A program made the position numbers and the translations under genes. Shown here piece by piece: positions 1-64,000 of a stretch of DNA of 64,000 nt (its first letter is position 1; every line of letters begins with the position of its first letter). The notes below the pieces were generated by a model. That model saw nothing but the letters and a program-made list of their open reading frames with translations. It searched no databases and was not told the origin of the DNA. Location of the stretch: contig NZ_ATXB01000001.1 of NCBI RefSeq assembly GCF_000421465.1, forward strand, positions 2,077,001 to 2,141,000, in the 5' to 3' direction. The stretch is from Methylohalobius crimeensis 10Ki (GTDB lineage: Bacteria; Pseudomonadota; Gammaproteobacteria; Methylococcales; Methylothermaceae).

Positions 1-117
1 GGAAAGCCCATTCTCCACAACGTGGAGGATGCGGTGGCGACCTTCATGACCTGCGGGCTGGATATTCTGGTCATCGAAGATTATCTGTTTTTGAAACCCC
101 ATGTGGAATCCCTCTGA
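1..117 (+). CDS. Carbamoyltransferase, C-terminal fragment (5' end outside window)
   Basis: Only the last 38 codons are present, read in frame from base 1 to the TGA at 115-117. The fragment has the usual tail of NodU/CmcH-type carbamoyltransferases: the GKPI.HNVEDA stretch, then a Phe-rich helix and LDILVIEDYLFLKP. In that family this segment closes the C-terminal domain that binds carbamoyl phosphate. These enzymes carbamoylate sugars or natural-product hydroxyls. The next gene starts inside it at base 101, so the two are probably translationally coupled. Substrate cannot be inferred from this piece. Confidence 0.72.
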   Translation, partial: GKPILHNVEDAVATFMTCGLDILVIEDYLFLKPHVESL

Positions 118-1999
118 AGCCGAGATAGATTGGCTGCGTTCCCTCTTCGACCCCCTGGAAGACCCGGGACCGCCCAATTGGCCCGCTGCGCCGGAAGGAC
201 CTCTTATCGAACGATGGCAAAGCTGGTTTGCCCCCGTCGGAAGGTGGGAAGGCAGTTGGCTGGACGGCGTCGTAACCCTGGCCAACGCCCACACCGAAAG
301 GGGAGCGGCACTACTGCGCTTGCAAGTGGCGATGGAAACAGCGGCAGCCGACCGGCGGCAAATCTTTAGGTCGGTAGGCGGCAACCCCTCGCCGGCTCTG
401 CAGGAAGACCTTGCTTGGCTGACCGCTCTGGAGCGCCGGGGCGAGTTATTTCTGCCGGAAATCCTCGGGATCACCCTGGCCCATGCCCGAATGGGCGGCG
501 GGATGTTCAGCTTCGGCCGCGCAAAACCGCCGACTCGAAATACTCCGGAAGAGACTCGAAGCGCTGCGGAGCAGAATTACCTCGAGGTGAAAGCGATGGC
601 GGAAGCCTGTTTAGGGCCCGGAATAAACCCGGACCGGCTCGCCGCAGGATCGGCTTTCTACCATCGCCGCAGCCGCGCCTGGCTTGCCGCTTGGGAAGGC
701 ATTTCTTCCGATCCGCGCCGGCAGGCGCTTGCCCTTTTGCGGGAAAAAGCCCGCTACGGCAAAGGTTTGCATGATCGAATCCGTCTCAAAGGACGCAGTC
801 TGGACGACTGGTTGGAGGCGTTGGCGGACGGAAAAGAAACGAGCTTCCCCGATGTTTTTCCAAATTCTTCCCTTGGCAGGCATTTTTTAAATCAGACGCT
901 CGCATTCGGAGGGCCCATGTTCGGCGTATTCAGCCACGAAGAACAGGCCATTCTACGTCGCTGGCTGGAATGGGAAGAAACGTCCGATGCAACCCCCGCT
1001 CTCGGCAAACCGCCGCTTCCCACAACCGAAAATCCCATTCCCGCCGCGCCTTCCGTCTCACCGACTCGAAGAGCTGCGGAGCAGAAACCTTCCCGGCAGG
1101 CAAAACTCTCTCCCCCTCTCCTCTATCACCGGCTCTTGCATCCGGACCGATTTCCCCACAGCCTGCCGGCGGCCCGTCGTTACGTGCGAAAGATTCTGGC
1201 CCGCGCCGGCAGAGGTAAACTCCCTTTTTCCTACACGCCGGAAGCTTTTTGCCAATGGATGGAAGACACCTACGCAGAACGGATAGGCCCCGCCCCCGCT
1301 CGGACCTATCCGCTTCTATCCCAACCCTCTTACCGCTGGGGCATCGAGCAACTCGCGCCGGCGATTCTCGTGGACGGAAGCTGGCTGGCCAATACCTTGG
1401 CTTTAGCACGGACCTACCCCAGGGTGGGGCGGCCCTTGTGGAAAATCTTCCGAGATGAACTAGGGGACGGCGAAACCTGCCGCAACCACGCCAATGTCTA
1501 TCGGAAACTCCTCAAGCAGGCAAATATTTCCCTGCCACCTTTCGATTCGGAAGCTTTCATCCATCACCGGGGATTCGTGCTTGGGGCGTTCGATATGCCC
1601 GCCTATTTGCTGGCCATCGGCCGCCTTCCCCACGCTTTCCTGCCCGAACTGCTCGGCCTGAACCTCGCCATCGAGCTGAGCGGCCTGGGCCAGACCTATC
1701 GGCGCTTGGCCAGGGAAATGGAGTATCACGGCTTCGATGCCACCATCGTTCGTCTGCATCAATCCATCGATAACCTCGCCTCGGGCCACGCCGCCCTGGC
1801 GCGCGATGCAATCATCGCCCATTTGGAAACAATGGATCGAGGCGGAGAGGAAACGGTCCCACGGCAATGGCGCCGGATCTGGACCGGCTATCGTTCGCTT
1901 CGCATCGCCTCCCGGCGCTTCGCCTGGGCACTGGTCATCGGTTGGGGATGGCGTTTCGGTCTGCGGGAGCGATTCTTGGGTCGGACGCCTCTCCCATGA
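101..1999 (+). CDS. Iron-containing redox enzyme-like protein (heme-oxygenase-like diiron fold)
   Basis: A 632-residue protein. Its C-terminal third resembles the heme-oxygenase-like diiron (HDO, 'iron-containing redox enzyme') family: an ELLGLNLAIEL helix at about 517-530 followed by H553, D557 and H563 in LHQSIDNLASGH, the spacing expected of metal ligands on a long helix. Members of this fold oxidise, desaturate or cleave amine or fatty-acid substrates using O2. The protein is much longer than the usual 220-350 residues. The first 300 residues may hold a second divergent helical domain, then a Pro-rich linker at about 310-340. Its start lies 17 bases inside the carbamoyltransferase gene, suggesting a shared pathway. 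The 3' end overlaps the convergent glycosyltransferase by 65 bases. Family assignment is from motif recognition; substrate unknown. Confidence 0.62.
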   Translation: MWNPSEAEIDWLRSLFDPLEDPGPPNWPAAPEGPLIERWQSWFAPVGRWEGSWLDGVVTLANAHTERGAALLRLQVAMETAAADRRQIFRSVGGNPSPALQEDLAWLTALERRGELFLPEILGITLAHARMGGGMFSFGRAKPPTRNTPEETRSAAEQNYLEVKAMAEACLGPGINPDRLAAGSAFYHRRSRAWLAAWEGISSDPRRQALALLREKARYGKGLHDRIRLKGRSLDDWLEALADGKETSFPDVFPNSSLGRHFLNQTLAFGGPMFGVFSHEEQAILRRWLEWEETSDATPALGKPPLPTTENPIPAAPSVSPTRRAAEQKPSRQAKLSPPLLYHRLLHPDRFPHSLPAARRYVRKILARAGRGKLPFSYTPEAFCQWMEDTYAERIGPAPARTYPLLSQPSYRWGIEQLAPAILVDGSWLANTLALARTYPRVGRPLWKIFRDELGDGETCRNHANVYRKLLKQANISLPPFDSEAFIHHRGFVLGAFDMPAYLLAIGRLPHAFLPELLGLNLAIELSGLGQTYRRLAREMEYHGFDATIVRLHQSIDNLASGHAALARDAIIAHLETMDRGGEETVPRQWRRIWTGYRSLRIASRRFAWALVIGWGWRFGLRERFLGRTPLP

Positions 2000-3005
2000 G
2001 CGCCAAGCAGATTGCCCGCCAGCGCCGGAAAACCGCTTCCCAAGAAAGCGGCGTCGGTAATTCCCGGTAGCCTTTTCGCCAAATCCATCGGGGCTTCGGG
2101 GTTTCAAACATCTTCCTGAACGCTTGGGCGAAACCGAAGCGATCGCCGGGCTCCACCAGCCATCCGCTGCATCCGGGTCTCACCCAGCGCGACGCCTCTC
2201 CCACCCGAGTCGAGAGGATAGGCACCCGCCGCGCCGCCGCCTCCGCCAAGGCCATCCCGAAACTTTCGAAACGGCTCGGAAAGAGAAACCAATCGGCCGC
2301 ATCCAACAGCCTGATTACCCGCTCAGGCGGCAGCGTTCCATGTTGAATCACCCGCCCGGCAAGCCCCAAGCGACGGATTTTTCCTTGCAGGCGCAGGGCA
2401 TGGCCCGGGTCGAATCCGGCCGAACCGACCCAATGCCAGCGCCACCGATAGCGGCGCAATCCCGCCAAAACTTGCAACAGTTCCGAATAACCTTTGGCAG
2501 GCAAGAGATTGGCCACCGTCACCAACTCTGTCCTGTCCGAAACAAAGGCGGGACGGGGCAGAGAAGCTAAAAAGCGCCCATCCACCCCCGGCTCGCAGAC
2601 CACGACCTTCGCCTCTGGACGCAACCGCCGCGCGGGTTCCACCAGACCCGCCCCGGTGGCTACCACCCAGTCCACGTGCGCCAAGGCTCGGGATTCGATC
2701 GCCTGAAGCGCTTGGCGCCGGGCGGGAGAAAGCCCCGGATCCAAGGAAGGCAGATAGTGAAGCAATAAGGCGTGGACGGACCCTTGGGGCAAGGATCGTT
2801 CGGCCAGATAAGGCATGAACAGGCTGTCCCAAAATATCAGCTTTGCCGAAGGCAATTTTCGATCCGATAACACCCACCCTAGCAGGGGAAAGCGGTCACG
2901 CCTGGCCTGCGCCAGCAAGGCGAAGTTGTAACGATGCCCTCCCGAAGGAAGGCGCCAGGGAGGATGGACGAGCAGGACTTGGGGCGCCGTATTGCTTGAA
3001 ATCAT
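1935..3005 (-). CDS. Glycosyltransferase family 4 (GT-B fold)
   Basis: A 356-residue soluble glycosyltransferase. The second Rossmann domain carries the typical nucleotide-sugar site: VTVANLLPAKGYSELL near residue 165, then FPSRFESFGMALAEAAARRVPIL around 255-280 with the retaining EX7E motif (E of ESFG and E of AEA), followed by GEASRWVRPGCSGWLVEPGD. The start gives a short N-terminus running directly into VLLVHPPWRLPSGGHRYNF, an ordinary GT4 beginning. It is transcribed away from the CDP-alcohol phosphatidyltransferase only 23 bases off, and its tail overlaps the diiron-protein gene. A donor such as a UDP- or GDP-sugar is expected, but the acceptor is unknown. Confidence 0.85.
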   Translation of the reverse strand: MISSNTAPQVLLVHPPWRLPSGGHRYNFALLAQARRDRFPLLGWVLSDRKLPSAKLIFWDSLFMPYLAERSLPQGSVHALLLHYLPSLDPGLSPARRQALQAIESRALAHVDWVVATGAGLVEPARRLRPEAKVVVCEPGVDGRFLASLPRPAFVSDRTELVTVANLLPAKGYSELLQVLAGLRRYRWRWHWVGSAGFDPGHALRLQGKIRRLGLAGRVIQHGTLPPERVIRLLDAADWFLFPSRFESFGMALAEAAARRVPILSTRVGEASRWVRPGCSGWLVEPGDRFGFAQAFRKMFETPKPRWIWRKGYRELPTPLSWEAVFRRWRAICLALMGEASDPRIAPADRNAIPNR

Positions 3006-3022
3006 ACAAGTATCAGTATAAT
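2996..3022 (+). promoter_or_regulatory. Candidate promoter with perfect -10, close to the start codon
   Basis: A perfect TATAAT lies at 3017-3022, with TTGAAA at 2996-3001 (15-base spacer) or TTGCTT at 2992-2997 (19-base spacer). The -10 is only six bases upstream of the ATG at 3029, so a transcript starting at normal distance would begin at or near the start codon. No Shine-Dalgarno sequence is visible between. The call depends on the 3029 start being correct. Confidence 0.4.
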
Positions 3023-3028
3023 CGGCCC

Positions 3029-3766
3029 ATGAGCTTTCCCATAAACGTCCGCTGTTCCGCCGAGCCGACCGGCAGCAACGAGGACGAAAAATACCTGACC
3101 CATTGGAGTGAACTCCACGCGGCGCTGATGCTGGGAGGGGCGGCGAATCTGGTCGCCGGGATCGTCACCCTGTCCGCCCTGGCGATCCTTGCCGGTTTTT
3201 CCTTTGCCTTGCTGATTTGGCAGGGACGGCGGCGGTGGACGTCGGAACAGGTATTCGGTTGCGCCAACTGGGTCACCCTGCTGCGTCTGACGGGAATTTT
3301 AGTCATGCTTGCCACCGCTGCGACCGGTCTCGGCGCGGTGGGCACGGCGTTTCTCCTCTGGACGCTCGACGGTCTCGATGGCTGGCTCGCCAAGCGTCAT
3401 CGGAAAGTTTCTTCCTTCGGTGATCTTTTCGACAAGGAAACCGATGCCTTTTTCACCTTGAGCCTGACCGTGTTGCTTTACCAAGCCGTCGGCATGCCCG
3501 CCTGGATCATGCTCGGCGGCCTGCTGCGTTACGCTTTCGTTTTAATTCTGAAGACGGGGCGACGCAAGACCAGCGATCTCCCGCCCCTACGCTTCGCCCG
3601 CCCGATTGGAGCGCTTGCCATGGCGGGTTTGATTCTGGGACTCAAGCCCATGCCGCCAATTTATCATGGGGTCCTCGCGGTGCTGACCATCGCCCTGGGA
3701 ATTTCATTCCTGATCAGTTTCTGGGTCATTTTCCGAAAGTCGTCATGTCCGCCCGCAAACCGGTAA
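3029..3766 (+). CDS. CDP-alcohol phosphatidyltransferase family membrane protein
   Basis: A 245-residue integral membrane enzyme with about six hydrophobic segments. The family signature is present: DGLDGWLAKR followed by GDLFDKETD, i.e. D-x2-D-G-x2-A-(K for R)-x8-G-x3-D-x3-D. The usual Arg of the 'DGxxAR' element is Lys followed by Arg. Such enzymes move a phosphoalcohol from a CDP-linked donor to an alcohol acceptor in the membrane (phospholipid or inositol-phosphate head groups). The open frame continues upstream to 2843, but 3029 is chosen because upstream codons are antisense to the glycosyltransferase and unlike a membrane protein. It overlaps the next methyltransferase by 22 bases, so the pair is one operon. 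Confidence 0.82.
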   Translation: MSFPINVRCSAEPTGSNEDEKYLTHWSELHAALMLGGAANLVAGIVTLSALAILAGFSFALLIWQGRRRWTSEQVFGCANWVTLLRLTGILVMLATAATGLGAVGTAFLLWTLDGLDGWLAKRHRKVSSFGDLFDKETDAFFTLSLTVLLYQAVGMPAWIMLGGLLRYAFVLILKTGRRKTSDLPPLRFARPIGALAMAGLILGLKPMPPIYHGVLAVLTIALGISFLISFWVIFRKSSCPPANR

Positions 3767-4557
3767 CTATCCAAGGACCGGAGGACATCCGCGCCTTCTT
3801 CGACGACCTGGCGAGCGATTACCGCGACCTGCACGGCAATGCCGAGCGTCTGCTCCGGTATCGGTTGGGGGTCATCGAGCGCTTGCTGGGGGCCGTGCCG
3901 AGAACGGCTGAGAATGGTTCAAGGAGCCACGATGAAACGTCCTCTTGCAATAATACCCTGTTGGAAATCGGGTGCGGCAACGGCATGCATTTGTTCGCGC
4001 TGGCTCACCGCTTCCGGCGCTGCATCGGGGTGGACCTTTCCCCCAAGATGATCGCTGCGGCCGAATCGGTCCGCCGCATCCACCCCTTGCGCGAACGGAT
4101 CGAACTGTTCCCCGCCCCGGCCGAAACCTTGGAAGGGGTCCGGGATACCAGCGTCGATGTGGCGCTGTGCGTAGGCGTTTTGGAGCATATTCCGAACCAG
4201 GAAGCGGCGCTCTGCCAAATCAGGCGGGTGTTGAAGCCGGGAGGCGCATGCATCTGCCTGACCCCCAACGCCGGTTTTCTCTGGCATCGATGGGCGCCTC
4301 GGTTGGGACGGACCTGCCAATACTTGAGCACCGATCGCTTTCTGGATGCCGGCGAGGCCCGGCGGATGATTCGAGAGGCCGGTTTGGAGATGGCTCGGCT
4401 GGATTACTGGCGCTTCGTTCCTCGCGGCGATCTTTCCCCTCTCCTGGGATGGGGGTTGACCGTACTCGACTGGCCGGGGCGCTGGCTACATCTGGCCGTC
4501 CTGCGCGGCGGGTTGTGCTTCAAGGCCGTGCGGCGAGCATATCCAGTTGATGAATGA
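3745..4557 (+). CDS. Class I SAM-dependent methyltransferase
   Basis: A 270-residue Rossmann methyltransferase of the UbiE/Methyltransf_11 type. Motif I is LLEIGCGNGMH near residue 72, the acidic end of strand 2 is CIGVDLSPKM, motif II is DVALCVGVLEHIPN and motif III is VLKPGGACICLTPN. A variable loop lies between residues 50 and 70. It overlaps the CDP-alcohol phosphatidyltransferase gene by 22 bases, so translation is probably coupled and the substrate may be the same lipid or polyol intermediate. Its 3' end overlaps the convergent methyltransferase by 38 bases. Confidence 0.88.
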   Translation: MSARKPVTIQGPEDIRAFFDDLASDYRDLHGNAERLLRYRLGVIERLLGAVPRTAENGSRSHDETSSCNNTLLEIGCGNGMHLFALAHRFRRCIGVDLSPKMIAAAESVRRIHPLRERIELFPAPAETLEGVRDTSVDVALCVGVLEHIPNQEAALCQIRRVLKPGGACICLTPNAGFLWHRWAPRLGRTCQYLSTDRFLDAGEARRMIREAGLEMARLDYWRFVPRGDLSPLLGWGLTVLDWPGRWLHLAVLRGGLCFKAVRRAYPVDE

Positions 4558-5434
4558 TCAGCCCCAACCGCCCGGATCGCAGTTGATCCAGTCGCTCCCG
4601 GCGCCAACACGTCAATTTTCGTTCGGAAAATTGCCCCGAGGACCGGCCTTCGCCGTGAATCATTTCCAGCAGCGCGGCCAGCACCCCGGCATCGTCGCCC
4701 CGGTAGCTGTCTCGAATGGGTGTCAGATCCCAATCGGAACTGCCATAGGCGAGAATCCGCCAACCGCCGGCCGCCAACGCCCCATGGAGACGGCGACCAC
4801 TATAAGCGCCCCCCGTCGCTTCCCCTTGCCAGCGTCGATTTTCCATGGAACGGTCGTAGCAAGCCAACAACTCGGCTTCCAGCGCCGGGTCGGAATGGGC
4901 GGGAAACAGCGTGGTGCCAGCATCGTAGTTACAGGTAGCGTAGAACAACCCGCCGGGCGCCAGCCAAGCGGCGGCGCGGGCCAGAATTCGGGATGGCGGG
5001 ACCAGGTCCATGAAAGTATGGGCGCAGACCGCCCGGCACAGGGCCTTGGGTTCGAATTCAAGGCAATCGGCGCGGACGAAGCGAAACCGGCGCCGATACT
5101 CGGATCGCTCCGCCTCGAAACCCTCTTCGACCGCACGGCAATTCCAATCCGCCGACGTCAGCGCCTCCCGGCAACGGTCGATCGCGACCTCCACCAAAGC
5201 AGCTTCGCGCTCCACGCCCGTCAAAACCATATCGGGATTGGAAGCGGCCAAGGCCAAGCGCCGCATCATGGCCCCGGTGCCGGTGCCCAGATCCACCACC
5301 TCGGCATCGGGATAGGGAACAAGCGCCTGCAGAAAGTTTTCCCATACTTCCGGGTTGAGGCTGCGGCGGTCGAGGAGCGCCTTGGCTTCCAGATAATCCG
5401 CCAATTCAGCCGCCGTCATAGGCCGTCCAGGCAT
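4520..5434 (-). CDS. Class I SAM-dependent methyltransferase, end of the pterin-type operon
   Basis: A 304-residue protein with a class I SAM-binding core: AEVVDLGTGTGAMMRR (motif I, about residue 45), VLTGVERE, RFVRADCLEF and CAHTFMDLVPPSRIL, then WLAPGGLFYATCNYD. It is not closely similar to the other methyltransferase here. An ATG five codons in (5419) would shorten the overlap with the upstream PTPS-like gene (29 bases as called). The overlap makes it the last gene of the run cytochrome c', diheme cytochrome, RibD-like, MDR, PTPS-like, methyltransferase. The product may be a methylated pterin- or pyrimidine-derived small molecule, which is inference from context. Confidence 0.85.
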   Translation of the reverse strand: MPGRPMTAAELADYLEAKALLDRRSLNPEVWENFLQALVPYPDAEVVDLGTGTGAMMRRLALAASNPDMVLTGVEREAALVEVAIDRCREALTSADWNCRAVEEGFEAERSEYRRRFRFVRADCLEFEPKALCRAVCAHTFMDLVPPSRILARAAAWLAPGGLFYATCNYDAGTTLFPAHSDPALEAELLACYDRSMENRRWQGEATGGAYSGRRLHGALAAGGWRILAYGSSDWDLTPIRDSYRGDDAGVLAALLEMIHGEGRSSGQFSERKLTCWRRERLDQLRSGRLGLIIHQLDMLAARP

Positions 5435-5777
5435 TGGCGTTTTCCCACATCCGCACTTCCAGGCGGATATTTTTCAAATCCAGGCGGTCCTGCAAATGCT
5501 CCCAGACGATTCGGCAGAAATGTTCGAGGCTGGGGTTGAGACCGGAAAATTCCTCCAAGTCGTTGAGACAGCGGTCGCCGAAACGGCCAAGCATGTGGTC
5601 CAGCGCCTCCTCCACTTGGGTGATATCCACCAGATAGCCGTGCCGGTCGAGATTTTCGCCGCTTAGCCGTACCTCCAGCCGATAAGGGTGACTATGACGC
5701 AGGTTTTCGGGGCCGAAATCGCCACCCACCAGGTAATGCTGGGCGATGAAATCACGGCTGACACCGAGTTGATACAT
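5406..5777 (-). CDS. 6-pyruvoyl-tetrahydropterin synthase / QueD-like protein
   Basis: A 123-residue T-fold protein of the PTPS/QueD family. Zinc ligands are visible as H14 (QHYL), H28 and H30 (RHSHPY), followed by the strand YRLEVRLSGENLD and by YLVDITQVEEALDHML. The NPSLEHF element near residue 80 matches the conserved NPT/S-x-E segment that anchors the pterin. Where QueD enzymes have a catalytic Cys four residues before the first His of HxH, this protein has E24. Glu there recalls the PTPS-III paralogues that form 6-hydroxymethyl-dihydropterin. It lies 12 bases after the MDR oxidoreductase and overlaps the following methyltransferase. A queuosine role is unlikely in this context. Confidence 0.85.
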   Translation of the reverse strand: MYQLGVSRDFIAQHYLVGGDFGPENLRHSHPYRLEVRLSGENLDRHGYLVDITQVEEALDHMLGRFGDRCLNDLEEFSGLNPSLEHFCRIVWEHLQDRLDLKNIRLEVRMWENANAWTAYDGG

Positions 5778-5789
5778 GGCTCCTCTCCC

Positions 5790-6782
5790 TCAATAGAAAA
5801 ACACGGGTTGCAGGGTATCCTCAAGGCTTTCAAAAGCTTGCTGAGCCTCCTCCAGGGGAAAACGCCGGCTGATCCAACGCGCAGGTTGGATTTTCCGAAG
5901 CATGTCCCAAGCCAAGCGGTAGCGGCGCGCCTTGGACCAACGACCGCCGATTGCCGGGTCCAGGGTGCTGACCTGGCTGGCGAGGAGCCGGATGCGGCTG
6001 CGATGAAAGCGCCCTCCCAAGGTCAAAGGAAGCGGTTGGCCGTACCACGATCCAATCACAACCCGACCGGCGAAACCGGTCAAATCGATCGCCTGCTGCA
6101 GCCCTTGCATGTTTCCGGAAAGTTCGATGGCCACATCGACCCCCTCTTCCAATGACCGTTTACAGGCATTCCAATCCCCGGGGTCGAGCGGATCGACCGT
6201 TTCCGCGCCCAAGCGGGTCCCCTCCGCTCTCCGCGCGGCGACGGGTTCCGCCGCCATCAGTCGATCCAAGGGAAAGCGTTTCAATATCGCCGTCGTCAGC
6301 AGACCCACGATGCCCAGCCCGAATACCGCCGCCCGCTCTCCCGCCAAGGGGGCCGCGTCTTGGACGAAATTGAGGGCCGATTCCATGTTGGGAAGAAACA
6401 TGGCATCCTCCGTCGTCAAATCCTCCGGAACCGCCAGACATTCCTCCAGGGGCACTACGACCCGGGATTGATGGGGATGGAAGGCGAACAAACGCCGTCC
6501 CCGCCAGGCCGTCTCCACTCCCGCCCCGGTCTCGATCACCTCCCCCACCAGAGCATAACCGTAGGGAAAGGGATGGCGAAAACTGCCGCTCAAGCTGGCA
6601 AGGGTCTCGTCCAAGGGCAGGTCCTCGGATAAGCGGCCGGAAAACACCAACCCCTCCGTCCCCGGGCTGATGGCCGAACAAAGACTGCGTAGTACCACTT
6701 GCCCGGCCCCCGGCGGCGGCAATGTCCGTTCAACCACTTCCACCTTGCCGGGCGCGGTGTGCAGCAAAACGTGCGTGTTCAT
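5790..6782 (-). CDS. MDR-family oxidoreductase (zinc-type alcohol dehydrogenase-like, BchC-like)
   Basis: A 330-residue medium-chain dehydrogenase/reductase. The N-terminal GroES-like half reads CSAISPGTEGLVFSG, and the NAD(P)-binding half has AAVFGLGIVGLLTTAILK. Catalytic-zinc enzymes have GHE in strand 4, but here it is YGYALVGEV, so the His/Glu zinc ligands are missing and a zinc-independent reaction is likely, as in BchC-like members. The start ATG at 6782 overlaps the stop of the RibD-like gene (ATGA), giving translational coupling. Open frame further upstream is antisense-like and is not included. The substrate is probably a product of the PTPS-like and RibD-like enzymes encoded beside it, which is an inference. 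Confidence 0.85.
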   Translation of the reverse strand: MNTHVLLHTAPGKVEVVERTLPPPGAGQVVLRSLCSAISPGTEGLVFSGRLSEDLPLDETLASLSGSFRHPFPYGYALVGEVIETGAGVETAWRGRRLFAFHPHQSRVVVPLEECLAVPEDLTTEDAMFLPNMESALNFVQDAAPLAGERAAVFGLGIVGLLTTAILKRFPLDRLMAAEPVAARRAEGTRLGAETVDPLDPGDWNACKRSLEEGVDVAIELSGNMQGLQQAIDLTGFAGRVVIGSWYGQPLPLTLGGRFHRSRIRLLASQVSTLDPAIGGRWSKARRYRLAWDMLRKIQPARWISRRFPLEEAQQAFESLEDTLQPVFFY

Positions 6783-7507
6783 GGCCCGGCGGCGATTCTG
6801 CCCAGGACAACCAAATCGGCATCCAGGCGCTGGTAGCGGCAATTGACCAGCGGCACCGGCAGCGGCGCCTCGAGCGCTTTGACCCCGCCCAGAAAACGCG
6901 GCGCCAAGGTCAGAACGCAGTAGTCCACCAAATGCTGATGCAAAAACGCCTGAATGACGCAAGCGCCGCCCTCAACCATCAGGGTGCCGATTTCGTGACG
7001 GGCGAGGCAACGCAATACCGCCACCAGATCCAAGCGACCGGGTTCGGTTTCCGGCACCCTAAACAGCCGCACCCCCGCCGATTCAAGCCGTCTCTGGTGC
7101 GCCGCCGGCGCTTCGTAGGAAGTAAAAATCCACGGACGCTTGCGGGAAAATGCCAATACCCGCGCCGTTTCCGGAAAACGCAATCGACTGTCCAGAATCA
7201 CCGGCCGGGGATCGTCGCCCGCCACGTAACGCACATTGAGCCGAGGATCGTCCGCCAGGATCGTCTCCACGCCCACCAGCAGCGCTTGGTGGCAGGCCCG
7301 GAGCGCGTGGGTCATTTCCAAGGATGCGCGGCAACTCAGCGCGCACGGCCGGCCCGGCTCGGAGGCGATGCTGCCGTCCAGGCTCTGAGCGTAACTAAGC
7401 GTGACGAAGGGGCGGTTGACGGCATGCAGACTATGCCGGAGCTGCTGCTGCCGAAGAGGACGCAGGAAAGCCAGATGCTCTGGAAATTGGAATTCCATTC
7501 GATCCAT
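6779..7507 (-). CDS. RibD C-terminal-type (dihydrofolate-reductase-like) reductase
   Basis: A 242-residue stand-alone reductase domain of the RibD/HTP family, without the deaminase half of true RibD. Diagnostic segments are FVTLSYAQSLDGSIA near residue 34, LLVGVETILADDPRLNVR near 77-94, PRPVILDSRLRFP and IGTLMVEGGACVIQAFL near 172-190. Family members use NADPH to reduce a ribosylamino-pyrimidine or a dihydropterin-like ring. It starts six bases after the diheme cytochrome gene and shares ATGA with the MDR gene. With PTPS-like and MDR partners, a role in a pterin- or pyrimidine-derived cofactor or metabolite is more likely than riboflavin synthesis. Confidence 0.87.
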   Translation of the reverse strand: MDRMEFQFPEHLAFLRPLRQQQLRHSLHAVNRPFVTLSYAQSLDGSIASEPGRPCALSCRASLEMTHALRACHQALLVGVETILADDPRLNVRYVAGDDPRPVILDSRLRFPETARVLAFSRKRPWIFTSYEAPAAHQRRLESAGVRLFRVPETEPGRLDLVAVLRCLARHEIGTLMVEGGACVIQAFLHQHLVDYCVLTLAPRFLGGVKALEAPLPVPLVNCRYQRLDADLVVLGRIAAGP

Positions 7508-7513
7508 CAGCGA

Positions 7514-8401
7514 TTAGGGTTCGGCCGCAATGGGCGGCAGGCTTTGCAGGTATTCGATGATGGCGCGCAAATCTTTCTCGGGCAGCTTGGAGATCCCTTT
7601 ACGGATTATCTTGGCCATCTCGTCGCTGGCGGTGTCGCCGTCCGGCTTCATTCCAGTCTCGAAGAAATACAAAAGGTCCGTCTCGCTCCATTCGCCGATG
7701 CCGTATTCCGGGTCCGGGGTAATATTCGGCGCGTTCAATTCGCCCACCACGGAACCTGCATAGGCCCGGCTACGGTCGAGGGCGCCCATCCAATTGCGGG
7801 GAGTATGGCATTCGCCGCAATGACCCGGTCCCTGGACTAAATACGCCCCCCGGTTCCACTGCCCCGAACGCATGGGATCGGGTTGGAAACGCGCCGGACG
7901 GAAAAACAGCCAACGCCATCCCCACAGGCCGCGGCGCACATTGAAAGGAAAGCTCAAATCATGGGCCGGCGTTTGATGTCTGATCGGCGGAACGGTATCC
8001 AAATAAGCCTTTAAAGCGGTCAGATCCTCATCCTTCATAAGGGTGAAGGAGGTGAAGGGAAAGGCGGGATAATAGGGTTGGCCGTGAGGGGAGATCCCTT
8101 CCCGCAGGGCGCGGGTTAAATCCTTCTCGCTCCAGTTGCCGATTCCGGTTTCGGGATCCGGGGTGATATTGGGGGGATAAAACGTTCCGAACGGCGTCTT
8201 CAAGGGATCGCCGCCGGCCAGCATCGGCCCGTCCTCGGCGGTGTGACAATGGCCGCAACCGCCGAGGACAAATAGGTTTTCACCTCGCGCCAAAAGGGCT
8301 TCCGATGTGCCGGCTCGGGCCTGGAATCCCAATAGCCCGCTAAAGACAATCGCATAGAAAAAAGTAGAAAGGGGGGGCCTAATCATCCCGATAACGCTCA
8401 T
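7514..8401 (-). CDS. Diheme cytochrome c, periplasmic
   Basis: A cytochrome of up to 295 residues with an N-terminal signal peptide (hydrophobic STFFYAIVFSGLLGF, cleavage after about ARA). Two c-type heme motifs are present, CGHCH at 49-53 and CGECH in the second half. Each half repeats the same pattern of NITPDPE.GIG.WSE.DL, so the protein is an internal duplication of one monoheme domain, as in the cytochrome subunits of membrane alcohol or gluconate dehydrogenases. An ATG five codons in (8386) is an equally good start. The gene overlaps the cytochrome c' gene upstream and is followed after six bases by the RibD-like gene. No dehydrogenase subunit is adjacent. Confidence 0.9.
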   Translation of the reverse strand: MSVIGMIRPPLSTFFYAIVFSGLLGFQARAGTSEALLARGENLFVLGGCGHCHTAEDGPMLAGGDPLKTPFGTFYPPNITPDPETGIGNWSEKDLTRALREGISPHGQPYYPAFPFTSFTLMKDEDLTALKAYLDTVPPIRHQTPAHDLSFPFNVRRGLWGWRWLFFRPARFQPDPMRSGQWNRGAYLVQGPGHCGECHTPRNWMGALDRSRAYAGSVVGELNAPNITPDPEYGIGEWSETDLLYFFETGMKPDGDTASDEMAKIIRKGISKLPEKDLRAIIEYLQSLPPIAAEP

Positions 8402-8822
8402 GGCAGGCGCTGCAGCCCTCTTTGCCCATTTTCTTGAAAGCCTGAGTCATGGCGGTCTCATCGCCGCTCTTGGCCGCCTCGACAAAATCCAGGCTCAAGC
8501 GCTCCAAAGCCCGGGCACGGGCGACGAAATCGTCCCAATTTCGCCAAATCCGCTTGCGAGCTTCGCTTTTGCGATGAGTGCTGCCGGGAGGAAACATGTC
8601 CGGAATCGATTTGGCGATGCCGGCAATCGCCTCTCCGTGCTCCACCGCATAAGGCAGAAATTGCTTCTGGCCGCCGATGAAAATCGCTTTCAATGCCGCC
8701 ATATGCCCGCCGTTGGCTTCCATCACTCCCTGTCGATATTCAACGACGACTTCGACATCCGCGAAGGCGGGAGACAATACCGAGCAAGTCAGGATGACCG
8801 CAAACCAATGCTTATGCCTCAT
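8379..8822 (-). CDS. Cytochrome c' (four-helix-bundle monoheme cytochrome)
   Basis: A 147-residue exported protein. The signal peptide MRHKHWFAVILTCSVLSPAFA supports the ATG at 8822 rather than the earlier in-frame start at 8864. The heme motif CSACH sits 9-13 residues from the C-terminus followed by ERYRDD, the hallmark of class II cytochromes c. The body is predicted helical, with RQGVMEANGGHMAALKAIFIGG matching the first helix, where the Met-rich segment packs on the heme. Cytochromes c' bind NO and are linked to NO tolerance. It overlaps the diheme cytochrome and heads the minus-strand operon. Confidence 0.92.
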   Translation of the reverse strand: MRHKHWFAVILTCSVLSPAFADVEVVVEYRQGVMEANGGHMAALKAIFIGGQKQFLPYAVEHGEAIAGIAKSIPDMFPPGSTHRKSEARKRIWRNWDDFVARARALERLSLDFVEAAKSGDETAMTQAFKKMGKEGCSACHERYRDD

Positions 8823-8981
8823 GACTAGACCCTCTTTGCCGAATACGGAAATTCGAGTATACAACCGTTCTCCGGAACGTTACTACCCTGACTGAGTGGC
8901 CGATCCGGCCGAGATTGTCACCCTTTTGTCCGGCCGCACCGTGATGACGCGGAAAAAAGTACCCTTTCAGCTCCAAACCTG

Positions 8982-9011
8982 TTGCTAACCCTCAACCCCC
9001 TGTGTTATGAA
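8982..9011 (+). promoter_or_regulatory. Weak candidate promoter for the b561-like gene
   Basis: TTGCTA at 8982-8987 and TATGAA at 9006-9011 are separated by 18 bases and lie 45 bases before the start of the membrane protein gene. The match to sigma-70 boxes is only fair. The rest of the 233-base gap between the divergent cytochrome c' and b561-like genes shows no further feature. Confidence 0.28.
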
Positions 9012-9055
9012 TTAACTCAGATCCGAATACGAACAACTGCGCTACGAGGATCAAG

Positions 9056-10180
9056 ATGAATCAATCCGTCCGCCAGGGTCTATTTATATCCCTTCTTCAT
9101 TGGTTCCTCGTTTTCGCGATCGTTTGCCAATTGCTTATCGGCTGGTATCTGAGCTTTTTGTCCGATGCCGAAAATTATCGTATTTGGCTTGGCGTCCACT
9201 TAACTTTTGGGATAGGGTTAATGCTTCTGGTATTGACCGCTATCGTTTGGCGCCTGATTCATCCCGTCCCCGCCTATTCGAATACCCTCCCCCGCTGGCA
9301 ACGCACCGTCTCCCTGATATTGATCTGGTCGATCTATCTTTTTGTCTTGCTGTCGCTGATTTCCGGCTATTTGGCGCTGGCATTCGATGCGAAAACACCG
9401 GACTTGTGGGGGGTACAACTGCCTTTGGGAACCTGGGCGGACTCATCCCGGCATTTATTCTTCAGCCATTTGCATACCGCCTTCGCAATCGGTTTGATCG
9501 TTCTTCTGGCCATCTTACTCGTGCTGGCGGTCGTATCCTTGTGGCGAGGCACCGGACTGACGGGAAAACTTTGGATAGCGGGCGGGGAAGCAACCAAAAC
9601 GTTGGTACAGGCGGATACCGGCGAACCGGCGCGAGAAGATAGAATCATCGCCTGGAATTTTCGCCTTTTCGGATGGGTGACGTTCTGGGCTCAATTGATG
9701 ATAAGCCTCATTACCGTTGTTTTGCTTGTTTTCGCCACCTCGGGCCGTTATTTCAGCGGGATGCAGTCGGGAATCGAAAATGCCATATTTTGGGCGAAAT
9801 TAGGTCTTGTTATTTTATTCGTATCGATCATTTTCTTCTTCTACTGCACGCGGCTGGCAAAAAAGGGAAACCCCAGACCGGTTAAGACGGATTCCGGAAG
9901 AGCGGGTAAGATCCGCTTTTTACACGCGGGATTCCTCATGGGGAACGTCGGTATAATCGCCGCCGTGATGGGCATCGCCAGCACCATCAGTCTGCTGATT
10001 GCGAAAACCATCTCCCAACCGCCGGGCATCGCCATCACCGATCCAAACAAGATCGTTCGGGCTTTGGACGTCTTCGTGCTGGTTTCCAATTTCAACGTGA
10101 TGGTCGCCCATGGCATCGGCATCATGGCGACCCTGTGGTTGATCAACCGAGTTTACCACTACGCCATTTCGTCCAGTTGA
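9056..10180 (+). CDS. Cytochrome b561-like membrane protein fused to a DUF3611-like domain
   Basis: A 374-residue protein with about eight transmembrane segments in two halves. Residues 1-175 look like a four-helix cytochrome b561/b6-type unit. Candidate heme histidines are in LLHWFLVFAI (TM1), GVHLTFGIG (TM2) and the SHLHTAFAIGL segment (TM4). After a soluble linker (about 178-205, including GEPAREDRIIAWNF), the second half has GWVTFWAQLMISLITVVLLVFA and three more segments. This resembles DUF3611, an uncharacterised membrane family. A quinone- or cytochrome-linked redox role is likely, given that two c-type cytochromes are divergently encoded next to it. The fusion itself is unusual. Confidence 0.68.
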   Translation: MNQSVRQGLFISLLHWFLVFAIVCQLLIGWYLSFLSDAENYRIWLGVHLTFGIGLMLLVLTAIVWRLIHPVPAYSNTLPRWQRTVSLILIWSIYLFVLLSLISGYLALAFDAKTPDLWGVQLPLGTWADSSRHLFFSHLHTAFAIGLIVLLAILLVLAVVSLWRGTGLTGKLWIAGGEATKTLVQADTGEPAREDRIIAWNFRLFGWVTFWAQLMISLITVVLLVFATSGRYFSGMQSGIENAIFWAKLGLVILFVSIIFFFYCTRLAKKGNPRPVKTDSGRAGKIRFLHAGFLMGNVGIIAAVMGIASTISLLIAKTISQPPGIAITDPNKIVRALDVFVLVSNFNVMVAHGIGIMATLWLINRVYHYAISSS

Positions 10181-10240
10181 TCTGACTTTTGGGCTCCGCG
10201 CCGGCGATCGTCTGCTTATTCCATGCAGGCCCGAGCGCCG

Positions 10241-11656
10241 TCAGTCTTCGAAATTGACGGTGGGGATACAGTTCGGGCTCGGGGTTACCAGTGCGCCGCT
10301 CGGATCGTAGACGGCCACGTCGAACGCATCGTCACCGCACTCGCCCGCATCCAATACAATCCGTGACTGGGCTTGGCCGATCATTTCGACAACGCCGTGG
10401 TCCGGGGGCCCGCCGAATGGCCCCGAGAAAGGTTCGACCGTCCGAACCATCACGTCTCCGAATTCGCTTTGCACCCGATAGCGGTAAGCTTCGGTATGCA
10501 CCTGCGACGCGCTCAACGCATTGGACTCGTAACACATCTCCCTCACCGTCAGCGGGATTCCGTTGTAGTCCATGGAGATGGCATCCGCTTCGAAATCGAA
10601 GGTCTGAATGCCGGTGGCCGCGAAAAATCGGACTCGGTGAAGATAAGCGCCGCCGCTGGAAAAAGCGGTCGCGCCTTGTTGATGGGTGAAACCGTCAAAG
10701 CGTACCTGGGCGGCGTAGGACCAGTCCGAGGAAAAACTATTGTCGGCCACGCCGTCTGACTCGGTGACATCGACGGTCATTTCTCCCGCCATGACCACAT
10801 CATCGCCCAAGCCGCAGTTGTCCAACCGCAGGGAAACCGCCTCTCCCGCATTCAAACGCCCGTTGCCCGCATCCGTCCCGCTCTCAACGCCGTTCGCATT
10901 TCCGAATCGAGTGCAAGAAATGCTTCCCGAACCATCGGTTGCTATCCTCCTCGCCAATTGATCGCTGAGCGACGAGGTATCGGCCAGCCAATTCTGGATA
11001 CGGAAAACCGCTTCCCCTACCGGAAGCCCGTTATTTGCATCGATCGCCAATGAACCGTTTCCCGTTGCCGGCCCGCAGCGACCGGTGGCGACGAATTCCA
11101 CCGGCGGAGAATTGAAATGAACGTCCCCGTCGGGCGACCAGTAGCCGGCGATCGCCTGGAACGTCCCGCCGCTGAATCCTTGCAAGCCGCTCTCGAAAAT
11201 TTTGACCGATTCCGTTTCCTCCAAGCTGCGGGGGCCGTCATGGGCTAGAAGGCTGTTCGGATTGCCGTCCCAAACCTGCCAGATACCGTCGCTGTCCTGC
11301 TGAAAGAAACGTCCGTTCAGACTTCCGATGACCACGATGGCACCGGTTTGATTTACGTGCTCGGGCGCCACCCCGATGTCGATCGTTACCGACACGGTAT
11401 CTTGATCGGAGAAGGCATGACCAAAGCTGGCCCCACCGTCTTTGCTGGCGCCCCCGGTGAAAGTGGCATGGGAAGCCGCACCGCTGAAAGTTTGCGCGCC
11501 CAACTCCGGCTGGGCGTTGCCCGTGGAGGCCGCCGTTATCAAAAAGAGCGCCGCCCCGGAAACAAGCCGCTTTCTCGCCTCATTGTGCCGATGCGACTGG
11601 AAAAGGCGTGCGCTTTCGAGGGCCGAGAAGATATGATTTTTTCGCATACGAGTCAC
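10241..11656 (-). CDS. Exported protein of unknown function
   Basis: A 471-residue protein not assigned to a family. The hydrophobic segment LVSGAALFLITAASTGNAQ at about 31-49 looks like a Sec signal behind an unusually long 30-residue N-region rich in Arg and His, so the true start may be internal. The mature part is Gly/Ser/Asp-rich and beta-strand-like with few lysines: residues about 85-200 (GAIVVIGSLNGRFFQ...FQAIAGYWSPDGD) look like one beta domain and 210-470 a second. Three or more Cys pairs suggest periplasmic disulfides. No sorting signal is evident at the C-terminus. Downstream 60 bases separate it from the convergent b561-like gene. Confidence 0.7.
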   Translation of the reverse strand: MTRMRKNHIFSALESARLFQSHRHNEARKRLVSGAALFLITAASTGNAQPELGAQTFSGAASHATFTGGASKDGGASFGHAFSDQDTVSVTIDIGVAPEHVNQTGAIVVIGSLNGRFFQQDSDGIWQVWDGNPNSLLAHDGPRSLEETESVKIFESGLQGFSGGTFQAIAGYWSPDGDVHFNSPPVEFVATGRCGPATGNGSLAIDANNGLPVGEAVFRIQNWLADTSSLSDQLARRIATDGSGSISCTRFGNANGVESGTDAGNGRLNAGEAVSLRLDNCGLGDDVVMAGEMTVDVTESDGVADNSFSSDWSYAAQVRFDGFTHQQGATAFSSGGAYLHRVRFFAATGIQTFDFEADAISMDYNGIPLTVREMCYESNALSASQVHTEAYRYRVQSEFGDVMVRTVEPFSGPFGGPPDHGVVEMIGQAQSRIVLDAGECGDDAFDVAVYDPSGALVTPSPNCIPTVNFED

Positions 11657-11666
11657 CTAACCAAGA

Positions 11667-11688
11667 TAGATAGAGTCTAGATAGAGTC
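11667..11688. repeat. Perfect 11-base tandem duplication upstream of the exported-protein gene
   Basis: TAGATAGAGTC occurs twice back to back, 11 bases before the start codon of the minus-strand exported-protein gene. The period of about one helical turn would suit a tandem binding site, but it may simply be a slippage duplication. Confidence 0.6.
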
Positions 11689-11704
11689 GCCCCAATCCTC
11701 CTAT

Positions 11705-12157
11705 TTACCGGCCACCGGGACCTTGATGTCGCCCGCCTCGACCGCGACCGGGCACCCCTTCCCTTTCCACGCATCGCCGGAAAGCGGGCAGGTGATTTTC
11801 TTCGGAGGCCCGCTGCAACGCTCGAAGCACCGCCTGGACATCGGGAAATTCCGCGCTTTGCGCCAAGAGTCGGGCATACATCTCTTTGTTTTCGATTTCC
11901 GCCTCGACCCCCGCCTGACAGGCCGCCAACAAAGAAGCAGGCGCTGGCACGCGCGATTCCCAGTCATCGGGAGGAACCGGCACGCCATATTTTTCGAACA
12001 AGGGAAGCAATGCCTGAATATGGCGGCTTTCCGCTTCCACGATATGGATGAACGGCCTGACCTCCCCGAATCGTTCGATGACCTTTCGGTACATGGCGCG
12101 GGCCTTGTATTCGTCGTCAATGGCTTCGTTAAGAATACCAGCTAGCTTTTCATTCAT
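11705..12157 (-). CDS. Ferritin-like (DUF2202-type) protein
   Basis: About 150 residues from the ATG at 12157. An in-frame ATG at 12199 would add 14 residues and approach the repeat element. The protein has the four-helix ferritin-like pattern with carboxylate/His metal motifs: AIDDEYKARAMYRKVIERFG, then AESRHIQAL, then EIENKEMYARLL and SEENHLPAF. This matches DUF2202 ferritin-like proteins, which are presumed to bind iron or manganese. The C-terminus is odd: the reading frame ends in a Gly/Arg-rich tail, while the overlapping minus-strand frame gives a more protein-like ending (CPVAVEAGDIKVPVAGK) that stops four bases later. A late frameshift is therefore possible. It is followed by the tandem-repeat region. 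Confidence 0.8.
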   Translation of the reverse strand: MNEKLAGILNEAIDDEYKARAMYRKVIERFGEVRPFIHIVEAESRHIQALLPLFEKYGVPVPPDDWESRVPAPASLLAACQAGVEAEIENKEMYARLLAQSAEFPDVQAVLRALQRASEENHLPAFRRCVEREGVPGRGRGGRHQGPGGR

Positions 12158-12206
12158 GGCATTATCCCGGGAGGAAAAGAAATTGGACTTGGTTGACATT
12201 CGCGAA

Positions 12207-12307
12207 GGTCCGGGGAGAGCGCTCCGGAATACGCTGTAAATACCTCCATGTACGCTCGAATCGCAGCGTCCATGCTGCGAACGATTCCGGAGCGCTCTCC
12301 CCGGACC
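12207..12307. mobile_element. Family A MITE-like palindromic element, copy 1
   Basis: A 101-base unit bounded by perfect 24-base inverted repeats (12207-12230 and 12284-12307), beginning GGTCCGGGGAGAGCG and ending with its complement. The 53-base core holds a smaller hairpin, TCGCAGC-GTCCAT-GCTGCGA. A nearly identical unit lies at 32851-32952 in the opposite orientation. It sits between the ferritin-like and P-type ATPase genes and could form a long cruciform or act as a transcription attenuator. It has no coding capacity, so it would need a transposase in trans. Confidence 0.85.
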
Positions 12308-12344
12308 CCACTAAAAGTTTGATATAACCCAACGCTAACACAAC

Positions 12345-14375
12345 TTAGTCGTCCGCGGTCAAAGCGCTCGCCGACAAGCAAGGAATCGCACCGGCGGGTG
12401 CCTTTTCTTCCGCTGTGGAAACCTCGATTTCGGTGCGATTGAACCGCTGGATGGCTTCGTCCATCCAGCGAAAGAAAGGCCCGGCGAAAGAGGTCTCGAT
12501 TTGATCGAAATAGAGTCGGCTGGCGTTGACCACCACGAACACCGAACTGACATGGTGCAGCATGGCTGCCAAAATAGGATTCAAGAGACCGAAGGTGGCG
12601 AGCACCAAGCCGACACTGTTGAAGCCGGTCGCCCAAGTATAGTTTTCCCGAATGTTATCGGCCATCTTATGGCTCAATGCCAGAATCGAAAGCAGGCCTC
12701 TCGCGTCCTGGTTCAGGATCACCACATCCGATGAAATGATCGCCAAGTTGACGTTCTTCTGGCCGCCGATGGCGATGCCCACATGCGCCACCGCCAGCGC
12801 CGGGGCATCGTTGACCCCGTCGCCCACCATCGCCACCTTGCCGGTACGCTGGTATTTTTTCACCAGGGCGGTTTTTTCCGTGGGCGTACAGTTGAAATAA
12901 CATTCGTCCGCGTTGATATATTCGGCGACCCGTTTGGCTTCTTGTTCTTCGTTGTCCCCGGTGGCAAGAATGACTCGCTTTACACCATAGGCGCGGATGG
13001 CGTCGGCCAGATGCCACATTTCCGAGAGCATGATGTCGCGAATGACGATCACGCCTTTAATTGTTCCATCCAATGCCACCCAGATCGCCCGGCCGGTATA
13101 TTCGATATCCGGAATGTCGATGCCGTGCTGGGCCAGAGTAGCGGGGCTGCCGATCAATACTTCCCGGGTTCCGATGAGCCCCTTAATCCCCCGGCCGGGA
13201 AGATCTTCCGCATGATCCACCGAGAGGAAATTTTTGACGCCTTGATTTTCCGCATACTCGATGATCGAGCGGGCGATGGGATGATCGAATCGCGCCTCCA
13301 CCGAGGCGGCCAATTGCAATAGATCTTGCTCGGGGAAGTCGAGGGGGATGATTCGGCTGACCTCCGGCTCGGCGGTGGTCAAGGTACCGGTTTTATCCAA
13401 AATCAAGGTCTGGATATCGCGCATGTTTTCCAAGGGCTCCCCGCCCCGGGCCAGGATGTTTTCCCGCGCGTGACGTCCGATGGCGGCGGCAAAGACGGTG
13501 GGCGTCGCCAACGCCCAAGCGCAAGGACAGGTCACCGCAAGCGCCGTGGCCATCACATGCAAATCGCCGGTGACGAACAACAGCAAGAACGCATAGGCGG
13601 TGACCGATGCCAACAGGATCTGCACGGTGGTATCGGCGCGTTGCTGGCGCGTCGATTTCTTCTCCAGGCCGGCTTCGATCTCCCGGCCGATGACCGCGAG
13701 GAACGACTCGTCGCCGTTTTTCTCCGCCTGAATCACGAGGGGGGCGGTCAGATTCAAGGTGCCCGACACCACTTGTTCGCCTTCCTTTTTGGCCACCGGA
13801 AAAGGCTCACCGGTCACGAAAGACTCGTCGATGGAAGAATTGTTCTCCTGAATCATCCCGTCCACCGGAATCATTGCGCCCTTGGGAACGAGGACCCGAT
13901 CTCCCTGACGGACTTCTCGAATGGGGATTTCCCGGACTTGATCGTCGGCCAGGACCTGAGCGGTTCTTTTGCTCTGGCGGATGAGCGCCTCGATTTTCTC
14001 GCGGTTCTTGCGAATGATGGTGAACGAGATATACAGGCCCAAGCCGATAAACCACGCCACCATCGCCCCGCTCAAGGGTTCGCCGTCGATCAAGGTCACG
14101 ATCATGACCAGTACGATCAGCAGTTCGGCCGAGACCTTGTGCATCAGCAGGACGTTCTTCAGCAAGCTCTCCAAGTAGAGCCCCAAGCAAACCAAATAGA
14201 AGGGAATACCCAGCCAATACAAGACAGGCTTGTGATAAAACGCGTCGATGCCGAACAAGACAACCGGAATAACCGCCGCGATCACCCGCAAAAGCATGAT
14301 GTCCCGGTAGGGAGCCCATTGCGAAAGCCGGGCTTCAAACCGTTCGAAATAGTCCGCAAGTTGCGAGGTCTGCAT
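12345..14375 (-). CDS. Heavy-metal-translocating P1B-type ATPase (CPC type)
   Basis: A 676-residue P-type ATPase. The actuator-domain motif is VTGEP near residue 188, the transmembrane metal-binding motif is TCPCAWALATPT with CPC at 283-285, phosphorylation is at D327 in DKTGTLT, and MVGDGVNDAPAL forms the hinge. It lacks any N-terminal CxxC heavy-metal-associated domain and starts almost directly at the first membrane helices. The last membrane segment contains MLHHVSSVFVVVNASRL, in which the His pair may contribute to ion specificity. CPC enzymes export Cu(I)/Ag(I) or, in some lineages, Mn/Zn; the ion is not settled. Neighbours are a ferritin-like protein downstream and a TetR regulator upstream. 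Confidence 0.92.
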   Translation of the reverse strand: MQTSQLADYFERFEARLSQWAPYRDIMLLRVIAAVIPVVLFGIDAFYHKPVLYWLGIPFYLVCLGLYLESLLKNVLLMHKVSAELLIVLVMIVTLIDGEPLSGAMVAWFIGLGLYISFTIIRKNREKIEALIRQSKRTAQVLADDQVREIPIREVRQGDRVLVPKGAMIPVDGMIQENNSSIDESFVTGEPFPVAKKEGEQVVSGTLNLTAPLVIQAEKNGDESFLAVIGREIEAGLEKKSTRQQRADTTVQILLASVTAYAFLLLFVTGDLHVMATALAVTCPCAWALATPTVFAAAIGRHARENILARGGEPLENMRDIQTLILDKTGTLTTAEPEVSRIIPLDFPEQDLLQLAASVEARFDHPIARSIIEYAENQGVKNFLSVDHAEDLPGRGIKGLIGTREVLIGSPATLAQHGIDIPDIEYTGRAIWVALDGTIKGVIVIRDIMLSEMWHLADAIRAYGVKRVILATGDNEEQEAKRVAEYINADECYFNCTPTEKTALVKKYQRTGKVAMVGDGVNDAPALAVAHVGIAIGGQKNVNLAIISSDVVILNQDARGLLSILALSHKMADNIRENYTWATGFNSVGLVLATFGLLNPILAAMLHHVSSVFVVVNASRLYFDQIETSFAGPFFRWMDEAIQRFNRTEIEVSTAEEKAPAGAIPCLSASALTADD

Positions 14376-14473
14376 AACGTCACCTCTGGCGCTTCGGAAG
14401 CTGCATTGGGAATGTCCGCCACCAAGATATCATCGATCGGGATCAGAGACACCCCATGGCCCGATTCACGGAA

Positions 14474-15121
14474 TTACCGGGCGCCTTCGGACTTCAGACA
14501 ACCGTAAAGAAAATGCCGAACCACCTGCTTGACCCAGGCGTCGATCTCGGTCTCCGCGAAGGGTTGCTCCAGCCCCAATTGCTGCCGCTGGAAATGTTCG
14601 CCGCGCAGCGCGCTGATAAATTGTCCGGCGAGAAAACGGCTGTCCGCTTCGATTACGCGCCCGGCCTCTTGCTGCATGGCGAAAAATTGACTCAACCGCC
14701 GCAGCGTGCGCTCGGGGCCATTGCGATAAAACTCGGCGGCAAGTTCCGGGAATCGCTGTGCCTCGGCCAGGATCAGGGCGCGCAGACGGGCACATTCCGG
14801 CCGACCGATGCGGCCGAGAAATATGCGACCGAAATCCACCAAAACTTCCTCCATGGGGCGTGAACGGATTTTTTCCAAAGGGAGTCCTGCCACGAATTCA
14901 TCGCTGACACGGTGAACGACCGCTCCGAACAGATCCGCTTTGCCGCCGAAATGGCGATAGATGGTCCGCAACGATACGTGCGCCTCTCGCGCGATGGTCT
15001 CCAAACTCAGATTACCGTAACCGTGTTCGGCAAACAGCTGCATGGCATGGTCCAGAAGCTGGTCGCGTCGTGCCTCTTCCTCGCCTTTGCGGGGGCGGCC
15101 GGAGCGGGTTTTTATCGCCAT
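14474..15121 (-). CDS. TetR/AcrR-family transcriptional repressor of the adjacent efflux operon
   Basis: A 215-residue regulator. The N-terminal helix-turn-helix is clear at about 20-65: RRDQLLDHAMQLFAEHGYGNLSLETIAREAHVSLRTIYRHFGGKADLF, the canonical TetR pattern. The rest is a helical ligand-binding and dimer domain. It is divergent from the RND adaptor gene with 98 bases between, including an AT-rich imperfect palindrome that is a likely operator. Local, ligand-relieved repression of the efflux operon is the usual arrangement for this layout; CecR, which controls ybhGFSR in E. coli, is a comparable case. The P-type ATPase 98 bases downstream on the same strand may be read through from it. 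Confidence 0.92.
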   Translation of the reverse strand: MAIKTRSGRPRKGEEEARRDQLLDHAMQLFAEHGYGNLSLETIAREAHVSLRTIYRHFGGKADLFGAVVHRVSDEFVAGLPLEKIRSRPMEEVLVDFGRIFLGRIGRPECARLRALILAEAQRFPELAAEFYRNGPERTLRRLSQFFAMQQEAGRVIEADSRFLAGQFISALRGEHFQRQQLGLEQPFAETEIDAWVKQVVRHFLYGCLKSEGAR

Positions 15122-15148
15122 AACTGCTCGGATGATTGACTTGCCATT

Positions 15149-15175
15149 AATGAAAAGAAATATTACCTTATCATT
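15149..15175. promoter_or_regulatory. Candidate TetR-family operator
   Basis: A 27-base imperfect palindrome in the 98-base gap between the TetR gene and the RND adaptor. The half-sites are AATGAAAAG and CTTATCATT, which match as inverted repeats at eight of nine positions, around an AT-rich centre. Position and symmetry fit a repressor that controls both divergent genes. Confidence 0.5.
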
Positions 15176-15219
15176 TTTGATCGCAAACGCGGTAGCCCAC
15201 CGTTTGGAGAACCGACCTT

Positions 15220-16434
15220 ATGTCCGCAATGTTCGACGCCACCCTTGAAGCAAACAGGCCACACCCCGAGCGGTTACCGACCGGGGCAAACTTTGGGCTC
15301 TTCTATCTGGCACTCTGCGCCTTGGTGCTCTTGCCGCTTTCGGGCTGTGGCAAATCCGAGCAGCAAGCCGCACCGGAGGCACCCCCACCGGAGGTCAAAA
15401 TCGCTCAACCCGTCCAGCGGGAAGTGATGGAATGGGATGAATATCCGGGCAAGATCGAAGCGGTGGAGTCGGTCGAGGTGCGCGCCCGCGTGGACGGCTA
15501 TCTGGAAAAAGTCAACTTCGAGGCCGGCGATCGGGTGAAACAGGGCGATCTGTTGTTCATCATCGATCCGCGACCCTTCCAAGCCGAGTTAAACCGCGCT
15601 CAAGCGGAATTGGAAGAATCCAAGGCCCGTCTGGAACTCGCCCGCAGCAATCTGGCGCGCGCCGAGCAACTGCTCGAGAAACATTTCATTTCCCGGGAGG
15701 AATACGATGCGCGCCGGGCCGAAGTCAAGCAAGCGCGCGCCGCGGTAAGGTCCGCCGAAGCCGACGTGGAGATGGCAAGGCTGAATCTGGAATTCACTCA
15801 AGTCCGCTCCCCCATTGACGGGGTCGTCGGCCGCGAACTGATCACCGAGGGCAATCTGGTGAAAGGCGGAGGCGCCGACGCCACCCAACTCACCTTCATC
15901 GTTTCCATCGACCCTGTCTATGCTTATGTGGCCGTGGATGAAAAATCGGCACTCGAATACCGGCGCCTTGCCGAACAAGGCGTGTTTCCCAAGGGGAGCG
16001 TCGCGATGGAACTCGCCTTGGCGAACGAAGCGGGCTACGCCTATAAAGGACAGATCGATTATGAGTCGCCGCGCTTCGAGGTCGCCACCGGCACCCAGAT
16101 GTTACGGGGCGTGTTCGCCAATCCGGAGGGACTCCTCAAACCCGGTTTGTTCGTGCGGGCCCGAGTCCCGGCAAGCGTTCCCTATCAAGCGATCCTGTTG
16201 CCCGATCGGGCAATCGCTTCCAGCTTGGCCCAGAAAATCGTCTGGGTGATGGACGAGAACAACCAGGTTGCTTCCCGTCAAGTAACGTTGGGGCCTCTGG
16301 TTGAGGGGCTTAGAGTCATCCGGGAAGGATTGAAGCCGGATGAATGGGTCGTCGTGGAAGGCATACAAAAGCTGAAGCCCGACATCCGAGTGAACCCCGA
16401 ACGGATGACCGCCACGCCCACCGAACCGCGCTGA
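15220..16434 (+). CDS. RND efflux periplasmic adaptor (membrane fusion protein) lipoprotein
   Basis: A 404-residue AcrA/MexA-type adaptor. An N-terminal hydrophobic stretch (FGLFYLALCALVLLPLSG) ends in the lipobox LSGC at about 40-43, so the protein should be lipid-anchored in the inner membrane. Then follow the lipoyl half-motifs (VDGYLEKVNFEAGDRVKQGDLLFIID), a long alpha-helical hairpin at about 122-190 rich in Glu, Ala and Arg, the second lipoyl half (RSPIDGVVG) and a beta-barrel domain. GGAG about nine bases before the ATG supports this start. It is the first gene of the operon and lies 12 bases before the pump gene. Confidence 0.95.
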   Translation: MSAMFDATLEANRPHPERLPTGANFGLFYLALCALVLLPLSGCGKSEQQAAPEAPPPEVKIAQPVQREVMEWDEYPGKIEAVESVEVRARVDGYLEKVNFEAGDRVKQGDLLFIIDPRPFQAELNRAQAELEESKARLELARSNLARAEQLLEKHFISREEYDARRAEVKQARAAVRSAEADVEMARLNLEFTQVRSPIDGVVGRELITEGNLVKGGGADATQLTFIVSIDPVYAYVAVDEKSALEYRRLAEQGVFPKGSVAMELALANEAGYAYKGQIDYESPRFEVATGTQMLRGVFANPEGLLKPGLFVRARVPASVPYQAILLPDRAIASSLAQKIVWVMDENNQVASRQVTLGPLVEGLRVIREGLKPDEWVVVEGIQKLKPDIRVNPERMTATPTEPR

Positions 16435-16446
16435 TCGAAAGCCACT

Positions 16447-19400
16447 ATGGGAAAATTCACGCACTTTTTCATCGACCGCCCGATCTTCGCATCGGTTCTG
16501 TCCATCGTCATCGTCCTGGTGGGCGGACTGTCGCTGTTCGCCCTGCCCGTGGCCCAGTACCCTCAAATCGCCCCGCCCACGGTGGTGGTGAGCACCGCCT
16601 ACCCGGGCGCCGACGCTCAAGTGGTCACCGATACCGTGGCCACGCCCATCGAGCAGGAGGTCAACGGCGTCGAAAACATGCTGTACATGTCCTCCAAATC
16701 CGGCAACGACGGATCGATGTCCCTCACCATCACCTTCAAACCCGGCACCGACGTGGACATGGCCCAAGTACTGGTTCAAAATCGGGTCGCGATGGCCGAA
16801 CCCAGGCTACCGGAGGAGGTCAGGCGCCAGGGCATCAGCGTCAGGAAACGCAGCCCCGACCTCAGCCTGGTGATCAACTTGATCTCGCCCGACGGGCGCT
16901 ACGACAGCGCCTACCTCAGCAATTACGCCCTGATCCATGTCAAGGACACCCTAACACGCCTGCCGGGCGTCGGCGATGTGGTGATTTTCGGCGCGCGCGA
17001 CTACAGCATGCGAATTTGGCTGGACCCGGAAAAGGTGGCCTCGGTCAACCTGACCGCCTCCGATATTGTCCGGGCGTTGCGCGAGCAAAACATGCAGGTC
17101 GCCTCGGGCGTGGTGGGCCAACCGCCCACGGCGGGGCGGGTCGATTTCCAGTACACCGTGACCACCCTGGGACGGTTGACGGAGGCCGAGCAATTCGCCG
17201 ACATCGTGATCAAAACCGGCGAGGACGGCGAAATTACCCGGCTCAAGGATGTGGCCCGCATCGAACTGGGGGCGCAGGATTATACCTCCAAGCTGTATCT
17301 GGACGGCGAACCCAGCGTCGGTCTGGCGATTTTCCAGTTGCCGGGGTCCAATGCCCTGGAGACCAAGCGCGCAGTGATGGCGGCTCTGGAAAAGCTCAAG
17401 CCCGGTTTTCCGGCGGGACTCGACTATACCCTGGGCTACGATACCGTGGTGTTCGTGGAGCAATCGCTCAAAGCGGTGGTCAAGACCCTGTTCGAGGCCA
17501 TTCTGCTGGTGGTGGTCGTGGTGGTGGTATTCCTGCAGAACTGGCGCGCCAGCATGATTCCCTTGATCGCCGTGCCGGTGTCCCTTATCGGCACCTTCGC
17601 GGTGATGGTCGCCCTGGGCGTCTCCTTGAACACCCTATCCCTGTTGAGTCTGGTCCTGGCCATCGGGGTGGTGGTGGACGACGCCATCGTGGTGGTGGAA
17701 AACGTGGAGCGCCATCTCGCCCTGGGGGAAGAAGTCCGCGAAGCGACCCGCCGGGCGATGAACGAAGTGGTGGGCCCGATCATCGCCACGTCCCTGGTAT
17801 TGGTGGCGGTGTTCTTGCCCAGCGCTTTCATCGGCGGGGTGTCGGGCGCGTTCTACAACCAGTTCGCCCTGACCATCGCGGTCTCCACCGTGATTTCCAC
17901 CTTCAATTCGCTGACCCTGAGCCCGGCTCTTTGTGCCCTGTTGCTGGGACGCGCCCATCATAACCCGGACCTGCTGACCCGTTTCATCAACCGCACCTTC
18001 GGTTGGTTCTTCGACGGCTTCAATTGGATATTCGAGCACTTGAGCGCCGGCTACGCACGCCTGGTGCGCCACATCATCCGCATGGCGGTCATCGTGATCG
18101 TGCTTTACGTGGGGCTCAACGGACTCAACTTGGCCTTGTTCAAAAACGTCCCCAAGGGCTTCATTCCTCCCCAGGACCAGGGCTACCTGATCCTCTACGC
18201 GCAATTGCCCGACGCCGCCTCCCTGGACCGCACGGACGCCATGATCCAAAAAGCTTCCCAAATCATTCGGGAAACCGAAGGCATCTCCCACCTCTTCGCC
18301 TACGCCGGATGGTCGCTTTTGACCGGCGCCAGCCAGCCCAACGTAGCCACCATGTTCGCCCGCCTCGAGCCGTTCGCCCAGCGCACCGACCCGGGGCTTT
18401 CCGCCGATGCCATCCTGGCCACGCTGAACCGCCGGTTGGCGGAAATCGAGGAAGCGCACGTTTCCGTGTTCGCCCCTCCGCCGGTCCGAGGAATGAGCCG
18501 GGTGGGCGGCTTCAAGCTGGAGGTTCAGGACCGCTCCGGCGCCGGGCCGGAAGCGCTCAAGCAAGTCACCACCGACTTCATTGCCCGCGCCAACCGGCAA
18601 CCGGGGATCGCGGGGGTGTTTACCACTTTCCGATCCGACGTGCCGCAGCTTTACCTCGATGTGGACCGAAGCCGGGTAAAATCCATGGATATCGCCCTCG
18701 GCGACGTGTTCGACACGTTACAAATTTACTTGGGCTCGCTTTATGTGAACGACTTCAACCGCTTCGGCCGGACTTATCAGGTGCTGGCCCAGGCGGAAGC
18801 CGACGCCCGCATGTATCCGGTCGACATCACCCGGCTTAAAACGCGCAATGCCGACGGCGGAATGGTCCCCCTCGGCTCCGTGCTGGAGGTCCGGGAAATT
18901 ACCGGGCCGGACGTGCTGACGCGCTACAACATGTACTTGGCCGCCGAGGTCAACGGCGGCACCCTTCCCGGGACCAGCTCCGGCGAAGCGATCCAGCGCA
19001 TGGCACAGGTGGCGCAACAATCCCTACCCCCGGGATTCGGTTTCGAATGGACCGAAGTCAGCTTGCAGGAAGTGATGGCGGGCAACACCGCGCTCATCGT
19101 ATTCCCCTTGAGCGTGGTGTTCGTGTTCTTGGTGCTGGCCGCCCAATACGAGAGCTGGTCGCTGCCTTTCGCGGTCATCCTCATCGCGCCCATGTGCCTG
19201 CTCGCGTCCATGACCGGTATCTGGCTGCGCGGGATGGAAAACAATATTTTCACCCAGATCGGCTTCATCCTGTTGATCGCCCTGGCGGCCAAGAACGCCA
19301 TTTTGATCGTCGAGTTCGCCAAACAGCGCCAAGAGAGCGGCCTGAATCGCTTCAAGGCGGCGGTGGAAGCGGCGAGGATTCGACTGCGACCGATCCTGAT

Positions 19401-19635
19401 GACCTCCTTTACCTTCATCCTGGGTGTGTTCCCGCTGGTGATCGCCCAAGGAGCCGGCGCGGAGGCGCGCCGGATTTTGGGCACCACCGTGTTTAGCGGT
19501 ATGATCGGCCTTACCCTGTTCGGCCTCATGCTGACACCGGTATTCTATGTCGTCGTTCAAGCATTGGCCGAACGGATGCGCAAGCGTTCTCCCGCGCCGC
19601 AGAAAGCTTCATCCAATCATCAAGGCAAAGCATGA
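16447..19635 (+). CDS. RND multidrug efflux permease (HAE1 family, AcrB/MexB-like)
   Basis: A full-length 1062-residue inner-membrane pump beginning MGKFTHFFIDRPIFASVLSI, as HAE1 proteins do. Twelve transmembrane helices and two large periplasmic loops are evident. The proton-relay aspartates appear in LAIGVVVDDAIVVVENVE in TM4. The porter-domain junction GFIPPQDQGYLI and a C-terminal repeat-half (FILLIALAAKNAILIVEFA) are intact. It uses the proton gradient to expel hydrophobic or amphipathic compounds through the adaptor upstream and the TolC-type channel downstream. Its stop overlaps a possible start of the channel gene (ATGA at 19632). Substrates are not predictable. Confidence 0.97.
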   Translation: MGKFTHFFIDRPIFASVLSIVIVLVGGLSLFALPVAQYPQIAPPTVVVSTAYPGADAQVVTDTVATPIEQEVNGVENMLYMSSKSGNDGSMSLTITFKPGTDVDMAQVLVQNRVAMAEPRLPEEVRRQGISVRKRSPDLSLVINLISPDGRYDSAYLSNYALIHVKDTLTRLPGVGDVVIFGARDYSMRIWLDPEKVASVNLTASDIVRALREQNMQVASGVVGQPPTAGRVDFQYTVTTLGRLTEAEQFADIVIKTGEDGEITRLKDVARIELGAQDYTSKLYLDGEPSVGLAIFQLPGSNALETKRAVMAALEKLKPGFPAGLDYTLGYDTVVFVEQSLKAVVKTLFEAILLVVVVVVVFLQNWRASMIPLIAVPVSLIGTFAVMVALGVSLNTLSLLSLVLAIGVVVDDAIVVVENVERHLALGEEVREATRRAMNEVVGPIIATSLVLVAVFLPSAFIGGVSGAFYNQFALTIAVSTVISTFNSLTLSPALCALLLGRAHHNPDLLTRFINRTFGWFFDGFNWIFEHLSAGYARLVRHIIRMAVIVIVLYVGLNGLNLALFKNVPKGFIPPQDQGYLILYAQLPDAASLDRTDAMIQKASQIIRETEGISHLFAYAGWSLLTGASQPNVATMFARLEPFAQRTDPGLSADAILATLNRRLAEIEEAHVSVFAPPPVRGMSRVGGFKLEVQDRSGAGPEALKQVTTDFIARANRQPGIAGVFTTFRSDVPQLYLDVDRSRVKSMDIALGDVFDTLQIYLGSLYVNDFNRFGRTYQVLAQAEADARMYPVDITRLKTRNADGGMVPLGSVLEVREITGPDVLTRYNMYLAAEVNGGTLPGTSSGEAIQRMAQVAQQSLPPGFGFEWTEVSLQEVMAGNTALIVFPLSVVFVFLVLAAQYESWSLPFAVILIAPMCLLASMTGIWLRGMENNIFTQIGFILLIALAAKNAILIVEFAKQRQESGLNRFKAAVEAARIRLRPILMTSFTFILGVFPLVIAQGAGAEARRILGTTVFSGMIGLTLFGLMLTPVFYVVVQALAERMRKRSPAPQKASSNHQGKA

Positions 19636-19706
19636 CAGGTGTGCCAATCATGCCCCGGATCGGATTGTTCGTTTTTAGGTCGCAAATCACATACAAGGTA
19701 GGTCGC

Positions 19707-21158
19707 ATGTTCCATAAACCTTTTCTTTGCTGGTGGTTGTGCCTGAGCCTGTTCTCGGCTCAAGCCGCCGCCGACAATCTGCTGGACATTTACCAGCTCG
19801 CGCTTCAGAACGACCCCACCTTCCGGGCGGCTCAAGCCAGTCTGCGCGCCGGACTGGAAGAAGAAAACCTGGGCCTGGCGGGACTTTTGCCCCAGGTCAA
19901 CGTGGACGCCGGATTCGGCCTGAATCGGACGGAAAGCCGGGGGCAATTTCCCGCCGGGGGCACACTCTTTCCCAGCAACACGGACGTGGGGACCGAAACC
20001 AAAACCTGGGGGGTCAGCTTGGAGCAACCCATCTTCGACCTTTCGGCCTGGTTCCGTTTCCGACGCGGCCAGGAATTGACCGAACAGGCCAAAGCCCAAT
20101 TCTCCGCCGACCAACAGGATCTCATTATTCGCGTGGCGGAAGCCTATGTGGAGGTATTGCGCGCCCTGGCCAATCTGCGAGCATCCCGAGCCCAGGAGGA
20201 CGCTACCCAGCGTCAATTGGAGCAAGCTCGGGAACGCTTCGAGGTGGGGCTGGTGGCGATCACCGATGTCCGCGACGCCGAAGCCGCCCACGACCTGGCG
20301 GTCGCCAACCGGCTGGCGGACGAAGGCGCACTCAGGGTGGCGCAGGAGCAATTGTCCATCCTCACCGGCCGGCAACATAAAGACTTTTGGGTCCTCCAGG
20401 AAGACTATCCGGTGGTCGACCCCGACCCCCTCGACCGCGACGAATGGGTCAAATTCGCCCGCCAACACAATTACGACATCAAGGTCGCAGTCCTTTCCCA
20501 GGACGCCGCGATGCAGGCGGCGCGGGCGGCCGGCGCCGAACACCTGCCCAAAATCACCGCCAACATGAGCTATTCGGAAAATCGTTCCGAGAACGATTAC
20601 AACAACCTCAGCCCCAGACCGGGGGAACAGCGCTATACCAATTTTCCGCGGAACACGAATCAAGGCGCCTTGTCGCTGAACGTCACCATGCCCCTATTCG
20701 CCGGAGGTGGCATCAGCGCCGCCCGGCGCCAGGCCTATGCGGAATACGAGCGCGCCCAGGAGGATTATCTGGGGGCGCTGCGCAACACCGTTCAAGGCAC
20801 CCGAGCAGAATATATCAACGTGGTCACCGATGTCGCCCGGATCCAAGCCCGCAATCAGGCCATCGTTTCCAACCGGTCCTCGCTCGAGGCCACCGAGGCC
20901 GGTTATCAGGCCGGCACCCGCACTCTCGTCGACGTCCTCATTGCCGTCCGAACCCTCTACTCGGCAATCCGCGATTACGCCAACTCCCGCTTGGATTACG
21001 TCCTGGCCAAGCTACGCCTAAAGCGTAATGCGGGCACCTTGAGCCCGGCGGATATTCGCGAATTGAATCGGTGGCTGGAAAAGCCATCGCCCGAGGAAGC
21101 GAAAGAAACCAGCACGGAGGAATTGCCGGAATACGACCCTTCCCAGGCCGTCGAGTAA
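19707..21158 (+). CDS. TolC-family outer membrane efflux channel
   Basis: About 483 residues from the ATG at 19707, which begins a clean signal peptide (MFHKPFLCWWLCLSLFSAQAAA). The frame is open back to an ATG at 19632, overlapping the pump stop, but that would put 25 unlike residues ahead of the signal sequence. The mature protein has the duplicated TolC architecture: DNLLDIYQLALQNDPTFRAAQASL at the start, long helical segments, and a second repeat starting near KVAVLSQDAAMQAARAAGAEHLPKI. SLNVTMPLFAGGG marks the second strand pair. It probably serves both the RND pump and the ABC exporter encoded after it. Confidence 0.93.
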   Translation: MFHKPFLCWWLCLSLFSAQAAADNLLDIYQLALQNDPTFRAAQASLRAGLEEENLGLAGLLPQVNVDAGFGLNRTESRGQFPAGGTLFPSNTDVGTETKTWGVSLEQPIFDLSAWFRFRRGQELTEQAKAQFSADQQDLIIRVAEAYVEVLRALANLRASRAQEDATQRQLEQARERFEVGLVAITDVRDAEAAHDLAVANRLADEGALRVAQEQLSILTGRQHKDFWVLQEDYPVVDPDPLDRDEWVKFARQHNYDIKVAVLSQDAAMQAARAAGAEHLPKITANMSYSENRSENDYNNLSPRPGEQRYTNFPRNTNQGALSLNVTMPLFAGGGISAARRQAYAEYERAQEDYLGALRNTVQGTRAEYINVVTDVARIQARNQAIVSNRSSLEATEAGYQAGTRTLVDVLIAVRTLYSAIRDYANSRLDYVLAKLRLKRNAGTLSPADIRELNRWLEKPSPEEAKETSTEELPEYDPSQAVE

Positions 21159-21161
21159 ATC

Positions 21162-22190
21162 ATGAAGAAAGCTGTCGGCATCATGTTGATCCTGGCGGGA
21201 TTCGCGGTCGTCGGCTATTGGTTTTGGCAATATCCTCCCCGGGAAAGCCCGGATAAACTTACCCTATACGGCAACATCGAACTGCGCGAAGTGGATTTGG
21301 CCATCAACGGCTCCGAACGCATCGCCACGGTGCATTTATGGGAGGGGGACCGGGTGGAAAAGGGACAACTGCTGGCCGAACTCAAGTTGGAACGGTTTCA
21401 GGCCCAGGTGGAAAATCTTCAAGCGCAGGTCGCCGCTCAAAAAGCGCGGGTGGATAAACTCAATGCCGGCAGCCGCCCCCAAGAAATTCAGCGGGCCCGC
21501 GCCGAACTGGAGGAAGCCGAAGCCCAGCAACAAATCGCCTGGCTCACCTATCGGCGCCTGCAAAAACTTCTGCCGCGCAAATTGGTTTCCCCCGAGGCGG
21601 TGGACCAGGCCCGAGCCGACGCGGAAGCCGCCACCGCGCGCCGCCAGGCCTCGGAGGAAACCCTGAGCCTGGCCGTCGAGGGCCCTCGCCGGGAAGACAT
21701 CGCCGCCGCCCGAGCCACGCTCGCGGCCTATCGCGCCCAACTGGCTCTGGCTCGACAAAAACTGAAGGATGCGCGTCTCTACGCCCCCGCCGACGGCATC
21801 ATCCGCAACCGTATTCTGGAGCCCGGCGATATGGCCAGCCCCCAGCGCCCGGTATATACCTTGGCCCTGAGCGACCCGCTGTGGGCCCGGGTGTATGTGT
21901 CGGAACCGGATCTGGGCAAAATCAAACCGGGCATGGCCGCCACCCTTTTTACCGACAGTTTTCCGGACAAAAGCTATTCGGGCTGGATCGGCTACATCTC
22001 CCCCACCGCCGAATTCACTCCCCAAACGGTGCAAACCGAGGAACTCAGAACCCACCTGGTCTATCAAGTGCGGGTTTACGTCTGCAACCCGGAAGGGGAA
22101 TTGCGCCTGGGAATGCCGGTGACGGTGCATATTCCCCTCGGGGACCACCGAACCATGGCGTCGGAGTTGCCGTGTCGAGAGGCACCCTGA
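21162..22190 (+). CDS. HlyD/YbhG-type membrane fusion protein of an ABC exporter
   Basis: A 342-residue protein, anchored by an uncleaved N-terminal helix (MKKAVGIMLILAGFAVVGYWFW). Residues 35-75 carry the lipoyl half (NIELREVDLAINGSERIATVHLWEGDRV), followed by a 130-residue coiled coil rich in Gln, Ala and Arg, then LYAPADGIIRNRILEPGDMA and a beta-barrel domain. The match is to the YbhG/YhiI group that works with two-NBD ATPases and ABC-2 permeases. It begins three bases after the TolC gene and overlaps the ATPase gene by 19 bases. Confidence 0.93.
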   Translation: MKKAVGIMLILAGFAVVGYWFWQYPPRESPDKLTLYGNIELREVDLAINGSERIATVHLWEGDRVEKGQLLAELKLERFQAQVENLQAQVAAQKARVDKLNAGSRPQEIQRARAELEEAEAQQQIAWLTYRRLQKLLPRKLVSPEAVDQARADAEAATARRQASEETLSLAVEGPRREDIAAARATLAAYRAQLALARQKLKDARLYAPADGIIRNRILEPGDMASPQRPVYTLALSDPLWARVYVSEPDLGKIKPGMAATLFTDSFPDKSYSGWIGYISPTAEFTPQTVQTEELRTHLVYQVRVYVCNPEGELRLGMPVTVHIPLGDHRTMASELPCREAP

Positions 22191-23911
22191 GCGCCGTCCG
22201 ACTGGAAGGCGTCTGCAAATCCTTCTCCGGACCCGCCGGTCCGGTCCGGGCGTTGAATCATATCAGTGTCGATCTTCGCGCCGGCCAGATCACCGGCCTG
22301 ATCGGCCCAGACGGGGCCGGCAAAACCACTCTGATACGTACGATCGCCGGCCTCTTGGCTCCGGACACCGGTCAAATCAGCGTTCTGGGCCAGAATCTCG
22401 TTCAAGACGCCCTCTCCGCACAGCGACAATTAGGCTACATGCCCCAGCGTTTCGGCCTCTACGGAGAGCTCTCGGTTCAAGAAAACCTCAATCTGTACGC
22501 CGACCTGCAGGGATTACCGGCTGCCGAGCGTCCCGATCGCTTTCATGAACTTTTGACCATCACCGGTTTGGCCCCCTTCACCGACCGCTTGGCGAGGCGT
22601 TTGTCGGGGGGCATGAAACAAAAGTTGGGACTGTCCTGCGTTTTGGTCGGCAATCCCCGCCTGTTGCTCTTGGACGAACCCACGGTGGGCGTGGACCCCC
22701 TGTCGCGTCGCGAATTGTGGCGAATCATCTATCGTCAAGTGGAAGAAAAAGGCGTCACGGTCATTCTCAGTACCGCCTATCTGGACGAAGCCGAACGCTG
22801 TCAGGAAGTTCTATTGATGCATCAAGGCGAGCTGATCGATCAAGGCAGTCCCCGCCGCTACGTTCAGGCCATGGCTGGACGCAGCTGGCAGGCGGCCGTT
22901 CCCAAGGAAATTTCCAAACGCGCTTTTGTCCAGCAAATGGCGGACTTGTCCGATGTCGTCGACGCCGTCATTCTGGGAGACAAGGTGCATGTCGTGACCC
23001 GGACTGAAACCCCTCCCGAGCCGCGGCCAAACAAGACGGCGGAAGCCCGCCCCGTCTTTCAAACCGTCCCGCCCCGCTTGGAAGATTACTTCATCGCCGT
23101 CCTCGCCGAGCGAATCGATCGCCGGCCGGCGGCCGTGGATCTGGGCAGGGCGCAAGTGAAACAAGACAAAGAGGCAGTGATCACGGTCAACAATCTCAAG
23201 CGTCGATTCGGTCGTTTCTATGCGGTCGATGGGATCGACTTCGAAGTTTACCGCGGCGAAGTATTCGGCCTCCTGGGAGCCAACGGCGCCGGCAAGACCG
23301 CCACCTTCAGAATGCTCTGCGGCCTGCTGCCGGTGAGCGAGGGCGAAGCCAGAGTCGCCGGGGTGGACTTGCGCAAAGCGCCGGCCCGGGTCCGCGCTCG
23401 GCTGGGCTACATGGCGCAACATTTTTCCCTTTACGGCCACCTCAGCGTGGACGAGAACCTGAACTTTTTCAGCGGCGTTTACGGTCTCCGCGGACGCGAG
23501 CAACGTCAGCGAATCCGGTGGGCGCTGACCGCCTTGGAATTGGAGCCGTTCCGCCGGCAACCCGCCGCCCATCTCGCTCTCGGCTACCAACAACGTCTGG
23601 CGCTGGCCTGCGCCCTGCTTCATAGCCCCGAAATTCTGTTTCTGGACGAACCCACCTCCGGAACCGACCCCTTGGCACGCCGGGAATTCTGGCAACGGAT
23701 CAACAATCTGGCGAAACAGGGCGTGACCGTATTGGTAACCACCCACTTCATGGAAGAAGCCGAGTACACCGACCGTCTGTTGATTATGCAGGCAGGTAAA
23801 GTACTTGCCGCCGGGACGCCCCGAGACATCCGCCGGCGTGCTCGCACTCCGGAAAATCCGACACCGACGTTGGAAGACGCCTTCATTCAGTTGATTGAAA
23901 ATTCGCTATGA
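22172..23911 (+). CDS. ABC exporter ATPase with two fused nucleotide-binding domains (YbhF type)
   Basis: A 579-residue protein from a GTG at 22172, six bases after GGAG; this start fits the YbhF N-terminus. NBD1 (about 5-235) has Walker A GPDGAGKTT, signature LSGGMKQK and Walker B LLLLDEPTVGVD. NBD2 (about 335-575) has GANGAGKTA, a degenerate signature LALGYQQR and ILFLDEPTSGTD, plus TTHFMEEAEY. The weak second signature is also seen in YbhF. The linker carries a short accessory segment around residue 260-320. It couples ATP hydrolysis to the two permeases that follow and overlaps the first one by ATGA. The open frame that extends further 5' lies within the fusion protein gene and is not counted. 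Confidence 0.93.
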   Translation: MSRGTLSAVRLEGVCKSFSGPAGPVRALNHISVDLRAGQITGLIGPDGAGKTTLIRTIAGLLAPDTGQISVLGQNLVQDALSAQRQLGYMPQRFGLYGELSVQENLNLYADLQGLPAAERPDRFHELLTITGLAPFTDRLARRLSGGMKQKLGLSCVLVGNPRLLLLDEPTVGVDPLSRRELWRIIYRQVEEKGVTVILSTAYLDEAERCQEVLLMHQGELIDQGSPRRYVQAMAGRSWQAAVPKEISKRAFVQQMADLSDVVDAVILGDKVHVVTRTETPPEPRPNKTAEARPVFQTVPPRLEDYFIAVLAERIDRRPAAVDLGRAQVKQDKEAVITVNNLKRRFGRFYAVDGIDFEVYRGEVFGLLGANGAGKTATFRMLCGLLPVSEGEARVAGVDLRKAPARVRARLGYMAQHFSLYGHLSVDENLNFFSGVYGLRGREQRQRIRWALTALELEPFRRQPAAHLALGYQQRLALACALLHSPEILFLDEPTSGTDPLARREFWQRINNLAKQGVTVLVTTHFMEEAEYTDRLLIMQAGKVLAAGTPRDIRRRARTPENPTPTLEDAFIQLIENSL

Positions 23912-25020
23912 ACCGTCGCCTTATCGGACTCATTCGCAAGGAATTCATCCAGATCGTCCGGGACCCTTCCAGCATCGCCATCGCATTTGCCTTGCCGCTG
24001 GTATTGCTGCTTTTGTTCGGTTACGGCGTTTCCCTGGATGCCAAGGCGGTCCCCCTGGCTCTGGTGGTCGAGCGGCCGGACAACAGTAGCCAGGATTTTC
24101 TCAGCGGTTTTTATCGGTCCGAATATTTTACCCCGTTGCGTGTCGCCACTCTGAGGGAAGCGCAAACGCTGCTGTTGGCGAAGCGGGTACAAGGCATCGT
24201 GCATCTGCGCGAAGACTTCACCCGCCGCCTCAAAAAGGGTGACGGCGTCCTCATCCAGCTCATCGTGAACGGAATCGACGCCAACACGGCGCGCCTCGTG
24301 CAAGGATACGTCACCGGCGTGTGGAATCAATGGCTCGAACGTCGCTCCTTGAAGATGAAATCCTCTTCCATTCTTCCCATAGAGGTGGAGCAGCGGATTT
24401 GGTTCAATCCCGAGGTGAAAAGCCGTCGCTTTCTGGTGCCGGGGCTGATCGCCGTCATCATGACCCTCATCGGCGCCATGCTGACCGCCCTGGTGGTGGC
24501 GCGGGAGTGGGAGCGGGGCACCATGGAGGCAATCATGTCGACGCCGGTTTCGATCGGCGAAATTCTCTTGGGGAAGCTGATCCCCTATTTTCTCCTCGGC
24601 ACGGGCGGGTTGTTGCTGTCGGTGGCGATGGCGGTATGGCTGTTCGAGGTCCCCTTGCGCGGATCGTTCTGGCTGCTGTGGCTGGCTTCGTCGGTGTTTT
24701 TGTTGGTGGCGCTGGGCATGGGGTTTCTGATTTCCACCGTGACCAAAAATCAGTTCGTGGCCGGACAAATCGCCATCATCGTTACCTATCTGCCCGCCTT
24801 CATTTTATCCGGCTTCATTTTCGCCATTCACAGCATGCCCACCGTCATCCAGTGGATCACGTTTCTGGTGCCGGCCCGCTACTACGTGGCGATCCTGCAA
24901 ACCCAATTCCTTGCCGGCGACATCTGGCCGGTCATCTGGCCCAACCTCCTCGCCTTGACCGGCATGGCCGTGTTTTTCCTGGGGCGCACCCGACAACTTT
25001 CCCGCAAGCGACTGGAATAA
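23908..25020 (+). CDS. ABC-2 type permease (YbhS-like), first subunit
   Basis: A 370-residue permease. The amino end has the typical LIRKEFIQIVRDPSSIAIAFALPLVLLLLFGYGVSLD helix, followed by a large periplasmic domain (about 45-175) and five further membrane segments. The motif AREWERGTMEAIMSTPVSIGEILLGKLIPYFLLG marks the ABC2_membrane_3 family, and the loop PSGF-like segment LSGFIFAIHSMPTVIQWITFLVPARYYV is present. The start ATG shares four bases with the ATPase stop. It forms a heterodimer with the next gene product. Confidence 0.94.
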   Translation: MNRRLIGLIRKEFIQIVRDPSSIAIAFALPLVLLLLFGYGVSLDAKAVPLALVVERPDNSSQDFLSGFYRSEYFTPLRVATLREAQTLLLAKRVQGIVHLREDFTRRLKKGDGVLIQLIVNGIDANTARLVQGYVTGVWNQWLERRSLKMKSSSILPIEVEQRIWFNPEVKSRRFLVPGLIAVIMTLIGAMLTALVVAREWERGTMEAIMSTPVSIGEILLGKLIPYFLLGTGGLLLSVAMAVWLFEVPLRGSFWLLWLASSVFLLVALGMGFLISTVTKNQFVAGQIAIIVTYLPAFILSGFIFAIHSMPTVIQWITFLVPARYYVAILQTQFLAGDIWPVIWPNLLALTGMAVFFLGRTRQLSRKRLE

Positions 25021-25022
25021 TC

Positions 25023-26120
25023 GTGCTTTATCGTATCTGGCATTTGATCGTCAAGGAGTTCCTGGGGCTGGTCAAGGACCAACGAAGCCGCTTCGTCCTC
25101 ATCGGCCCGCCGTTGATTCAGCTGATGATTTTCGGATACGCGGCCACTTACGATCTGACCGATATCCCGTATGCCGTCTATGACGAAGACGGAGGACAGG
25201 CGGTACGCGAGATGCTGGCCAAATTCAGGGGGTCCCGGAGTTTTACCGAAGTGTTCCGGATCGATCACGCTCGTCAGATCGCTCCCTTGATCGATCAACG
25301 CCGCGTCCTCGTGGTGCTTCACTTCGGTCCCGATTTCAGCCGCCGAGTCGGCCGCGGCCGGACCGGGAAGCTTCAAGTCCTTATCGACGGGCGCAATTCC
25401 AATACCGCCCAAATCGCACTCGGCTATATTCGAACCATCGTCTCCGAGTTCAATCTCACCCGCCTCGAACAGCCGCCGCCCGCCTATTTGGAAAACCGCG
25501 CCTGGTTCAACGAGAATCTGCAAAGCCGTTGGTTCATCGTTCCCGGCATCGTGGCCCTCCTCACCATTGTGGTCACCATGGTGACCACCACCTTGACGAT
25601 CGCCCGCGAGCGCGAACAAGGCACTTTCGATCAACTCCTGGTGACGCCTTTGACGCCGTTCGAAATCCTGGTGGGCAAAACCGTTCCGCCTTTCGTGATC
25701 GGTCTGGCGGAAGGCACCCTCATATTGGCGGCGGCGGTCTATTGGTTCCAAGTCCCCTTTCGCGGGGAATTGTGGTTACTGTATGCCGGTTTGACGCTGT
25801 ACCTGCTTTCCGCCATCGGCGTGGGACTGATGATTTCCTCCGTGGCGGTGACTCAGCAACAGGGGTTGTTGGGCGCGTTTTTGTTCATCGTACCGGCAGT
25901 TATCCTGTCGGGGTTCGCCACCCCCATCGAAAATATGCCCGAAATCGTCCAGGCGATGACCCGCCTGAATCCTATGCGATACTTTTTGGTGATCGTGCGC
26001 AGCGCATTCCTGGCCGATCCCCCATTCGAGCTATTGTGGCCGCAACTCTGGCCCATGGCGGTCATAGCCATTTTCACTTCGACCGCCGCGGCCTGGTTGT
26101 TCCGACATCGGCTCTATTAG
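25023..26120 (+). CDS. ABC-2 type permease (YbhR-like), second subunit
   Basis: A 365-residue permease from a GTG at 25023, two bases after the previous stop, giving LYRIWHLIVKEFLGLVKDQRSRFVLIGPPLIQLMIFGYAATYD. Earlier in-frame codons are inside the first permease gene. It has the same architecture as its neighbour: a long periplasmic segment at about 40-170, then AREREQGTFDQLLVTPLTPFEILVGKTVPPFVIG and five membrane helices, with SGFATPIENMPEIVQAMTRLNPMRYFLVI near the end. This is the last gene of the seven-gene efflux operon; a hairpin with a T-run follows 27 bases on. Confidence 0.94.
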   Translation: MLYRIWHLIVKEFLGLVKDQRSRFVLIGPPLIQLMIFGYAATYDLTDIPYAVYDEDGGQAVREMLAKFRGSRSFTEVFRIDHARQIAPLIDQRRVLVVLHFGPDFSRRVGRGRTGKLQVLIDGRNSNTAQIALGYIRTIVSEFNLTRLEQPPPAYLENRAWFNENLQSRWFIVPGIVALLTIVVTMVTTTLTIAREREQGTFDQLLVTPLTPFEILVGKTVPPFVIGLAEGTLILAAAVYWFQVPFRGELWLLYAGLTLYLLSAIGVGLMISSVAVTQQQGLLGAFLFIVPAVILSGFATPIENMPEIVQAMTRLNPMRYFLVIVRSAFLADPPFELLWPQLWPMAVIAIFTSTAAAWLFRHRLY

Positions 26121-26125
26121 GAATT

Positions 26126-26160
26126 GTCGACATTCGCAGAAAGCGCCGGAGAACGCTCCG
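26126..26160. repeat. Family A element remnant
   Basis: GTCGACATTCGC followed by a degenerate CCGGAGAACGCTCCG arm matches the left flank and left arm of family A copy 1 (starting near 12194). The core and right arm are missing. It may be a decayed copy left after the efflux operon. Confidence 0.45.
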
Positions 26161-26170
26161 ACCCTTTTTT
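26147..26170 (+). terminator. Candidate Rho-independent terminator of the efflux operon
   Basis: CGGAG-AACG-CTCCG (26147-26160) followed after four bases by six T (26165-26170), 27 bases beyond the last permease stop. The stem is short and the T-run is offset, so efficiency is uncertain. It overlaps the family A remnant. Confidence 0.45.
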
Positions 26171-26183
26171 GTCCAGCTCGACA

Positions 26184-26414
26184 TCATTCCCGATCTCGAA
26201 GGCGATCGAGCCGATCCAGGAGTTCCGTGAGTTCTTCGACGGAAACACTGCGATCAGGCCGAAAAACGATGTCTTTCCATGCCTCATTCTCTTTCTTCGG
26301 ACGGGCGGGATGCTCCTCTCTCTGGTTTTCCGGCTCGGGTTCCTGGTTCGAACCAATCATTGGTCTGCGTTTGATGGTGCCATCGATCGGGTCGATCATC
26401 CGGTAAGCTCCCAT
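26184..26414 (-). CDS. Possible small protein of unknown function
   Basis: A 76-residue frame from the only ATG at 26414, in an otherwise gene-free 411-base stretch. It is strongly charged: a Pro/Glu/Arg-rich middle and the helix-forming SVSVEELTELLDRLDRLRDRE end. A TTG at 26468 could extend it. No good ribosome site precedes the ATG, and no family is recognised. The overlapping plus-strand frame (26124-26435) is less protein-like. Treat as hypothetical. Confidence 0.4.
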   Translation of the reverse strand: MGAYRMIDPIDGTIKRRPMIGSNQEPEPENQREEHPARPKKENEAWKDIVFRPDRSVSVEELTELLDRLDRLRDRE

Positions 26415-26494
26415 ATCAAAGTAGCCGTAAGTTGAGTCGGCCAAGAGGGTAGCACATCGAACCGGCAAGAATTATTTCAATATCGTGTTGAAAG

Positions 26495-26530
26495 AGAAAA
26501 TTGCCGCTCCTGAAACTCATCGGAGCGGCG
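26495..26530 (-). terminator. Rho-independent terminator after alkaline phosphatase
   Basis: On the minus strand, GCCGCTCC and GGAGCGGC pair (26503-26510 with 26522-26529, loop of 11 bases), followed by AATTTTCTC. It begins directly after the alkaline phosphatase stop at 26532. Confidence 0.8.
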
Positions 26531-26531
26531 C

Positions 26532-28118
26532 TTATCGGACCGCTCCGGCGCTCAGACGGATCGCCCGGCGCATGATGTGATAGATCACGTTTTGCTCCTG
26601 GACGCCGTGCACCAGATACGACTCGGGGCCGCCCGCATAGATCGCCACGTCCTCGCCGGAGTGGGTTTCGGCGGGCAGGGACACCAGGGCTTCCTGATGA
26701 TAACCCGGATGTTCCGTATTCATCCCGCTGGAATCGAAGCGGCCTCCGTGTATCGGTTCGTCATACACCGCTTCTCCTCCCAGCGGTAACTCATGCGCGC
26801 CCCTGCCGTTGGCGTAATTCAGGGTCGTGTAGGGGAGCCCGTCGGCGGCCCGCTCGGGGTTGCTTGCGGGGTTTCCCGCGGCGTCGTTGCCCACCACCTT
26901 GCCCAGGATGGGATTGCCCCGGGTCGGATAGCCGGCCATGGTGAAGACATGGCTGTGGTCGGCGGTGACGATCACCAAGGTATCGGCGGGATCGGTCATC
27001 TCCATGGCGGTCTCGACCGCCCGGGAGAACTCGATGGTTTCGGTAAGCGCCCGATACGCGTTGCCGGCATGATGGGCGTGGTCGATCCGCCCGCCTTCCA
27101 CCATCAGGAAAAATCCTTGTTCGTTCTTCCGGAGGATCCTGATCGCCTTGGCGGTCATTTCCGAAAGACCGGGTTCGCCCCCTCGATCCCGGAGACGGTC
27201 GACCTCGTATTCCATGTGAGAGGAGTCGAACAAGCCGAGCAGATGATCCACATCGGCCGGCTCGGCGGCCTCGAATTGCGCCTCGTTCCAAACATAGGCG
27301 GCACGCGGAAAGCGGGTGGTCCATTCACGGGTCAAATCGCGACCGTCCCGCCGCTTTCCCTTGTCCCCTTCCCCGTCGACGACGTCCTCGGGCAAAAAAT
27401 AGCGCCGACCGCCTCCCAAAACGACTTCCGGCCCGTCCCCGTAGGGAAATTCGATCAGTTGGCGGGCGATGTCCTTGCAGCCGTTTCGCCTGGCTTCCTC
27501 GGTCAGTTCATTGTCGCCCTCCCAATGACGTTCGGGGACATGGGCGTAAGTCGCCGCCGGGGTGGCGTGGGTCACCCGCGTCGTGGTCACCACTCCCGTC
27601 GCCAGGTCGGCCATTTCGGCCTGTTCCAGAAAAGTAACCATCTCGCTCCCCTTGCTGCTGGCGCAATTGGCCCGCTCGGCGTATTGATTGACCCCGATCA
27701 CCCCGGCCTTAGTTTTGACGCCGGTCATCATGGCGGTCATGGTGCCGGCGGAATCGGGCGTCTGTTGGTTGGTGTTGTAGGTTTTGGACAAGGCCAAGTA
27801 AGGCAAACGTTCGAAGGAAAGCAGATTTTCCTCGCCGCTTTCGCCCCGTAACTGTCCCTCCAAGATGCGCGCCGCGGTGACGGTGGAAATACTCATGCCA
27901 TCGCCCACGAAGAGGATGATATTTCTAGCCGGCCGGCGATCGGGTTCCAACTGCACGGCTTCCCGAACGCGCCGGGAGCCGGCTTCGAACCACTGATCAG
28001 GGGACATTTGAGGGCCGGAGGCGCCCCCTGTAGACCTTTCGGGAAGCTTTTGAGAAACGCACCCCGCCAACGAAGCGACAGTCAATCCCGCGAGCAAAGC
28101 ATTGAACCAATGGTTCAT
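26532..28118 (-). CDS. Alkaline phosphatase (PhoA superfamily), predicted lipoprotein
   Basis: A 528-residue secreted enzyme. MNHWFNALLAGLTVASLAGC is a lipoprotein signal with the lipobox LAGC. Active-site elements of the alkaline phosphatase superfamily are intact: FVGDGMSIST (metal Asp), TPDSAGTMTAMMTG (nucleophile Ser), HATPAATYAHVPERHWEGD, EGGRIDHAHHAGNA, VTADHSHVF and THSGEDVAIYAGGP. It hydrolyses phosphomonoesters in the periplasm or at the cell surface. A TTG two codons earlier (28124) is at better distance (seven bases) from the GGAGG than this ATG (13 bases) and may be the true start. The DUF4202 gene ends 20 bases upstream, so the two are probably an operon. Confidence 0.92.
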   Translation of the reverse strand: MNHWFNALLAGLTVASLAGCVSQKLPERSTGGASGPQMSPDQWFEAGSRRVREAVQLEPDRRPARNIILFVGDGMSISTVTAARILEGQLRGESGEENLLSFERLPYLALSKTYNTNQQTPDSAGTMTAMMTGVKTKAGVIGVNQYAERANCASSKGSEMVTFLEQAEMADLATGVVTTTRVTHATPAATYAHVPERHWEGDNELTEEARRNGCKDIARQLIEFPYGDGPEVVLGGGRRYFLPEDVVDGEGDKGKRRDGRDLTREWTTRFPRAAYVWNEAQFEAAEPADVDHLLGLFDSSHMEYEVDRLRDRGGEPGLSEMTAKAIRILRKNEQGFFLMVEGGRIDHAHHAGNAYRALTETIEFSRAVETAMEMTDPADTLVIVTADHSHVFTMAGYPTRGNPILGKVVGNDAAGNPASNPERAADGLPYTTLNYANGRGAHELPLGGEAVYDEPIHGGRFDSSGMNTEHPGYHQEALVSLPAETHSGEDVAIYAGGPESYLVHGVQEQNVIYHIMRRAIRLSAGAVR

Positions 28119-28138
28119 TCTCAAAATATTGCCTCCTG

Positions 28139-28732
28139 TCAACGATCTCCGCCGAGCGCCGTCTGGACCAACCGCCCCTCGCGTCCCCCCAAGGATAATT
28201 GCAGCGCCGCCGATCGGGCGTTTTCTGACATCTTGCGCCAAGTCTTGGCCACGATATCGACCACTTTCTCGTCGCTGTAATCCTTGGCGAAGGGGGCAAA
28301 ATAATACTCGAGAAACACCAGGCACGCGCTGTCTTCCACCATTTGCACCTGGGAATCCCGGTTCAGGCCGCGTTTCATCAAGATGCGCCGGACCTGATCG
28401 ACGGCGGTTTCGTCGTAACCGGCCGCCTCGAGCAAGCGGCCGGCTTTTTCCGCATGCAGCCGATAGAGAAACGTCCGCCATTCCAGATAACCGCGCCTGC
28501 CTGCCGGATAATGGCTTCGCGGCACCAACCAGCGGCAGACGTGCTGGGCGCGGGCGGCGAGAAAAGCCGTCTCCGGCGCCTCGGCCGCGAGCCGGTTCAA
28601 CCACTGGCTCATGCGCAGTCCGTAGAGGTAGGTCCCGGGGTAGGCCTCGCCCCGCCAATCCTCCCAGGCGGGGTCTTGGGCATTGGCTTGATCGATCAGA
28701 CGCACCGCGTACAAAAAGCGCCCTTTATCCAT
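28139..28732 (-). CDS. DUF4202-family protein
   Basis: A 197-residue cytosolic protein that looks like DUF4202, a helical family with conserved His and Asp residues: ARAQHVCRWLVPRSHYPAGRRGYLEWRTFLYRLHAEKAG around 60-97 and the SQVQMVEDSACLVFLEYYFAPFA segment near 128-150, resembling an HD-type arrangement. No biochemical function is established. It precedes alkaline phosphatase by 20 bases on the same strand, so a link to phosphate metabolism is possible. It is divergent from the epimerase gene. Confidence 0.82.
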   Translation of the reverse strand: MDKGRFLYAVRLIDQANAQDPAWEDWRGEAYPGTYLYGLRMSQWLNRLAAEAPETAFLAARAQHVCRWLVPRSHYPAGRRGYLEWRTFLYRLHAEKAGRLLEAAGYDETAVDQVRRILMKRGLNRDSQVQMVEDSACLVFLEYYFAPFAKDYSDEKVVDIVAKTWRKMSENARSAALQLSLGGREGRLVQTALGGDR

Positions 28733-28812
28733 GCCGATTCGGTTTTCTCATTGACAAACGAAGAGATTGTGGCATAGAAGGAAGATTCGCGCTAATGGGA
28801 GGAGGAGAAAAA

Positions 28813-29718
28813 ATGCAGATATTCATCACCGGAGGCACCGGTTTCATCGGGCGTCATCTTTGCCAATCATTACACACCCAAAACCATTCTCTCACCGTCC
28901 TCAGCCGTCAGGCCGACAGCCGGGTCCGGGCGATCTGCGGCGAGGTGGCGGTGGTTCATTCGCTCGACGATCTCACGCCGGATCACCGCTTCGACGCCAT
29001 CGTCAATCTGGCCGGCGCGCCGATCATCGGCCCGCGCTGGACCGAAAGGCGCAAGCAAGTCCTTTGGGACAGCCGCGTCACCCTGACCGAGCGGCTGGTG
29101 GACTGGATCGACCGGGCCGAGGCCAAACCGGGCGTTCTGGTGTCCGGCTCCGCGGTGGGCTACTACGGCGATCAGGGCGACCGAATTTTGGACGAGGAGA
29201 CCCCGCCGGTGGCGGAAGGATTCGGGCATCGCCTGTGCGCCGCGTGGGAACAAGCGGCGACGAAGGCCGAGGACCACGGCGTGCGGGTGTGCCGTCTGCG
29301 CACCGCACCGGTGATCGGCAAAAACGGGGGAATCTTGTCGCGCATGTTGTTTCCCTTCAAATTGGGCCTGGGAGGACGCATCGGCGACGGGCGGCAATGG
29401 ATGAGCTGGAGCCATCTGGACGATCATGTCCGTATGACCGAGCGTCTTCTGGAAGACGGCGGGCTGTCAGGCCCGTTCAACGCCGCCGCGCCGGAATCGG
29501 TCACCAACGCCGAATTCACGGCCACCCTGGCCCGTCTCCTGCATCGCCCCGCTTTCATGCCCATACCCGCCATGGGGCTGAAACTGGTCATGGGCGAAAT
29601 GGCGGAAATTCTGCTCGCCAGCCAGCGGGCCATCCCGAAGCGTTTTCAGGAAGCCGGCTTCCAGTTCCGATATTCCACCTTGGAAGAAGCCCTGGAAGAC
29701 GTTCTTGCTGCTGATTGA
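28813..29718 (+). CDS. TIGR01777-family NAD-dependent epimerase/dehydratase-like protein
   Basis: A 301-residue short-chain dehydrogenase-type protein. The N-terminal nucleotide-binding motif is GGTGFIGRHL, with VLVSGSAVGYYGDQGD as the active-site region, RLRTAPVIGKNGGIL, and the C-terminal DUF1731 segment (PAFMPIPAMGLKLVMGEMAEILLASQRAIPKRFQEAGF). E. coli YfcH and cyanobacterial SulA-like proteins share this layout. The ATG at 28813 has GGAGGAG six bases before it. The longer frame running from 28102 is antisense to DUF4202 and is not used. The substrate is unknown. Confidence 0.93.
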   Translation: MQIFITGGTGFIGRHLCQSLHTQNHSLTVLSRQADSRVRAICGEVAVVHSLDDLTPDHRFDAIVNLAGAPIIGPRWTERRKQVLWDSRVTLTERLVDWIDRAEAKPGVLVSGSAVGYYGDQGDRILDEETPPVAEGFGHRLCAAWEQAATKAEDHGVRVCRLRTAPVIGKNGGILSRMLFPFKLGLGGRIGDGRQWMSWSHLDDHVRMTERLLEDGGLSGPFNAAAPESVTNAEFTATLARLLHRPAFMPIPAMGLKLVMGEMAEILLASQRAIPKRFQEAGFQFRYSTLEEALEDVLAAD

Positions 29719-29723
29719 CACGG

Positions 29724-30203
29724 ATGCGGCCTTACAACCTGGTGAGCGTCTGGCATCTGGAGGCCGCTCGCGATAGTGTGTGGAAAGTGCTCTCCGCCCC
29801 CGAGCATTGGCCCGGGTGGTGGCCCTACGTGCAAGAGGTCGAGGTCCTCAGGGAAGGCGATTCAAATGGCGTCGGAGCGCTTCATCGTCATACCTGGCGG
29901 ACTTGTCTTCCCTACCGCCTGCGTTTCTGTCTGGAAGCGATCGAGGTGCGGCCGAAATCGCGGGTGACGGCGCGGGTCAGCGGCGATCTGCACGGGATGG
30001 GAAATTGCCGGCTGCATAGCTGCGGGCCCGTCACCTTGGTGCGCTACGATTGGCACGTGCATACCACCCGCGCTTGGATGAACCATCTGGCAACCATCAC
30101 CGACGCGGTATTTCTGTGGAACCACCGGCGGGTCATGGCGACGGGAGAACGGTCTCTCCAGGACCGGCTCAACCGGCTGGCGGCTCGGGAACGATTGGGA
30201 TGA
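29724..30203 (+). CDS. SRPBCC-family (START/polyketide-cyclase-like) protein
   Basis: A 159-residue protein with the SRPBCC pattern: SVWHLEAARDSVWKVLSAPEHWPGWWPYVQEVEVLREGD at the start, then alternating strands (PYRLRFCLEAIEVRPKSRVTARVSGDLHGMGNCRLHSCGPVTLVRYDWHVHTT) and a long final helix. These hydrophobic-pocket folds bind small lipophilic ligands. A TTG at 29715 that overlaps the epimerase stop would add three residues and is also possible. It forms an operon with the epimerase gene. The 3' end overlaps gspK by 35 bases. The ligand is unknown. Confidence 0.82.
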   Translation: MRPYNLVSVWHLEAARDSVWKVLSAPEHWPGWWPYVQEVEVLREGDSNGVGALHRHTWRTCLPYRLRFCLEAIEVRPKSRVTARVSGDLHGMGNCRLHSCGPVTLVRYDWHVHTTRAWMNHLATITDAVFLWNHRRVMATGERSLQDRLNRLAARERLG

Positions 30204-31098
30204 CCTCGGGCGCATCGAACAAGGAAGTGGGAAGCGATCTTTCCCGCCAATCCAGATAATCGACCGTCTCGCTCATGCCGACCACCGCCTGGACCGACAA
30301 GCTCGCCGCCTGCCGGCGGACCTCCACGACCATGCCCAGGGCGCTGCCCGCGGCCGAATGATAGCGCACGCCGGCCACCGGAGGCAGGGGAACCGCCGCC
30401 GCACCCGACTGAAGCTCGCTTCGAGCCCGGACGAAGGTGTCCACCATGGCCGGATCCATGCCGGGAAGCGCTTCCAGCACCCCCCGCGGCGCCACCCGCG
30501 GGTTGATCCCCTCCTGACCGCTGTGCACCGTGACCAGCGGAATCAACGCCTGCGCCAATTGAGGGGTCATTCCCAATACCAACCGCACTTCCGCCACCGA
30601 AGTAAACGGCGCATCGGTCGGTTCGTAATTGTAGCCGGCGGCACGGTAATCACCGGCCTCCGCTCCGTTCATCAGGCGATCCTGGTCACCGTCGCGCCAG
30701 TCCAGAATGGCGTCGGTCAATGCCACCGCTTGTTCGGGTTCGGCGCCGATATGGGTCAGCGCGGACCGCAGTATCAATTCATCCGCCTGGTTGAGATCGA
30801 TTTTTCCGCCCTCGTCCACGATGCGGAGCCGGATGTCGACTTCATCCAGCGTCATGGCATAGGTGCTGCCGTCGGCATGCCAGCGGAATTGAGGGTCGGG
30901 GTGGGTCGCCATAAAGGCGCCGTAATGAATGGCGGCCTCCGCGGCGGCGCGCAATTGCGCGGTTTCGGCCAAATTGGTCACCAGCCGCGCCTCCCGGCGG
31001 ACGCCCAGGCCGAAACTGGCGGCCATCAAGCTCAACAGGGCCACCACCCACAACACCACCACCAAAGCCACGCCCTTGTGTCGATTCATTTCCAGCAC
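30169..31098 (-). CDS. gspK: Type II secretion minor pseudopilin GspK
   Basis: A 309-residue GspK. The prepilin processing site is KG|VALVVVLWVVALLSLM near residue 9, followed by an N-terminal helix and the large GspK-specific domain (IRLRIVDEGGKIDLNQAD and the helix-hairpin-helix-like ALPGMDPAMVDTFV). It caps the pseudopilus with GspI and GspJ. A GTG at 31098 is preceded by GGGG at suitable distance; an ATG three codons later is the alternative. A 202-base inverted-repeat element separates it from gspJ. The gene is the last of the gsp run, with no gspL/M after it. Confidence 0.93.
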   Translation of the reverse strand: MLEMNRHKGVALVVVLWVVALLSLMAASFGLGVRREARLVTNLAETAQLRAAAEAAIHYGAFMATHPDPQFRWHADGSTYAMTLDEVDIRLRIVDEGGKIDLNQADELILRSALTHIGAEPEQAVALTDAILDWRDGDQDRLMNGAEAGDYRAAGYNYEPTDAPFTSVAEVRLVLGMTPQLAQALIPLVTVHSGQEGINPRVAPRGVLEALPGMDPAMVDTFVRARSELQSGAAAVPLPPVAGVRYHSAAGSALGMVVEVRRQAASLSVQAVVGMSETVDYLDWRERSLPTSLFDAPEVIPIVPEPPAG

Positions 31099-31151
31099 TA
31101 AGACCCCATCTCGAATAGAAAAATCTTTTGCAGGCGTGAGGGAGGGCTTCT

Positions 31152-31295
31152 AAGTTTACAAAATGCTGTGGGGATATCGGCCATTCGTCCTCAGGGACGC
31201 TGCAAGTCCGTCCCTGGACGCTCGGGACTCGGCCATCCCGGCCGAGTACGCCCTTCGGACGAACGCCCGATACCCGCCTTTTCGGATTTGTAAAC
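31152..31295. repeat. Element C: inverted-repeat intergenic unit between gspJ and gspK
   Basis: A 144-base unit bounded by GTTTACAAA and TTTGTAAAC as exact 9-base inverted ends. Further imperfect pairing runs inward, GGGATATCGG with CCGATACCC and CGTCC with GGACG. An inner hairpin, ACTCGGCC-ATCCC-GGCCGAGT, lies inside. It contains no gene. It would put a strong hairpin in the mRNA between gspJ and gspK. Only one copy is seen in this window. Confidence 0.65.
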
Positions 31296-31300
31296 AAGCG

Positions 31301-31981
31301 CTAAAACAAACGTCTCCCGAACACGCCATGCCGGAGCTGCTTACCGCCACCGGGTCCATCGCCTCGAATCGTCAAAGGCACGATGACGGGAGGCCACGCC
31401 TCGCCTTCCCGCGCCACTTCGATCCGCACCGCCTTGGGAAGCTCCTGTTCATTCCAGCGATCGACCCATTCGCCTCCTCGGGCCACGGTTTCCAACCAAT
31501 AAGTGAATCGCACCCGTTTGACGTTTTCCAGCAGCACCAAGTCACGCAAATCCTCTTCGCCTTGCGGCACTTCCTCGCCCACCGGCGCGACCTGAACCTT
31601 CAAATCCCGACCGTGATCGTCATTGTTCGCCAAATAGAGGGTGAAACGCTGCAAGCCGGCCACACTCGCCGTGTGGGTCAGATAGGCGTTAAAGCGCAAT
31701 TCCCTGCTCTCCCCCGTCAGGCCGGACGGCTCGGCCTCCGCCGAACCCGGCCAAAGCCGGGCATTGCCCAGCACCCGGCGCAGGAATCGCTCGAACACCA
31801 TCCGGCCGGCCAATACCTCGGCGCGCGCCTCGCCGGACTCCCACGTCCGGCTCGCCATTTGGAGGGTGCCGAAAATCAAACTCAGCATCAGACCAAACAG
31901 CGCCAGGGCAATCAGCACTTCCAGTAAGGTAAAGCCGCGCTGCCGTCGATGATGAACGGGAGAGAAGCGATTACAGCGCAC
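31301..31981 (-). CDS. gspJ: Type II secretion minor pseudopilin GspJ
   Basis: A 226-residue pseudopilin. The leader MRCNRFSPVHHRRQRG is followed by the prepilin site G|FTLLEVLIALALFGLML with the conserved Glu at +5. The C-terminal domain (PGSAEAEPSG and LENVKRVRFTYW) matches GspJ. It overlaps gspI by 11 bases, so the minor pseudopilins are translationally coupled. It forms the tip complex with GspI and GspK. Confidence 0.93.
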   Translation of the reverse strand: MRCNRFSPVHHRRQRGFTLLEVLIALALFGLMLSLIFGTLQMASRTWESGEARAEVLAGRMVFERFLRRVLGNARLWPGSAEAEPSGLTGESRELRFNAYLTHTASVAGLQRFTLYLANNDDHGRDLKVQVAPVGEEVPQGEEDLRDLVLLENVKRVRFTYWLETVARGGEWVDRWNEQELPKAVRIEVAREGEAWPPVIVPLTIRGDGPGGGKQLRHGVFGRRLF

Positions 31982-32369
31982 TGGAACGCGCCCCCACCCG
32001 CAACGTGGTCATGCGATAGGTCCGAGTCCGGTCGGCATCGGTCCAGCTTACCGTCACCCGCACCTGGTATAGCTGCCAACGGGGATGCTCGGGTACCGGC
32101 TGAAGGGGGTAAAAAGGCGCGATTTGCAAATGCCAGCGATAACCCGCCTGCCATTCGCCCTGGTATGCGCTCTCCTCCACGGGAATCTCGATTCCCACCC
32201 GGGCCATTTGGGATTGGGCCAAAGTCGCCGCACGGGCCACGCCGCCGGCGTCTCCGAGCAAACCCACGCCGCTTCCGAACGCCTGCATCAGCACCGCCAA
32301 GGACAAGGCCAATAGGGTGAAGGCCACCATGATTTCCAGCAGCGAGAAGCCTTCCTCTCTATTCCGCAT
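31971..32369 (-). CDS. gspI: Type II secretion minor pseudopilin GspI
   Basis: A 132-residue pseudopilin with a short leader MRNREEG and a prepilin site G|FSLLEIMVAFTLLALSLAVLMQAFG. The globular part (AATLAQSQMARVG, then VSWTDADRTRTYRMTTLRV) is the GspI pattern. It overlaps gspH at its start and gspJ at its end, each by 11 bases. It nucleates the pseudopilus tip. Confidence 0.93.
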   Translation of the reverse strand: MRNREEGFSLLEIMVAFTLLALSLAVLMQAFGSGVGLLGDAGGVARAATLAQSQMARVGIEIPVEESAYQGEWQAGYRWHLQIAPFYPLQPVPEHPRWQLYQVRVTVSWTDADRTRTYRMTTLRVGARSSAL

Positions 32370-32844
32370 AATCCGCCACCGTCACGCGTCCGGTGAGCCA
32401 GTTGATGTCGACCCGTTTCTTGAGTTTTTCCCATGTCAATACGATCCGGCCGCCGGTGGCCGAACCGTCGGGAAAAAACCGAATATTGCCCTGCCCCGGG
32501 CCGGTCAGTTCCGCTTGCGCGGTTTCCAATGTCAGATCGAGGGCCTCGGGCAAGGCTTGGGGTTTACGCCGATCGATGCGGTAACGATGGGCATCCACAT
32601 CCAGGAAAAACACCGCCTCCCGCCCCTGGGACAGGGCGATGCCACGCACCTGCCGCAAGCCCGAAGCCACCTCCCGCACCGCGCTCTTGAAACGCACGCT
32701 TTCCACGGTGCGGGCGAAATTGGGCGCGATATAGGCGAATCCCAGCGCCATGATCGCCATCACGACGATCAGTTCGAGCAGCGAGAAACCTTTGACTCGG
32801 CTTTGATTAGGATGCGTAGACAATTGAGTAAATACAGTATTCAT
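32359..32844 (-). CDS. gspH: Type II secretion minor pseudopilin GspH
   Basis: A 161-residue pseudopilin from the ATG at 32844. The leader ends KG|FSLLELIVVMAIMALGFAYIAPNFARTVESVRFK; the later FFPDGSATGGRIVLTWEKLKKRVDINWLTGRV is diagnostic of GspH rather than the major pseudopilin GspG. The frame is open to 32997, but the extra codons read through the family A repeat (32851-32952), so an annotation starting there would be artefactual. The repeat ends six bases before the start codon, where the ribosome site is poor. gspG, normally between gspF and gspH, is absent here. Confidence 0.92.
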   Translation of the reverse strand: MNTVFTQLSTHPNQSRVKGFSLLELIVVMAIMALGFAYIAPNFARTVESVRFKSAVREVASGLRQVRGIALSQGREAVFFLDVDAHRYRIDRRKPQALPEALDLTLETAQAELTGPGQGNIRFFPDGSATGGRIVLTWEKLKKRVDINWLTGRVTVADYAE

Positions 32845-32850
32845 TGTTGA

Positions 32851-32952
32851 GAGCCGGAGAGGGCGATCCGGAACCGTTCGCAGCAAGGATGCTGCGATTC
32901 GAGCGTACATGGAGGTATTCACAGCGTGTTCCGGAGCGCCCTCTCCGGGCTC
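32851..32952. mobile_element. Family A MITE-like palindromic element, copy 2
   Basis: A 102-base unit in reverse orientation to copy 1. The terminal arms (32851-32874 and 32928-32952) pair with one indel and begin GAGCCGGAGAGGGCG. The core shares ATACCTCCATGTACGCTCGA with copy 1 on the opposite strand, and the CGCAGC/GCTGCG hairpin is kept with a changed loop. The flank GCAGGATGAG and TCGATATTCGC also match copy 1 outside the arms, so the unit probably extends about 20 bases on that side. It lies in the slot where gspG is usually found. Confidence 0.85.
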
Positions 32953-32974
32953 ATCCTGCGAATATCGACATGCC

Positions 32975-34189
32975 CTAAAACGCCAACTCATTGACACTCA
33001 CCACCGCCACCAGAATCGACATGATGATCGCCGCGATGGCGATCCCCAGGCCGACGATCAATACCGGCTCGAGCAGAGTCAACAAGCGATGAACGGTGAT
33101 TCGGACTTCCTCTTCGTAGATTTCCGACATCCGCTCCAGCATCTGGGCGAGCCGGCCGGTTTCTTCTCCCAGCTTGATCATCTGCAGCGCCATCACCGGG
33201 AAATGGCCCGCCTCCTCCAGCGCCACCGACACTTCTCCGCCTTCCTTGAGATGGGTCGCCGCCTGGGCCACGCTTTCGCTGAGCACCTGATTGTTCAAGG
33301 TATCTTTGACGATCCCCAAGGACGCCAGCAGCGGCACCCCCGCCTCCAGCAACGTGGATAGGGTCTGGCTGAAACGCGCCACTTCCAGTCTCACCACCAA
33401 CTCGCCCAGCAAGGGCAAGCGCAACAGCCAGCGGTGGAACTGGTAACGCGTCTCGGGACGGGCAAGCCGGGTCTGGACAAACCGGCTCAGCAGCAACACG
33501 ACGATCAAAGCCAGCCAACCATAACTGCGGACGCCGTCGGCCAAGCCCATGACGATTTGCGTCGGTACGGGGAGCTCCTTGCCGGCACTGGCGAACATTT
33601 CCTCGAACTGGGGCACAACGAAGGTCAACAGGGCGAGCAGGGAACCGATCGCCATCACCACCAGAATCGCCGGGTAGATTAACGCCGTCATCACGCTGGC
33701 GCGTAGGGCCAGGGATCGCTCGAGATAGTTCGCCAAGCGGTCCAGCACGCTTTCCAGCGCCCCTCCGGCCTCGCCGGCCCGAACCATGCTTATGTACAAT
33801 TTGGGAAACAGGCCCCCTTCGGCCTCCAACGCCGCCGACAATTGCGCACCGCCTTTGACCTGCTCCAAAATCCGTTCGGTCAGGCCGTTGAGCGGCGATC
33901 CTTCGGGAAACACCGTCAACAGCACTTTGAGGGAACGATCCAGCGGCAGTCCCGCGCCCAGCAGAGTCGCCAGCTCGCGGGTGAAGGAGGCCAGTTCCTT
34001 GGGTTTCAACCGCCTTTTGCGCAGCCCCGGCCGCAGCCAGCTGAGACGGCTGTCGGCGGGACTGACTCGGATGGGCAGCCAGCCTTCCTCCTGCAGCTGC
34101 CGAATCATGGCGGCCTCGTCCGGCGCGTCGCGCAGGGTCTCGACGGTCTCTCCGTCGCGGTTGACGGCTTTGACGACGAAAGTAGGCAT
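32975..34189 (-). CDS. gspF: Type II secretion inner-membrane platform protein GspF
   Basis: A 404-residue polytopic protein made of two repeated T2SSF domains. The first cytoplasmic domain has FTRELATLLGAGLPLDRSLKVL and the second FSQTLSTLLEAGVPLLASLGIV, each followed by membrane helices (ASVMTALIYPAILVVMAIGSLLALLTFVVPQF and the final LLEPVLIVGLGIAIAAIIMSILVAV). It links the GspE ATPase to pseudopilus assembly. Its start overlaps the gspE stop as TGATG. The following gene in most loci would be gspG; here an intergenic repeat follows. Confidence 0.95.
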   Translation of the reverse strand: MPTFVVKAVNRDGETVETLRDAPDEAAMIRQLQEEGWLPIRVSPADSRLSWLRPGLRKRRLKPKELASFTRELATLLGAGLPLDRSLKVLLTVFPEGSPLNGLTERILEQVKGGAQLSAALEAEGGLFPKLYISMVRAGEAGGALESVLDRLANYLERSLALRASVMTALIYPAILVVMAIGSLLALLTFVVPQFEEMFASAGKELPVPTQIVMGLADGVRSYGWLALIVVLLLSRFVQTRLARPETRYQFHRWLLRLPLLGELVVRLEVARFSQTLSTLLEAGVPLLASLGIVKDTLNNQVLSESVAQAATHLKEGGEVSVALEEAGHFPVMALQMIKLGEETGRLAQMLERMSEIYEEEVRITVHRLLTLLEPVLIVGLGIAIAAIIMSILVAVVSVNELAF

Positions 34190-35919
34190 CAGGCGTCGGT
34201 GGTCACACGCAGCACTTCATCCAGGGTGGTCAATCCCCAAACCGCCTTGCGCAGACCGTCCTGATACATGGTGTACATGCCCTCCTCCACGGCGGTCTGC
34301 TCGATCTCCCGGGCTTGAGCGTGGTGCAGCACTTGGCGGCGGATGGCATCGGAGATCACCAGAAACTCCATGATCGCCAAGCGGCCCCAATAGCCGATGC
34401 CGTTGCACTTGTCGCATCCGGTCGCTTCATACAGCACCGGTTCCTTGTCCTGAAAAAAGCGCCCCAGGTCCATTTCTTCGACCACCTCGGGCATGGCCGG
34501 ATAAGGCGTCTTGCAGTGATCGCACAGGCGTCTGACCAGGCGCTGGCCGAGGATGCCGTTGACCGTGGAAGTGATCAGATAATCTTCCAGGCCCATGTCC
34601 ATCAATCGGGTGACGCCGCCGGCGGCGTCGTTGGTGTGCAGGGTGGACAGCACCAAGTGGCCGGTGAGGGCCGCCTGGACGGCGATGCGGGCGGTTTCCA
34701 GATCGCGCATCTCGCCGATCATGATCACGTCCGGATCCTGCCGCATGATGGCGCGCAAGGCGTTGGCGAAATTCAAGCCGATGGTCGACTTGACTTGAAT
34801 CTGGTTGACCCCGGCCAACTGGTACTCCACCGGATCTTCCACGGTGATGATTTTGCGCTCGGAGGTGTTGAGTTTGTCCAGGGCGGTGTACAAGGTGGTG
34901 CTCTTGCCGCTCCCGGTGGGGCCGGTGATCAGAATGATGCCGTGGGGCAAATCCAGTACGTTCAAGAAGCGTTTTTGGACTTGGGGTTCGAACCCCAAGG
35001 CGGAAAAATCCAGGGTCACCTGTTCCTTGTCCAACAGACGGGTGACGACGCTCTCCCCGTAAAGGGTCGGCACCGTCGACACGCGCAAATCCAGCTCCTT
35101 GCCCTGCACCTGCGCCTTGATACGGCCGTCCTGGGGCAAGCGCCTTTCGGCGATATTCAGATTGGCCATCAATTTGACCCGGGAAATCACCGCCGCGGTG
35201 GAGCGCACCGCGGGGGCATCGATGTGGCGGAGGATGCCGTCCACCCGAAGACGCACCTGCAGCTGATCCTCGAACGGCTCGATGTGAATGTCGGAAGCGC
35301 GCAGCTCCACCGCTTGCTGCAGGATCTGGTTGACGGTCCGGATGACCGGCGCCTCGGAAGCCATGTCCTTGAGGTGTTCGACGTCGGCCTCGTCCAGCTC
35401 CGACTCGAAGGTCTCCACATCCCCTTCTTCCGCCTCCCGCTCGTACTGGCGCTTTAGCGCGTTGTCGATCTCCGCCAACACCCCCACCTTGAGGTGTATC
35501 GACTTGCCGCAAGCCAACGTGAGGGCCTCACGAAGGAATTCGTCCAAGGGATCGGCGGCGGCGATGACGAAATGGTCGTCTTCCTCCCCCATGCCGACCG
35601 CGTGGCGGGTGCGCAAAAACCGGCAGGAGACCGCCTCCGGCAGGGGCGGATCGACGGGATAATCGGCCGCTACCGCCAAATCCAGGTTGGCCACTTCGGC
35701 GAGTGTCTCGGCGACGTCCTTTTCCGCGACCAAACCCAAGCGCACCAGCAGAACCGGAAGGGTGTCGTCGGCGGTGTCCCCGCCCGCCCCCTTCGAGTCC
35801 TCCAGCAAGCGGCGGGCACGCTGGAGGTCGGCTGAACGCAACTTGCCCGCCTCCACCAGGCGTTTGGCGAAGGTCTCGTATGACGGACCGGCGGCAATAT
35901 CTACGGGGACGGCGACCAT
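34189..35919 (-). CDS. gspE: Type II secretion assembly ATPase GspE
   Basis: A 576-residue ATPase. The N-terminal domain (about 1-170) binds the platform. The core has RASDIHIEPFEDQLQVRLRVDGIL, Walker A GPTGSGKSTTLY, the Asp box ITVEDPVEYQLAGVNQIQV, Walker B PDVIMIGEMRDLETARIAVQAALTGH and the His box LVLSTLHTND. Zinc-binding Cys pairs (LCDHCKTPY and GCDKCNGIGYWGR) near residues 490-530 complete the family pattern. A disordered linker rich in Glu lies at about 165-190. It powers pseudopilus assembly. It is the first gene of the minus-strand gsp run; gspC and gspD are not in the window. Confidence 0.95.
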   Translation of the reverse strand: MVAVPVDIAAGPSYETFAKRLVEAGKLRSADLQRARRLLEDSKGAGGDTADDTLPVLLVRLGLVAEKDVAETLAEVANLDLAVAADYPVDPPLPEAVSCRFLRTRHAVGMGEEDDHFVIAAADPLDEFLREALTLACGKSIHLKVGVLAEIDNALKRQYEREAEEGDVETFESELDEADVEHLKDMASEAPVIRTVNQILQQAVELRASDIHIEPFEDQLQVRLRVDGILRHIDAPAVRSTAAVISRVKLMANLNIAERRLPQDGRIKAQVQGKELDLRVSTVPTLYGESVVTRLLDKEQVTLDFSALGFEPQVQKRFLNVLDLPHGIILITGPTGSGKSTTLYTALDKLNTSERKIITVEDPVEYQLAGVNQIQVKSTIGLNFANALRAIMRQDPDVIMIGEMRDLETARIAVQAALTGHLVLSTLHTNDAAGGVTRLMDMGLEDYLITSTVNGILGQRLVRRLCDHCKTPYPAMPEVVEEMDLGRFFQDKEPVLYEATGCDKCNGIGYWGRLAIMEFLVISDAIRRQVLHHAQAREIEQTAVEEGMYTMYQDGLRKAVWGLTTLDEVLRVTTDA

Positions 35920-35978
35920 TGCATCGATTTCTGCTGACTTCTCACTTTAAGGTTAGACCGGAAAAACATAATCCGTTC

Positions 35979-36048
35979 CGTAGGGGCGATCCCCCTGTGG
36001 TCGCCCGCCCGGGCAGGCACGGTGGCCTGCCCCCTACCAGAGGGGGTG
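35979..36048. repeat. Family B dispersed GC-rich repeat, copy 1
   Basis: On the minus strand it reads GGGCGACCACAGGGGGATCG CCCCTAC, matching a second copy at 56235-56261 with about 24 of 27 bases identical. The adjoining GGGCAGGC...GCCTGCCC (36013-36041) is a further inverted repeat. It lies between ilvE and gspE with no gene inside. Confidence 0.65.
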
Positions 36049-36068
36049 GATCATTTTAAAAGCGGGAT

Positions 36069-36998
36069 TCAATTGGGCGCCACCGGCACCAGCCATTCAG
36101 GGTGGTCGCTGCGGCGGCCGTGAACGTAATCGAAATACAGGCTCTGCAATTTTTCGGTGACGGGGCCGCGGGTGCCACCGCCGATCTGGCGGCCGTCCAC
36201 TTCCCGGATCGGCGTGATTTCCGCCGCGGTGCCGGTGAAGAAGGCTTCGTCAGCCACATAGACATCGTCCCGGGTGAGACGCTTTTCGATCACTTCCAGC
36301 CCCATTTCCCGGGCGATGGTCATGACCGTGTCCCGGGTGATGCCCTCCAGTACCGAAGTCAGATCCGGGGTGTAGAGCTTGCCCGAGCGAACCAGGAAAA
36401 TGTTTTCTCCGCTGCCTTCGGCGATATTCCCCTGATGATCCAGCAACAGCGCCTCGTCGAAGCCGGTATCGACCGCCTCCTGCAAAGCCAGCATGGAGTT
36501 GACGTAATTGCCGTTGGCCTTGGCCTTGCACATCAGACTGTTGATGTGATTGCGAGTGAACGAGGAGGTACGTACCCGGATGCCCTTTTCCAGGTTCTCG
36601 GCCCCCAGATAAGCGCCCCACTCCCAAGCCGCCACCATCACGTGGAGCTCGAGGTTATCAGCCCGAAGCCCCATCCCTTCGGCGCCGTAAAAGCACATGG
36701 GACGAATATAGGCACTGTCCAAACCGTTGCGGAAAACCGCCTCGCATTGGATCCGATTGAGGGTTTCCTTCGGGTAGGGGATGGTCATCCGCATGATGTG
36801 GGCCGAGCGGAACAAGCGGTCGGTATGTTCCTGAAGCCGAAAAATCGCCGTGCCGCGCTGACCGTAGTAGGCGCGAAGCCCCTCGAATACCCCCGCTCCG
36901 TAATGAAGGGTGTGGGTCAACACATGTACCTTGGCTTCGCGCCACGGCAACCACTCTCCGTCGAGCCAGATTTCGCCGTCTTTGTCATGCATCGGCAT
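36069..36998 (-). CDS. ilvE: Branched-chain amino acid aminotransferase
   Basis: A 309-residue fold-type IV PLP enzyme. It starts with the usual WLDGEWLPWREAKVHVLTHTLHYGAGVFEGLRAYYG. The catalytic Lys lies in LMCKAKANGNYVNSMLAL near residue 160, and GSGENIFLVRSGKLYTPD and VLEGITRDTVMTIA follow, with the EAFFTGTAAEITPI phosphate-binding segment near 260. It catalyses the last step of Val, Leu and Ile synthesis with 2-oxoglutarate/glutamate. It starts two bases after the glnE stop, a gene order common in gammaproteobacteria, which links nitrogen regulation with transamination. Confidence 0.97.
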   Translation of the reverse strand: MPMHDKDGEIWLDGEWLPWREAKVHVLTHTLHYGAGVFEGLRAYYGQRGTAIFRLQEHTDRLFRSAHIMRMTIPYPKETLNRIQCEAVFRNGLDSAYIRPMCFYGAEGMGLRADNLELHVMVAAWEWGAYLGAENLEKGIRVRTSSFTRNHINSLMCKAKANGNYVNSMLALQEAVDTGFDEALLLDHQGNIAEGSGENIFLVRSGKLYTPDLTSVLEGITRDTVMTIAREMGLEVIEKRLTRDDVYVADEAFFTGTAAEITPIREVDGRQIGGGTRGPVTEKLQSLYFDYVHGRRSDHPEWLVPVAPN

Positions 36999-37000
36999 GC

Positions 37001-39883
37001 CTATTTTTCTCCTGCAGAATTTTCAATCAATCGTCGCCACAAACGCACCACTTCGGTCCGTTCTTCCCGAAACGCATCCGCCGGCACCAAGCCGGATTGC
37101 TCCTGCAGGGCGAACCGGTGAAGCCGGGTTCGATACCCGAGATACGTCTCTTGCAGGAAGCGCTTCTGGTCGTCGCCGAGCCAGCCGATCTCCGCCAAAG
37201 CATCCAAAAGACGCAGGTTGTCGGGGTGGCGAAAGGCCTCGGGGCGTCTGTATGCATGGGCCAAACAGCCAAATTGTACTATAAACTCGATATCCACCAC
37301 ACCGCCGGGGCCGTGCTTGAGATCGAACCGGTCGGAATCGGAACGATTCAGATGAGCGCGCATTTTTTCCCGCATGTCCAGCACTTCTTGCCGCAGCTTG
37401 CCGAGCTCCCGCTCGCGCCCTAGAACCTCCAGGCGGACTCGTTCGAAAGCTTTTCCCAGCTCGGAATCCCCCGCCACCGGCCGGGCGCGCACCAGGGCCT
37501 GATGCTCCCACGTCCAAGCGGATTCGCGCTGGTAACGCTCGAACGCCCCCAGGCCGGTGACCAGCAAACCCGCATTGCCGCTGGGACGGAGCCGCATGTC
37601 GATTTCATACAACACCCCGGACAACATGGGCGTGGTGAGAAGATGGATGAGGCGTTGGCCGAGGCGGATATAAAACTGGGCACTCGGTATGGCCCGCGGT
37701 CCGCTGGTGACCGCTTCGGCCTCCCCTCGATAGAGGAAGACCAGATCCAAATCGGAACCGTAGCCCAACTCGATCCCCCCCAATTTGCCGTAACCGATGA
37801 CCACGAAATCCCGCGGTCGATCCCCTTCTCCCGGCGGCAAGCCGTACTTGGCGGTTACCTGCTTCCAGGCAATCGCGACCGAGCGCTCCAATACCACCTC
37901 GGCGATATCGGTCAAATAATCGCTGACCACCCGGGTGGGAATCGCGTTGGCGATATCGGCCGCCGCCACCCGCAGCACGTGCGCCTGTTTGAAATGGCGC
38001 AAGGCGTTCAAGAGCCCTTCGTCGTCGTCCAGATCCAGCCCGGTCAGGCGATGGTCGATGGCGGTCTCCAATTGCTCCCGGGTAAGCGGCGCATAAAGGG
38101 TGTTCGGATCGATCAACTCGTCCAGCAGCATGGGATACTGGGCCAGATGATTGGCGACCCAGGGGCTGGCCGCCGCCAAACGAACCAACTGATTCAGGGC
38201 GCCTGGATTCTCCACCAGCAAAGTGAGATACGCGCTGCGGCTGGCAATCGCTTCCAGAAGGGCCAACAGGCGCCGGAGGGTGCGGTCGGGATTTTCGCCT
38301 TGGGCGACGGTCTCGATCAGAACCGGCATCAGCCGATCCAATTCCGTCGCCGCCTGGGAGGTCAGCAGACGAACGGGGCGCGAACGGCGGAATTCCCGCA
38401 ACTGTTGCCACACCCCCTCGGAATCGCCATACCCCTGCTTCGCCAGCATATCCTGCAGCAAGTCCTCGTCTTCCGCCCCGCGCCAGATGCGGGCGCTTTC
38501 GGATTCCGCCTCGGCGGTCTCGGGAAGGGCGAACACCTCCTCGAAGAGCGCTTGCACCTGACCGCGCACCTCCTGCAATTGGTGTTGAAAGGTGGTCCAA
38601 TCGGGGGCATCCATGCTCACCGCCAAACGGAGCCGGCCGACATCGTCCGAAGGCAGTTGTTGGGTCTGTTGATCATTGTATTCCTGCAAACGGTTTTCCA
38701 CCAGGCGCAGGAAGCGGTAGGACGCGAGCAAGGTTTCCGTCTCTTCCGGAGGAAGAAGGTCCAATTCCGTAAGGCGTTTCAAAATCACCCTCAAGCGCTG
38801 GTCCCTCAGGCCAATTTCCCGGCCGCCTCGGATCAATTGAAACACCTGGGCGATGAATTCGATTTCCCGGATGCCGCCGGGACCCAGCTTGATGTCTTCC
38901 AGCCGGTCGCGGCGCTTGAGTTCTTCCATGATTTTCCGCTTGAGTTCCCGCAGCGCCCCCAGGGCGCGATAGTCGAGATAGCGCCGATACACGAAGGGCT
39001 CGAGCATTTGCATCAGGCGCTCGCCGGCGTCCGGGTCCCCCGCCACCGGGCGGGCCTTGATCATGGCATAGCGCTCCCAGGCCCGCGCCTGGGATTGATA
39101 GTAGATATCCATGGCGTCGAAGTTGAGCACCAGGGGGCCGCTGTCTCCGAAGGGGCGAAGCCGAGTATCGATCCGGAACACGAAGCCGTCCTCGGTTTGG
39201 GCCTGGAGCGCCTTGACCAAATCCCGGCACAAGCGCAGATAGAACTCCTGGTAGCTGGTTGCGCGCTTGTCCTCCAACTCGCCGTCGTGCTCGAAAGCGA
39301 AAATGAGGTCGATATCCGAGGAAAAATTCAGTTCCCACGCCCCCAACTTGCCCATCGCCAAGACCACCGGCAATTGCGGCTGACCGTCAGGACAGCGGGG
39401 GGTCCCGTAACGGCAGCAGGCGCGTTCGAACAGCCATTGAAGCGCCGCCTGGATAGAGACTTCGGCCAGCAGGGAAAGATCTCCCAGGGTTTCCTCTAGG
39501 GACGCCCAACCGGTGATGTCGCGCCAGGCGATGCGGACCATCTCGCGATTTCGGAAGCGACGCAGACTGCGTTGCAGATCCGTGAAGTCCGCGGCCGATT
39601 CGGTAAGGGCGTTCAATTGGCGGACGTATTTTTCCGCTCGATCGGCCGAGCCTAGATCGCCACTATCGACCAAATCCGCCCACATGGCCGGATCCCGGAC
39701 GCATTGCTCGGCGACAAACCGGCTGACCGACCAGACTTTCGGTACTTGGGCCGATACCCGCTCATCTTGCGGGACCTTCGTCCCGCACCGGTCCACCGCT
39801 TCCAGATACTGTCGCCAACCCTCTTCCGCCGCCGACCGAAGGGCAGCGGGCAAATCGCTAAAATCAGGAAATACCATCGTCAT
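37001..39883 (-). CDS. glnE: Glutamine synthetase adenylyltransferase / adenylyl-removing enzyme
   Basis: A 960-residue bifunctional regulator. The N-terminal (adenylyl-removing) nucleotidyltransferase has LGAWELNFSSDIDLIFAFEHDGEL near residue 165, and the C-terminal (adenylylating) half has YGKLGGIELGYGSDLDLVFLYRGEAE near 685. Both GS-x-D-x-D metal sites and the helical PII-binding linker (GPGGIREIEFIAQVFQLIRGGRE) are intact. It responds to PII to adenylylate glutamine synthetase when glutamine is plentiful. The start ATG at 39883 follows the DksA-like gene by 24 bases, and ilvE follows. Confidence 0.97.
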   Translation of the reverse strand: MTMVFPDFSDLPAALRSAAEEGWRQYLEAVDRCGTKVPQDERVSAQVPKVWSVSRFVAEQCVRDPAMWADLVDSGDLGSADRAEKYVRQLNALTESAADFTDLQRSLRRFRNREMVRIAWRDITGWASLEETLGDLSLLAEVSIQAALQWLFERACCRYGTPRCPDGQPQLPVVLAMGKLGAWELNFSSDIDLIFAFEHDGELEDKRATSYQEFYLRLCRDLVKALQAQTEDGFVFRIDTRLRPFGDSGPLVLNFDAMDIYYQSQARAWERYAMIKARPVAGDPDAGERLMQMLEPFVYRRYLDYRALGALRELKRKIMEELKRRDRLEDIKLGPGGIREIEFIAQVFQLIRGGREIGLRDQRLRVILKRLTELDLLPPEETETLLASYRFLRLVENRLQEYNDQQTQQLPSDDVGRLRLAVSMDAPDWTTFQHQLQEVRGQVQALFEEVFALPETAEAESESARIWRGAEDEDLLQDMLAKQGYGDSEGVWQQLREFRRSRPVRLLTSQAATELDRLMPVLIETVAQGENPDRTLRRLLALLEAIASRSAYLTLLVENPGALNQLVRLAAASPWVANHLAQYPMLLDELIDPNTLYAPLTREQLETAIDHRLTGLDLDDDEGLLNALRHFKQAHVLRVAAADIANAIPTRVVSDYLTDIAEVVLERSVAIAWKQVTAKYGLPPGEGDRPRDFVVIGYGKLGGIELGYGSDLDLVFLYRGEAEAVTSGPRAIPSAQFYIRLGQRLIHLLTTPMLSGVLYEIDMRLRPSGNAGLLVTGLGAFERYQRESAWTWEHQALVRARPVAGDSELGKAFERVRLEVLGRERELGKLRQEVLDMREKMRAHLNRSDSDRFDLKHGPGGVVDIEFIVQFGCLAHAYRRPEAFRHPDNLRLLDALAEIGWLGDDQKRFLQETYLGYRTRLHRFALQEQSGLVPADAFREERTEVVRLWRRLIENSAGEK

Positions 39884-39907
39884 GAAAGAACCTTGGAATG
39901 CCCCGCC

Positions 39908-40306
39908 TCAAAGGCTCGGCGAGCCGGTTCCCGGATGGGTTTTCTCGTAAGCCTCTTGACACTTCAGACAACGGCTCGCGGTGGGATAGGCGTTGAGGCG
40001 CTCAATTCGAATCGGCTGTTCGCAATCGATGCACAAGCCGTAACCGCCTTCGGCAATCCGAATCAAAGCCGCGTCGATCTCGCGCACTTCATGAATATGG
40101 CGGTCGATATTCGCCAGATTGAGATCCACCAGCAAATCGGCGACCGCTTCCTCTTCATGATCGTGAACCCGGCCGGCCAACTCGAGGTACTGCTCTTCAT
40201 CGCTTTTCAATAATTCGTCGCGGATCTCTCTGCGCAAAACGTGAAAGCGTTCCTTCAAGCGCCGTTTGAACTGATTCAGCTGTCGATCGGTCAATATATC
40301 GTCCAT
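39908..40306 (-). CDS. TraR/DksA-type zinc-finger protein
   Basis: A 132-residue protein. The coiled-coil arms are in residues 1-85, followed by the DksA zinc finger GYGLCIDCEQPIRIERLNAYPTASRCLKCQEAYEK with four Cys (CIDC ... CLKC). The acidic tip residues expected of true DksA at the coiled-coil turn are not obvious, so it is called a DksA-type protein, not DksA itself. Such proteins bind in the RNA polymerase secondary channel. It is the first gene of the run leading to glnE and ilvE. Confidence 0.9.
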   Translation of the reverse strand: MDDILTDRQLNQFKRRLKERFHVLRREIRDELLKSDEEQYLELAGRVHDHEEEAVADLLVDLNLANIDRHIHEVREIDAALIRIAEGGYGLCIDCEQPIRIERLNAYPTASRCLKCQEAYEKTHPGTGSPSL

Positions 40307-40413
40307 TCTTTCTACCTAGAAATGTTTACAAGAAGCACTTTAATCGTGCTTTAATCGATCATCAAACCTTGTAATATAATCGCGAGGCTAATTAAATAGG
40401 AGCTCGATAAAAA

Positions 40414-40827
40414 ATGAAAGCCGCATTGATCATTCTGGCGATTTTCGCCGTGATTTTTGTTTTGCCGGTGACCTGCTCCGGCAGCCGGGAGATTCATGCA
40501 TCCTCCCTCAATACCGCCTACCGGTCCGCCCGAATGGTAAAAAACTACATTCGCGACGATGCCAAACGCTTGGAATTTCAAATGGCATTCGGCACCTTGC
40601 AACAAATCAAAACCGATGAAGGGGGGCCGGAGGCCTTTCTGGATGCGGTGGACGGCAAAGACGCCGATGAGATCATCGCCCTCGCCCGGGAGGAAGTCAA
40701 TGCCCGCATTACCCAGGGAGATGAACGTTATGCCCAATATCAAAATTGGGAAAACATGGTGGAGCAATTGACCAAAAATACCCCCAAAGTCTTGGGAAGT
40801 GAGCGCGAACAACGGGCTTTCGAATAA
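40414..40827 (+). CDS. Small exported protein, DUF6694-like
   Basis: A 137-residue protein with an N-terminal hydrophobic segment (ALIILAIFAVIFVLPVTC). The Cys could be a lipidation site, but the preceding PVT is not a canonical lipobox. The mature part is helical and carries RLEFQMAFGTLQQIKTDEGGPEAFLDAVDGKDADEIIALAREEVNARI, which resembles DUF6694 small lipoproteins. A terminator hairpin follows 38 bases on. The function is unknown; family assignment is weak. Confidence 0.6.
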   Translation: MKAALIILAIFAVIFVLPVTCSGSREIHASSLNTAYRSARMVKNYIRDDAKRLEFQMAFGTLQQIKTDEGGPEAFLDAVDGKDADEIIALAREEVNARITQGDERYAQYQNWENMVEQLTKNTPKVLGSEREQRAFE

Positions 40828-40865
40828 ATAACCTCCCCCGTCGTCGATTTAAAAATGCCGCCACA

Positions 40866-40894
40866 GGGGCTGTCCCCAGGTCAGCCCCGTTTTT
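40866..40894 (+). terminator. Rho-independent terminator
   Basis: GGGGCTG (40866-40872) pairs with CAGCCCC (40882-40888), followed by GTTTTT. It ends the small exported-protein transcript and lies 73 bases before proS. Confidence 0.85.
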
Positions 40895-40966
40895 CGGTCA
40901 TTCCCGCTTTGCAGATTCTCCAGTCAGGTTAAAATAGTCGCTTTGAGATAGCGAAAAAGGACACCG

Positions 40967-42673
40967 ATGCGCACCAGTCAATTTCCCCTACATACGCTCA
41001 AAGAAACGCCCGCCGACGCCGAAATTGTCAGCCATCAATTGATGTTGCGCGCAGGGCTCATCCGAAAGCTGGCCGCCGGCCTCTACACCTGGCTGCCCTT
41101 GGGTATCAAAGTGCTGCGCAAGGTCGAGCGCATCGTCCGCGAAGAAATGGACCGCGCCGGCGCCCTGGAGCTTTTGATGCCCGCCCTTCAACCCGCCGAA
41201 TTATGGCGCGAATCGGGCCGCTGGGAACAGTACGGACCGGAATTGATTCGCCTTCGGGACCGTCACGAGCGCGATTTCTGCCTCGGCCCCACCCACGAGG
41301 AAATCATCACCGACTTGGTGCGTTCGGAAATCAAGAGTTACAAACAGGTACCGGTCAATTTCTATCAGATTCAGACCAAATTCCGCGACGAAATTCGCCC
41401 CCGCTTCGGCGTCATGCGGTCCCGCGAGTTCAGCATGAAGGACGCTTATTCCTTCCATCGGGACATGGATTCGCTTCAGGAAACCTACGACGCCATGTAT
41501 GACGCCTACAGCCGGATCTTCACCCGCCTCGGCTTGGAGTTCCGCGCCGTGTTGGCCGACCCCGGCGCCATCGGCGGCAATCGGTCCCACGAATTCCATG
41601 TGCTGGCCGACACCGGCGAAGACGCCATCGCCTTTTCCACCGAGAACGATTACGCCGCCAATGTGGAGCTGGCCGAGGCCCTGCCCCCCGCCGACGCGCG
41701 CCCCGCACCGGCGGAAACCTTGGCGGAGGTGGATACCCCCGACCAGCACACCATCGAAGAAATCAGCCAGTTTTTGCAGATAAAGCCCGAGCGCATTCTC
41801 AAAACCTTGCTGGTGAAAGGCGAGGAAGACCGCCTGGTCGGCCTGCTGCTTCGCGGCGATCACGAACTCAACCCGGTCAAGGCGGAAAAGCTTTCCGGGG
41901 TCAAGGCGCCCCTGACATTCGCCACCGAGGCCGAGATTCGCGCCGCGGCCGGATGCGGTCCCGGCTCCCTGGGACCGGTGGAATTGAACGTCGAGATGAT
42001 TTGCGATCACAGCGCCGCCGTTCTGGCCGACTTCGTGTGCGGCGCCAATCAAGACGGCAAGCATCTTCGCGGGGTCAACTGGGAGCGTGATTTGTCCCTT
42101 CCGGAAACCGCCGACCTCCGCAACGTGGTCGAAGGCGATTCCAGCCCCGACGGCAAAGGAACGCTGGAAATCCGCCGCGGCATCGAGGTGGGTCACATTT
42201 TCCAGCTCGGCACCAAATACTCCCAAGCCATGGGCGCCACCATCCTGGACGAAAACGGCCGCGAGGAAGCGCTGATCATGGGCTGTTACGGCATCGGCAT
42301 CACCCGGGTGGTGGCCGCCGCGATCGAACAAAACCACGACCCGCAAGGCATTATCTGGCCGCAGGCAATCGCCCCTTTCCAGGTCGCCTTGGTGCCGGTC
42401 AACATGCACAAATCGGAGCGTCTGCGCGAAGCCGCCGAAGGGCTGTACCGGGAACTGCAACAGGCCGGCGTCGAAGTTCTGTTCGATGATCGCAAGAGCC
42501 GCCCCGGGGTCATGTTCGCCGACATGGAATTGATCGGCATTCCCCATCGGGTGGTTTTGAGCGATCGCCTGCTGGACGAGGAACAAGTGGAATATCGCGG
42601 CCGCCGCGATGCCGAAAGCCGCAAGGTGGACCGAAACGAGATCGTCGCCCTGCTGAGCCGAAACGCGGAATAA
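40967..42673 (+). CDS. proS: Prolyl-tRNA synthetase (bacterial type with editing domain)
   Basis: A 568-residue class II aminoacyl-tRNA synthetase. Motif 1 and 2 regions are clear ([36 protein letters not shown] and [26 protein letters not shown]). Residues about 225-385 are the YbaK-like editing insertion ([25 protein letters not shown]...), which clears mis-charged Ala or Cys. Motif 3 is [19 protein letters not shown] and [12 protein letters not shown], and the C-terminal anticodon domain ([14 protein letters not shown]) follows. Length and domains match the bacterial type. The ABC ATPase gene begins 15 bases after the stop. Confidence 0.97.
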
Positions 42674-42688
42674 AAATACAGAACAAGG

Positions 42689-43615
42689 ATGATCCAAGTC
42701 GAAAATCTCCACAAACGCTTCGGCGACGCCGTCGCCGTGGACGACGTCTCGTTCGCCATCCGACCGGGCGAGGTATTGGGCTTTCTGGGCCCCAACGGGG
42801 CCGGAAAGACCACGACCATGCGCATGTTGACGGGCTTTCTGCGCCCCGATACAGGTCGGGTTCGAATCTTCGCCGAAGACATGCAGCGCAACCCCCGCCG
42901 GGCCAAAACGCTTTTGGGTTATTTGCCGGAAGGCGCGCCCGCCTACGGTGAGATGACCCCGCGCGCTTTTCTCGATTTCATCGCCCGGGTGCGCGGCTAC
43001 CGGGGACCGGAGAAACGCCGCCGCATCGAACGGGTGGTGGCGCTGCTGGAGCTGGCGCATGTTTTGGAGCGTCCCGTCGAAAAGCTCTCCAAAGGATTCA
43101 AGCGGCGGGTGGGATTGGCCCAGGCGATCCTTCACCAGCCGCCGGCGCTGATTCTGGACGAACCCACCGACGGTCTCGACCCCAATCAGAAACACCGGGT
43201 ACGCGAGCTGATCCAGCGCCTGTCCGAAGACAGCTTGATCGTCATCTCCACCCATATCCTGGAAGAGGTGGCCACGGTGTGCAACCGTGCATTGATCATC
43301 AGCCGCGGCCGCATCGTCGCCGACAGCACGCCGGCGGAATTGGAGCGGCGTTCCCGTTATCACGGCGCCATTACTCTCCAGCTGTCCTCGCCGAAGCGGG
43401 CGCCGGAACTGGCGCTGTTGCCGGGAGTCGCCCACGTGGAGGCGGATCGCTCCATCGCCGGACGCTATACCTTGATTCCGGAAGCGGGCGTCGATCTGTA
43501 CCCCGCCTTGCAGACTTGGCTGACCGAGCGGCGAATCGAAATCGGGGAGCTGGTGATCGAGCGGGGACGCCTGGACGAAGTATTCCGCCGCCTGACCACG
43601 GAGGAAGCGGCATGA
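42689..43615 (+). CDS. ABC transporter ATPase (Gld/Nos-type)
   Basis: A 308-residue ATPase. Walker A is GPNGAGKTTTMRML, the signature LSKGFKRRVGLAQA replaces LSGGQ (LSKGF is usual in GldA/NatA-type ATPases), and Walker B is ALILDEPTDGLDPNQ, followed by STHILEEVATVCNRALIISRG and a C-terminal regulatory segment. It shares ATGA with the permease gene. With the Gldg-type protein that follows, this makes a three-component system whose role outside gliding bacteria is unclear. Confidence 0.92.
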   Translation: MIQVENLHKRFGDAVAVDDVSFAIRPGEVLGFLGPNGAGKTTTMRMLTGFLRPDTGRVRIFAEDMQRNPRRAKTLLGYLPEGAPAYGEMTPRAFLDFIARVRGYRGPEKRRRIERVVALLELAHVLERPVEKLSKGFKRRVGLAQAILHQPPALILDEPTDGLDPNQKHRVRELIQRLSEDSLIVISTHILEEVATVCNRALIISRGRIVADSTPAELERRSRYHGAITLQLSSPKRAPELALLPGVAHVEADRSIAGRYTLIPEAGVDLYPALQTWLTERRIEIGELVIERGRLDEVFRRLTTEEAA

Positions 43616-44349
43616 CCCGACACGCCTGGATCATCTGCCGCCGCGAGCTGGCCGGCTATTTCGCCACCCCCCTGGCCTATGTGTTTTTGCTCATTTTCCT
43701 GGTGCTGAGCGGGGTGTTCACTTTTTATTTGGGCGGTTTCTACGAGCGCAATCAAGCCGACTTGCGTCCTTTCTTCGACTATCACCCCTGGCTCTACCTG
43801 TTTCTGATCCCGGCGGTGTCCATGCGGCTCTGGGCGGAGGAGCGCAAGACCGGCACCCTGGAACTGCTGCTCACCCTTCCCATCGCCTTGCGCGATGCGG
43901 TCCTGGGCAAATTCCTGGCGGCGTGGCTGTTCAGCGGGCTCGCCTTGATTCTGACCGGCCCGCTGTGGATTACGGTCAACTGGCTCGGTTCGCCCGACAA
44001 CGGCGTGATCCTGGCCGCCTATCTGGGCAGCTGGTTGATGGCGGGAAGCTATCTGGCCATCGGCGAATGCCTGTCGGCGGCCACCGCCAATCAGGTCATC
44101 GCCTTCATTCTCACCGCAGTGGTCTGTTTCGCCTTCCTCGCCGCCGGCTTTCCCGTGGTCCTGGACGTTTTCTACCGCTGGGCCCCTCCCTGGCTGGTGG
44201 ACGGAGTGGCATCCCTGAGTTTTCTCGCCCACTTTCAGGCCATCGGCAAGGGCGTACTGGATCTGCGCGACCTGTTGTTTTTCCTGATCATGATCGGAGG
44301 CTGGCTGACCGCTTCCAGCATCGTGATCGATCTCAAGAAAGCGGGATAA
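43612..44349 (+). CDS. ABC-2 permease (GldF-like)
   Basis: A 245-residue membrane protein with six helices, starting MTRHAWIICRRELAGYFATPLAYVFLLIFLVLSGVFTFYLGG. WAEERKTGTLELLLTLPIALRDAVLGKFLAAWLF is the characteristic cytoplasmic loop of the GldF family. It overlaps the ATPase gene by ATGA. A longer frame running from 43279 lies inside the ATPase gene and is rejected. It would act with the ATPase upstream. Confidence 0.93.
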   Translation: MTRHAWIICRRELAGYFATPLAYVFLLIFLVLSGVFTFYLGGFYERNQADLRPFFDYHPWLYLFLIPAVSMRLWAEERKTGTLELLLTLPIALRDAVLGKFLAAWLFSGLALILTGPLWITVNWLGSPDNGVILAAYLGSWLMAGSYLAIGECLSAATANQVIAFILTAVVCFAFLAAGFPVVLDVFYRWAPPWLVDGVASLSFLAHFQAIGKGVLDLRDLLFFLIMIGGWLTASSIVIDLKKAG

Positions 44350-44396
44350 TTTTTCGATCATCCCGTAACGACAATCCTAACAACCGTATTTAAGCA

Positions 44397-46346
44397 GTGA
44401 ACCATCGGTTAACGGCGCCTAAAATCCGGCTTTTGCTCCCCGCCTTGGCAATCCTGAGCGCGATCGGGCTGATCCATTCTCTGCCCCCCATCCGCCTCGA
44501 TCTGACCGAAAACGATCTCTACACCCTGTCCCGAGGCACCCGGCACATCCTCGCTCAATTGGAGGAACCGATCACCCTGGAGTTTTATTTCTCCAACCGA
44601 GCCACCAAAGACATGCCGATTCTGCGCACCTATGCCCAGAGGGTCCGGGAGCTGCTGCAGGAATACGAGCGCCTCGGGAAAGGTCGAGTAACCCTCCAGA
44701 CGATTGATCCGGAACCCTTTTCGGAAGCCGAGGATCAGGCGATGGCACGGGGACTTCGGGGCGTTCGCCTGGTGCCGGGGACGCCCGAAGTCTATTTCGG
44801 CGTGGCGGCGGTTACTTCCGAAGATGAAACCGCGGTGATTCCGTTTTTCAACCAAGAACGGGAAGCCTATCTTGAATACGACATCAGCGAACTGCTGGTT
44901 CAGGTCAGTCGCGACCATGCCCCGCGGCTGGCCGTATACGCCGAGCCGGATTTGCTGGTGCGCGGTGGAATCAATCCCTTCAAGCACGAGCCCCAGGACC
45001 CCTGGGTGGCGATGGAAAAAATCGCCCAATTTTACGACGTGACCTGGCTCCCCGAAGACTTCCAAGCGATCCCGAAAAACTCTGATCTTTTGGTTTTGAT
45101 TCACCCCAAGGCGCTTTCCGAACCTGCTTTGTACGCCGTCGATCAGTTCGTCGTGGGCGGCGGCAATGCCCTGCTATTCGTCGATCCATACGCGGAACTG
45201 GACGGCCCGCCGGCCTTCGTCCAACCGGGCCGGAAGAAAAGCTCCGACCTCAACCGCCTGTTCCGCGCCTGGGGCTTTGAACAGATCCCCGCCAAATTCG
45301 TCGGCGACGACCACTACGCCACCTCGGTCAGGATCGCCGAGGGACGCCCGGCTTCCCGTCACTTGGGCGTTCTGACGCTGGATTCGACGGCCTTCGAGGA
45401 CAATGTGATCGCGGCCAATCTTGACAAGCTGATGCTGTCCTCGGCCGGAGCCTTCCGACCGCTTCCCGAGACAAGCATTCGATTCACCCCCTTGATTCAT
45501 TCCAGCGAGCAATCGATGCTCATGCCGACCGTGGCACTCGATTATCTCTTCGATCCGGCCATTCTTTACGATGCGTTCAAGCCTTCCGGTCAATCCTTTA
45601 TCCTCGCCGCCCAAGTGGAGGGCCGTTTGTCCAGCGCCTTCCCCGAGGGTGCGCCGAACCCGGACCCGGCCGTCCAAATCGGCGGGAATGCCGATTTGGA
45701 CGCACACAGCGCGCCCCGAAGGGGGGCAGCATCAACCCCCCATCTTAACCAAGCCGATGACCCTTCCCAAGTGTTGGTCGTGGGAGACAGCGATTTTTTG
45801 GCCAACCGTCTCTGGACCCGCGTTCAAACCGGGCCGGACGGCAATCGGATAACCACACCCTTTGCCGACAATGCTGCCTTTTTGATCAACGCCATCGACC
45901 ATCTCACCGGTCATCCGGATCTGATCAGCATCCGCGGACGGGGCCGTTACGAGCGGCCGTTCGAGCGGGTCGAGCGCTTGCGCCGTGAGGCGGAAAAACA
46001 GCTTCAAGCCAAATTGGAAACGTTGCAGCAGAAGTTGGAAACCACTGAACGCAAGCTGGCGCGGCTGGAGTCCCGGAAAAACGCCGGCGCCACCGGTCGA
46101 AGCGGCGAGACCGGCGGTCTGACGCCCCAGCAGCAGGAAACTTTGAACGCGTTTCGGCAGCAGCGCCTGCAGATACGTCAAGAACTGCGGCGACTCCAAC
46201 ATCGCCTCAATCAGGAAATCGAAGCCCTGGGGACGCGATTGAAGCTGATCAACATCCTGCTCGTGCCTTTGCTTTTGACCCTCGCGGTGCTTGTGCTGCA
46301 TGTGGGCCGCAAGTTCAGACGCGCCTATTCCCAACCCACCGGATGA
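44397..46346 (+). CDS. Gldg-family (ABC-type auxiliary) protein
   Basis: A 649-residue protein from a GTG at 44397; no strong ribosome site is visible. One N-terminal helix (IRLLLPALAILSAIGLIHSL) anchors it, and a second helix lies near the C-terminus (LINILLVPLLLTLAVLVLHV). The periplasmic part begins DLTENDLYTLSRGTRHILAQLEEPITLEFYFS, typical of the Gldg/ABC_transp_aux family. A Gln/Glu/Leu-rich coiled coil (about 525-605) precedes the final helix. The usual partner DUF4340 gene does not follow. The 3' end overlaps the convergent SAM hydrolase gene by 22 bases. Confidence 0.9.
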   Translation: MNHRLTAPKIRLLLPALAILSAIGLIHSLPPIRLDLTENDLYTLSRGTRHILAQLEEPITLEFYFSNRATKDMPILRTYAQRVRELLQEYERLGKGRVTLQTIDPEPFSEAEDQAMARGLRGVRLVPGTPEVYFGVAAVTSEDETAVIPFFNQEREAYLEYDISELLVQVSRDHAPRLAVYAEPDLLVRGGINPFKHEPQDPWVAMEKIAQFYDVTWLPEDFQAIPKNSDLLVLIHPKALSEPALYAVDQFVVGGGNALLFVDPYAELDGPPAFVQPGRKKSSDLNRLFRAWGFEQIPAKFVGDDHYATSVRIAEGRPASRHLGVLTLDSTAFEDNVIAANLDKLMLSSAGAFRPLPETSIRFTPLIHSSEQSMLMPTVALDYLFDPAILYDAFKPSGQSFILAAQVEGRLSSAFPEGAPNPDPAVQIGGNADLDAHSAPRRGAASTPHLNQADDPSQVLVVGDSDFLANRLWTRVQTGPDGNRITTPFADNAAFLINAIDHLTGHPDLISIRGRGRYERPFERVERLRREAEKQLQAKLETLQQKLETTERKLARLESRKNAGATGRSGETGGLTPQQQETLNAFRQQRLQIRQELRRLQHRLNQEIEALGTRLKLINILLVPLLLTLAVLVLHVGRKFRRAYSQPTG

Positions 46347-47050
46347 CCGACGTCCAGCCCCAATTGGACCGAAGCGCTGCCGCGATTGACGGCGATTTCC
46401 ACCAACCCCATGGAATTCATGTACCACAAAGGCTGTCCCTCGGGAACGTCGGCAAAAGTTCGCGCATGGGGTATACCCCCCCCTTGCCAACGCAATCGGC
46501 GCCCCTTCCAGTCAAAGCGGTAGGTCAAGCCGGTCACGGCGTTTCCGAAATGATCGAGGTAAATCACTTCCGCCAGGTCGGCGGACCAGGCGGACAAATC
46601 CGGTCCTTCCCAAGAAACCAATACATCTTCATATTCTCCTCGGGCAAGCCAGGCGGCCACCGGCGCGAACAGGTCGCGGCCGTGGAAGCTGGACGATAGA
46701 TGGTCGGGCCGCCAAACAATCCGATACCACTTGGGAGGCGTGGCGCTTCGCAGCGCAACCGTATGGAACAAACCGTTATCCGGCCCTACGAACCATTTAT
46801 CCTCCGCTTTCAGCGCCACCGGAAGCCGTTTGCTGCCCACGCCCGGATCCACCACGCACAAAAATACCGTACCCGCCGGCCACCAGCGCGCCAACGCTGC
46901 CAAAAGGTAAGCACTGGCGAAAGGATCGGTCGACGGCGCATTGTTGAGCAGGTCGATCACCTCCATCCCCGGCGCTTCCCGTTTCAAGGCCGCAATCATC
47001 TGCCCCAGATAAGGTCCTTGACAACCGAAATCGGAAAAAGTCACCAACAT
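46325..47050 (-). CDS. SAM hydroxide adenosyltransferase (DUF62 family)
   Basis: A 241-residue enzyme of the fluorinase/chlorinase superfamily. LVTFSDFGCQGPYLGQMIAALK at the start, CVVDPGVGSKRLPVALK, WFVGPDNGLFHTVAL and FHGRDLFAPVAAWLA are the conserved segments; DFG and the PGVG/NGL loops bind S-adenosylmethionine. Family members hydrolyse SAM to adenosine and L-methionine. The ATG at 47050 is chosen as the MLVTFSD start; the frame upstream is antisense to the thiamine-binding protein gene. It is divergent from that gene. Confidence 0.93.
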   Translation of the reverse strand: MLVTFSDFGCQGPYLGQMIAALKREAPGMEVIDLLNNAPSTDPFASAYLLAALARWWPAGTVFLCVVDPGVGSKRLPVALKAEDKWFVGPDNGLFHTVALRSATPPKWYRIVWRPDHLSSSFHGRDLFAPVAAWLARGEYEDVLVSWEGPDLSAWSADLAEVIYLDHFGNAVTGLTYRFDWKGRRLRWQGGGIPHARTFADVPEGQPLWYMNSMGLVEIAVNRGSASVQLGLDVGHPVGWE

Positions 47051-47131
47051 GCGTTTTTCTCGGTTTGAAATTGGGTATAGAATTGCCACCGATGCGTTCG
47101 AATCCCTCGTCCACCCTCTAGGAGATTCATC

Positions 47132-47446
47132 ATGCGAATCCAGGCCGAATTCTCCCTCATCCCCCTGACCGGAGACCCCCATCTTGCCAAAGATATCGCC
47201 TTGTGCGAAAAGGTTTTGCGCGAGCACAATTTGGAGGTTGAATTGCACGCCATGGGCACCAATATCGAAGGGGAATGGGACACTTTGATGAGTGCCCTCA
47301 AAGCCTGCCACGAAGCGGTACACCAAACGGGTCGCAACCGACTGTACACGGTGATCAAAATCGTCAGCAACGTGGCGGGAGAAAAGCCCTTCGCGGCGAA
47401 GGTCGAAAGCGTCCAGCATCAATTGGACGCGCTACAAGGAAAATAG
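47132..47446 (+). CDS. MTH1187-family thiamine-binding protein
   Basis: A 104-residue protein (DUF77) beginning MRIQAEFSLIPLTGDPHLAKDIALCEKVLREHNLEVELHAMGTNIEGEW, followed by the helix ALKACHEAVHQTG and strand YTVIKIVSN. This matches the MTH1187/YkoF-like fold that binds thiamine or related ligands. It is divergent from the SAM adenosyltransferase gene and followed by 44 bases before convergent ttcA. No thiamine riboswitch is seen in the 81-base divergent gap. Confidence 0.93.
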   Translation: MRIQAEFSLIPLTGDPHLAKDIALCEKVLREHNLEVELHAMGTNIEGEWDTLMSALKACHEAVHQTGRNRLYTVIKIVSNVAGEKPFAAKVESVQHQLDALQGK

Positions 47447-47490
47447 GACCCCGATAGCTCGACGGCGAAACAACTTCGGCCCCAGCTCGC

Positions 47491-48345
47491 TTAAGAATCG
47501 GGCAGAACGGAGCTTTTCGAATCCCGCAAGGCTTCCAGGCCGGCAAAATCGAACAGTTCCGAATCGGCCAGTTGCGACGGAGCGACGTTTTGCAAGGCTC
47601 GGAAGATGGTCTCCACCCGCCCCGGGTTGCGCTGCTCCCACGTCTTGAGCATGGTCTTCATGGCCTGGCGCTGGAGGTGGTCCTGCGAGCCGCATAGATT
47701 GCAAGGGATGATGGGAAAGGCCATCTGCTGGGCGTAGCGGTCGATGTCTTCTTCCTGACAATAGGCCAGCGGCCGAATGACGATATGCTTGCCGTCGTCG
47801 CTGAGGAGCTTGGGCGGCATCGCCTTGAGGCGGCCGCCGTAAAAGAGATTCAGGAAGAAGGTTTCGACGATGTCGTCGCGGTGATGACCGAGCGCAATCT
47901 TGGTGAAACCGTGCGCTTCGGCAAAACCGTAGAGGGTTCCGCGTCGCAGTCTCGAGCATAAGCCGCAAGTGGTCTTGCCTTCGGGGATCACCTCCTTGAC
48001 CACGCTGTAAGTATCCCGCTCGATGATGTGATAGGGGACGCCGCGCTCCTCGAAATAACGGGGGAGGACGTCCTCGGGAAACCCGGGCTGCTTTTGATCC
48101 AGATTGACCGCCGTCACCTCGAAGCGGACCGGCGCGGTCTGCTGCAGATTGAGCAGGATCTCCAGCATCGTGAACGAGTCCTTGCCGCCGGATACGCAGA
48201 CCATGATCCGATCCCCGTCCCGGATCATGCGGTAGTCGGCGATCGCCTGCCCCACCTGACGACGCAGGCGTTTCTGGCGTTTGTTGAACTCGTAACGCTG
48301 CCGCCCCGTGAGCGCGGCAGCGGGTTTCAAGGCGGGCTGGGTCAT
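47491..48345 (-). CDS. ttcA: tRNA 2-thiocytidine(32) synthetase
   Basis: A 284-residue PP-loop protein. The ATP site is [13 protein letters not shown] near residue 50. The Fe-S/Cys motif [13 protein letters not shown] lies near residue 122 and a second, [15 protein letters not shown], near 210. Both are diagnostic of TtcA, which thiolates C32 of several tRNAs using an [4Fe-4S] cluster. It is two bases after the fabB stop and may be cotranscribed with it. Confidence 0.96.
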
Positions 48346-48347
48346 TA

Positions 48348-49562
48348 TCAGGAATAGCGCTTGAGTATCAAGGTGGCGTTGGTGCCGCCGAAACCGAAAC
48401 TGTTGGTCATGACCGTATTCAAGGGCGCGTCGTCGATCCGCTCGCGGACGATGGGGAATCCTTCGGCGCCCGGATCGAGACGCTCGATGTTGGCCGAGGC
48501 CGCGATGAAGCGGTTCTCCATCATCAGGAGGGAATAGATCGTCTCCATCACCCCGGCACCGCCCAAAGCGTGGCCGGTCAAGGATTTGGTGGAACTGACC
48601 GGGGGAATATCCTCGCCGAACATTTCCTTCAACGCTTCCAATTCCCGAATGTCTCCCACCGGCGTGGAAGTCCCGTGGGCGTTGATGTAATCGACCTTGT
48701 CGTCAACCGTCGCCAGCGCCTGGCGCATGCACCGCACCGCGCCCTCGCCGGAAGGCTGAACCATGTCGTAACCGTCGGAGGTGGCGCCGTAACCGACGAC
48801 TTCGGCGTAAATCTTGGCGCCTCGGGCCAAGGCCGTCTCCAGATCCTCCAGCACCACCACCCCGGCACCGCCGGAGATCACGAATCCGTCGCGATCCGCA
48901 TCATAGGCGCGCGAGGCCGCCCGGGGACGATCGTTGTATTTGCTGGACAAGGCCCCCATGGCGTCGAAGGTCAAAGTCAGGGTCCAGTGCACCATCTCGC
49001 CGCCGCCGGCGAATATCCGCTTCTGCTTGCCCATTTGAATCAATTCGACCCCGTGACCGATGCAATGCGCGCTGGTGGAACAGGCCGAACTGATGGAGTA
49101 ATTGACCCCTTTGATCTTGAACGGCGTCGCCAAGCAGGCGGAATGGGTGCTCGACATCACTCGCGGCACTCGATAGGGACCGACTTTCTTGATCCCGCGT
49201 TCCCGCAGAATATCGGCCGCCTCGACGATGTCCTTGGTCGACGGCCCGCCGGAACCCATCACGATGCCGGTACGCTCGTCGGACACTTCGGCCTCGCTTA
49301 AACCGGCGTCGGCGATCGCCTCTTGCATGGCGATATAGTTGTAAGCCGCGCCATCCCCCATGAAACGGTAAATTTTACGATCGATCCGCTCGGCCGGATC
49401 GAGCCGAATCGGGCCGTAAACATGGCTACGCAGACCCAGGGTCCGGTATTCTTCCGAGGATTCGATCCCGCTTTTGCCCTCGCGCAATGACGAGCACACC
49501 TCTTCTTTGTTGTTACCGATACTGGAAACGACCCCCATACCGGTGACCACTACCCGTTTCAT
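48348..49562 (-). CDS. fabB: 3-oxoacyl-ACP synthase I
   Basis: A 404-residue beta-ketoacyl-ACP synthase. The start [18 protein letters not shown] matches FabB; an ATG two codons upstream (49568) lies four bases after AGGAG and is an alternative, so the first residues are uncertain. Catalytic Cys is in [14 protein letters not shown] (near residue 163); the His pair is in [11 protein letters not shown] and [14 protein letters not shown]. It elongates cis-3-decenoyl-ACP in unsaturated fatty acid synthesis together with FabA, encoded 133 bases upstream. Confidence 0.97.
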
Positions 49563-49695
49563 ACCCATTGCTCTCCTACGTACTCGTGCAAAAGTTGTTT
49601 GGTCTATCGGGAGCACACAAGTTTTTTCCGCCAATCTTATTTTATATTCCATACTCCCGGCGTACCCCCGCTTACCGCATATCTTGACAGGGAGG

Positions 49696-50211
49696 TTAAA
49701 AGGAATCCGTCGAGGTGAACAAGCCGACCCGCAAATCGCTCGCCTCGTAAATGGTCCGACCGTCGCACTCCAATCGAGCATCGGCGATTCCCATTACCAA
49801 TTTACGCAGCATCACCCGTTTCAAATCGACTCGATAGACGATTTTCTGATGGGTGGGCAGCACTTGACCGCGGAATTTGACCTCGCCTGAACCCAACGCC
49901 CGGCCTCGCCCCGGCGCTCCCATCCAGCCCAAGAAAAAACCGATCAACTGCCACATGGCATCGAGCCCGAGACATCCCGGCATGACCGGATCTTCCTCGA
50001 AATGACATTGAAAAAACCATAGATCCGGATCAATGTCCAACTCTGCGACAATTTCGCCTTTTCCATAGCGTCCCCCCGCATCGCTGATATGCGCAATCCG
50101 GTCGAACATCAACATAGGCGGCAGGGGCAGCCGCGCGTTCCCCGGTCCGAATAGCCTCCCATGCCCACACTCGAGCAGATCTTCGTATGTGTAACTATTT
50201 TTATTCTGCAT
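49696..50211 (-). CDS. fabA: 3-hydroxydecanoyl-ACP dehydratase/isomerase
   Basis: A 171-residue hot-dog-fold enzyme from ATG at 50211 ([22 protein letters not shown], typical for FabA); a GTG or ATG at 50232 would add seven residues. The catalytic His is in [23 protein letters not shown] (near residue 70), which also holds the acid Asp of the GLDA segment. It makes both trans-2 and cis-3-decenoyl-ACP. A palindrome overlapping the presumed promoter lies about 50 bases upstream. Confidence 0.96.
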
Positions 50212-50258
50212 GAATCCCGCGCCAGTCCACAAAACTTAAACGAATTATTATCTTACAA

Positions 50259-50292
50259 GCTGAAAATAAATTCAGCAGAATATGCTGTCCAA
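50259..50292 (-). promoter_or_regulatory. Candidate fabAB promoter with overlapping palindromic operator
   Basis: On the minus strand, TTGGAC (50292-50287) and TTATTT (50269-50264) are separated by 17 bases. GCTGAA-TTTATT-TTCAGC (50276-50259) is an exact six-base inverted repeat covering the -10 position. A repressor of unsaturated fatty acid synthesis bound there would block polymerase. The -10 box is weak. The rest of the 261-base gap up to slt70 holds no gene. Confidence 0.38.
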
Positions 50293-50472
50293 GCATCGCA
50301 CTTATTGATTTTCAGAATATGGGACAATTCGGCGGATAGATGCGCCGGATTTAAGTCCACAGGCTCAGGATTTACGAGTTGGGACCGTCAACACTTCGGA
50401 ACCCGAGGCCTCTGCGAGTCCCAACCACCTGCTGACAGGCGCTGTTGCCCCTCGGTCTTTCCATTTTTCCCA

Positions 50473-52461
50473 TTAACCCGATCGAGTGCAAGCCAGCTTG
50501 GTGGGGGATTTTTTGGAAGCCCCCTCACCGACCGGCACGGGGCGGGCATATTTTTCAAGACGTCGGGTGACGCCACCCAGACGCTGTTGGTAAATCATGG
50601 CATAACTCAGAACGCGACGCACATAACCGCGGGTTTCCCGAAACGGGATGGTTTCGACCCAGATATCGGCGTCGACTTCGGACCGGGGCAGCCAGCGCTC
50701 GACCCGATGCGGACCGGCATTGTAGGCGGCGGTGGCAAGCACGAAATGATTGTCGAATCGCTCTAGCACGGATTTGAAATAAGCCGTTCCGTAACGCACA
50801 TTGGTGTCGGCATTCAATAACACGCGGGACGAACGCCAACGCTCGTGCAGCCGTCGCGCCACCCGGCGGGCGGTGTAGGGCATCAACTGCATCAAACCGC
50901 GGGCGCCCGCAGGCGATGCGGCGTGGTCGTCAAAGGCGCTTTCCTGGCGAATGATGCCATAGACATAGGCCGGATTCAGTTCCCGGACGGAAGCGTATTT
51001 GCGTACCTGGTCGAGGAATCGAAGGGGGAAGCGAATCTCGAGATCGTCCCAATGCTCGGCTCGCCCCAGGGCGAAAATGGCCATCTGGGACCAGCCCAAA
51101 CGCCGGGCCAGAACGGCTGTTGCCAAAAGCTGCTGACGATCGGCGTGATTCAACAGATACCACCATTCGCGCCGCGCATCCCAGTAGCGATCGAGGGCGG
51201 AAAGCTCTACGATCGCCCGTACCGTGCGATTTTCGGAAAATCTCTCCATCGCTTCGGCGGAGACATCCACGGGATGATGGTCGATGGCATACGGCCGCTG
51301 CAAACGATCGGCGGCCAAAAAACCGTACAAGTCGGCTTCCCGGGCCACTTTCTCCAGCAATGGCCGGGCGACATCGTCTCCCCGCAAGGCCTCTAGAGCC
51401 CGGGCTTGCCAATAAAGCCATTGATCTTGGGATCGCTCATCGGCGAGCAAACGCGCAATCGCTTGCGTCACTTTGGGCCAGTCCTGATTCCGCAGTGCGG
51501 CGCGCACCCGCCAGGTACGTACCGTCTCGTCGGAAAAAGCATCCGGGATTTGAGTCAACCATGCCCAAGCCCGGGGATCGTGACGCCAGGCCAAACGCAG
51601 TCCAATGTGCCGCAACCCCAAAGCATGCTGGCGCCGAGAAAGACGGTCCGAGGCTTGGCGCCGGTTCCAGAGTGCCATGGCCGCCTCCAGATCCGTACGT
51701 GCGAGGCGCTTGATGGCATGTACGATCAAGCGCCCGTCGCGCTTTGAAAATTCGGACCAATCGCCGCAGAGCAGCCCTTGCGGTCGACGCGTTCCTGCCA
51801 GCCAACGCTTTGCCCGGTCTCGCTGGGCTTCGTCGGGCAGGAAGCGAATCAGATAACGAGCCAGGCGGAGTTTATCGTTCTCCAGGGCCAGGCTAAACCG
51901 CCGCCAAACCAATTTCGATTGCAATTGACCGGCGCCGCGCCAGGCCTCGAACAGAGGATCGCAGGCCTTGGGCTGGGAGCGACCCACCAGCCATAAACGC
52001 CGGGCGGTGCGCCAGGCGCCTCTGCGATTGCCCAATTCGTAGAGCGCTTTGCCATAATGGCATTGCAGCTCGGTATTTTCCAAATCTCGATAAAACCGCA
52101 AATAGTCACGCCAGCGCGCTTGGGCGGCCAAGAACTTCAGCAGCCGAATTCGTAAGGGCCGAGCGTAACGGGTATCGGCGAAGCGGCGCAGAAATTCACC
52201 GACCGCTTCCACGTCTTCGGGGTGATCGAGGTAATCGCGGTATCTCAGATAGGGCTTGAGGGGATAATCGCCGAGCCTGGTCAGCATCGATTCGAACCGA
52301 TCCCGATCGCCGTTTTCGAGGGCGCGTTCCGCGGCGGCGAACCAGCGACGCTGCTGCTCGATGTCCCGGGTTTCCGATCCAACCGCCGACGCCGCTCCCC
52401 ATAGCAGAAAAATGCAGCCGACCCCGACTCGGTGTAACAAGGAAAAAAAACCTTGTCCCAT
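50473..52461 (-). CDS. slt: Soluble lytic murein transglycosylase Slt70
   Basis: A 662-residue periplasmic enzyme. Its signal peptide (VGVGCIFLLWGAASAVGS) follows the ATG at 52461, seven bases after GGAGG. A large superhelical domain of alpha-helical repeats (about 35-480) precedes the catalytic domain. The active-site Glu is in YGIIRQESAFDDHAASPAGARGLMQLMPYTARRVA near residue 518, and the AYNAGPHRVERWLP motif confirms the family. It cleaves peptidoglycan to 1,6-anhydro-muropeptides. It is divergent from nhaD. Confidence 0.96.
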   Translation of the reverse strand: MGQGFFSLLHRVGVGCIFLLWGAASAVGSETRDIEQQRRWFAAAERALENGDRDRFESMLTRLGDYPLKPYLRYRDYLDHPEDVEAVGEFLRRFADTRYARPLRIRLLKFLAAQARWRDYLRFYRDLENTELQCHYGKALYELGNRRGAWRTARRLWLVGRSQPKACDPLFEAWRGAGQLQSKLVWRRFSLALENDKLRLARYLIRFLPDEAQRDRAKRWLAGTRRPQGLLCGDWSEFSKRDGRLIVHAIKRLARTDLEAAMALWNRRQASDRLSRRQHALGLRHIGLRLAWRHDPRAWAWLTQIPDAFSDETVRTWRVRAALRNQDWPKVTQAIARLLADERSQDQWLYWQARALEALRGDDVARPLLEKVAREADLYGFLAADRLQRPYAIDHHPVDVSAEAMERFSENRTVRAIVELSALDRYWDARREWWYLLNHADRQQLLATAVLARRLGWSQMAIFALGRAEHWDDLEIRFPLRFLDQVRKYASVRELNPAYVYGIIRQESAFDDHAASPAGARGLMQLMPYTARRVARRLHERWRSSRVLLNADTNVRYGTAYFKSVLERFDNHFVLATAAYNAGPHRVERWLPRSEVDADIWVETIPFRETRGYVRRVLSYAMIYQQRLGGVTRRLEKYARPVPVGEGASKKSPTKLACTRSG

Positions 52462-52533
52462 CACTGTCCTCCGATTGCCTATAATGATGGCCACTTTGAA
52501 AATCGACCTACCCTTGAACTGAAAGGATAGACA

Positions 52534-53895
52534 ATGCGCAACTTTCTGTCCGGCCTGGTATGTTTTATTTTCCCGACAATCGCCTGGGCCAGGGAGGCGG
52601 CCGCCTTTCAACCACTCAACCTGACCGACAACCCGCTCGCCATCGCCTGCCTCGGATTGTTCGCACTCGCCTATCTCCTGGTAATGCTGGAGGAGGTCAT
52701 CGACCTCCATAAATCCAAGCCGATTTTGCTCGCCGCCGCTCTGATGTGGGTTCTGATTTCCCTCTTGAACCGAAAGCTGGATATCCCCCCCGACCAGGCC
52801 CGACGAATACTGCGGGCGGAATTGGTGGAATACACCGAATTGTTTCTCTTCCTACTGGTATCCACCACCTATGTCAATGTATTGGACGAACGCAATCTTT
52901 TCAAAAAATTATGCGCCTGGCTCAGTCAACGCAATCTCAACTATCGTCAGTTGTTCTGGACCATGGGCATCCTCACTTTCTTCCTGTCGACGGTGGTCAA
53001 CAACCTGACCACCGTACTGATTGTCAGCACGGTGGTGATCATCATCGGACGCGACGACCCCCGCTTCATCACCCTCACCTGTCTGAGTTCGGTCATCGCT
53101 TCCAATGCCGGCGGTTCCTTCAGCCCCTTCGGCGACATCACCACCCTGATGGTCTGGCAGGACCATAAAGTGGATTTCGTTCAGTTTTTTCCGCTGTTTT
53201 TACCGGCGCTGGTCAATTTCATAATTCCCACCTTATGCCTGCATTTCGCCATTCCGAGAGGATGCCCCCTCCCTCCGGAGCACTTCACGATCCAACTCAA
53301 ACAGGGCGCCATCACTATTTTATTGTTATTTTTTCTGACCATCGTCATCGCCGTCCTCTACGAGCGCATCTTCGATCTTCCCGCCTATCTCGGCATGATG
53401 ATGGGTTTGGTCTTTTTAATGTTCTACGCCTACCGCTTGAGGCGCTCGAAACCCGAGAAAAGCTTCGATATTTTCCACCAAGTACGGGATGTGGAATGGG
53501 ATACTTTGTTATTTTTCTTCGGTGTCGTGTTTGCGGTGGGCGGACTACGCTATTTAGGTTTCTTGACGCTTGCCTCGCATACGATCTATGCGGGGATGGG
53601 ACCGACCCATGCCAACATATTGGCCGGTTTACTGTCGGCGGTGGTGGACAACGTACCGGTGATGCTGGCGATATTGCACATGGAACCCTCCATGAATCTG
53701 TATCAATGGCAACTGATCACCCTGACTGCCGGCGTCGGCGGTTCACTGCTGGCGGTGGGCTCGGCGGCGGGCGTGGCGATGCTGGGCCAGGCACGCGGTT
53801 ATTACACCTCCCTGGCCCATTTGCGCTGGGCGCCGGTGATCGCGGTGGGGTATGCCGCCAGCATCGCGGTGCACTATTGGCTCAACGCCTCCTGA
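52534..53895 (+). CDS. nhaD: NhaD-type sodium/proton antiporter
   Basis: A 453-residue membrane protein with about 12 helices and a cleavable-looking start (LSGLVCFIFPTIAWAREAAA). LFLFLLVSTTYVNVLDERN, WTMGILTFFLSTVVNNLTTVLIVSTVV and SNAGGSFSPFGDITTLMVW carry the polar motifs of the NhaD/ArsB superfamily (ITT group). LSAVVDNVPVMLAILHM is the second half motif. It exports Na+ in exchange for protons. GAAAGGA nine bases before the ATG is its ribosome site. The 3' end overlaps the convergent MFS gene by 22 bases. Confidence 0.94.
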   Translation: MRNFLSGLVCFIFPTIAWAREAAAFQPLNLTDNPLAIACLGLFALAYLLVMLEEVIDLHKSKPILLAAALMWVLISLLNRKLDIPPDQARRILRAELVEYTELFLFLLVSTTYVNVLDERNLFKKLCAWLSQRNLNYRQLFWTMGILTFFLSTVVNNLTTVLIVSTVVIIIGRDDPRFITLTCLSSVIASNAGGSFSPFGDITTLMVWQDHKVDFVQFFPLFLPALVNFIIPTLCLHFAIPRGCPLPPEHFTIQLKQGAITILLLFFLTIVIAVLYERIFDLPAYLGMMMGLVFLMFYAYRLRRSKPEKSFDIFHQVRDVEWDTLLFFFGVVFAVGGLRYLGFLTLASHTIYAGMGPTHANILAGLLSAVVDNVPVMLAILHMEPSMNLYQWQLITLTAGVGGSLLAVGSAAGVAMLGQARGYYTSLAHLRWAPVIAVGYAASIAVHYWLNAS

Positions 53896-55061
53896 CGCCC
53901 GCTCCCCAGCCAGGCGACCAAAAAAGCCAACAAACTGGCGGCCGCGGCGGCACCATACACCCACTGGGCCCCGACCGCCTGCCAGTAGGCGCCGGCCAAA
54001 TAACTTCCCACCATGCTACCCAAACCGAAGCTGAGACTGCTATACAGCGCCTGCCCCTTGCCTTGGTGGCGAGTACCGAAATAGTGTCGCAACAGCTGCA
54101 TCGCTACGGCGTGGTTGACGGCAAAAGTGGCCGCATGCAGCAGTTGGGCCGCCAGCAATACTTCCAACCGCGCCACGCCGAAGCCGATGGTCAGCCAACG
54201 CACCGTCCCCAGCAGCATCGCTGCCAACCACAACCCCCGCAAAGAGATCCACCGAACCAGAAACGGAAAGGTGATAAACAGGACGATCTCGGCCACGACC
54301 CCGAGGCTCCACAGAACACCGATCACCAGACCGGAATAGCCGTGCGCCTCCAAGTAAATCGAATAAAACACGTAGTAAGGTCCGTGGGCGGCCTGAACCA
54401 GAAATACCGCCAGCAGGAAAGCGATCACGGGGCGCTGCCACAACAATTGCCGCCAGGGAGTGCGATCATCGGAAGCGAGCACTTTTTTGGCCGGGTCGGG
54501 CACAAACTGAACGCTCAGCCAGATCAACCCCAGCAGAACGGCCAATACCCGAGGCAGATAATCCACTCCCAACCGGTCCATCCCCATGCCTAAACTTAAT
54601 ACCGCAACGATAAAACCGACCGACCCCCACAGCCGAATCCAGGGATATCGATGGGCCGCTCCCCCCAGGTGAGCCAAGGTCACCGCTTCGAACTGGGACA
54701 AGGCCGCACTCCAACACACCCCGAAGGCCAAGGTCACCACCAGAATTTCGCCATAGGCGGATACCCGCAAGAGCGGTAGAAACAGGACGGCCGCCAAAAG
54801 ACACGCAATCCGGACCCAGGCCACAGGGCGTCCCGTATAATCGGCGATCCAGCCGAGAACATTGGGCGCCGCCACCTTGGTGGCCGATAAGAGCGCCATC
54901 ACCATACCGATTTGGTGGGCGCTCAACCCCCTGGATTGAAGGTACAACCCCCAATACGGCAAGAGCGCTCCCAGGCTGGCGAAATAGAAGAAATAAAATG
55001 CCCCCAAGCGCCGGTAGGGAACGGACTGGACGGATTTGGAAAAAGCGGGGGTGTCACTCAC
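53874..55061 (-). CDS. MFS transporter, PPP (phenylpropionate permease-like) family
   Basis: A 395-residue carrier with 12 predicted helices. YFFYFASLGALLPYWGLYLQSRGLSAHQIGMVMALLSATKVAAPNVLGWIADYTGR at the N-terminus contains the GxxxD/R motif of loop 2-3 in the PPP group. Members include HcaT, but the substrate here is unknown. It starts one base after the aroC stop and probably belongs to the prmB-aroC transcript. Confidence 0.88.
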   Translation of the reverse strand: MSDTPAFSKSVQSVPYRRLGAFYFFYFASLGALLPYWGLYLQSRGLSAHQIGMVMALLSATKVAAPNVLGWIADYTGRPVAWVRIACLLAAVLFLPLLRVSAYGEILVVTLAFGVCWSAALSQFEAVTLAHLGGAAHRYPWIRLWGSVGFIVAVLSLGMGMDRLGVDYLPRVLAVLLGLIWLSVQFVPDPAKKVLASDDRTPWRQLLWQRPVIAFLLAVFLVQAAHGPYYVFYSIYLEAHGYSGLVIGVLWSLGVVAEIVLFITFPFLVRWISLRGLWLAAMLLGTVRWLTIGFGVARLEVLLAAQLLHAATFAVNHAVAMQLLRHYFGTRHQGKGQALYSSLSFGLGSMVGSYLAGAYWQAVGAQWVYGAAAAASLLAFLVAWLGSGRQEALSQ

Positions 55062-55062
55062 C

Positions 55063-56163
55063 TCAAGCGGGGGCGGACGGAATCGGCTCGAGCGGCGGCG
55101 TCACATCCCCATTCTGAGCCCGGTGGCGCAAATACTGATCCATCAGGACGATCGCCATCATCGCTTCGGCGATGGGCGTCGCCCGAATCCCCACGCAAGG
55201 ATCGTGGCGGCCTTTGGTCACCACTTCCACCGGTTGGCCGTGAATATCCACGCTGCGCCCCGGCAGGCGCAAGCTGGAGGTGGGTTTGAGGGCGATGTGG
55301 GCGACCACGTCCTGACCCGAGGAGATGCCGCCCAAAATGCCGCCGGCGTGGTTGCTCAAAAATCCCTCCGGGGACATTTCATCGCGAAATTCGGTCCCCT
55401 TGGCGGTCACGCATTGGAAACCGTCGCCGATCTCCACGCCCTTGACCGCGTTGATGCTCATCAAGGCGTGGGCCAGTTCCGCGTCCAGACGGTCAAAGAT
55501 GGGCTCGCCGAGACCCGGCGGCACGCCGGTGGCCACCACCGTGATCTTGGCGCCGGCCGAATCGCCGGATTTGCGCAAGGCGTCCATGAACCGCTCCAGC
55601 TCCGGCACCTTGGCCGGGTCGGGACAGAAAAACGGGTTTTCCTCCACCCCATCCCAAGAAACCATGTCCAGCTCGATGGGCCCCAACTGGGAGAGGTAAC
55701 CCCGGACTTCCACCCCCAATCGCTCGCGAAGGTATTTTTTCGCGATCGCGCCCGCCGCCACCCGCATGGCGGTTTCGCGGGCGCTGGAGCGCCCTCCGCC
55801 GCGATAATCCCTAAGGCCGTATTTTTGGACATAGACATAGTCGGCATGGCCCGGCCGGAAGCGGGTGGCGATCTCGGAATAATCCTTGGAACGCTGATCC
55901 ACGTTTTCGATCGCCAGACCGATGGGGGTGCCGGTGGTTTTGCCCTCGAACACCCCGGACAGAATTTTGACCTGATCCGGCTCGCGGCGCTGAGTGGTAT
56001 GCCGCGACTTGCCCGGTCGGCGGCGGTCCAGATCCCGCTGAAGATCGGCTTCGCACAAAGGCAGGCCGGGCGGACAGCCGTCCACCACCGCCCCTAGTGC
56101 CGGGCCATGGCTTTCGCCGAAAGTCGTGAGGGTAAACAGTTTGCCGAAGGTATTGCCAGACAT
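55063..56163 (-). CDS. aroC: Chorismate synthase
   Basis: A 366-residue enzyme starting [24 protein letters not shown], with the GESHG motif, RPGHADY near residue 106, and [21 protein letters not shown] near 125. It eliminates phosphate from EPSP to give chorismate using reduced FMN. Its start follows prmB by 95 bases and the MFS carrier follows directly. Confidence 0.98.
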
Positions 56164-56234
56164 AAAAAAACCTATTTCATTTCATAGCGCTTCAAATCGA
56201 AAAACCGGACCTGCCGATATTCACGGGCCTTGTT

Positions 56235-56261
56235 GGGGCGGACACAGGGGGGTCGCCCCTA
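56235..56261. repeat. Family B dispersed GC-rich repeat, copy 2
   Basis: GGGGCGGACACAGGGGGGTC GCCCCTAC matches the copy near 35979 in the opposite strand with few changes. It overlaps the 3' end of prmB: the CTA of its GCCCCTAC is the minus-strand TAG stop codon of prmB. Confidence 0.65.
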
Positions 56262-57164
56262 CCGTGAAAAATGATGGCGGCGCAGGTCTTCCGCGGTGAG
56301 CAGGAAAACGCCCTCGCCGCCCCGTTCGAACTCCATCCACAGAAACGGCACCTGAGGGTAACGGCGGCGCAGCGCCTCGGCGCTATTACCCACTTCCACC
56401 ACCAAAATACCGTCGTCGGTGAGATGATCGGCGGCTTTTTCCAAGATTCGGATCACACAATCGAGCCCCTCGGGACCGCTTTCCAGCCCCAGCTTCGGCT
56501 CGGCCTTAAATTCGGGCGCCGCGGCCTCCCATTCCGGACGACTCACGTAAGGCGGATTGCTGACGATCAAAGCATACCGGCCGGATATCTGTTCGAACAA
56601 ATCCGACTGAATCGGCCGCACCCGCCCTTCCATGCCGTGACGACGAATATTGATCTTCGCCACGTCCAGGGCGTCCGGAGAAATATCCACCGCATCCACC
56701 TGCGCGTCGGGGAAGGCGTGGGCACAGCAAATCGCGATGCAGCCCGATCCGGTGCACAGATCCAAAACGCGTTCGACTGCCACCCCGTCCAGCCAAGGGG
56801 AAAACCGGCCTTCGAGCAGCTCCCCGATGGGCGACCGGGGCACCAACACACGTTCATCCACATAAAACTTCAAACCGCAAAGAAACGCCTCGCGGGTCAA
56901 ATAAGCGGCGGGGTTCCGGGTCTCGATGCGGCGCTCGATAACGGCCGCCACGGCGCGCTTTTCTTCCGCCACCAACCGCGCTTCCAGGTAGAAGTCGGGC
57001 AGATCGTAAGGCAGATGCAAAGTATGGAGGATCAGGGAAGCGGCCTCGTCAAGCGCGTTGTCGGTACCGTGGCCGAAAATCAGCCCCGCCTGGTTGAAGC
57101 GGCTGGCACCCCAACGGATAAAATCGCGGACTGTTTGGAGTTGATCTAAGGTGGCCTGAGTCAT
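56259..57164 (-). CDS. prmB: Ribosomal protein L3 N5-glutamine methyltransferase
   Basis: A 301-residue methyltransferase of the HemK/PrmB family starting MTQATLDQLQTVRDFIRWGASRFNQAGLIFGHGTDNALDEAA at 57164. The catalytic motif IVSNPPYVSRPEW near residue 190 and the SAM motif VLDLCTGSGCIAI near 130 are present; GHGTDNALDEAA is characteristic of PrmB rather than PrmC. It modifies a Gln of ribosomal protein L3. The stop codon comes from a family B repeat, so the last residues may have been altered by the insertion. Confidence 0.95.
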   Translation of the reverse strand: MTQATLDQLQTVRDFIRWGASRFNQAGLIFGHGTDNALDEAASLILHTLHLPYDLPDFYLEARLVAEEKRAVAAVIERRIETRNPAAYLTREAFLCGLKFYVDERVLVPRSPIGELLEGRFSPWLDGVAVERVLDLCTGSGCIAICCAHAFPDAQVDAVDISPDALDVAKINIRRHGMEGRVRPIQSDLFEQISGRYALIVSNPPYVSRPEWEAAAPEFKAEPKLGLESGPEGLDCVIRILEKAADHLTDDGILVVEVGNSAEALRRRYPQVPFLWMEFERGGEGVFLLTAEDLRRHHFSR

Positions 57165-57315
57165 GTGGGAATCGAAGGCTTCGGATAAAACTGGCATTAT
57201 ATCCCATCTGCGGCCGGGGCTGGTTCTCCGCCATAGAGGAAATCATCTATGCTTGGATTAACGCCACCATGCATAAACAATGCGCGTTTAAAACTCATCC
57301 ACCCAAGGGATATCG

Positions 57316-58671
57316 ATGAAATATCTGCCGTTGCTGCTGATCCTTGCCGGTTTGCCCGCTCAGGCGGAGGAAACCACCGAGGCCGATCTGTTCGAGGACG
57401 AAAGTGAAGCCCCCCTTTTCCAGCCGGCCGAAGAAGAAACCTTGCAGCTGGACGGCGAAGAAGGCGACTCTCTGTTTGCGGAAGAAGTCGTTGAAAGCGA
57501 GTCCGAATCCGCCCCCCCCTTGCCGGTGGAAATCAGCGGCCAAAGCGCCCTGGAATACCGTTTTTTCCATGACCACGGGGAAAACCCCGGCATGGACTAT
57601 CACAACAATTTCTCATTTTACCTGGAACCCAAATTCGCCTATCTCTGGGACGGCAATCGGCAATCGCTGACCTTCAAGCCTTTTTGGCGCTACGATCAGC
57701 ACGACAGCCGTCGGACACATTTCGACATCCGCGAGATGGTATGGCGCTTCACCCGCGGGCCTTGGACCTTCCGCGCCGGGATCGACCGGGTGTTTTGGGG
57801 AGTGACCGAATCCCGCCATACCGTGGACATCATCAATCAAACCGATTTGATCGAGAACTCCGATACCGAAGAAAAGCTGGGCCAACCCATGCTGCGTTTG
57901 GATTACAGCAGCCTGCGCTGGGGCACCGCCAGCCTGTTTTATCTCCCTTTCTCCCGCAAACGCACCTTTCCGGGCAAGGAAGGACGTCTGCGCCCGCCGC
58001 TGCCGATCACCGACTCGGCGGATCACCCCGACAGCGCCCGTCCCACGCACCCGGATTTCGCCATCCGTTGGGCCAAAACCCTCGGCTATTGGGATGTGGG
58101 GCTTACCTATTTTCGCGGCGTCACCCGTGAACCCCGGTTTGAAATCGGCCTCACCCCCGATTTTCAGCCCGTGAATCTCCGCCCGGTTTACGAAGTCATC
58201 GATCAAGTGGGCCTGGATATTCAGGGGGTGACCGGCAACTGGCTGTGGAAGCTGGAGGGCTTTCATCGAGCCGGCCAAGGCAAGAGTTTCCAACAACTCA
58301 CCGCGGGATTCGAGTACACCTTCAGCGGCGTCTTCAAGACCGGCGCCGACCTCGGATTCCTGGCGGAATTCTTATACGACAACCGGGAAAATCAACTGCC
58401 CCTGGTCAATTTCATCCCCTTCGAAAAGGATATTTTCGTCGGCAGCCGCCTGGCCTTGAACGATGTCTCGGGCACCGAATTGCTGGCCGGCGCCATCATC
58501 GATTTCGACACCGGCACCACCTCGTACAACATCGAGGCGAGCCGCCGCTTCGGCAATCACTGGAAGCTGTACCTGGAAATGCGCGGTTTCGTCAATACCG
58601 ACCCGAAGGACGCCGGCTACTTCTTCCGCCGGGAGAATTACATTCACACGGAACTGCAATACTACTTTTGA
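57316..58671 (+). CDS. Predicted outer-membrane beta-barrel protein
   Basis: A 451-residue protein with signal peptide MKYLPLLLILAGLPAQA. After it comes an acidic linker (about 18-72, mostly Glu and Asp), then alternating amphipathic strands (FSFYLEPKFAYLWDGNRQSLTFKPFWRYDQHDSRRTHFDIREMVWRF). The C-terminus ends in ELQYYF, with a terminal Phe as needed for the Bam machinery. This is a general barrel pattern; the DUF1302-like or porin-like identity is not firm. The 3' end overlaps the convergent gene by ten bases. Confidence 0.8.
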   Translation: MKYLPLLLILAGLPAQAEETTEADLFEDESEAPLFQPAEEETLQLDGEEGDSLFAEEVVESESESAPPLPVEISGQSALEYRFFHDHGENPGMDYHNNFSFYLEPKFAYLWDGNRQSLTFKPFWRYDQHDSRRTHFDIREMVWRFTRGPWTFRAGIDRVFWGVTESRHTVDIINQTDLIENSDTEEKLGQPMLRLDYSSLRWGTASLFYLPFSRKRTFPGKEGRLRPPLPITDSADHPDSARPTHPDFAIRWAKTLGYWDVGLTYFRGVTREPRFEIGLTPDFQPVNLRPVYEVIDQVGLDIQGVTGNWLWKLEGFHRAGQGKSFQQLTAGFEYTFSGVFKTGADLGFLAEFLYDNRENQLPLVNFIPFEKDIFVGSRLALNDVSGTELLAGAIIDFDTGTTSYNIEASRRFGNHWKLYLEMRGFVNTDPKDAGYFFRRENYIHTELQYYF

Positions 58672-60131
58672 AACCGGTCGGTGGCGCTAACGCAAGGACA
58701 ACGCAAAACTCCCCGACCGATTCCATGGGGCTTTCCCAAACGCATCGGATACAAATTGTCGCCGTAAAGCAGGCGAACGACCGATCCGTCCCGAATCGTC
58801 TGCTCGGCAAGCAGCAGGGACAAACGGCCTTGTTCCTCCAACAGCAACCCCCGCTGGCAATCACACGGATGCCCAACCCGATATAGGGGCTGGATTCCCA
58901 CCGGGAATACTCCCCCCGGCACTGCTTCCAGAGTGGCCCAGAGCACCGGCTCCCCCTCCTCTGCAAGATTTTCGGTATCGCTCCACCGCAACTGCGCCAA
59001 CACCGCCAAGCCGATCAAATCGCCGCCGTGGGGTGCAAAAACGCCGATCAAATCCCCCACTTGCAGGCTTTCCGGAAGTGCCTGGAGAATCCGCACCCGA
59101 CCGGATTCATCGGCTACCGGAATCGCCTCGACCGTCCTTCCTTGAAGACGCGCGAATATTGCTTCCAACCCAACGACCCAATCGGCGTCCATCACCGCAA
59201 AGCCGCCTCCCTGTGGAAGCGACTGAAACCAGCGCCTGACCAGATAGTCCAGCAATTCGCTGGACAACGTATCGGCCGGTTCACGCCAATATTCGAAGCG
59301 CCCGACCGATGCCGCCAAATGCTTGTGGTCGGCAATCAGCACCGCCAATTCACTCATATCCAGCCGTGGACTCGTTCTCCCTTCTCCCTCCGATAGCCAT
59401 CGGGCGGGAGAATCCGATGCCGCAGGGAGATGCCAGCCTTTGCCGGAATCCTCGACGATTTTGACCAGAGGCGCCCATTTCTCCAGCAGCGAATCCAGCA
59501 AGATCACTTCCTGAGGAAGCAATCGACCAGAATCGGCCAGCCCCAACAACAAGCATCGGCTATATTCCCATTCGGGAACCGTGACGGCGCGGTGACGCAA
59601 CCCCGGCCATTTGACCTTATTCCGATCCACCTCCCTTTTTTGCCCCTGTTGGAATAATAGGTGGAGATCCTTCCACAATCCTTCCGGCCAGGGATGATGA
59701 TAAAATCCGCAAAGCCGAACGATCTGTCCTAAACAGGCCATGGCCCCCACCAGCGCATCGGTCTCAATTTGCTTACCGGCGAAACACCAGCGGGCATAAG
59801 TTCGACCCAATGCCCGCCAGGCGGAAACATAAAGCCGGTATCGCCTCATGCCGGCAGGAGACAAGGGAAAGCCGGACGGCGGCTGGGTATGAAAGACTTG
59901 TTGATGTCTGTCCAAAGCAGCGTAGATTCGTGCCGCCAATTTGCGAACTCGGGGAGCGAGCTGATGAGGAGCCAAAGCCTCGGCGGCAGCTTGCAAACCA
60001 ACCGCCCCCTCGCCTTCCTCCCGCGATTCCTCGCCGATGCTTTCCAGGCCCTTCAGTTGTTGGTCGAGCTCATCCGTTTCAAAATCGGGGAGACCGGGAT
60101 CGGTCAGATTGAGATAATTCAGGTGCGACAT
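58662..60131 (-). CDS. Protein of unknown function, 489 residues
   Basis: No family is recognised. There is no signal peptide or membrane helix. Residues 1-60 are acidic; 60-330 are helical (ARIYAALDRHQQVFHTQPPSGFPLSPAGMRRYRLYVSAWRALGRTYARW); the C-terminal 150 residues alternate strands (RVRILQALPESLQVGDLIGVFAPHGGDLIGLAVLAQLRW), as a small beta-barrel might, somewhat like PilZ domains but without the RxxxR/DxSxxG motif. A cytosolic regulatory protein is possible. It overlaps the outer-membrane gene tail by ten bases. Confidence 0.75.
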   Translation of the reverse strand: MSHLNYLNLTDPGLPDFETDELDQQLKGLESIGEESREEGEGAVGLQAAAEALAPHQLAPRVRKLAARIYAALDRHQQVFHTQPPSGFPLSPAGMRRYRLYVSAWRALGRTYARWCFAGKQIETDALVGAMACLGQIVRLCGFYHHPWPEGLWKDLHLLFQQGQKREVDRNKVKWPGLRHRAVTVPEWEYSRCLLLGLADSGRLLPQEVILLDSLLEKWAPLVKIVEDSGKGWHLPAASDSPARWLSEGEGRTSPRLDMSELAVLIADHKHLAASVGRFEYWREPADTLSSELLDYLVRRWFQSLPQGGGFAVMDADWVVGLEAIFARLQGRTVEAIPVADESGRVRILQALPESLQVGDLIGVFAPHGGDLIGLAVLAQLRWSDTENLAEEGEPVLWATLEAVPGGVFPVGIQPLYRVGHPCDCQRGLLLEEQGRLSLLLAEQTIRDGSVVRLLYGDNLYPMRLGKPHGIGRGVLRCPCVSATDRFQK

Positions 60132-60200
60132 GTTCTAGGCCAATGATTACGCAACAATAGAAAAATAATCCAGAAACTTATCTGCGTTAAGAGAATAGTC

Positions 60201-61538
60201 TTGCCTGCACGAAACCACAATTTGAATCGGGAAACTTGGCGCCTGGCGCTGCCCATGATTCTGTCCAATCTTTCCACCCCCTTATTGGGCATGGTGGACA
60301 CGGCGGTCGTGGGTCACCTGGACCGGTCTTACTACCTTGGCGCCGTCGCCCTGGGAGGGACGATTTTCAGCTTTCTTTATTGGGGCTTCGGTTTCCTGCG
60401 CATGGGAACCACCGGCCTCACGGCTCAGGCGATGGGCAACGAGAGCCCCTGCGAAATCGGGGCGATTCTGGGCCGGGCGCTGATACTTGCCGGAATTCTG
60501 AGTGCTATCCTGATCGGCTTGAAAAATCCGGCGGCGATGTTCGCCTTTCATTTGCTGGAGGCGAGCCCGGAAGCGGAGGCATATGCTCAGCAGTATTTTT
60601 CCATCCGCATTTTCAGCGCACCGGCCACCTTGGCGAACTACGCCTGCATCGGTTGGTTTATTGGGCTTCAGAACACCCGCATCCCTCTTCTAATCACCCT
60701 GACGGTCAATCTGGTCAACATAGTTCTGGATTGCTTCTTCGTTTGGGGGATGCACTGGAACGTAGCCGGCGTGGCGGCCGCCTCCGTAGCGGCGGAATAC
60801 AGCGGTCTTTTGCTGGCTGGAATTTTCATCGTCCGGCGCTGGCGCACCATCCCCCGTCCAAATTGGAAAGGAATCTTCCATTGGCAAGCGCTTGGACGCA
60901 TGTTCAACGTCAACGCCAACCTTTTCGTGCGCACCCTGTTGCTTATTTTCGGCTTTGCCTTTTTCACCGCTCAGAGTGCCAAATTGGGCGATGTGGTTCT
61001 GGCGGCCAACACCATTTTGCTCAACTTGCAAAGCTTCATGGCCTATACCCTGGACGGTTTCGCCCACGCCGCCGAAGCCTTGACGGGCCGAGCTTTGGGA
61101 CGCCGCAGCCTCCCTTTGTTACGATCCGCCATCGCCACGTCCTGCAGCTGGTCTTTCCTGTTTTCCCTCGCCTTCAGTCTCACCTATGCCTTGACCGGAG
61201 AATGGATCATTCGACTATTGACCTCGCTGGAACCGGTCAGGCACACAGCCGTCTACTACCTGTGGTGGGCGATCCTGCTGCCCGTCATATCCGTCTGGAG
61301 CTTTTTATTCGACGGCATCTTCATCGGCCTGACTCGAGCCAAGGAAATGCGAAACGCCATGCTGTTCAGTTTGCTTGGCGTGTATCTTCCCCTCTGGTGG
61401 TGGCTGCAAAACTTGGGCAATCAAGGGCTGTGGATCGCGTTTACCGGCTTTTTGAGCGCGCGTGCTTTGAGCATGGGCTATTATCACCTCAAAATCATGG
61501 CCGAACTTAAGCGGCAACTCGCCTTGTCCCAATCATGA
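60201..61538 (+). CDS. MATE-family efflux transporter (DinF-like)
   Basis: A 445-residue transporter with about 12 helices from a TTG at 60201, a few bases after AAGAGA; no earlier ATG is in frame. The start RETWRLALPMILSNLSTPLLGMVDTAVVGHL is the standard MATE entry, with FGFLRMGTTGLTAQAMG in the first half and ALGRRSLPLLRSAIATSC in the second. DinF-like members export drugs using Na+ or H+. It lies 112 bases before the tRNA pair. Confidence 0.93.
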   Translation: MPARNHNLNRETWRLALPMILSNLSTPLLGMVDTAVVGHLDRSYYLGAVALGGTIFSFLYWGFGFLRMGTTGLTAQAMGNESPCEIGAILGRALILAGILSAILIGLKNPAAMFAFHLLEASPEAEAYAQQYFSIRIFSAPATLANYACIGWFIGLQNTRIPLLITLTVNLVNIVLDCFFVWGMHWNVAGVAAASVAAEYSGLLLAGIFIVRRWRTIPRPNWKGIFHWQALGRMFNVNANLFVRTLLLIFGFAFFTAQSAKLGDVVLAANTILLNLQSFMAYTLDGFAHAAEALTGRALGRRSLPLLRSAIATSCSWSFLFSLAFSLTYALTGEWIIRLLTSLEPVRHTAVYYLWWAILLPVISVWSFLFDGIFIGLTRAKEMRNAMLFSLLGVYLPLWWWLQNLGNQGLWIAFTGFLSARALSMGYYHLKIMAELKRQLALSQS

Positions 61539-61607
61539 TTTCTTACCAAGCCCTCTTGTCGCCTGCCCCCGATTCAAATCACACAAACAAATCGTCCTAT
61601 ACGGTAC

Positions 61608-61636
61608 TTGGTTTTTATCGGATAAATAGATATAAT
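61608..61636 (+). promoter_or_regulatory. Promoter of the tRNA-His/tRNA-Lys operon
   Basis: TTGGTT (61608-61613) and a perfect TATAAT (61631-61636) are separated by 17 bases. The -10 lies 14 bases before the first tRNA base, as is typical of tRNA promoters. There is no stringent-type GC discriminator. Confidence 0.65.
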
Positions 61637-61650
61637 TCCACTTCTCCAAT

Positions 61651-61727
61651 GGTGGGTGTAGCTCAGTCGGTAGAGCCCTGGATTGTGATTCCAGTTGTCG
61701 CCGGTTCAAGTCCGGTCACCCACCCCA
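61651..61727 (+). tRNA. tRNA-His (GTG anticodon)
   Basis: A 77-base tRNA including the extra G-1 encoded at 61651 that pairs with C73 and marks tRNA-His. The acceptor GTGGGTG (61652-61658) pairs with CACCCAC (61717-61723), the D-loop GCTCAGTCGGTAGAGC is standard, and the anticodon loop ATTGTGA carries GTG. The CCA end is encoded. Only four bases separate it from the next tRNA, so the two are cotranscribed. Confidence 0.97.
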
Positions 61728-61731
61728 ATCT

Positions 61732-61807
61732 GGGTCGTTAGCTCAGTTGGTAGAGCAGCGGACTCTTAATCCGTCGGTCCGGGGTTCGAATCCCTGACGA
61801 CCCACCA
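61732..61807 (+). tRNA. tRNA-Lys (CTT anticodon)
   Basis: A 76-base tRNA. The acceptor GGGTCGT pairs with ACGACCC, GCTCAGTTGGTAGAGC is the D-arm, and the anticodon loop CTCTTAA (between stem GCGGA and TCCGT) gives CTT, reading AAG. The TTCGAAT T-loop and encoded CCA are present. The 167 bases that follow hold no recognisable terminator or gene before the PEP-CTERM gene. Confidence 0.96.
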
Positions 61808-61974
61808 ATTAAATCAAAGGATTGCATGGAGTTCCCCAGTCAACCATTCTTGCCTTGAGACGATATGTAAGCGCTGTGTAAGCAGATTGGCGGAAAAAGT
61901 AAAAACCGCATACGCCACGGGGGGGAGAGTTCTTTCAGGGGGCCGGGGCAACTTGAATCAAAGGGGGTATGCCT

Positions 61975-62661
61975 ATGCTTCGAATCCTCATGGCTCTAGC
62001 TCTTTGCCTTCCCATGTCCGCCGTCTACGCGGTTCCCGTCCTTAATCTTTCCACCGGCATCAGTCCTGGAGGGAGTCCGATTGCTTACGGGAGTCTCGAT
62101 AATCAGTGGGATGTCGTAGCAGAGCCAAGTGGTGTGGCATTAACGAGCGCTTCAGTTGTCCCCCCATCGCGTAGCCGATTCACTGATTTGGGTCCCGAAG
62201 CAAGATGGGTTAGCGCTTCGATGCAGACAAACATTGATGCCCCTTGGGGTTTTTACACCTATGAAACCCGGTTCAATCTCGACCTTGCTTCGCTGGATGG
62301 TATTTCTATCCAGGGGCGATATGCGGCCGATAACCGGCTGATAGAGATGCGCCTTAATGGGAATATTGCCTTTGTCGGCCCCAATATTTCCGGAGCTTCG
62401 TGCTCGTCTACAGGTTGTGAAGAATTCACTTCGCCAACCCCATTTTCAATTGCCGATCTCTCGTGGTTCGCCGATGGTCTGAATGTTCTTCAAGTCACCA
62501 TCGAAAACCAAGGCCCGACCACCGGCAATCCCACTTCCTTTGTTCTTAGCGGATCGGTAAGCGCCACTCGGATTTCTGAGCCCGCTACACTCCCCCTCTT
62601 CCTTATCGGTTGGGCGGGTTCCACAATCCTGATACGGCGGGAGAGACATAACCACGCTTAA
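61975..62661 (+). CDS. PEP-CTERM sorting-domain protein
   Basis: About 228 residues, starting at the ATG at 61975 because GGGGG lies seven bases before it; an ATG two codons earlier is also in frame. A signal peptide (MLRILMALALCLPMSAVYA) precedes a beta-rich Ser/Gly-rich body. The C-terminus carries the PEP-CTERM tripartite signal: SEPATLPLFLIGWAGSTILI and a basic end RRERHNH. Such proteins are cut by exosortase and often tied to exopolysaccharide. The insertion sequence starts three bases after its stop codon, and its GC content and codon use look lower than its neighbours. Confidence 0.88.
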   Translation: MLRILMALALCLPMSAVYAVPVLNLSTGISPGGSPIAYGSLDNQWDVVAEPSGVALTSASVVPPSRSRFTDLGPEARWVSASMQTNIDAPWGFYTYETRFNLDLASLDGISIQGRYAADNRLIEMRLNGNIAFVGPNISGASCSSTGCEEFTSPTPFSIADLSWFADGLNVLQVTIENQGPTTGNPTSFVLSGSVSATRISEPATLPLFLIGWAGSTILIRRERHNHA

Positions 62662-62714
62662 AACTGAACCGCCCCGGTTTTGCCGGAGACTCCATTTCTT
62701 GAGAGGATGGAGTC

Positions 62715-63934
<1,220 letters not shown>

Positions 63935-64000
63935 CTCAAACTAACGGGTCTCCGGTGAACCCGGAGCGATTCAACTTATGTTGGTCTTCTCTCCTATTCA

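Follow-up and report, generated by a model that had tools for sequence, protein, structure and literature searches.

What reaction is served by a PTPS-like protein in which glutamate stands where QueD-type enzymes have their catalytic cysteine? Such a protein is encoded in a 64,000-nucleotide stretch of the Methylohalobius crimeensis 10Ki genome, referred to here as the window. We consider it, with a probability of about 0.6, to be an enzyme with the PTPS (tunnel) fold that belongs to a GTP-derived pathway of its own. An initial annotation of the window had delimited the open reading frame exactly as we find it; the strand, which it did not give, is minus (Table 1). The protein matches the Pfam PTPS family PF01242 with an E-value of 2.4e-25 (89.3 bits, cut-off 22.4), and a purine-rich, RBS-like stretch lies just 5' of its ATG. 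The existence of a family of relatives with invariant residues rules out a chance or spurious reading frame. A homologue is also present in another genome of the same genus (G003), and a tblastn search of the genome collection (E <= 1e-3) found 527 stretches encoding relatives. The 80 loci analysed below are the best 80 of these, ranked by their likeness to an alignment of Methylococcales proteins, so the counts are biased towards close relatives.

Residue counts refer to 81 aligned rows, the window protein and the 80 loci. As the initial annotation described, His14, His28 and His30 are present and Glu24 occupies the position of the QueD cysteine. Glu24, His14, Asn25, His30 and Glu112 are each found in 81 of 81 rows. 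His28 is found in 76 and is Asn in the other five, which means that the metal site is not strictly conserved. The HSH sequence, pointed out earlier as differing from HGH, is a property of the family, with Ser29 kept in 78/81. The initial annotation also allowed for the true cysteine lying elsewhere in the loop; none of the 81 rows has a cysteine at positions 15 to 27. The haloarchaeal homologues have Glu at position 24 in eight of eight cases, followed by Gly at position 25. QueD-type rows have Cys at position 24 in 10/11 (a gap in the remaining one), with the Asp of the Asp-His dyad in 10/11 and the His in 9/11; we take these three positions to be the QueD catalytic triad. At the Asp position, the family has Arg or Lys67 in 73/81 rows (Gly67 in the window protein), and at the His position Asp or Glu68 in all 81 (Asp68 in the window protein). 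The Glu24 substitution therefore does not stand alone: the Cys, Asp and His positions of the catalytic triad are all altered.

The AlphaFold2 model of the window protein, calculated from a 45-row alignment, has a mean pLDDT of 90.2 and adopts the PTPS tunnel fold. Its best matches among solved structures are a tie between SCO6650 (PDB 3d7j; Z 17.2, rmsd 2.1, 123 aligned residues), Escherichia coli QueD (4ntm; Z 17.1, rmsd 1.9, 116 aligned) and human PTPS (Z 17.1, rmsd 2.1, 121 aligned), with Plasmodium PTPS further off (Z 13.5-13.9). By sequence, the top PDB match is SCO6650. A tree was calculated from 48 rows of four kinds only (24 ExxxHSH, 8 haloarchaeal, 11 QueD-like and 5 FGPAQ). The 32 ExxxHSH and haloarchaeal rows split from the 11 QueD and 5 FGPAQ rows at a branch with support of 99/96, in an unrooted tree with long branches flagged; the FGPAQ rows have a branch of their own (100/98). 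In this tree the ExxxHSH type lies inside neither QueD nor FGPAQ (PTPS-IV) but on a branch of its own. Being unrooted, the tree is compatible with either of the two as the nearer group, and with a sister relation or none.

Table 1. Features of the PTPS-like locus (window positions).
Feature	Position	Strand	Basis
PTPS-like protein, ExxxHSH type, 123 aa + stop	5406..5777	minus	ORF, Pfam PTPS match
E24 codon, at QueD catalytic Cys position	5706..5708	minus	Alignment, 81/81 + 8/8 haloarchaeal
H28-S29-H30 codons, presumed metal site with H14	5688..5696	minus	Alignment
RibD_C pyrimidine reductase, deaminase domain absent	6779..7507	minus	Pfam E 3.3e-41, sole Pfam family
BchC-like dehydrogenase, MDR family	5790..6782	minus	Start inferred at ATG overlapping RibD_C end; ORF listed from 6962
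SAM-dependent methyltransferase	4520..5419	minus	Start inferred at ATG overlapping PTPS-like end; ORF listed to 5434
Second SAM methyltransferase, convergent	3745..4557	plus	Profile match; relative anywhere in 9/80 loci
CDP-alcohol phosphatidyltransferase family protein	3029..3766	plus	Pfam E 3.1e-12; start inferred, ORF from 2843
GT4-like glycosyltransferase (Glycos_transf_1)	1935..3005	minus	Pfam match

The PTPS-like gene is the third of four genes read in one direction, in the order RibD_C reductase, BchC-like dehydrogenase, PTPS-like protein and methyltransferase. With the inferred starts, the RibD_C and dehydrogenase genes overlap by 4 bases and the PTPS-like and methyltransferase genes by 14, and 12 bases separate the dehydrogenase gene from the PTPS-like gene. 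The RibD_C protein passes the TIGR00227 model (154.5 bits, cut-off 150.15). The GTP cyclohydrolase II (RibA) of the host is encoded outside the operon, by a stand-alone gene at C1:1459400-1460017 whose product is 62% identical to cluster RibA. Scanned for sigma-70 promoters, positions 1900-9200 yielded 0 promoter-like sites against a shuffled mean of 1.6, and the same stretch contains 13 terminator-like sites against a shuffled mean of 9.2. Beside the operon, positions 7514-10180 encode a cytochrome c family protein, a cytochrome c' and a cytochrome b561 plus DUF3611 protein; a cytochrome b gene is also located within the Thiodictyon module described below. On the other side, positions 101-1999 encode a 632-residue protein with a C-terminal Haem_oxygenas_2 iron-containing redox domain. 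Near the end of the window, an open reading frame at 63038-63934 resembles an IS3-type transposase, as judged from its sequence.

The same set of genes recurs around the PTPS-like gene in the 80 loci, which come from named Pseudomonadota, Chloroflexota, Myxococcota and Thermodesulfobacteriota. Each neighbour is counted against those loci whose flank is long enough to hold it: the dehydrogenase lies upstream within 2.5 kb in 57/66 loci (missing there in nine), RibD_C upstream in 45/56 and RibA upstream in 40/54. On the downstream side, a relative of the GT4 enzyme is found within 2.5 kb in 49/67 loci, and one of the methyltransferase in 47/63. A relative of the CDP-alcohol transferase is present anywhere in 17/80 loci, and also in L126, L128, L129, L130, L131, L132, L134 and L135. 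In a cluster of 35 loci, RibA and RibD_C are fused into a single gene. None of the tested genes is present at L080, where just 281 bases of upstream sequence are available. Across the 80 loci, the module is widespread without being universal. In Methylotuvimicrobium buryatense 5G (L053), RibA, RibD_C, dehydrogenase, PTPS and methyltransferase genes are all grouped at the locus. All 47 loci with a RibA match have the Tyr of the AYxLQ motif, and creatininase and cyclohydrolase III references matched 0 of 80 loci (tblastn at 1e-5 only). In L094, L097 and L109, a gene on the opposite strand that looks acyltransferase-like by eye lies between the dehydrogenase and PTPS genes; its cluster occurs in seven loci, and a membrane protein cluster noted beside it in eight. 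These two clusters make a lipid-linked product possible.

Co-occurrence was analysed in 201 Methylococcales genomes, a part of the order. Strong matches were found in 39 genomes for PTPS (E <= 3.1e-38) and in 44 for the dehydrogenase (E <= 1.9e-71), with cut-offs set after seeing the tables; weaker matches, in 11 further genomes for PTPS and a further 25 for the dehydrogenase, were put down to other family members and not counted. All 39 strong-PTPS genomes have the dehydrogenase, as do 5 of the 162 others (Fisher 1.7e-36, a value that ignores shared ancestry). G033 (L141) and G066 (L142) have RibA, RibD_C, dehydrogenase and methyltransferase genes together and no PTPS gene; in G096, G106 and G108, no PTPS gene was found beside the dehydrogenase on its contig, and genome searches gave no PTPS match in any of these five. 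These genomes suggest that the pathway may do without the PTPS step or have a substitute for it. The gap in G033 holds an opposite-strand open reading frame that is CBS-domain-like by eye.

In haloarchaea we analysed nine plasmid regions of the ten such matches listed. A zinc-binding dehydrogenase adjoins or is near the PTPS gene in all nine, an annotated methyltransferase is located downstream in seven (an unnamed open reading frame takes its place in two), GT4 is directly downstream in five, and a CDP-alcohol transferase lies within the region in six. GTP cyclohydrolase IIa is annotated upstream in three of the nine (L126, L131 and L132), and that of L126 was confirmed as GCH_III (PF05165). 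A creatininase-family gene is found about 6 kb away in two of nine, both Haloarcula (L128 and L135), neither of which has cyclohydrolase III. RibD_C is annotated in 0/9 regions, and tblastn in L126 did not find it either. In L128, from Haloarcula marismortui, the PTPS match (NC_006395.1 104289-104659) is split in two, lacks an annotation and may be a broken copy; in the record of H. sinaiiensis the PTPS gene is annotated.

The neighbourhood invites comparison with PTPS-IV, for which, in the part of PMC5445326 available, FGPAQ is given as the signature and PF00925 and PF01872 as neighbours. That text names PF00925 as GTP cyclohydrolase I/FolE2; Pfam's own name for it is GTP_cyclohydro2, i.e. 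cyclohydrolase II. The ExxxHSH type shares these neighbours (RibD_C in the window, RibA and RibD_C at most loci with enough flank), with the RibA of the host encoded elsewhere, and SCO6650, ranked first by sequence and tied by structure, is a further likeness. The window protein, in contrast, reads FGPEN, with Glu24 throughout its family, and lies outside the FGPAQ group of the tree; the five FGPAQ rows read FGPAQxxHGA, with Ala at position 24 and Ala in place of the third His in 5/5. FGPAQ-type proteins are not known to contain zinc. Like the ExxxHSH genes, the FGPAQ genes of Thiodictyon and Streptomyces globisporus lack Cys24 and have similar neighbours: in Thiodictyon (L129) a dehydrogenase, GT4, methyltransferase, RibD (RibD_C) and CDP-alcohol transferase, and in S. 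globisporus (L130) a dehydrogenase, GT4, RibD_C and a match to the CDP-alcohol transferase, joined by GTP cyclohydrolase II and a gene of the creatininase family; the reference methyltransferase had no match in L130. PTPS-V is likewise a COG0720 subfamily, with its function called unclear in the accessible portion of PMC5041015.

Because cyclohydrolases II and III are the recurrent neighbours, the substrate of the PTPS-like protein most likely derives from their product, a 2,5-diaminopyrimidinone, and not from dihydroneopterin triphosphate. We infer the following order of steps. GTP cyclohydrolase II would convert GTP to 2,5-diamino-6-ribosylamino-pyrimidinone 5'-phosphate, which the RibD_C reductase would turn into the ribitylamino compound; since this reductase is without a deaminase domain, the 2-amino group would be retained. 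The BchC-like dehydrogenase may then oxidise a side-chain hydroxyl. In the PTPS-like protein, Glu112 would bind the 2-amino-4-oxo-pyrimidine ring, and His14, His28 and His30 would hold a metal polarising the side-chain oxygen. Glu24 and Asp68, in place of Cys, Asp and His, could act as acid-base, so that the side chain is closed or rearranged, most likely to a dihydropterin-like ring. If the hydroxyl oxidised is that at the ribityl C2', the 5-amino group could condense with the resulting ketone to give a 7,8-dihydropterin; we offer this exact chemistry as a tentative suggestion, with about one chance in four. The methyltransferase and the GT4 glycosyltransferase would decorate the product, and the CDP-alcohol phosphatidyltransferase may attach it to a lipid.

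The cyclohydrolases that would feed this route differ between lineages. The RibA of S. globisporus has Met at the position of the AYxLQ Tyr, and the Met-type cyclohydrolase of S. coelicolor halts at the formyl intermediate. Archaeal GTP cyclohydrolase III yields a formylamino pyrimidine that is deformylated by ArfB, and the creatininase-family protein BrbF of Sinorhizobium carries out the same deformylation, according to the section of PMC9478397 at hand. Read in this way, all the cyclohydrolase routes would lead to 2,5-diamino-6-ribosylamino-pyrimidinone phosphate; the link to creatininase is one of gene neighbourhood only. A wider proposal, which is possible though doubtful, is that methanotrophs, Chloroflexota, Streptomyces and haloarchaea share a route that is independent of GTP cyclohydrolase I and leads to a pterin or diaminopyrimidine bearing methyl and sugar groups and perhaps a lipid. 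In this route the non-homologous cyclohydrolases II and III would supply one and the same step, and once dehydrogenation has taken place a Glu/Arg/Asp PTPS-fold enzyme would close or rearrange the ring.

Two assignments to known PTPS reactions compete with a separate pathway. The protein might be a divergent QueD paralogue serving queuosine, given its membership of the Pfam PTPS family, the fold, metal histidines and pterin glutamate common to both, and the public annotation of haloarchaeal homologues as 6-carboxytetrahydropterin synthase. However, it scores 48 bits with the NCBIfam QueD model TIGR03367, below the cut-off of 89.25, while a second PTPS gene of the 3.5 Mb host genome keeps CRHLHGH and passes with 90.2 bits, so queuosine is served elsewhere in the genome. 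In place of the CxxxHGH motif and Asp-His dyad of PTPS-I/QueD, the window protein has ExxxHSH and Gly67-Asp68, and its family Glu-Arg/Lys-Asp/Glu for Cys-Asp-His; the nine neighbouring proteins scanned in the window include no queuosine gene, and the 99/96 branch keeps the protein out of the canonical QueD group, the grouping that would have overturned the initial annotation. We reject the assignment on score and tree and regard it as highly improbable. The glutamate at the Cys position, the Cys-free loop and the place in the tree make a reaction other than queuosine synthesis likely, in agreement with the initial annotation. That annotation also compared the protein to PTPS-III. This type, found in Plasmodium and some bacteria, is mentioned as a bypass enzyme in the available part of PMC3084294. 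A PTPS-III-like protein would cleave dihydroneopterin triphosphate to 6-hydroxymethyl-dihydropterin, with Glu replacing Cys. The replacement in the catalytic loop stands, the metal His and pterin Glu are kept and Plasmodium PTPS has the same fold. As excerpted, PMC5041015 gives CxxxHGH for PTPS-I, ExxHGH for PTPS-III and a combined CExxHGH as possible, which places the PTPS-III Glu one residue after the Cys position; the window protein has its Glu at the Cys position itself (ExxxHSH), with Asn or Gly next in the family, and the Asp-His dyad is replaced. FolE (GTP cyclohydrolase I) and FolB are both encoded in the host genome, so a folate bypass is not needed, the nine neighbouring proteins scanned in the window include no folate gene, and the genes that recur nearby encode GTP cyclohydrolase II or III and RibD_C. 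The PTPS-III assignment, rejected on motif, folB presence and neighbours, is improbable.

Two other explanations accept the module and differ in what the PTPS-like protein does there. It could serve without catalysis, as a scaffold or binding protein that carries or channels a labile intermediate, in which case the pathway claim is shared and only the catalytic role denied. The replaced catalytic triad and the missing PTPS gene in the G033 and G066 modules would fit such a role, as would the Ala at the equivalent position and at the third His of the FGPAQ proteins, for which the same may hold. Against this, Glu24, His14, His30 and Glu112 are invariant and His28 nearly so, as catalysis would predict, and we consider a scaffold unlikely. 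RibA and RibD_C are also riboflavin-type enzymes, and a remark cited as unpublished in the consulted part of PMC5041015 ties PTPS-IV to F420; the protein could then act on a lumazine-type or F0-type precursor in a deazaflavin or riboflavin side branch. The nine window neighbours scanned include no RibD deaminase, RibB, RibE, RibH or F0 synthase, and there is little chance of such a branch. The separate GTP-derived pathway, which we prefer, has points against it as well: RibA lies outside the operon in the host; the G033 and G066 modules and G096, G106 and G108 are without a detected PTPS; the dehydrogenase is missing within 2.5 kb at nine of 66 loci and L080 has no module gene; RibD_C is not annotated in the nine haloarchaeal regions; His28 is Asn in five rows; and creatininase occurs in just two haloarchaeal regions, not the three with cyclohydrolase III. 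Moreover, dihydropterins are already supplied through FolE, which leaves a second route to be justified.

Pteridine glycosyltransferase pathways, as in Chlorobium and cyanobacteria, start from dihydroneopterin triphosphate, whereas the PTPS-like genes have GTP cyclohydrolase II or III beside them. They resemble the separate pathway proposed above in that a glycosylated pterin is a possible product of the latter (PMC5683033, in the portion available). GTP cyclohydrolase I is the start of most biological pterins according to the accessible text of a 2026 review (PMC13259868). Among openly licensed papers, a restricted and hence weak sample, none of the titles and abstract starts listed in searches for the module or its SCO66xx relatives describes the module. 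PMC5445326, as far as its available part goes, comes nearest to it, by placing PF00925 and PF01872 beside PTPS-IV, and its PF00925 label is worth re-reading as cyclohydrolase II. The excerpt of PMC2853524 lists SCO6655 as GTP cyclohydrolase II and says nothing further. The earlier observation is confirmed and extended, and the best reading of these data is that the ExxxHSH type is a variant in a separate pathway linked to GTP cyclohydrolase II/III. Of the nine haloarchaeal homologues, eight carry the label 6-carboxytetrahydropterin synthase and a queuosine term, an annotation that hides what appears to be a conserved pathway. The module also offers an entry to the unassigned PTPS subfamilies, whose substrate should derive from GTP cyclohydrolase II or III.
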